21,288 bases of DNA from positions 1-21,288 of IMG/VR virus record IMGVR_UViG_3300040946_000233; one strand, given 5' to 3'. The DNA is from a virus. Position 1 is the stretch's first letter; every line of letters begins with the position of its first letter. Below, piece by piece: positions 1 through 21,288 of this stretch. Below the pieces are notes generated by a model. It was given only the letters and a program-made list of their open reading frames with translations, searched no databases and had not been told where the DNA came from. The position numbers and the translations under genes were made by a program.

Positions 1-173
1 GCGATCTGGTCAGCGTCATCACGCCGTTCGAGCCGAAGCGGACGGTTGAGTGCGAAGTGCGGCCCGGCGATACGGTGCTCTACGAGCGCTTCCAGCAGCA
101 CGAATTTTACCTGCATGGCGAGACGTATAACTTCGTCTACGAAGAGCAGTTCATTGCGGCGGTGTTAGAGTGA
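1..173 (+). CDS. GroES-like co-chaperonin, C-terminal part (5' end outside window)
   Basis: The open frame enters from the left edge (first whole codon at base 3) and stops with TGA at 171-173, giving the last 56 residues. From a GD dipeptide to the end, the 35 residues align without gaps to the C-terminal part of E. coli GroES: GDTVLY matches GDIVIF, a GET turn sits where GroES has NEE, and the end IAAVLE matches ILAIVE. GroES caps the GroEL chamber during protein folding. Phages such as T4 (gp31) carry their own version to fold coat protein, and P22-type coat folding mutants are known GroEL/ES clients. The mobile loop that contacts GroEL lies outside the window, so function cannot be confirmed. 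The stop overlaps the next start (GTGA). An unrelated beta-barrel protein is possible. Confidence 0.68.
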   Translation, partial: DLVSVITPFEPKRTVECEVRPGDTVLYERFQQHEFYLHGETYNFVYEEQFIAAVLE

Positions 174-403
174 TCCGGCTCTACTTCAACCGCCGCGGCC
201 AGCGTCCCTGGAGCATCGACAGCGGCGCCGGTACGGAGGAGCGCTCCTTCAAACGCGTCGATGTCGAGACCACCGGCAAGACGAAATTCGATCCGCGCAA
301 CTTAGGTTCCGAGGATTTCCCGTGCGCCTGGCTCGAATTCGAAAACGCCCTGGCGATGTACACGCCCATCAGTGAGAATGCTTCGATATGGCCCAAGCTC
401 TGA
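170..403 (+). CDS. Small hypothetical phage protein (77 aa)
   Basis: The GTG start at 170 overlaps the stop of the GroES-like gene by four bases (GTGA), a coupling that supports both genes and this start. The product is a compact mixed alpha/beta-like protein rich in Arg, Asp and Phe/Trp, with no signal peptide, membrane span or cysteine motif. I do not recognise its family. The antisense frame over the same bases looks like a shadow. It lies just before a sigma70-like promoter, so it probably ends the upstream transcription unit. Confidence 0.6.
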   Translation: MIRLYFNRRGQRPWSIDSGAGTEERSFKRVDVETTGKTKFDPRNLGSEDFPCAWLEFENALAMYTPISENASIWPKL

Positions 404-418
404 ACCACTGGCTGCTGA

Positions 419-446
419 TTGACGATCTACCCGTCTGTGATACAAT
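419..446 (+). promoter_or_regulatory. Sigma70-type promoter
   Basis: TTGACG (419-424) and TACAAT (441-446) are separated by 16 bases, close to the sigma70 consensus. The expected start of transcription is about 453, roughly 13 bases before the ATG at 466, leaving room for the GAGGTGA ribosome site. It sits in the 62-base gap after the 77-residue gene and would drive the small-gene run before the portal. Confidence 0.65.
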
Positions 447-465
447 CGCGCGCAGAGGTGACAAG

Positions 466-672
466 ATGGCTTTCAAGCATGGCAGCGCGTCGCGGGATCG
501 GGACGAAGGCGTGGAGTTCTCGAAGAAAGAAGAGGATCTCCACCACGTCGAAAACATGAAGGACTCCGGCGGGATGTCGATGAAGAGCATGCACGGCAAG
601 GAAATGCGAAATGCCGCGCACCATACCGGGCGGCCAGTTTCGGAGCACAAAGAGCCGCACGAGGGCATGTAG
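466..672 (+). CDS. Small charged His/Lys/Glu-rich phage protein (68 aa)
   Basis: ATG at 466 was chosen over an in-frame ATG at 388 because GAGGTGA lies just upstream at proper spacing and the promoter at 419-446 would make the longer start untranscribed. The product is very hydrophilic, with many His, Lys, Glu and Met residues and a predicted helical middle (EGVEFSKKEEDLHHVENMK). Small proteins of this kind are common between terminase and portal genes of phages, usually without known function. No domain is recognised. About 90 bases without a gene follow. Confidence 0.6.
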   Translation: MAFKHGSASRDRDEGVEFSKKEEDLHHVENMKDSGGMSMKSMHGKEMRNAAHHTGRPVSEHKEPHEGM

Positions 673-762
673 GGCTTGCATCATCACGAGCGAGCCGCGC
701 GAATTGTATTCGAGTTCTCGCGGAAGCACCGATGGCGATTCGAATGGTTTAGGAGAAAGCGA

Positions 763-1122
763 ATGGGCGAAACACTTCAGGCAGGGCAGACAGTTTCGGT
801 GATCGGCTCGCCGGTCAACGCGCAGGGCGGCGCATCGCAAGCCGTCCTCTCGGCGCAGGCGTACAGCTCCAGCGACCCGACGGTGTTCACTGTCGCGCCA
901 GACCCATCCACGCCTGGCGGAGTCATCATCACCGCTGTGGCACCGGGAACAGCGACGTTGACCGAGACCGCGACCGCTACCGAAGTCAGCGGCGCTACCG
1001 GGAGCATCATGGGCGTGGCGACCATCGTCGTGACTCCGGCGCCCGTGGCTCCTGCGGAGAGCATTGTGTTCACGTTCGGGACGCCGGAAACACCGGCTGT
1101 CGCATCGTTGGTCAAGGGGTAG
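763..1122 (+). CDS. Ig-like (Big2-type) domain protein (119 aa)
   Basis: The ATG at 763 has AGGAGA at good spacing. An upstream in-frame start at 676 would add a basic stretch without a ribosome site, so the shorter form is preferred. The Thr/Ala/Val-rich sequence has the pattern of bacterial Ig-like group 2 domains: a strand with SVIGSP, then SSDPTVFTVAPD, then the typical turn GVIITAVAPGTATLTET, and a final strand GVATIVVTP. Such domains often decorate phage capsids or tails and bind cell-surface carbohydrate weakly. Nothing shows where it sits in the particle. No signal peptide is visible from the chosen start. Confidence 0.6.
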   Translation: MGETLQAGQTVSVIGSPVNAQGGASQAVLSAQAYSSSDPTVFTVAPDPSTPGGVIITAVAPGTATLTETATATEVSGATGSIMGVATIVVTPAPVAPAESIVFTFGTPETPAVASLVKG

Positions 1123-1124
1123 CC

Positions 1125-1271
1125 GTGGCATTCTGGGCATTCCTCGGCGGCATGGCGACGGGAGCAGTGATCGCTACGGTGACGCTGTTCTTCTGCCTGC
1201 CGCCGGAGGAAGTCCCGGAGCCATGGAAGACTTTCCCGCCCCGCGCCGCCGGAGCAGATCGATGCCACTAA
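1125..1271 (+). CDS. Single-span membrane peptide (48 aa)
   Basis: GTG start at 1125, two bases after the previous stop and behind an AAGGGG ribosome-site-like stretch. Residues 2-25 form one hydrophobic segment (MAFWAFLGGMATGAVIATV, then TLFFC), followed by a Pro/Glu-rich, then Arg-rich tail. The 3' end overlaps the next gene by ten bases. Small one-span peptides in phages include holins, spanin-like and superinfection proteins. The position before the portal is not diagnostic, so no function is assigned. Confidence 0.5.
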   Translation: MAFWAFLGGMATGAVIATVTLFFCLPPEEVPEPWKTFPPRAAGADRCH

Positions 1272-1414
1272 AGCCGGGAAAGAGTAAGGCCGTGATCTCG
1301 GAGAACATCCGCGAGATGGTTGCCGCCGGCCATCCGCAGAAGCAGGCTGTTGCCGCGTCGTTGCGAAATGCTGGCGTCGCGCGGAAGATCAGAAAACCGA
1401 TAGGCAAACCATGA
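1262..1414 (+). CDS. Small basic phage protein (50 aa), SENI/QKQAVA type
   Basis: ATG at 1262 lies inside the end of the preceding gene, and the TGA overlaps the next ATG (ATGA). The product is a short helical protein with the pattern KSKAVISENIREM, a GHPQKQAVAASLRNAG segment and a basic tail. Peptides with this pattern are common and conserved in many phage genomes, usually beside portal or terminase genes, and remain uncharacterised. The strong family pattern supports this as a real gene despite its size. Confidence 0.65.
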   Translation: MPLKPGKSKAVISENIREMVAAGHPQKQAVAASLRNAGVARKIRKPIGKP

Positions 1415-1614
1415 AAGTGCCCATTCCCAAGCTCCCGAAGATTACCGGAGTTGTGATGGTACGTCCCAAGGCAGTGGTGGGCCCACATGCGCCCGGCGTT
1501 GCGGCGACCTCGCCCGGTGGATTGCGGGCCCTACCGCTGGCACCCGGCCGCGTGGAGCGCAGCGCGGGCCGGAAGTTACTGCGGGGCAAGATCGGCAGCG
1601 GGAAGATAGATTGA
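1411..1614 (+). CDS. Small basic hypothetical protein (67 aa)
   Basis: ATG at 1411 overlaps the previous stop (ATGA), and its own TGA overlaps a following TTG start (TTGA). The product is Pro/Val-rich at the N terminus and Arg/Gly/Lys-rich at the C terminus, with no cysteines or membrane span. I do not recognise the family. The chained overlaps on both sides are the main support. Confidence 0.5.
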   Translation: MKVPIPKLPKITGVVMVRPKAVVGPHAPGVAATSPGGLRALPLAPGRVERSAGRKLLRGKIGSGKID

Positions 1615-1901
1615 ACATCGTCTGCAAAACTCGCGGCCACTTCTGGCGGGGCATCGGCTCGACCCAGGACATGAAGGAAATCAAGCAGGTCTGCCAGCGC
1701 TGCACCACGATGCGCACCGTGAAGACTTCCGAGTATAAGGAGAAACCGAATGCCGACAGCGGGATCGATGGCGAAGTCGGGCGGGAATTGGATCAAGGGC
1801 GCGATCAAGCACCCGGGTGCGTTGCACAAGGAACTGGGCGTGCCGAAGGGCAAGAACATTCCCTCCAAGACCCTGGCCAAGGCGGCAAAAGCTGGTGGTA
1901 A
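1611..1901 (+). CDS. Small zinc-ribbon-like protein (up to 96 aa), overlaps the next gene
   Basis: TTG start at 1611 within a TTGA overlap with the preceding stop. Residues 1-40 look like a short treble-clef or zinc-ribbon peptide: a Cys at 5, the pair RGHFW, then CQRC near residues 28-31. Phages often carry 40-50-residue proteins of this type. After about residue 46 the frame runs on through the next gene for about 150 bases with low-complexity Gly/Gln/Asp sequence typical of an unselected overprint. The N-terminal half therefore looks real while the C-terminal half may be a run-on after loss of an early stop. Confidence 0.45.
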   Translation: MNIVCKTRGHFWRGIGSTQDMKEIKQVCQRCTTMRTVKTSEYKEKPNADSGIDGEVGRELDQGRDQAPGCVAQGTGRAEGQEHSLQDPGQGGKSWW

Positions 1902-1950
1902 ACTCGGCAAGCGCGCACGCCTCGCCGAGACTCTGAAGAAACTCCACTAA
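1750..1950 (+). CDS. Small basic phage protein, KHPGALH/LAKAA family (66 aa)
   Basis: ATG at 1750 has AAGGAG eight bases upstream, which supports this start (an in-frame ATG at 1768 is the alternative). The core reads WIKGAIKHPGALHKELGVP, then a lysine-rich KTLAKAAKAGG segment and a final RARLAETLKKL helix. This pattern recurs in many phage genomes as a 50-70-residue protein of unknown role, probably nucleic-acid or head associated given its charge. It is the last gene before the portal. Confidence 0.75.
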   Translation: MPTAGSMAKSGGNWIKGAIKHPGALHKELGVPKGKNIPSKTLAKAAKAGGKLGKRARLAETLKKLH

Positions 1951-2000
1951 TGCAGGGGTCGGAACCGGAAACTACACGCCACGGGAAGACAGATACCTGA

Positions 2001-2006
2001 TATCCT
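2001..2006 (+). promoter_or_regulatory. TATCCT box before the portal gene (leaderless-type -10)
   Basis: TATCCT ends seven bases before the portal ATG and is preceded by TGA, which gives an extended -10 (TGn) form. No Shine-Dalgarno sequence lies before this ATG. Transcription would start at or very near the start codon. Confidence 0.4.
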
Positions 2007-2013
2007 GACCGCA

Positions 2014-4152
2014 ATGGCAGGGGACACTCTCACCGCCGATCAGATCGTCAAGGAAGCTCACGAGTTCTGGGTTATGGCTCGCGAGACCAATCGCGAGAAC
2101 ATCGCCTCAGCCGAGCGCGATCTCCGATTCCTGAACAACGATCAGTGGAACGCCAAGCACAAGAAAGACCGTGAGGACCAAGGGCGTCCGGCGCTGGTAC
2201 TGAATGTACTCTGGCCTTACGTCAACCAGGTTTCTAACGACTATGCTCAGGCCGATGTCGCGCTTGAGATCGATCCTGTGGGTGATGGGGCGGATGAGGC
2301 TACCGCAGATGTTTACGAGGGTCTCATCCGCCACATCGAATACGAGTCCGACGCGAGCGACGCGCGCAACATGCGCTTCTTTTACGCCGTCGCATGCGGC
2401 GTCGGCTATTCGCGGCTGGTGACGGAGTACGAAGACGACGACACGCGCAACCAGGTCATCCGCATCGAGCGCATCCAAGATCCGTTCTCCGTCGTGATGG
2501 ACCCCTACGCGAACAAGCTCGATGGCTCAGACGCGCAGAAGGTCCTCGTGCTCGACTCCATGACCAAGGAAGCCTTCAAAGAGCGCTGGGGCGATTCCGT
2601 GGCGGCGCAGCAGAACTTCTATGAGGGCCAGTCGAACCCGGCGCCGGAATGGATCGGCATCGGGCCGAATTCGGGCAACGTCCAGGTTGCCGAGTATTGG
2701 AAGGTTTACGGCTTCGACGCGACCCGCGTGCAGATGAAGGATGGGTCGCTGAAGCTCGAAAGCGAAGTCACCGAGGAGGACATCGAGTATCTCGAAACGG
2801 GCGAAGACGGGAAACCGCTGACGCGCACCGACAAGACGCAGCGCCGCGTGGTTCAGTACATCGTCAACGGCGACGAGGTACTCGAAGAGAATGAGTGGAT
2901 CGGCAAATACATCCCGATCATCCGCCTTGTCGGCCGCGAACTGTTCGTCAAGGGCAAGCGCCAGTTGCTCTCGCTAATTCGATTCGCCATCGACGCCCAG
3001 ATCCTCGTGAACTGGAGCGCCACCAACGAAGCTGAGACGCTGGCTCTTGCGCCGCGGGACACGATCCTGGTGACGCCGCACGAAGTGGAGGGCTTCGAGC
3101 AAGAGTGGCAGACAGCCAACGAGCAGAATCTGCCGTACAAACGATTCAATCCCGACCCGCTCATGGGCAACTCGCGCCCTCAACGGCAGTCTATCGAACC
3201 TGCCATTCAAGCCGCGAGCGAAGCGAAGCAGCAGTCGATCCAGCACGTCCGCGACATCATCGGCCTCTTTCAGCAGGACATCGGACAGCAGAAGGGCGAT
3301 CAGTCCGGCGTTGCTATCGAGAAACTCCAGACCGCAGGCGACGTGGCAACGCAACACTTCTTCACCAACGCGCGGGCGTGCCTGAAATACGAGGGTCGCC
3401 AGCTCATCGATCTGATCCCCAAGATTTACGATACCGCGCGGCAAGTGCGCATCCTGCGTCCCGAGAGCGGCGCTGAAGTCGTTTGGGTCAACAGGCAATA
3501 CATCGACGAGCAAGGGCAAGCTAAGTTCCACGACCTGACGCAGGGCCGCTACGACGTTGTGGTCAACACCGGGCCGAGCGAGACGACGAAGCGGCAGAAA
3601 GCCTTCGTCCTGCTGTCGAAGCTCGCGCAGGCTTACCCGCAGATTGTGCAACTCGCGGGCGACATCATCTTCCGCAACTCCGACGTACCAGGTGCCTCGC
3701 AGATCGCAGACCGGCTCGAGAAAATGTTGCCGCCGCAACTTCAGCCGCAAGCGAATCCGATGGATCTGCCGCCGGCGCTCATGCAACAGATGCAGCAGGC
3801 GCTCGCCGAAAACCAGCAGCTCAAACAAGCGCTCGCCTCCGCCCAGGTGGATCTCAAACTTCAGCTTTCGAAAGCCGCCGCAGACAACGCTTCGAAGGAG
3901 CGCATCGCGGGTTTGAACAATCGGGTGCAACTCATCAAAGCGGAACTGGACGCGAAGAACAACGCGGTTACGGAATTGTTCCGAGGGCATCTCGAAGGGA
4001 TCGGCAAGCAACTGGACATGCTACACGAAACCGAGATGGCCCCCGGGGCCCAAGGGCTCATGCCTGGCGCGCAGTCGCCGCCGTTGCCGCCTCCGCCCCC
4101 CGGGATGCCAGGAACAGGCAGCACTCCGACGCCGCAGGGTGCTACGGTCTGA
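2014..4152 (+). CDS. P22-like portal protein (712 aa)
   Basis: Portal proteins form the dodecameric ring at one capsid vertex through which DNA is packaged and ejected. Length is close to P22 gp1 (725 residues). Family features are the N-terminal helix with RDLRFLNNDQWN (35-46), RPALVLNVLWPYVNQV (58-73) followed by DVALEIDPVG, GVGYSRLVTEYEDDD (129-143), and IERIQDPFSVVMDP (151-164). The last 130 residues are Gln/Ala-rich and helical, as expected for the portal barrel or crown, then end in a Pro/Gly-rich tail. No ribosome site is seen, and a TATCCT box sits seven bases upstream. Scaffold and coat follow, as in P22. Confidence 0.88.
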   Translation: MAGDTLTADQIVKEAHEFWVMARETNRENIASAERDLRFLNNDQWNAKHKKDREDQGRPALVLNVLWPYVNQVSNDYAQADVALEIDPVGDGADEATADVYEGLIRHIEYESDASDARNMRFFYAVACGVGYSRLVTEYEDDDTRNQVIRIERIQDPFSVVMDPYANKLDGSDAQKVLVLDSMTKEAFKERWGDSVAAQQNFYEGQSNPAPEWIGIGPNSGNVQVAEYWKVYGFDATRVQMKDGSLKLESEVTEEDIEYLETGEDGKPLTRTDKTQRRVVQYIVNGDEVLEENEWIGKYIPIIRLVGRELFVKGKRQLLSLIRFAIDAQILVNWSATNEAETLALAPRDTILVTPHEVEGFEQEWQTANEQNLPYKRFNPDPLMGNSRPQRQSIEPAIQAASEAKQQSIQHVRDIIGLFQQDIGQQKGDQSGVAIEKLQTAGDVATQHFFTNARACLKYEGRQLIDLIPKIYDTARQVRILRPESGAEVVWVNRQYIDEQGQAKFHDLTQGRYDVVVNTGPSETTKRQKAFVLLSKLAQAYPQIVQLAGDIIFRNSDVPGASQIADRLEKMLPPQLQPQANPMDLPPALMQQMQQALAENQQLKQALASAQVDLKLQLSKAAADNASKERIAGLNNRVQLIKAELDAKNNAVTELFRGHLEGIGKQLDMLHETEMAPGAQGLMPGAQSPPLPPPPPGMPGTGSTPTPQGATV

Positions 4153-4161
4153 AGTAGCCGC

Positions 4162-4191
4162 TTGACAGGTGTACCGGTACTGCCGTACCAT
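4162..4191 (+). promoter_or_regulatory. Sigma70-type promoter for scaffold and coat
   Basis: A perfect TTGACA (4162-4167) and a TACCAT (4186-4191) are 18 bases apart, between the portal stop and the scaffold start. Expected transcription start is about 4198, at the 5' edge of the hairpin at 4196-4217. A separate promoter here would allow the high coat and scaffold output a phage head needs. Confidence 0.6.
4171..4180. promoter_or_regulatory. Palindrome GTACCGGTAC in promoter spacer (candidate operator)
   Basis: A perfect ten-base palindrome lies between the -35 and -10 boxes of the scaffold promoter, the classic place for a repressor site. No repressor gene is visible in the window, so operator function is inference. 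Confidence 0.3.
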
Positions 4192-4195
4192 TCCA

Positions 4196-4217
4196 CTCAG
4201 TTACTTCTCAAACTGAG
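4196..4217 (+). promoter_or_regulatory. Perfect hairpin directly before the scaffold start codon
   Basis: CTCAGTT (4196-4202) and AACTGAG (4211-4217) are exact reverse complements around an eight-base loop, and ATG follows at 4218 with no gap. No Shine-Dalgarno sequence is present. The hairpin could control ribosome access or act as a binding site for scaffold protein, since P22 scaffold is known to regulate its own synthesis after transcription. Confidence 0.45.
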
Positions 4218-5177
4218 ATGCCTGAGGAAACGACAGCCGGCCAGCCCACCTCGTATGCCGAATTCACGGCTTTGATGGACCGTCCATCGGAAGCCGCGCC
4301 GGTCCAGGAGACTGAACGCACTGCTGAATCCGAAGGGACCGTAACCGACCCGGAAGGGTCCTCCGCCGCGACATCCGCTGACAATCCTGAGGGTGCCGAG
4401 GAAACTGATGAGGAAACGGAAGCCTCACTATCGCAGGTGCAAGACCCTTCGGTGTCCAAGCGAATCAAGAAATTGCTCGCCGATCGCCGGAAGGAACGGA
4501 CCGAGAACCAGAAGCTATTGCGGCAGATCGCGGATCTAACCACTCCGAAGGAAAAACCGCAAGAGACCGCGACACCAGCGCCTTCGGCAGCGAAGGACTG
4601 GTACGCCGACGACGATCCCAAGAACCCGAAGCCGAAGCAGGAGAATTTCAAGACCTGGGAGGAATTCAGCGACGCCGCCGCAGATTGGCGCGCCGAGCGG
4701 ACTCTCCAGAAACGGGAATTCGAGCGCAACCAGCAGCAGGTTCAGCGGGAGTTCACAACCGCTCGACAGCAGCTTGACGCCGAACATGCGGCGCGGCTGG
4801 AGAAGAGTCCGGTCAAGGACAAGGTGATGGAGTTGGTAGGGCCGGGCAAGGCGAAGGAGAAACTCTTCTTTCCTGATCCGGTTGCCGACTTCATCAAATC
4901 CTCGGAGTATGGCCCTGAAGTGTTCCTGAAGCTCCTGGAAGATGACACCGCGTACAAGGCAGTTGTGGCGATCCGTCATCCTCAGTTGCAATGGCGCGCG
5001 CTTCAGAAGATCGAAGCTACATTCTCGAAACCCGTCACACCTGAGAAAAAAGTTACCTCAGCCCCGAAACCTCCGACCGTTCTAGGGGGCCGTTCGACAC
5101 CCGCTGGAGCCGCAAAGCCTGAAGAGGCTGGCAGCTACAACGAGTTCAACCGGCTCATGGATCGCAAAGCAGGCTAG
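4218..5177 (+). CDS. Scaffolding protein (319 aa)
   Basis: Scaffolds guide coat assembly into the procapsid and leave before DNA is packaged. Identity is inferred from position between portal and coat, size near P22 gp8 (303 residues), and composition: very hydrophilic, Glu/Lys/Gln-rich, with an acidic disordered N-terminal third and a long helical middle (residues about 140-205). The motif SYxEFxxLMDR occurs twice, at residues 12-22 and 306-316, so both ends carry almost the same peptide. In P22 the coat-binding site is the C-terminal end. There is no ribosome site, and a perfect hairpin touches the ATG. Confidence 0.75.
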   Translation: MPEETTAGQPTSYAEFTALMDRPSEAAPVQETERTAESEGTVTDPEGSSAATSADNPEGAEETDEETEASLSQVQDPSVSKRIKKLLADRRKERTENQKLLRQIADLTTPKEKPQETATPAPSAAKDWYADDDPKNPKPKQENFKTWEEFSDAAADWRAERTLQKREFERNQQQVQREFTTARQQLDAEHAARLEKSPVKDKVMELVGPGKAKEKLFFPDPVADFIKSSEYGPEVFLKLLEDDTAYKAVVAIRHPQLQWRALQKIEATFSKPVTPEKKVTSAPKPPTVLGGRSTPAGAAKPEEAGSYNEFNRLMDRKAG

Positions 5178-5202
5178 GGCCTTTCCGCACAGAGGAAACT
5201 CG

Positions 5203-6465
5203 ATGGCAAACGTGATCCTTACGGATCAGGTCCTGACGTGGGCCGAACTCCGTATTCTCCGCAATTCGCTCAAAATCTGGGTGAATTGTTACGACGGCTA
5301 CCAGGATGAGTTCGGCAAGGCAGGTGCCAAGATCGGCTCAACCCTGATGGTCCGCAAACCCCAGCGATTTATCGCCGGGGATGGCCCTGGCTATGATCCG
5401 CAACCCCTGAGCGACACCGAGACGCCGCTGGTCTGCGACGTGTACAAGAAAGTGCACTTCGAGTTCAGCTCGACTGAGAAGACCCTCAGCTTGGACAAAT
5501 TCAGCGAACGGTACCTCATGAAAAGCGGTGTGGCCCTCGCCAACCAACTGGACTATCAAGCGGCGCAAGCGCTCGCGCTGAATAGCTTCCAGTATGTGGG
5601 AACGCCTGGCACCACGCCTACGACGAACACCACCTACACCAGCGCGAATGCTTTCCTGCGACGCATGGGCTTCCCGCCCGGTCCGCTGACCACGATGATC
5701 ATCAACTCGGACGCCTCGGTCCAGTTGATCGACCAATTGAAGACCCTCTTCAATCCACAGAAAGCCATCAGCCGGCAGAACGAAGAAGGCCTAATGGGGA
5801 CCGATTGGGGCGGCTCCGACTGGTACGAGGATGAAGGCCTCGCCATGCTGACGACCGGCGTTTATGCGACCGCCGGCACAGTCAACGGCGCGCAGTCTGC
5901 CGCTGGCGGAAACAACGGCACCATGACTCTGTTGACTCAGGCATGGACCTCGGGCGATGCGCTGAACGCTGGCGACAAGTTCACCATCGGCACTGCGGCA
6001 ACCGGAGTGCACGAAGTCAATCCGCAGACTCGGGTGAGCACCGGCAAGCTTCAGAAGTTCGTCGTGCTGCAATCCGTGACCGCCTCGGGCGGCGGCGCGA
6101 TGTCCATCATCTGCGCTCCCGCAATCACGCCTTCCGGCCAGTACCAGAACGTGGACGTTGCGGCCGCCACCGGCATGCAGATTACGCCGTGGCAGGATGA
6201 CGGATCGCTCGCCGCACCGGCTGCGATCAACACGCATCAGCTCCTGGGCTTCCATCGCGATGCGATGGCCGTCCTCACCGTGCCGCTCGATGTCGCGAAG
6301 TACCTCGATATGGGGTATGCCGACACCGACGAAGAGACCGGGATTCGCATGCGTATCACGCGGTCCTGGAACAACGTGTACGACGTCTGGCCGACGCGTA
6401 TCGACATCTTGGGCGGGTACAGCCCGCTCTACCGCGAGGCAGGCGTCTGCATCGCGAGTTCCTAA
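5203..6465 (+). CDS. Major coat protein, P22 gp5 type (420 aa)
   Basis: Length is close to P22 gp5 (430 residues). The start is supported by AGAGGA at good spacing. Residues 25-56 (IWVNCYDGYQDEFGKAGAKI, then GSTLMVRKPQRF) match the conserved N-terminal part of this family, where a tyrosine/aspartate stretch precedes a GxKIGxTxxxRKP strand. A Thr/Ser/Gly-rich middle (about residues 225-330) would correspond to the inserted I-domain and A-domain strands. Residues 380-415 (IRMRITRSWNNVYDVWPTRI) give the conserved C-terminal strand. It adopts the HK97 fold by family. It probably shares a transcript with the scaffold. Confidence 0.85.
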   Translation: MANVILTDQVLTWAELRILRNSLKIWVNCYDGYQDEFGKAGAKIGSTLMVRKPQRFIAGDGPGYDPQPLSDTETPLVCDVYKKVHFEFSSTEKTLSLDKFSERYLMKSGVALANQLDYQAAQALALNSFQYVGTPGTTPTTNTTYTSANAFLRRMGFPPGPLTTMIINSDASVQLIDQLKTLFNPQKAISRQNEEGLMGTDWGGSDWYEDEGLAMLTTGVYATAGTVNGAQSAAGGNNGTMTLLTQAWTSGDALNAGDKFTIGTAATGVHEVNPQTRVSTGKLQKFVVLQSVTASGGGAMSIICAPAITPSGQYQNVDVAAATGMQITPWQDDGSLAAPAAINTHQLLGFHRDAMAVLTVPLDVAKYLDMGYADTDEETGIRMRITRSWNNVYDVWPTRIDILGGYSPLYREAGVCIASS

Positions 6466-6492
6466 ACCTGAGAGGATCAAAGGAGAATCAAC

Positions 6493-7272
6493 ATGAAAAC
6501 CATTCTGAAAATCGCAACGCTTCTCGGGTTGTTCGCTGCGGCCGCCCTCGGCCAAGCCAACACGCTGTCGAGCACAACGCTCTCAGCGGCTCTTACCATC
6601 GCTCCAGGGGGCGCTCAGCAGCAGGTCTGCTTGACATCCACCACGAATGTCGTCGCTCCCACGAACTCGGCGGCAGGCTCATTGCTTTTCGTCGACCGCG
6701 AGGCCCTGCAGGTGGCGGGCCCAGTCGTCGGAAGTTGCGTGCCTGTCTTTCGAGGGGCCAGCGGCACGCCTACCCAGCCGCATACGACCGGTATCCTCGT
6801 CTGGATCGGCGACCCAACCTGGTACATCAACAAAGACTACGGTCAAGAGCAATGGGGCGCAAGCTGTACAGCTTCGGCGCTCTATGCCAGCCCGCTCATC
6901 AATCTGAAGACGGGGAATTGGGCGGTCTGCGATTCAACGTCGCGGATCACCTATGCGGGGCCATGGGGCGAAGGTGGCAATCTTCCCGCTTCGTTCACCA
7001 CCCATGGCGACAGTGCGTACTCAGCCTTGGCGACGGACACAGTCATCGTCTACACGACTCTGAGCACTACGAGGTTGGTGACACTTCCAGCGGCAACTTC
7101 TCTTCCCGGAAAAGTGTACATCATCAAGAATGGGACATCGAGCGCGCAATCCATCACTGTCGCAACGGTGGACACATCGGCAACCTTCGCATGCGAGACC
7201 ACCACAGCATGGGGCGCTTGCTCAATCATTTCGAATGGTACCGTCTGGTACAGCTTCACGGGGACCTACTAA
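6493..7272 (+). CDS. Secreted or virion surface protein with signal peptide (259 aa)
   Basis: The ATG has a strong AAAGGAG ribosome site. Residues 1-22 are a clear Sec signal peptide: MKTILK, a hydrophobic core LLGLFAAAA, then a likely cut after ALGQA. The mature part has six or more Cys residues (possible disulphides, consistent with export) and a C-terminal beta-rich region with VTLPAATSLPGKVYIIKN, a pattern frequent in phage fibre and decoration proteins. Lying between coat and adaptor suggests a head or head-fibre role, but a signal peptide is unexpected for a cytoplasmically assembled virion part. Alternatively, it is exported to change the host surface. Confidence 0.6.
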   Translation: MKTILKIATLLGLFAAAALGQANTLSSTTLSAALTIAPGGAQQQVCLTSTTNVVAPTNSAAGSLLFVDREALQVAGPVVGSCVPVFRGASGTPTQPHTTGILVWIGDPTWYINKDYGQEQWGASCTASALYASPLINLKTGNWAVCDSTSRITYAGPWGEGGNLPASFTTHGDSAYSALATDTVIVYTTLSTTRLVTLPAATSLPGKVYIIKNGTSSAQSITVATVDTSATFACETTTAWGACSIISNGTVWYSFTGTY

Positions 7273-7279
7273 CGACTAG

Positions 7280-8086
7280 ATGGATCTTCTCGTTTCAGCC
7301 ATCGTCGGCGCGGCATTTCGCCTTACCGGGCAAATGTCCGCGCCGGGCCGTGGCTTGTCGCCTGAGGAACTGGCGGAAGGAACGCAGTTTCTCAACGTGA
7401 TGCTCGACTCCTGGAACATCATGCGGAACTCCGTGTACACCGTGCAGGATCTCGTTTTTGCTCTCACGGCCAATCAGATGACCTATCCGATCGGTCTCAA
7501 CGCAACGGCACCATTCAATGTCGCGCGCCCCAACTTCATCACCAACGCGAACATCGTCTACTATCCGGAAGGCAACTACGTTCGCATTCCGCTGGATATC
7601 CTGACGGTGGACCAATGGTCTCAGATCCGCATCAGCGCCGTGATCCCCGACGGGCCACAGACTTTCGGCCTCCCGACGAAGCTCTACTACGACAAGGGCT
7701 ACAGCCAAACCAGCCCTACCGGAACCGCGAGCTTGAACCTGTGGCTCCCGCCGGACGGGAACGGACCGTACCAGCTCGAACTATTCGTGGCGATGAACCT
7801 GCCGACAACACTCGGCTCCGGTAGCACGCTGTACGTTCCGGATGGCTACGTTAAGGCGATTGAGTGGAATCTGGCGGTTGATCTTCTCGCCTGCTATCCG
7901 CTCATTCGTCCGCTTCCGCCGGGCCAGGAAGCGCGGCTCCTCCGTGGCGCGGCCGAGGCGAAGAAGTACGTGAACAATCTCAACAGCCCGACGTTGCGAA
8001 TGCGGGTTGATCCGGCACTTTCACCAGCGGGCGGCAGCGGAACGGACAGCACGTTCAACTGGCTCTCCGATAACACCGTTACCTAG
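7280..8086 (+). CDS. P22 gp4-like head-completion adaptor, copy 1 (268 aa)
   Basis: gp4 of P22 binds under the portal ring, closes the filled head and bridges to the tail. Family pattern: an N-terminal helical pair ending in FLNVMLDSWNIMRNSVYTV, then FALTANQMTYPIG, and later PDGYVKAIEWNLAVDLLACYP, as in many podovirus adaptor proteins. It is longer than P22 gp4 (166 residues), like relatives in other podoviruses. The start lies seven bases after the previous stop with no obvious ribosome site. A second homologue is encoded at 9850-10548, so the two may have divided tasks. Confidence 0.75.
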   Translation: MDLLVSAIVGAAFRLTGQMSAPGRGLSPEELAEGTQFLNVMLDSWNIMRNSVYTVQDLVFALTANQMTYPIGLNATAPFNVARPNFITNANIVYYPEGNYVRIPLDILTVDQWSQIRISAVIPDGPQTFGLPTKLYYDKGYSQTSPTGTASLNLWLPPDGNGPYQLELFVAMNLPTTLGSGSTLYVPDGYVKAIEWNLAVDLLACYPLIRPLPPGQEARLLRGAAEAKKYVNNLNSPTLRMRVDPALSPAGGSGTDSTFNWLSDNTVT

Positions 8087-8091
8087 AGAGG

Positions 8092-8097
8092 TACTAT
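8092..8097 (+). promoter_or_regulatory. TACTAT box (leaderless-type -10)
   Basis: TACTAT is followed by six bases and then ATG at 8104. No Shine-Dalgarno sequence is present. It overlaps the eight-base palindrome ACTATAGT (8093-8100). The word GTACTAT recurs before the gp10-like gene (10738-10744). Confidence 0.4.
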
Positions 8098-8103
8098 AGT
8101 CCC

Positions 8104-8700
8104 ATGGCAATCGAGCACCAGACTTTCGACAAGCAGATTCACCCGGCCAGTGCGCCCAATCACATGAAGGGCGTCGGCTACACGGACCGATGCGCCGAGT
8201 GCGGCCACTTCTACGAAGAGCACGTTCACCCGCGGACATTTTGCCGATGCTGCAATGCCGGACCGCAGCCCCTGCCAGCCAAGGACGGGCAGGCATTCGG
8301 CTTCCGGAGTCGCACGAACTTCGTCGAAGGAGCGGCGGGCACGATACAGGGGGCCGAGTTCCCGAAACATCTCATGCGCTACGGAGCGTCCGGAGAGATC
8401 CTCACCACGGTTGTACAGACTCCCGACGGTGAAGCGACGGCTCGGAGCGCCGGCTATGCCGCTTCCGTCAAGGAGCTCGGGCCGAATCCTGTGGCAAAGG
8501 CCCGAGCTACCGATACTCTCGAATCCAAGATGGCGGCGCACGCCGAGTTGGAGGAGATCCTCTCCGGCGAAGCCGCTGAAGGAGAAGTTCCACGTGAAAC
8601 GCTGGAGCGGATCATCAACCAGCGGAACGGGTACGCCCAGGAGCTTGCGGACATCACGAAGTCGCTGAACGCCCCGAGCAAGCCGGAGGAGAAGAAGTAA
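8104..8700 (+). CDS. Putative zinc-ribbon phage protein (198 aa)
   Basis: Residues 30-50 hold Cys30 and Cys33 (CAEC), a His-rich linker with His40 and His42, and Cys47, Cys49 and Cys50, a plausible zinc site. The rest is hydrophilic, with a long charged helix (about residues 140-190) ending in PSKPEEKK, which could be a coiled coil. No membrane span or signal is seen. The stop overlaps the next start (TAATG). Its function is not recognised. It may be a virion accessory protein, given its place between the two adaptor genes. Confidence 0.6.
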   Translation: MAIEHQTFDKQIHPASAPNHMKGVGYTDRCAECGHFYEEHVHPRTFCRCCNAGPQPLPAKDGQAFGFRSRTNFVEGAAGTIQGAEFPKHLMRYGASGEILTTVVQTPDGEATARSAGYAASVKELGPNPVAKARATDTLESKMAAHAELEEILSGEAAEGEVPRETLERIINQRNGYAQELADITKSLNAPSKPEEKK

Positions 8701-9194
8701 TGCGCGTCCTGGCATTGATGCTGCTGGCGCTCATGCCAGCATTTTCCCAAGTCCCTGTCGGTGGTGTGCCGAATGGCGGCCTCGTTCCCCGTTACCAGGC
8801 CTTCGATACGGAAACCCTCTCTTCGAGCGCTGATTGGCTGTCGGTTCAGCAGGTTTCCAACGGTCCGCAAATTCAGATGCGCTGGGGCTCCGTCTATTGC
8901 GCTTCGGCCTGTACGGTGCAGTTCTACCGAAATGCCAGCCTGACTGGAAGTCACCCGCCGATTCAGGCTATCTACGGGCCCCCCGCAAGCGCGGTGGTGT
9001 GGTTGGGGACACCTTTGACGCCGCCTGGGACCGCTGGCGCGGCCTTTCAACTCGCTGCCGGCCAGACTCAGGCCTTCGACTTGACCGAGTTCGTCATGGG
9101 CTCCGGCGCTGGCAATAATACCAGCTTCTCGATTGGCGTAGCGACAGTCAGTAGCAAAATCGAGATCATCGTAGAGTGGACCGAGGTATTTTAG
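8700..9194 (+). CDS. Protein with Sec signal peptide, beta-rich (164 aa)
   Basis: The start overlaps the preceding stop (TAATG). Residues 1-17 (MRVLALMLLALMPAFSQ) are a typical short Sec signal with a cut likely after AFS or FSQ. The mature part is beta-rich with aromatic strands, a close Cys pair (YCASACTVQFY), and a C-terminal IEIIVEWTEVF. No family is recognised. It is followed almost directly by another signal-peptide protein, suggesting a small exported module inside the head-completion genes. Confidence 0.6.
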   Translation: MRVLALMLLALMPAFSQVPVGGVPNGGLVPRYQAFDTETLSSSADWLSVQQVSNGPQIQMRWGSVYCASACTVQFYRNASLTGSHPPIQAIYGPPASAVVWLGTPLTPPGTAGAAFQLAAGQTQAFDLTEFVMGSGAGNNTSFSIGVATVSSKIEIIVEWTEVF

Positions 9195-9196
9195 CC

Positions 9197-9757
9197 GTGC
9201 GCCGCTGGGCGTTTCCGGCATTCGCGGTGCTGGCGCTCTTCTTTCTTCTCGATGCCCAGATTCCGATTCCATCCGGCGGCAGTGGCGCTGGCGGCGGATC
9301 GAGCGGCATCACGATTCTTCAGGCGCAAGTCACGATCACTTCGGCGCAACTACTTGCCGGGAACTCGACTGCGGTTCAGATCATTCCGGGATCGAGCGGC
9401 AAGCGTATCATGCCCCTGTCGGTGGACTTTACGTACAACCCGGTCAGTACACCCTACACCGACAGCATGCCTGGCTCGACCTTCCTGAATATCTTTCCAG
9501 GGAATGCAACCGAAGGGGGAGGGGGACCCATTTGCAATACGATTCCGTTCAACGACTGCTCCCTCGGAACCGTGACAGCGACGCCGCTGGTGACGAACGA
9601 GTTGGTTCAGGATTCCCCTGTCACTTTGACGATCGGGAATGCCAGTTCTTCGTTCGGAAGCTACGTCGGCTCCAACTATGTCCTCAGCGTAAATGGGGGA
9701 ACTCTGACACTCGGAAACGGTACTCTGACGGTCACGTCTTCGTATTACTATTTCTGA
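9197..9757 (+). CDS. Protein with signal peptide or anchor, Gly/Ser/Thr-rich (186 aa)
   Basis: GTG at 9197, two bases after the previous stop, gives a classic signal: two Arg, then hydrophobic AFPAFAVLALFFLL and DAQ. A GTG at 9176 would lengthen it by seven residues, overlap the previous gene and weaken the signal layout. A Gly/Ser linker follows (residues about 27-42), then a Thr/Val/Asn-rich beta region with one Cys pair (GPICNTIPFNDCS) and a tyrosine end. This resembles surface-exposed or fibre-like proteins, but I recognise no family. Confidence 0.55.
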   Translation: MRRWAFPAFAVLALFFLLDAQIPIPSGGSGAGGGSSGITILQAQVTITSAQLLAGNSTAVQIIPGSSGKRIMPLSVDFTYNPVSTPYTDSMPGSTFLNIFPGNATEGGGGPICNTIPFNDCSLGTVTATPLVTNELVQDSPVTLTIGNASSSFGSYVGSNYVLSVNGGTLTLGNGTLTVTSSYYYF

Positions 9758-9759
9758 GG

Positions 9760-9765
9760 TAAACT
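9760..9765 (+). promoter_or_regulatory. TAAACT box (leaderless-type -10)
   Basis: TAAACT is followed by seven bases and the ATG at 9773. It is the weakest match in the set, with GGAAC between box and start as a possible poor ribosome site. Confidence 0.25.
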
Positions 9766-9772
9766 GGAACGC

Positions 9773-9853
9773 ATGAAACGCCGCGCCTTCATCTTCAGCG
9801 GATTGCTCGCGGGCCTTGCTTGGTGCGGGCGTGACGGAAAGAGGGACCGATGA
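9773..9853 (+). CDS. Tiny lipoprotein-like peptide (26 aa)
   Basis: The reading frame MKRRAFIFSGLLAGLAWCGR followed by DGKRDR ends in a TGA that overlaps the next ATG (ATGA). The N-terminal MKRR, hydrophobic core and LAWC resemble a lipoprotein signal with a lipobox-like Cys at 18, though Trp before the Cys is not ideal. If processed, only eight to nine residues would remain. It may instead serve mainly as a leader that couples translation into the second gp4-like gene. Its small size makes confidence modest. Confidence 0.4.
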   Translation: MKRRAFIFSGLLAGLAWCGRDGKRDR

Positions 9854-10548
9854 GCGCGCTAACCGGCCAGCAGGCAGTCAACCAGGTCCTAACGCTCCTC
9901 GCGGTGCTTCAGCCAGGTGAGACGCCGAACACCTCGGAGTCAAACGATGCGCTGATCGTCATCAACAACGTCATCGATAATTGGGCCATCCAGCGCCTGC
10001 AGAATGTTGGGATGAGTCAAACATCCATCAGTTTGACAAATGCCACGCAAAGCTACACCCTGAGCCCAGTGCCGCCTGCAATTGTGGCATGTACGTTCAT
10101 CGATTCGAACGGTGCGACGTTCCCCCTTAAGCAACTCAATGCCGAAGAGTGGGATCAGATCGTTGACCGAAACATCACCGCGAACATCGTCAAGGGTTTC
10201 TTCTTCGACAGAATCTCTGCGCTGTGGCTCACCCCCGCTCCCAAATCTGGAACGGTCGTCTATTCATCCTGGCCTACAACGACAGCGCCATTTTCGTCAT
10301 TGGGCGGTAGTAATACGCTGGCGAACGGTTACCAGCGGGCGCTCATCGCGGCGGCGGCTCTGGAGTTGGCTCCGCAGTATGCGGTGCCTGCCGCGAATCT
10401 GGTGCAGATTCAGCAGAGCTATCAGGAAGCGATGTCGGCGCTCCGTCAACTGAATGCCGAGATCCTTGGGCCGGAGCCTGCGGGGATTCCGCCGAGTTCG
10501 AATGTCCAAGCGCCACCGACTTCGCCTTCTGGTGCTCCCGGCGCATAA
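9850..10548 (+). CDS. P22 gp4-like head-completion adaptor, copy 2 (232 aa)
   Basis: The start overlaps a 26-residue peptide (ATGA). The N terminus follows the gp4-family pattern very well: helices with AVNQVLTLLAVLQPGETP, then ALIVINNVIDNWAIQRLQNV, a strand ISLTNATQSYTLSP, and later YQRALIAAAALELAPQY. It parallels copy 1 at 7280 (DSWNIMR versus DNWAIQR; MTYPIG versus QSYTLS) but the two are strongly diverged, so this is not a recent duplication. The C terminus is Pro/Ser-rich. It precedes the gp10-like gene, the same order as gp4-gp10 in P22, so this copy may be the positional equivalent. Confidence 0.75.
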   Translation: MSALTGQQAVNQVLTLLAVLQPGETPNTSESNDALIVINNVIDNWAIQRLQNVGMSQTSISLTNATQSYTLSPVPPAIVACTFIDSNGATFPLKQLNAEEWDQIVDRNITANIVKGFFFDRISALWLTPAPKSGTVVYSSWPTTTAPFSSLGGSNTLANGYQRALIAAAALELAPQYAVPAANLVQIQQSYQEAMSALRQLNAEILGPEPAGIPPSSNVQAPPTSPSGAPGA

Positions 10549-10708
10549 TCGCGCCATCGAGCGCGACGCAGAACAGGAAATCCTCCACGCTGCTGCCCTT
10601 AAACATCCCTTGCAAAAGCGCCCAAAAGCGCCTTGCTTGGAAGATTAAGTTTTCCTCGATGGGTGTGAAGTCTTCGGCGGCTTCCTCGACGATTGGCATG
10701 CCGAGCAT
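10343..10708 (-). CDS. Candidate antisense gene overlapping the end of adaptor copy 2 (121 aa)
   Basis: This frame fills the 200 bases between 10549 and 10749, which have no + strand gene. Its first 60 residues (for example EENLIFQARRFWALLQGMF and GSSVEDFLFCVALDGAIMRR) look like real helices with hydrophobic spacing. The last 60, antisense to the adaptor gene, are Pro/Ser/Ala-rich and look like an overprint. No clear ribosome site precedes the ATG. A palindrome (10735-10744) between it and the gp10-like gene could serve divergent promoters. The arrangement copies that of the 127-residue minus gene over the next gene's end. It may be a moron or a spurious frame. Confidence 0.35.
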   Translation of the reverse strand: MLGMPIVEEAAEDFTPIEENLIFQARRFWALLQGMFKGSSVEDFLFCVALDGAIMRREHQKAKSVALGHSNSAESPQAPAQGSRHSVDGAPTSLPDSSAESAPDSRQAPHTAEPTPEPPPR

Positions 10709-10734
10709 CTTAGCATCGAAATCCGAGCGCGGGA

Positions 10735-10744
10735 ATAGTACTAT
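10735..10744. promoter_or_regulatory. Palindrome ATAGTACTAT with TACTAT box before gp10-like gene
   Basis: This exact ten-base palindrome lies between two divergent starts (10708 on minus, 10750 on plus). The + strand TACTAT (10739-10744) ends five bases before ATG, giving a leaderless-type -10. The same hexamer reads on the minus strand 26 bases before the antisense start. No Shine-Dalgarno sequence precedes either gene. Confidence 0.4.
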
Positions 10745-10749
10745 CGGAC

Positions 10750-12282
10750 ATGCCTTCGTTCGGATTCATCGGTCCAGCCTACCAGGGGCGCTCGCCCGTC
10801 ATCGCCTGCGAGCAGCTCTTTAACCTATTCCCCGAGCTTCAGGAGTCGTCCAACTCCGCCAGCAAGGGGACGAAATACAACTACTACGGTACGCCCGGTA
10901 CGTCCGTTTTCTGCGCGACGGGGGCCAGCAGCATCAGGGCGCTCTGGGGCGGGAATAACGCGCTGTACGCCGTCGCAGACGGAAACCTGATCCAGATCAA
11001 CTCATCGGGCTCGGTAATCGCTACGGGGGCTATCGGCACGGCCTCGGGGCCCGCACAGATCGTCGGTGGACCTTCCGGGGTGTCTGCCGCCCTGCTGGTT
11101 TGGGACGGCTCGAGCGGCGCGTCAGGGCCAAATACTTGGTGGGTGGCGGGGCTGGGAGTCACCGCACCCGTGCCGGTCATCTCTTCGCTCGGAATCACTT
11201 ACTGTAATGGCTACTTCATCGCCTTGCGGCCGGGCGGCGCGGACTTCGCCGGTGACCCGATTCCGATCAATACCGCCGATCAGACGCAGTTCAACGTCTC
11301 GGCGATCCTGGATGGCTCAACCTGGAATCCGCTCAACTACGCCATCAAGACGGGTGCTCCCGATGCGCTTCAGATGATCTTCGGGCCAGCGACGCCTGGC
11401 GGAGGTCCCGAAGAATTGTGGCTGCTGGGGAAGAAGACCATCGAGGTGTGGTACGCCGTACCGGGCACAGCGCTGAATCCATTCCCGTTTCAACAGGTCC
11501 AGGGTGCCTTCATCAATCAGGGCCTCTGGGCGAAGATGAGCGTGGCCGGACTTGCGGACGGAATCTACTACCTCGCAGGCGATGATCGCGGCGTCGGGAT
11601 GGTCGTCAGGATGAACGGCTACATTCCGCAGCGGGTCTCGACGCATGCGATCGAGTATCTCATCCAGAGTTGGATTGCGGCGGGCTCCGACGTTTCAACG
11701 GCCACCGGCTACGGTTACCAAGAGCAGGGCCACAACTTCTACGTGCTCACGTTCCCCGGAAACGGGACCATCGTTTACGATGCGACGGAGAATCTCTGGC
11801 ACCAGCGGGCGACGATCACAGGCAGCGCGGGAAGCCTGAGCTACGCCCAGGCCAAGGGCCAGCAGTTCCACGCGGCGACATTCGGGCTGCACCTGGTCGC
11901 CGATCTCAACAGCGGCAATATCTATTCGCAGTCGCTCTCAACGTACCAGGATGACGGCTCGCCGCTGTGGCGGGTGCGTGCATCGCCGCACTTGGACATG
12001 GAGCAGCTCTGGACATATTACGATCAGCTCCAACTCGACTTCGGGCCTTACCCGCCAGCGAGTACGGCCACTTTCTATCTGGAGATTTCCGACGACGGCG
12101 GCCAAACGTTCAATCCGCCAATCACGGTTGTCGTAGGATCCGGAGGCACGTCGCCATCTCGCGCTGTATGGCGGAGACTTGGTCGATCAAGAAATCGAGT
12201 CTTTCGAGTATCAACATCCAACGCCGTGGCTCAGGCGTGGGTGGATGCGTATCTACGGATGCGGGCGGGGACGGGGCTTTGA
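10750..12282 (+). CDS. P22 gp10-like packaged-DNA stabilisation / tail hub protein (510 aa)
   Basis: In P22, gp10 attaches below gp4 and helps hold DNA in the head. Length is close to gp10 (472 residues). The N terminus has GFIGPAYQGRSPVIACEQLF, then NLFPE and YYGTPGTSVFC, as in this family. The middle has the beta-propeller-like pattern with NPLNYAIKTGAPDALQMIF, then EELWLLGKKTIEVWYAVPG and FPFQQVQGAFINQGL, matching the family motif where an LWLxGxxTxEVWY strand precedes FPFxxxxGA. The C terminus has the typical DDGSPLWRVRASPHLDM. Residues 202-216 are encoded by a 46-bp sequence repeated exactly, inverted, at 12351-12396. The last 161 bases are overlapped by an antisense gene. Confidence 0.82.
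   Translation: MPSFGFIGPAYQGRSPVIACEQLFNLFPELQESSNSASKGTKYNYYGTPGTSVFCATGASSIRALWGGNNALYAVADGNLIQINSSGSVIATGAIGTASGPAQIVGGPSGVSAALLVWDGSSGASGPNTWWVAGLGVTAPVPVISSLGITYCNGYFIALRPGGADFAGDPIPINTADQTQFNVSAILDGSTWNPLNYAIKTGAPDALQMIFGPATPGGGPEELWLLGKKTIEVWYAVPGTALNPFPFQQVQGAFINQGLWAKMSVAGLADGIYYLAGDDRGVGMVVRMNGYIPQRVSTHAIEYLIQSWIAAGSDVSTATGYGYQEQGHNFYVLTFPGNGTIVYDATENLWHQRATITGSAGSLSYAQAKGQQFHAATFGLHLVADLNSGNIYSQSLSTYQDDGSPLWRVRASPHLDMEQLWTYYDQLQLDFGPYPPASTATFYLEISDDGGQTFNPPITVVVGSGGTSPSRAVWRRLGRSRNRVFRVSTSNAVAQAWVDAYLRMRAGTGL
11351..11396 (+). repeat. 46-bp inverted repeat, left arm (inside gp10-like gene)
   Basis: These bases are the exact reverse complement of 12351-12396, and identity stops abruptly at both ends. 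Here it encodes GAPDALQMIFGPATP at residues 202-216 of the gp10-like protein. The arms flank 954 bases. Confidence 0.95.
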
Positions 12283-12505
12283 AGGATCGTTCGTAAAACG
12301 CCTTCTCGGATTCAGTCATGGGGCGCGGCGGTTCTGGTGGGAACGGAACCGGCGTCGCTGGCCCGAAGATCATCTGAAGCGCATCGGGAGCACCCGGTGA
12401 AGGATCTGGCGGGTCCCAAGCCTCCCTACCGTGGACTTCAATGCCGAACTTCAGCAGCGTCGCAAGTTCCTTATCGCTGCATTCGGAGCGCATGATAACC
12501 TTCAC
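12122..12505 (-). CDS. Minus-strand hypothetical protein (127 aa), partner of DUF3467 gene
   Basis: GTG start within a GTGA overlap with the stop of the DUF3467 gene, and GAGGGGG just upstream, show coupled translation and support this gene. It has an N-terminal helical part (SDKELATLLKFGIEVHG), a Pro-rich middle containing GAPDALQMIFGPATP (38-52), then MTESEKAFYERSF and a C-terminal amphipathic helix (LERLDFLIDQVSAIQREMAT) that could be a coiled coil. The middle peptide comes from the right arm of a 46-bp inverted repeat and is identical to part of the gp10-like protein. The last 161 bases are antisense to the gp10-like gene. No family is recognised. Confidence 0.6.
   Translation of the reverse strand: MKVIMRSECSDKELATLLKFGIEVHGREAWDPPDPSPGAPDALQMIFGPATPVPFPPEPPRPMTESEKAFYERSFKAPSPPASVDTHPPTPEPRRWMLILERLDFLIDQVSAIQREMATCLRILRQP
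12351..12396 (-). repeat. 46-bp inverted repeat, right arm (inside 127-aa minus gene)
   Basis: Exact reverse complement of 11351-11396. Read on the minus strand it encodes GAPDALQMIFGPATP in the same frame as in the gp10-like gene. Flanking bases differ at once on both sides. Confidence 0.95.
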
Positions 12506-12852
12506 ATCTTCCCCCTCGGCAGCGGTCCTGCCGGTTGCACGATGCTCTGTTGGCCGATGCTGATCGGCCCGAACTGGCGCTCATAAGCCTGTACGTTGTT
12601 CGCGAGCACGCCAAGTAAGAGCTTCGCCTGCTGGGGGCTCAGGAACATCGCCGTATGCTGGATGACGGCGGGACGCGGATCATCGTTCGGCGATTCCCCC
12701 ATCGTGCCGAACATCAGGCAGAGATCGGAGAGTGTCACGGAGATACCGACGCTGTTTGCGTAGCGCCGCTCGAATTCCGGTGCGCGCAACATTTGGAATT
12801 GCTGGCCTTGCGGCACTTCTGCCTCGCGGCTGTTTTGGGTTGGATCAGACAT
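12502..12852 (-). CDS. DUF3467-family protein (116 aa)
   Basis: The minus-strand product carries the DUF3467 hallmark FLSPQQAKLLLGVLANNVQAY, then ERQFGPI, after a strand with ANSVGISVTLSDLCLMFG. In the family, the AK..L...L..N...YE..FG signature follows a beta strand set. The molecular function of DUF3467 is unknown. ATG at 12852 was chosen because a TATTAT box ends seven bases upstream, and the longer start at 12912 would cross that box and reach the divergent gene. It is the first gene of a two-gene minus-strand unit inside a + strand structural cluster, the usual layout of a moron. Confidence 0.75.
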   Translation of the reverse strand: MSDPTQNSREAEVPQGQQFQMLRAPEFERRYANSVGISVTLSDLCLMFGTMGESPNDDPRPAVIQHTAMFLSPQQAKLLLGVLANNVQAYERQFGPISIGQQSIVQPAGPLPRGKM

Positions 12853-12859
12853 GGAAGCG

Positions 12860-12865
12860 ATAATA
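12860..12865 (-). promoter_or_regulatory. TATTAT box for the minus-strand DUF3467 unit
   Basis: On the minus strand TATTAT is seven bases before ATG (12852), with TTGGTT 18 bases further upstream as a possible -35. There is no ribosome site, so the message would be leaderless or nearly so. Confidence 0.45.
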
Positions 12866-12902
12866 CACCACAAACCTTTCCCAAACCAATGGTACTTTGG
12901 TT

Positions 12903-12908
12903 TATAAT
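12903..12908 (+). promoter_or_regulatory. TATAAT box for the first tail gene
   Basis: A perfect TATAAT ends six bases before ATG at 12915, without Shine-Dalgarno sequence. No good -35 is seen. It stands back to back with the minus-strand TATTAT, 37 bases away. Confidence 0.5.
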
Positions 12909-12914
12909 CCACCC

Positions 12915-13490
12915 ATGGATCAAACCGCCGTTGCTGGTGTTTCCTTTGGGGCGCAAGCTCGCGGCGGCATGCCGCTGGGCGTCCGCGTGGCTAACTTCTA
13001 CGAGGTGTGCTGTTACGCGCACAAGGGCGGCCCGCTGCTGTGGCGGGAGCACATCAAGAACCTGACGGTTACCCAGGGTCTCAATGACATCCTGACGAAG
13101 TATTTCACCGGCTCCAGCTACACGGCGGCCTGGTACGTCGGCCTTATCAACAATGCGAGTTTCACAGCACTCGCGGCCGGCGACACTTCCCAGCAGATCA
13201 ACGGCTCGAATGGGTGGATCGAGGACACCGCTTACTCGGCGGGCGTCCGGCAGACGCTAACCCTCGGCTCGGCTTCGGCTGGCTCTATCTCCAACACCGC
13301 AAGTCCAGCGAGCTTCACCATGAATGCGAGCGGCACACTCAACGGAGCATTCATTGCCACGACATCGACGCAGGGTGCCGGCGCCGGCGGGACGGTGCTT
13401 TACGGCGAAGCCTCCTTCTCTTCGACGCAGGCGTACGCCAGCGGCAACGTGATTACCGTGACCGTGACGCTGACGATGGTAAGCACGTAG
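12915..13490 (+). CDS. Phage virion protein of the YFTGSSYTAAWYVGL type (191 aa)
   Basis: ATG at 12915 is used, since a TTG at 12897 would lie upstream of the TATAAT box. The sequence follows a pattern shared by many tailed-phage structural proteins: KNLTVTQGLNDILTKYF, TGSSYTAAWYVGLIN, a Trp-containing IEDTAYSAGVRQTLTLGSA, then SFTMNASGTLNGAFIATT and a final VITVTVTLTMV strand. It is beta-rich, probably part of the tail or head surface. The exact role in the particle is unknown to me. The next gene starts four bases after the stop and is another common virion protein. Confidence 0.65.
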   Translation: MDQTAVAGVSFGAQARGGMPLGVRVANFYEVCCYAHKGGPLLWREHIKNLTVTQGLNDILTKYFTGSSYTAAWYVGLINNASFTALAAGDTSQQINGSNGWIEDTAYSAGVRQTLTLGSASAGSISNTASPASFTMNASGTLNGAFIATTSTQGAGAGGTVLYGEASFSSTQAYASGNVITVTVTLTMVST

Positions 13491-13494
13491 AGCG

Positions 13495-13968
13495 ATGGGT
13501 AATCTAAACGAGCAATTCGGGTCGAGCGGGCAGTCGATCACCTGCACGTTTACGTCACTGACGACCGGCAGCGCGCGGCAATCGACGGCGGTCGATAACA
13601 GCACGAATCTATTCTTCGATGCGCTCGTCTCGGTAAAGGTCAAGACGGGAGCATCAAGCACCCTAGCCACGGGATATGTCAGCGTTTACGCTTACGCGAC
13701 AGTGGACGGTGGAACAACATACACCGAAAGCGCAACTGGCTCCGACGCCGCGATCACGCTGACGGTTCCTACCAATCTGAAGTTGATTGGCAGTATTAAC
13801 GCAGTGGCCAATGCGACCACCTACAATGGCGGCCCTTTCTCCGTCGCGGCGGCCTTTGGTGGAATCCTTCCCCAGAAGTGGGGAATCGTCATAGTGAACA
13901 ACACGGGCGGAACGCTAGATGCTTCCGTCGGCGCGGCTGAGTACCAAGGCGTCTACGGAGAGTACTAG
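13495..13968 (+). CDS. Phage virion protein (157 aa)
   Basis: This is a beta-rich protein with the recurrent phage pattern SARQSTAVDNSTNLFFDALV, a strand GYVSVYAYATVDGGTTYTES, SDAAITLTVPTNLKLIGSIN and the ending WGIVIVNNTGGTLDASVGAA followed by EYQGVYG. Proteins of this type sit beside the preceding family in many phages, so the two probably act together in the tail or capsid surface. No signal peptide or cysteine pair is present. The stop TAG touches the ATG of the large tail gene. Confidence 0.6.
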   Translation: MGNLNEQFGSSGQSITCTFTSLTTGSARQSTAVDNSTNLFFDALVSVKVKTGASSTLATGYVSVYAYATVDGGTTYTESATGSDAAITLTVPTNLKLIGSINAVANATTYNGGPFSVAAAFGGILPQKWGIVIVNNTGGTLDASVGAAEYQGVYGEY

Positions 13969-16900
13969 ATGCTTCCGGTGCGCCGGGCGAGCATCATCAA
14001 GCCGACGCTCGGCGAGACGCTCAATTACGGCCACCCACTCTTAGCCGGACTCGCGGGCTGCTGGCCGTTCAACGAGGCTGGCCCGAATGGCGGATCCGGT
14101 GGCGGCGTAAGCACGTATCAGGCGTACGGTGCGCGGTCACTCATTAATCCAAACGACCTCCTTGCCGCATACAGCATCAACGCTGGATGTCTCTGGCAAG
14201 CTGGCCCGCAACCCGTCGGCATGACGTTTGGTCCGAACGGTAACGGCGGTCAAACCGCCTGCGGGAACGTTCTCAAGACCCCTTCAGCACCACTCGTTTC
14301 GACGTCTGCGATCACGGTATTCTGGTTCGGCTTCGTGATGTCAGCGAATGCATCTGCGGGTGGATTCCCGCCACTGGCCGGGTGCACCTATAACGCCTTT
14401 GCTAACTCATCGCCCTACGTTTGCTACGGCGTCCACATCCACACGACGAATCAACTGTACTTTTTCGACAGCACGGGCGGCTCAAACAACGCCTACAGCG
14501 GTGGCGTGACCGTGACGGACGGAATCCCGTTCTCTGCTGCCTACAGCATCCAAAGCGGCATCCAGACCGGATACTATAACGGGCGCAAGGTAATCGGCGA
14601 GACGCATTCCGGCGCAATCAGCTATGGTGCAGCGCCTTACATCTACTCAAACGTGGATGCTGGCGGCTCCAATAGCACCGGCGCACAGACGAGTCTTATC
14701 CTGATCTGGAATCGCGTGCTGAGTGCGGCGGAGCACCAAATGCTCGCGGACAATCCCTGGTGCATGTTCACTCCACAGAATCGGGTCTTTGGATGGCATC
14801 CAGGTTCAAGTATTTTCAATGTCTCGGTGAGCATCGGTGCCAAGGGCGGCTTTTCCGCCTCGGAGGCACTGAGGGCGCCGTTAAGCGTTTCCATCGGCGG
14901 GGAAGCCGGATTTAGCACTGTCGCCGGCGGAAGGGATTCTGTATCGATCGGCGGAATCGCCGGTTACGGGGCATCCTGCAAACTCCTTCTGCCTGTGTCA
15001 GTTTCGATTGGCGCTAAGGGTGGCATAACTACCGCGACCACATACCCTCAGACGATTACGATTGGCGGCGAAGCCCACTTCGGCCTTACGGAACACCTCC
15101 ACGCGCCACTGGCAATTGCGCTTGGCACTACCGCCGGATTCAAGGCGTTCTCGAGTGGCTCCGTTCCCAGCACGTACCTGATCGTCTTCACCATCACCGA
15201 CCCCGGAGCCACATACACTTCGCCGCCGACGGTAACCGTGGTGGGCTCGAATTCGGTGACTTCGGCGGGCACCTTCACGGCGGTGCTCGGCGCTGCTGGC
15301 ACGGCGCAAGCTGGCCAAGTCATCGGGATTACGGTACAGAACACCGGCAACGCTGGAAGTTTGACGGGGCCCTTGACGGTAACTCTTTCCGGCGGCGGCG
15401 GATCTGGCGCAACGGCTACGGCATCGCTCCAGACTCAGCAGTCCCTGACAGCATCGCAACAGCAGCCCTTCCAGGTCCGCGCCGAGGGCTACGGTGTCCT
15501 CACCATCGAAACGCTGGTCGTAGCGGCGCAGGCCACGCTTCCGCTGAATCCTCCGCCCATCCGCCAGCCCGTCATCCAGCAGACGCCGCCGGGGGCTTCC
15601 GCTGGCACGAATGCCGCCGTCCCTCAACAGCAGCAGCCTGCAAGGGGCGAGACGCCAAATGTGCACTCGCGGCCATGGAATCAGTTCTTCGAGCAACTCT
15701 ACCAGAATGCGCTGAACCCGGCGCAACAAGTGCAGTTTCTCTGTCCATCGGTCGATGAGACCGACTCCGAATGGTACGCCCAAGGAACAGTAGACGGCTC
15801 AACTGATCCGGTGACGTTCAATGCGACGATGACGGGGCAATCGCGCTTCGGCATCGAAGCTCAAGTCATCCAGGGCGGCACGGGCTATTCCGGTGCAACG
15901 GTCCTTACGTTCTCCGGCACTGGCAATTCGGGCTTCGGCGCAGTCCTGACGCCGATCATCGAGATGGGCGCAATCGTCGGAATCACGGTTGTGTCGAGCG
16001 GCTACGGCTACGTGCCGCCCGTCTCACTGGTGGCGACGGACACGGGCGGGGGATCCGGGGCGCTGCTAGCGGCGGAGCTTGGGCGGCAATTCGGCATCGG
16101 CGACTACATTCTATGGAACGATCAAACCATCACCGCGGGCGTACGCTCTTATGAGATCGATCAAATTACAGCAATCGTTCCCATCGATGCGACGCATGCG
16201 ACCTTCACGCTCGCGCGGCGTGCGTCGGGAGCGCCGGCCGATCAAGCCCAGTACGGAAGCGCCTTCGTTGGCCACTCGAACGCCGCGTTCTACCGGCTCA
16301 TCAACAAGCTCTTCATCGCCAGCGCGAATCCAGCGCCGGGGCCCCAGGTTCTGAAGTTTCCCTGGGATAACATGACAGTGGCAGCGGTGACGGCGGCGCT
16401 TCCGCAAGAAGCGCCCATAACCGTGAATCTCTCCCCGACAGTCTACCTACCTGGAACCACCACTCTCGATCCTCGCGTGAACCCGCCGACTCCAGGGTTG
16501 AGGACGATGAACGGCGCGGCATACACGAATCTTGGCATACTTGGCGCGGTCTCCGTCGGCCAGACTTCGCAAGCGCGTGTCTCCGTCCAAGCTCACGAAT
16601 CGATCCGCACGGTATACGCGAAAGTGACCGTGGCTCCAACTGGCGCGACTCCGTTCAATGGCGATGCGAACGCCTGCATCGTGATCTACGTGTGTTACAT
16701 CTCGCCGGGTGGTGTGGTGGGACTGATTGACACGCTGGTGATCGATGCGACGGAGTTCAACAGTTACTCGGCGTCGAACGTGCCGGACGGGCGCCAGATG
16801 CCCTATCATGCGCTCTGGCCGTTCACCGCGCCGAACACCGATTGGCCGCCGAATCGTTTGCCGCAATGCGCCGGCGCTCTCACTGCAGGCGGGTTGCTCC

Positions 16901-17028
16901 AACTGCCGATCACGCCGAGCGGATCATCGACGGTGCTGTTCACACCTGATGGAGCGATCGACTTCATCGTCGCTCAGGTGGGAACCAGCACCGCCGGATC
17001 TAATTTGACCGTTTGCGTTCAAACCTGA
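13969..17028 (+). CDS. Large mosaic tail/receptor-binding protein (1019 aa)
   Basis: ATG follows the previous stop directly. Residues about 20-280 look like a LamG/concanavalin-type domain (GCWPFNEAG near the start, then SLILIWNRVLSAAEHQMLAD and NPWCMF), common in phage tail proteins that bind sugars. Residues about 285-395 hold six short repeats of 18-20 residues with core SIGGxAGF (Ile or Leu at 289, 309, 327, 347, 365, 385). Two segments of the TYTSPPTVT / GGGGSGATATA type follow at about 403-487 and 632-704, separated by a Gln/Pro-rich linker. The rest is beta-rich, with an Asp/Trp-rich C-terminal part. It may be a tail fibre or spike that determines host range. Confidence 0.65.
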   Translation: MLPVRRASIIKPTLGETLNYGHPLLAGLAGCWPFNEAGPNGGSGGGVSTYQAYGARSLINPNDLLAAYSINAGCLWQAGPQPVGMTFGPNGNGGQTACGNVLKTPSAPLVSTSAITVFWFGFVMSANASAGGFPPLAGCTYNAFANSSPYVCYGVHIHTTNQLYFFDSTGGSNNAYSGGVTVTDGIPFSAAYSIQSGIQTGYYNGRKVIGETHSGAISYGAAPYIYSNVDAGGSNSTGAQTSLILIWNRVLSAAEHQMLADNPWCMFTPQNRVFGWHPGSSIFNVSVSIGAKGGFSASEALRAPLSVSIGGEAGFSTVAGGRDSVSIGGIAGYGASCKLLLPVSVSIGAKGGITTATTYPQTITIGGEAHFGLTEHLHAPLAIALGTTAGFKAFSSGSVPSTYLIVFTITDPGATYTSPPTVTVVGSNSVTSAGTFTAVLGAAGTAQAGQVIGITVQNTGNAGSLTGPLTVTLSGGGGSGATATASLQTQQSLTASQQQPFQVRAEGYGVLTIETLVVAAQATLPLNPPPIRQPVIQQTPPGASAGTNAAVPQQQQPARGETPNVHSRPWNQFFEQLYQNALNPAQQVQFLCPSVDETDSEWYAQGTVDGSTDPVTFNATMTGQSRFGIEAQVIQGGTGYSGATVLTFSGTGNSGFGAVLTPIIEMGAIVGITVVSSGYGYVPPVSLVATDTGGGSGALLAAELGRQFGIGDYILWNDQTITAGVRSYEIDQITAIVPIDATHATFTLARRASGAPADQAQYGSAFVGHSNAAFYRLINKLFIASANPAPGPQVLKFPWDNMTVAAVTAALPQEAPITVNLSPTVYLPGTTTLDPRVNPPTPGLRTMNGAAYTNLGILGAVSVGQTSQARVSVQAHESIRTVYAKVTVAPTGATPFNGDANACIVIYVCYISPGGVVGLIDTLVIDATEFNSYSASNVPDGRQMPYHALWPFTAPNTDWPPNRLPQCAGALTAGGLLQLPITPSGSSTVLFTPDGAIDFIVAQVGTSTAGSNLTVCVQT

Positions 17029-17134
17029 GGCTGATTGTAGAGGGCAGCGTGGTAACCCTTCGTCAGGGGGATCAATTTCACCTCAACATCTTGCCCAACA
17101 ATCAAAGGAGAATCAATAGTACTCTTGATTGAAG
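17029..17134 (+). other. Gap between tail genes with a repeated ribosome-site module
   Basis: No convincing gene lies here. It holds the 16-base string atcaaaggagaatcaa (17101-17116), identical to that before the signal-peptide gene at 6493, including an AAAGGAG site. A 27-codon GTG frame (17049-17132) with an AGAGGG in front is possible but too short to support. Confidence 0.5.
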
Positions 17135-18205
17135 ATGCTACTCTTCTGTGACGGCTTCGGCCACTACAATCAGCTTCAACAGAAGTGGACCTTCGCCACC
17201 AACGCGAGCATTTCGAGCGCCTCGGCCCGCAGCGGGACGCAGGGATGCACCAACCAGGGGACTATCGCAAAGAGCACTCCTTACCGCTCGACATTCTTTA
17301 TCGGTTGCGCGATTCGACTCAACGTCGGCGGTTCCTATGGGGGTGTCATTTATGAGTTGGCGGCGCCGGTTCTCGGGGGTGGCAACCAGGTTCTTGTGAC
17401 GATCCAAGTCGAAGGCGATGCATCAATAGGGATCTACGCCGGTGGCAATTTGATCGGAAACACGGCCCTGCCCAACGTCGGCACGGCGCCGTTTTTTTTT
17501 AACGCTGGCGTTTTCTTTTACGTCGAGTTTGAGATCCAGCTTAGTGGCAGCATCACGGCCACCGTCTCGCTCAGGGTCAACAACAATCCATATTTGAGTG
17601 CTGTGAGCGGCAATACGGGGGTGAGCGCCTCGAGCTTGATCTGTCAAACGGCCGCTGCGGATTACCACCTCTGGGGGAACGCGCAGGTTAACGGATCGAC
17701 TTCTATCGCGGATATTTATATCAACGACGACGTGGCCGTCTCCGGCCAGCCCTTTGCGAACACTTATCGCGGAGACATCCAAGTTGGGCCGTACCTCGTG
17801 CCGCGAGCTGATGGGACAACTCAGTGGAGCGAATCAAGCGGCGCGCCGCCCTCGTACGTACTCGTGAACGAAGTTCCCCCAGACGGCGACACAACGTATG
17901 TTTACGATTATGCCACCCTTGACGAGGACAGCTTCCCTTTCTCAACAGTCGCTTCGCTAGTGGGCGAGATTCAAGCGGCGCACCTGTGCGTCTTCCAGCG
18001 CAAGGACAATGAGGGGTCCCGAGTCACACAACCGCTTTCGAATGGTTCGCCGATGCCTACAACGAGCCCTTATGGGAATCTTTCATTCCTCGCGGACAAC
18101 TACTACTACTACACGTATCCGATGGATGTCGATCCATCGACAAATGCGCCGTTCACCGTCACCAGCATCAATGCGTCGCAATTTGGGATCGCGATTTATT
18201 CATGA
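17135..18205 (+). CDS. Receptor-binding-like tail protein (356 aa)
   Basis: ATG at 17135 gives MLLFCDGFGHYNQLQQKWTF, a start pattern seen in phage tail proteins. A TTG at 17129 would add two residues. The first 220 residues are a beta-sandwich-like part, with VTIQVEGDASIGIYAGG strands and a DIYINDD site resembling calcium-coordinating loops of lectin folds. The C-terminal part carries YLVPRADGTTQWSESSG, then VNEVPPDGDTTYVYDYAT and PFTVTSINASQFGI, a conserved pattern in phage tail-tip proteins. Codons 122-124 form a nine-T run. The stop overlaps the next ATG. Its role in binding the host is inference. Confidence 0.65.
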   Translation: MLLFCDGFGHYNQLQQKWTFATNASISSASARSGTQGCTNQGTIAKSTPYRSTFFIGCAIRLNVGGSYGGVIYELAAPVLGGGNQVLVTIQVEGDASIGIYAGGNLIGNTALPNVGTAPFFFNAGVFFYVEFEIQLSGSITATVSLRVNNNPYLSAVSGNTGVSASSLICQTAAADYHLWGNAQVNGSTSIADIYINDDVAVSGQPFANTYRGDIQVGPYLVPRADGTTQWSESSGAPPSYVLVNEVPPDGDTTYVYDYATLDEDSFPFSTVASLVGEIQAAHLCVFQRKDNEGSRVTQPLSNGSPMPTTSPYGNLSFLADNYYYYTYPMDVDPSTNAPFTVTSINASQFGIAIYS

Positions 18206-18285
18206 TACGAAAACTTCTGTATTTCGCTGCAATCGCCGCCTTTTTTGCATTTTTAATTTACGCGCTTTCGAAGGTCGCCTTATAG
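18202..18285 (+). CDS. Tiny single-span membrane peptide (27 aa)
   Basis: The ATG overlaps the preceding stop (ATGA), and the TAG is followed directly by the next ATG, so this frame exactly fills the gap. The product is MIRKLLYFAAIAAFFAFLIY followed by ALSKVAL: two basic residues, one 17-18-residue hydrophobic span, then a short tail with Lys. The AT-rich composition differs from its neighbours. It could be a holin-like or host-membrane peptide, but no lysis gene is visible nearby, so no function is assigned. Confidence 0.55.
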   Translation: MIRKLLYFAAIAAFFAFLIYALSKVAL

Positions 18286-19314
18286 ATGAGCGGCATTCTC
18301 TTTGACGATTTCTCTGCTTACCCCGTCGGTTCTACCGCACCGTTTGGACCATGGAAAGGCTCGGGAACCATTGGGGGTCCCCCTACCTTCGTTCCCCCGG
18401 GGGGTTCTGACATGACGTGGAATGGCCGCTATGTCAACGTTGGAGACATCTATGCATATGGAGGCAGCGGAATCAAGGCTGGTGTGGTTTATTGCGATTT
18501 CGCAATTGGCTTTGGCGAATTCCTGCCCGGCGGCGTCATTATGAGCGTCTCGCAAGGAAACCCCTTCGATTACATCCAGACCGCACGGTTCATTAATGTG
18601 CGCCTTGAAAAAGATTTCTCACTTTCGCTCCTCGGGCCGTCCGCTTTTATGATTGATCAAGAGAGCGGACTGCCTTGCAACACAGGTCTGCAGACGGGCC
18701 CCACGATGGATGCTCCCTTAAATCCTTCGCCATATTTCATGCCTGGCCTGCCCGGCAGCGTCGTTGGCGGTCCATGCTGGGCTTATTTTACCCTTGCATG
18801 GGAGTTGTCGCTGAGTCCGCTCAACACCATCGAAGCCGGCGCGACGTTGACTGTCAACTTTGGAGCTGGCGCTTGTGGAGGAAGCGTGGACACCGGAATT
18901 GCGGTGGACGATACTCCCCTCGGCTTGCTCGAGGCCAATATGTACGAACTCTACGGAGGCAACTCGATTGGCGGAAATTTCGCTAACTTCGCCGCCGCTA
19001 CGCAGGGTTCGCCCATCCCTAATCCAGTCGTGCCACCGGTCTATGTGAATGCGCGCGTCTCGCAGATGGCCGTGGAACTCATTACAGTGCCAAGCGGATC
19101 GGTCATCGACGGTAGCATCACAAATGCCCGTATGTCGCAAGCCGCAATTGAGCTCCTCACGTTGCCGTACGGGGACGGGATGAGCGGGAGTTTTACCAAT
19201 GCGCGAATGTCGCAGGCGGCAATTGAGCTATTGGCTGGCTATCCTCCGACGCCGACGGGTGGCGGGGTGATCCCGCAGTACATTAAGCGCCGCAATGAGT
19301 TCTCGAATTCCTGA
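18286..19314 (+). CDS. Tail protein with three C-terminal 25-residue repeats (342 aa)
   Basis: ATG follows the stop of the 27-residue peptide with no gap. The first 235 residues form a beta-rich domain with ILFDDFSAYPVGS near the start and ALTLTVNF-like strands, similar in style to lectin-like tail domains. Residues 255, 280 and 305 begin three repeats of NARxSQxAxELL spaced 25 residues apart, with Gly/Ser-rich linkers between. The NARMSQ.AIEL motif recurs in phage tail proteins, where it may form contacts to partners. The C terminus is Pro/Gly-rich. It is likely a tail or receptor-binding component. Confidence 0.6.
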   Translation: MSGILFDDFSAYPVGSTAPFGPWKGSGTIGGPPTFVPPGGSDMTWNGRYVNVGDIYAYGGSGIKAGVVYCDFAIGFGEFLPGGVIMSVSQGNPFDYIQTARFINVRLEKDFSLSLLGPSAFMIDQESGLPCNTGLQTGPTMDAPLNPSPYFMPGLPGSVVGGPCWAYFTLAWELSLSPLNTIEAGATLTVNFGAGACGGSVDTGIAVDDTPLGLLEANMYELYGGNSIGGNFANFAAATQGSPIPNPVVPPVYVNARVSQMAVELITVPSGSVIDGSITNARMSQAAIELLTLPYGDGMSGSFTNARMSQAAIELLAGYPPTPTGGGVIPQYIKRRNEFSNS

Positions 19315-19320
19315 TATACT
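19315..19320 (+). promoter_or_regulatory. TATACT box (leaderless-type, extended -10)
   Basis: TATACT, preceded by TGA (TGn extension), ends six bases before the ATG at 19327. No Shine-Dalgarno sequence is present. Confidence 0.5.
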
Positions 19321-19326
19321 TCGCCC

Positions 19327-20388
19327 ATGAACCCGATCTCCGCGATTGGCTCTCTTGTGGGCGGCCTCATCGGCGGGAATTCGGCCCGCAACGCCGGGAA
19401 CACGCTCTTAAAGGCAGGTAGCGCCGCATCGACCGCTGTCGGCACCGCGGGCAACCAAGCGGCGCAGGCAACGAATAACGCGACCACCACGGGCGTCACA
19501 GGGATTAACAATGCCACGACGGCAGGCCAGAGTGATATCAACAATGCCGTAACGAGCGGAACGGCGGGCGTGAATGCCGGGACGCTTGCGGCAAACTCGA
19601 CCCTCGCTAATGCCCAGAATCAGCAGACGGGCGCGTTGAATCCCTACCTGAGTACTGGACAGACCGGCACGGCAAACGAGCAGGCGCTCCTCCAGCAAGG
19701 CTTCCAGGACCCTACAGCCGCTCAGGCCGCGGCGACGCCAGGCGAACAGTTCCAGATGCAGCAGGGCGCGCAGCTCCTCCAGCAGCAGGCGGCCGCCGAA
19801 GGCGGTGTGGATACCGGCGGGGAACTCGAAGCGCTGACGCAGTACGGGCAGGGCGTCGCCAGCACGTATTATCAGAACGCCGTGAACAATGCGGCTCAGG
19901 CGTACGGGATCAACCTGAACGCCGCCCAGACGGCGGCGGGGCAGGGCTTGACCGCGACGGCGCAGAACAACCAGGTCATTCAGAATTCGACCAACCAGCA
20001 GGCGAACAACACTTCGCAGGCGGCCTACTACGGTTCGAACCTCGGATACCAGGGCGCATCGCAGAATGCGGCACTGGGTCTTCAGGGCGCGACGACGGCC
20101 GGCCAGTTGGGCCTCTCGGGCTCAGAGACGGCGGGCAATCAGAACCTTCAGGGCACTGAGGCGGCGTCCCAATTCTATACGCAGGGCGCCGGCGGATACG
20201 CGGCGGGGCAACTCGCGCAGGGCAACGCGTACCAGAACGCCATCGGCGATCTCGCGAACAGCTTTAGCCCGTTCTCGGCGTTCGGCGGGGCGAGTGGAAG
20301 CGCGGGCATGAATACCTTCAACGCCTTGAATAGCCCAAGTTACTACGTCGGACCCGCTGGCAGTCCGGCGGCGCAGGGGTACTACTGA
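19327..20388 (+). CDS. P22 gp7/gp20-like DNA ejection protein (353 aa)
   Basis: P22-type phages eject a few proteins that help DNA cross the cell envelope. This one is Ala/Gln/Gly/Asn-rich. It starts with a glycine-zipper segment (IGSLVGGLIGG, residues 7-17) that could insert in a membrane, then many Ala/Thr/Asn repeats of the pattern GxNNATTAGQ. Residues about 141-182 match the podovirus ejection-protein pattern with FQMQQGAQLLQQQAAAEGG, then ELEALTQYGQGVASTYYQN. No ribosome site is seen, and a TATACT box lies six bases before ATG. The next gene starts within the stop codon (TGATG). Confidence 0.7.
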   Translation: MNPISAIGSLVGGLIGGNSARNAGNTLLKAGSAASTAVGTAGNQAAQATNNATTTGVTGINNATTAGQSDINNAVTSGTAGVNAGTLAANSTLANAQNQQTGALNPYLSTGQTGTANEQALLQQGFQDPTAAQAAATPGEQFQMQQGAQLLQQQAAAEGGVDTGGELEALTQYGQGVASTYYQNAVNNAAQAYGINLNAAQTAAGQGLTATAQNNQVIQNSTNQQANNTSQAAYYGSNLGYQGASQNAALGLQGATTAGQLGLSGSETAGNQNLQGTEAASQFYTQGAGGYAAGQLAQGNAYQNAIGDLANSFSPFSAFGGASGSAGMNTFNALNSPSYYVGPAGSPAAQGYY

Positions 20389-20606
20389 TGCGGGCTGATC
20401 TCTTCGAAGACTCGACCCTCGGTGCGCCGACGCCGCAACCGAAGGCACCGCATGATTTTAGGCTTCGCACCATCGTTGCGCAACGTGATGAGAACGGAGA
20501 CAGATTCAATCGGCTGCGCGGTTATTTCTGCATCAAGTGCGGCGTGAGACAAAATGAATCTGAATTCTGCACGAATCTGAATTCTGCACCGGGAAGCGGG
20601 CGGTAG
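20388..20606 (+). CDS. Small CxxC protein with a duplicated, frameshifted C terminus (72 aa)
   Basis: ATG overlaps the preceding stop (TGATG). The product is a hydrophilic protein whose C-terminal part contains RGYFCIKCGVRQNESEFC, a single CxxC plus a third Cys, perhaps half a zinc site. Bases 20556-20589 are an exact 17-bp tandem duplication. Because 17 is not a multiple of three, it changes the frame: with one unit, the last codons would read GKRAVE and a TAA just before the next gene. Function is not recognised. The gene lies between two ejection protein genes. Confidence 0.5.
   Translation: MRADLFEDSTLGAPTPQPKAPHDFRLRTIVAQRDENGDRFNRLRGYFCIKCGVRQNESEFCTNLNSAPGSGR
20556..20589 (+). repeat. 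Exact 17-bp tandem duplication
   Basis: The unit gaatctgaattctgcac occurs twice with no spacer, at 20556-20572 and 20573-20589, and includes the EcoRI-like gaattc. It lies in the 3' part of the 72-residue gene and shifts its frame. Confidence 0.9.
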
Positions 20607-20609
20607 AAT
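20604..20609 (+). promoter_or_regulatory. TAGAAT box (leaderless-type -10)
   Basis: TAGAAT ends six bases before the ATG at 20616, without Shine-Dalgarno sequence. Its TAG is also the stop of the preceding gene, so part of the match is forced. The CxxC-gene duplication slightly upstream does not alter it. Confidence 0.3.
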
Positions 20610-20615
20610 AAACCC

Positions 20616-21288
20616 ATGGCAGCAGCCGGACTAGTTCCCCTCTTTGAACAAGCGGGCAAGGGCCCGCAGATCGTTCCTTATCAGGAGCAGCAGATCCGCC
20701 AGGCGCAACTCGGCGCGGCTCAGCAGGAACAGCAGGCGAACCAACTCAAGCTTCAGGAGACGCAGCGCCAGCTCGGAGAGTACAACACCATCCGAAATTA
20801 CGTGGCGCAGAACGGGGGTGATTACGAGGCGGCAGTAGCGCCCGGTTCGCCGCTGCTTTCGCAGATTTCGCCGGATACGGCGCTCTCCATCCAGCAGAGC
20901 ATCTCGAAGAACAAGGAGACGGCGGCAACAACGCAGAAATCGCTCGCTGATGCCCATAAAGCGCAATTGGATGCAGAAGCGGCAGCGCAAAAGGCGATTG
21001 CCGATCACACCGACCATTTGGCGGGCGTGGCGAAATCTCTTCTTGACGTGAATGCTCCGCCTGCGGCAGTCCTCGCGGCGTTCGATCAAGACGCCAAGCT
21101 TACGCATCCGCCGGACCATCCTAATGGGACGCCGGGGCAACCCGACCCAATGTACGCGCAGATAAGTCAGGCCATCCAGCAGGACCCCACCAAGGCTCAG
21201 CCGCTGCTGAATCAGATCATGATGTCGGCATCCCCGGCGCTCAAGAGCAAATGGGCTGAGGAAGCCGATAAGGCCGCGACACGCCAGC
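20616..21288 (+). CDS. Ejection/internal virion protein, N-terminal part (runs off the window)
   Basis: ATG at 20616 opens a frame that stays open to the window end (224 codons). The product is Gln/Ala/Lys-rich and almost all helical: a Gln-rich coiled-coil-like stretch (residues about 20-60), a helix with ALSIQQSISKNKE, another long Ala/Lys/Asp helix (about 115-145), and a Pro-rich linker with HPPDHPNGTPGQPDP. Composition and place directly after a P22 gp7/gp20-type protein suggest a second ejection protein (P22 order gp7, gp20, gp16). The rest of the protein, and so any enzymatic domain, lies beyond the window. Confidence 0.6.
   Translation, partial: MAAAGLVPLFEQAGKGPQIVPYQEQQIRQAQLGAAQQEQQANQLKLQETQRQLGEYNTIRNYVAQNGGDYEAAVAPGSPLLSQISPDTALSIQQSISKNKETAATTQKSLADAHKAQLDAEAAAQKAIADHTDHLAGVAKSLLDVNAPPAAVLAAFDQDAKLTHPPDHPNGTPGQPDPMYAQISQAIQQDPTKAQPLLNQIMMSASPALKSKWAEEADKAATRQ

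Follow-up and report, generated by a model that had tools for sequence, protein, structure and literature searches.

Phages carry invertible tail-fibre modules, which are served by serine invertases of the Gin/Cin/Pin/Hin type. Another known arrangement is the diversity-generating retroelement, in which a short repeat occurs both in a structural gene of a phage and at a locus close by. PinQ is one example of a phage invertase module (PMC12529663). In great apes, local reverse-complement templated insertions arise via template switching, with a median fragment of 12 nt and a maximum of 128 (PMC7954356), and in yeast template switching between inverted repeats alters coding sequence (PMC8604942). 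Inversions make up about 85% of MDA chimeras, whose junctions usually show 2-21 nt of complementarity; among inverted chimeras that join sites less than 10 kb from each other, frequency falls as the distance grows (Lasken and Stockwell, PMC1855051).

We analysed a stretch of viral DNA (the window: all 21,288 nt, positions 1 to 21,288, of IMG/VR record IMGVR_UViG_3300040946_000233) in which, as in invertase tail-fibre modules, inverted arms lie inside two opposing coding regions. As in diversity-generating retroelements, a structural gene and a nearby locus share a short repeat. The locus resembles MDA chimeras in its inverted orientation, nearby source and short junction complementarity. With template-switch insertions (the four-point model of PMC7954356; PMC8604942) it shares a nearby reverse-complement copy, sharp edges, a net gain of sequence and an effect on coding. 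Which of these does it represent? The repeat is most likely a curiosity of mutation and not an invertible module; it is real in the sequence, and it is unusual.

Results

An exact inverted repeat in two opposing coding regions

The earlier note on this DNA had reported an exact 46-bp inverted repeat with sharp ends, placed in the same frame in two opposing genes. We could reproduce each of these observations. The arms are reverse complements at 46/46 positions and are spaced 954 nt apart (Table 1). Matching breaks off directly at both sides, where the edges read ...catcaagaCGGG and ...ccttcacCGGG at one end and ...ACGCCtggcgg and ...ACGCCggttcc at the other. The left arm lies within a 510-aa gp10-like ORF and the right arm within a 127-aa minus-strand ORF, and both encode the identical peptide GAPDALQMIFGPATP in the same frame.

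This pair is the sole exact inverted repeat of at least 20 bp in the window. The window was also simulated 60 times with a first-order Markov model, and the longest exact inverted match of each run measured 13-20 bp; the 46-bp repeat is far above chance level. For a base rate we examined nine relatives (L003-L006 and L009-L013), which include contigs and phage genomes. None of the nine held an inverted repeat longer than 25 bp, and exact inverted repeats of at least 20 bp occurred only in L005, where they measure 21-25 bp and belong to a family of dispersed repeats. The event is rare within this nine-member set, yet it is of a known type.

Table 1. Features of the locus, with window coordinates
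Feature	Position	Strand	Basis
gp10-like gene (P22 packaged-DNA stabilisation / head closure Hc3), probable source of the copied segment	10750..12282	+	phrog_578
Left arm, ancestral copy, gp10 codons 202-216	11351..11396	+	gapless alignment to L003
127-aa orphan ORF that appears to have taken up the copy	12122..12505	-	no homologue, no family match
About 219 nt from gp10 stop to DUF3467 stop	12283..12501	no strand	absent from L003
Right arm, probable derived copy: putative 45-bp inverted templated insertion plus 1 ambiguous base	12351..12396	-	flanks/junctions
DUF3467 gene (PF11950), upstream partner of the orphan ORF	12502..12912	-	conserved in L003

The gp10-like copy is the ancestral one

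The gp10-like gene is set in a podovirus block beside P22-type portal and coat genes, and its residues 4-507 match the head closure Hc3 family phrog_578 (E 4.8e-65). By tblastn it has matches in 38 phage records, and in 36 of them no less than 80% of the query lies together at one site. An alignment-based scan for further gp10 relatives added 0 new ones from viral contigs and 0 from genomes. The closest relative found is IMGVR_UViG_3300002301_000064 (L003), whose gp10 has 75% amino acid identity to that of the window. The L003 gp10 alignment is gap-free across the left arm, with 14/46 bases mismatched.

On the other side of the gp10 stop the two contigs differ. L003 has its gp10 stop and its DUF3467 stop about 16 nt apart, versus about 219 nt in the window, and is without the entire orphan gene. 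Its DUF3467 gene is on the minus strand, with 32% identity to that of the window. Because the L003 gp10 is gap-free and its stops are spaced by 16 nt, the left arm is old and the right arm lies in DNA absent from L003. By these comparisons the arms are unequal partners: the gp10-like copy is ancestral, and the right arm is probably the derived one. The whole 219-nt region was also considered as a possible patchwork of window sequence; this origin was rejected, since besides the arm a single 12-mer is all that matches the rest of the window.

The right arm is identical to the window's own gp10 at 46/46 bases and to that of L003 at 32/46. Since it matches its own gp10 and not that of L003, the copying was probably local, in this lineage, after the split from L003. 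The earlier note had taken perfect identity to mean a recent event. Set against the L003 split this is fair, though the date is loosely bounded: 0/46 differences puts an upper limit of about 6.3% (95%) on pairwise divergence, so that up to about 6% divergence is compatible. It had also read the identity as copying, gene conversion or ongoing recombination; a one-off copying event is enough, and conversion and recombination are unneeded.

The right arm as a probable insertion of 15 codons

In minus-strand sense the right arm and its context read ...CCTTCAC[CGGGTGC...GACGC]CGGTTCCG... The net insert is 45 bp (15 codons), and the 46th base is a common C that fits either end equally well. Once one 45-bp unit is taken out, the remaining CCTTCACCGGTTCCG encodes PSPVP without a change of frame. 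The frame without the unit is open and forms a continuous proline-rich linker, DPPDPSPVPFPPEPPRP (DPPDPSP/VPFPPEPPRP, the slash marking the join). As removal of the 45 bp leaves an open, continuous linker, the most plausible reading of the right arm is an inverted templated insertion of 15 codons. The empty site is reconstructed from the two flanks, and no relative carrying the orphan gene minus the insert was found. A scan of viral contigs with a degenerate empty-site pattern found nothing, and a search of IMG/VR viral contigs with an exact 35-bp arm pattern gave neither a match nor a near-identical contig.

Source and target agree over 3 nt at the entry junction and over 1 nt at the exit junction, a level of microhomology with P = 0.019 under random placement, which weakly backs a template switch or templated repair. 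The earlier note had pointed out the in-frame placement. Of all gp10 45-mers, 1,294 would stay open at this site in this orientation (411, 495 and 388 by phase, each out of 495), and 495 of these 1,294 open insertions would share the frame of gp10, about 38% by chance. We therefore regard the shared frame as unremarkable.

A one-way templated insertion as the preferred reading

We conclude, with a probability of about 0.7, that the right arm is a one-time inverted templated insertion, a single one-way event without a switching function. This was the simpler alternative in the earlier note, and it is backed by the ancestral gp10 copy and the clean open empty site. The right arm is a sharp-ended reverse complement of a nearby source (46/46), and that source is ancestral and unchanged by the gapless alignment to L003.

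While the phage genome was being replicated or repaired, a growing 3' end located at the orphan minus gene would have switched to the opposite strand of gp10, about 1 kb off, copied 45 nt (15 codons) and then gone back to its original template. Templated end repair or end-joining could have produced the same insert. By either route the proline-rich linker of the orphan protein would have received the gp10 peptide in frame. What is inferred is the route (template switch or end-joining), the entry of the 45 bp into an older linker and the translation of the orphan ORF. Unlike great-ape insertions, this one measures 45 nt against a median of 12 nt and comes from about 1 kb off; it also differs from the cited template-switch cases in lying in a phage genome and in having an ancestral form that is deduced, not directly observed. 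Against templated insertion, the 954-nt separation is long in comparison with the short-range switches of PMC7954356 and PMC8604942, and the trace of an artefact would look similar.

Coding status of the orphan ORF

The start of the orphan ORF overlaps the stop of the DUF3467 gene (ATGTGA), with AGGGGG upstream. Searches of viral contigs, genome contigs, phages and five related records returned no homologue, and the family libraries searched gave no family match. In its unique part, minus the insert, G+C by codon position is 0.64/0.47/0.62; GC3 of the measured plus-strand genes is 0.67-0.78. The ORF and the DUF3467 gene may form a two-gene minus operon in which the ORF is translated second, its coding status being suggested by these features. 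Its final 53 codons (12122-12282) are antisense to the 3' end of gp10.

Discussion

Could recombination between the arms flip the 954 bp between them, so that gp10 and the minus protein switch between two fusion forms? The arms are long, exact and inverted, and both flip products are open in frame, with the composition that the earlier note had given them: 216+75 and 52+294 residues, or 291 and 346 aa. The flip would, however, split gp10 after residue 216 and fuse each part to unrelated sequence. In relatives gp10 is uninterrupted and unflipped. The parts that would be swapped are not homologous alternatives, as the orphan ORF and gp10 share the arm only. This is unlike invertase modules, and the geometry of invertible phage tail genes that had been proposed for the locus is not supported: the segments are not versions of one domain, the flip breaks gp10, and the recombinase families are absent from the window. 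The window, a fragment of a genome, has no resolvase, integrase or reverse-transcriptase family match. The earlier statement that no recombinase gene is visible in it stands for the serine (PF00239) and tyrosine (PF00589) families, and a recombinase could lie elsewhere in the genome. Judged by eye only, the arms have no recombinase-site features. We rejected an invertible module on the flip products, the recombinase missing from the window and the uninterrupted gp10 of relatives, and give it next to no credence. A diversity-generating retroelement was likewise rejected. Reverse transcriptase (PF00078) is absent from the window, a fragment, and there is no adenine pattern, the arms being identical at 46/46 positions. 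Unlike in such elements, the repeat here is away from the 3' end of the target gene and has no adenine-specific differences. That the arms are an active pair recombining at low frequency, or that the copied peptide is kept by selection, the orphan protein thereby bearing a piece of the neck protein and modulating gp10 assembly, seems to us highly improbable.

Perhaps the peptide has a selected function, as a gp10 mimic (for example, a competitor in neck assembly), or the RNA arms pair with and regulate the gp10 message? The same frame yields an identical peptide, a plus-strand late transcript across both arms could form a 46-bp duplex, and the orphan ORF starts in an operon-like overlap. Against this, no homologues were found that could show conservation, and the same frame is expected at the rate given above for open insertions. 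No promoter-like site turned up in 10500-13100, and terminator-like sites are no more frequent than chance would give. We consider such a function highly improbable. The last alternative is that an amplification chimera (e.g. MDA) or an assembly misjoin put a gp10 fragment into the contig. The sequence is an IMG/VR virus record, and the geometry fits MDA chimeras. An amplification chimera normally has one junction, however, whereas an island with two foreign flanks needs two switches fixed in the consensus, and here the sequence returns to a coherent open site. The insert length of 45, a multiple of 3, and the intact frame are mildly contrary as well, with a 1 in 3 expectation by chance. An artefact is thus unlikely, though it deserves more weight than any reading that gives the repeat a role.

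If the one-way templated insertion is natural, it is a clean phage case of a small gene growing by 15 codons at a single stroke, through a reverse-complement copying error whose source was an opposing structural gene about 1 kb off. The locus also carries a caution: an exact inverted repeat across two genes should be taken for an invertible switch only when a recombinase, homologous alternatives and flipped reads are there as well.

Some observations on the surroundings can be added. In the late block of both the window (12502-12912, minus) and L003 (7538-7936, minus), gp10 is closely followed by a DUF3467 (PF11950) gene in opposite orientation; among annotated phages DUF3467 gave a single weak match, in a Marinitoga virus. 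L005 carries dispersed repeats of the GATCACC/GGTGATC type in inverted orientation at 2368-2552, 6462-6525 and 7091-7119, and L003 has a minus-strand ORF (10311-10811) built from short tandem repeats that are VTLGNNVTLGDGV-like. A second small minus ORF is found just upstream of gp10 in the window (10343-10708) and in L003 (5792-6028). The two have a common short motif (12/24 identical, E 2e-4), and the pair may represent a conserved opposing small gene.
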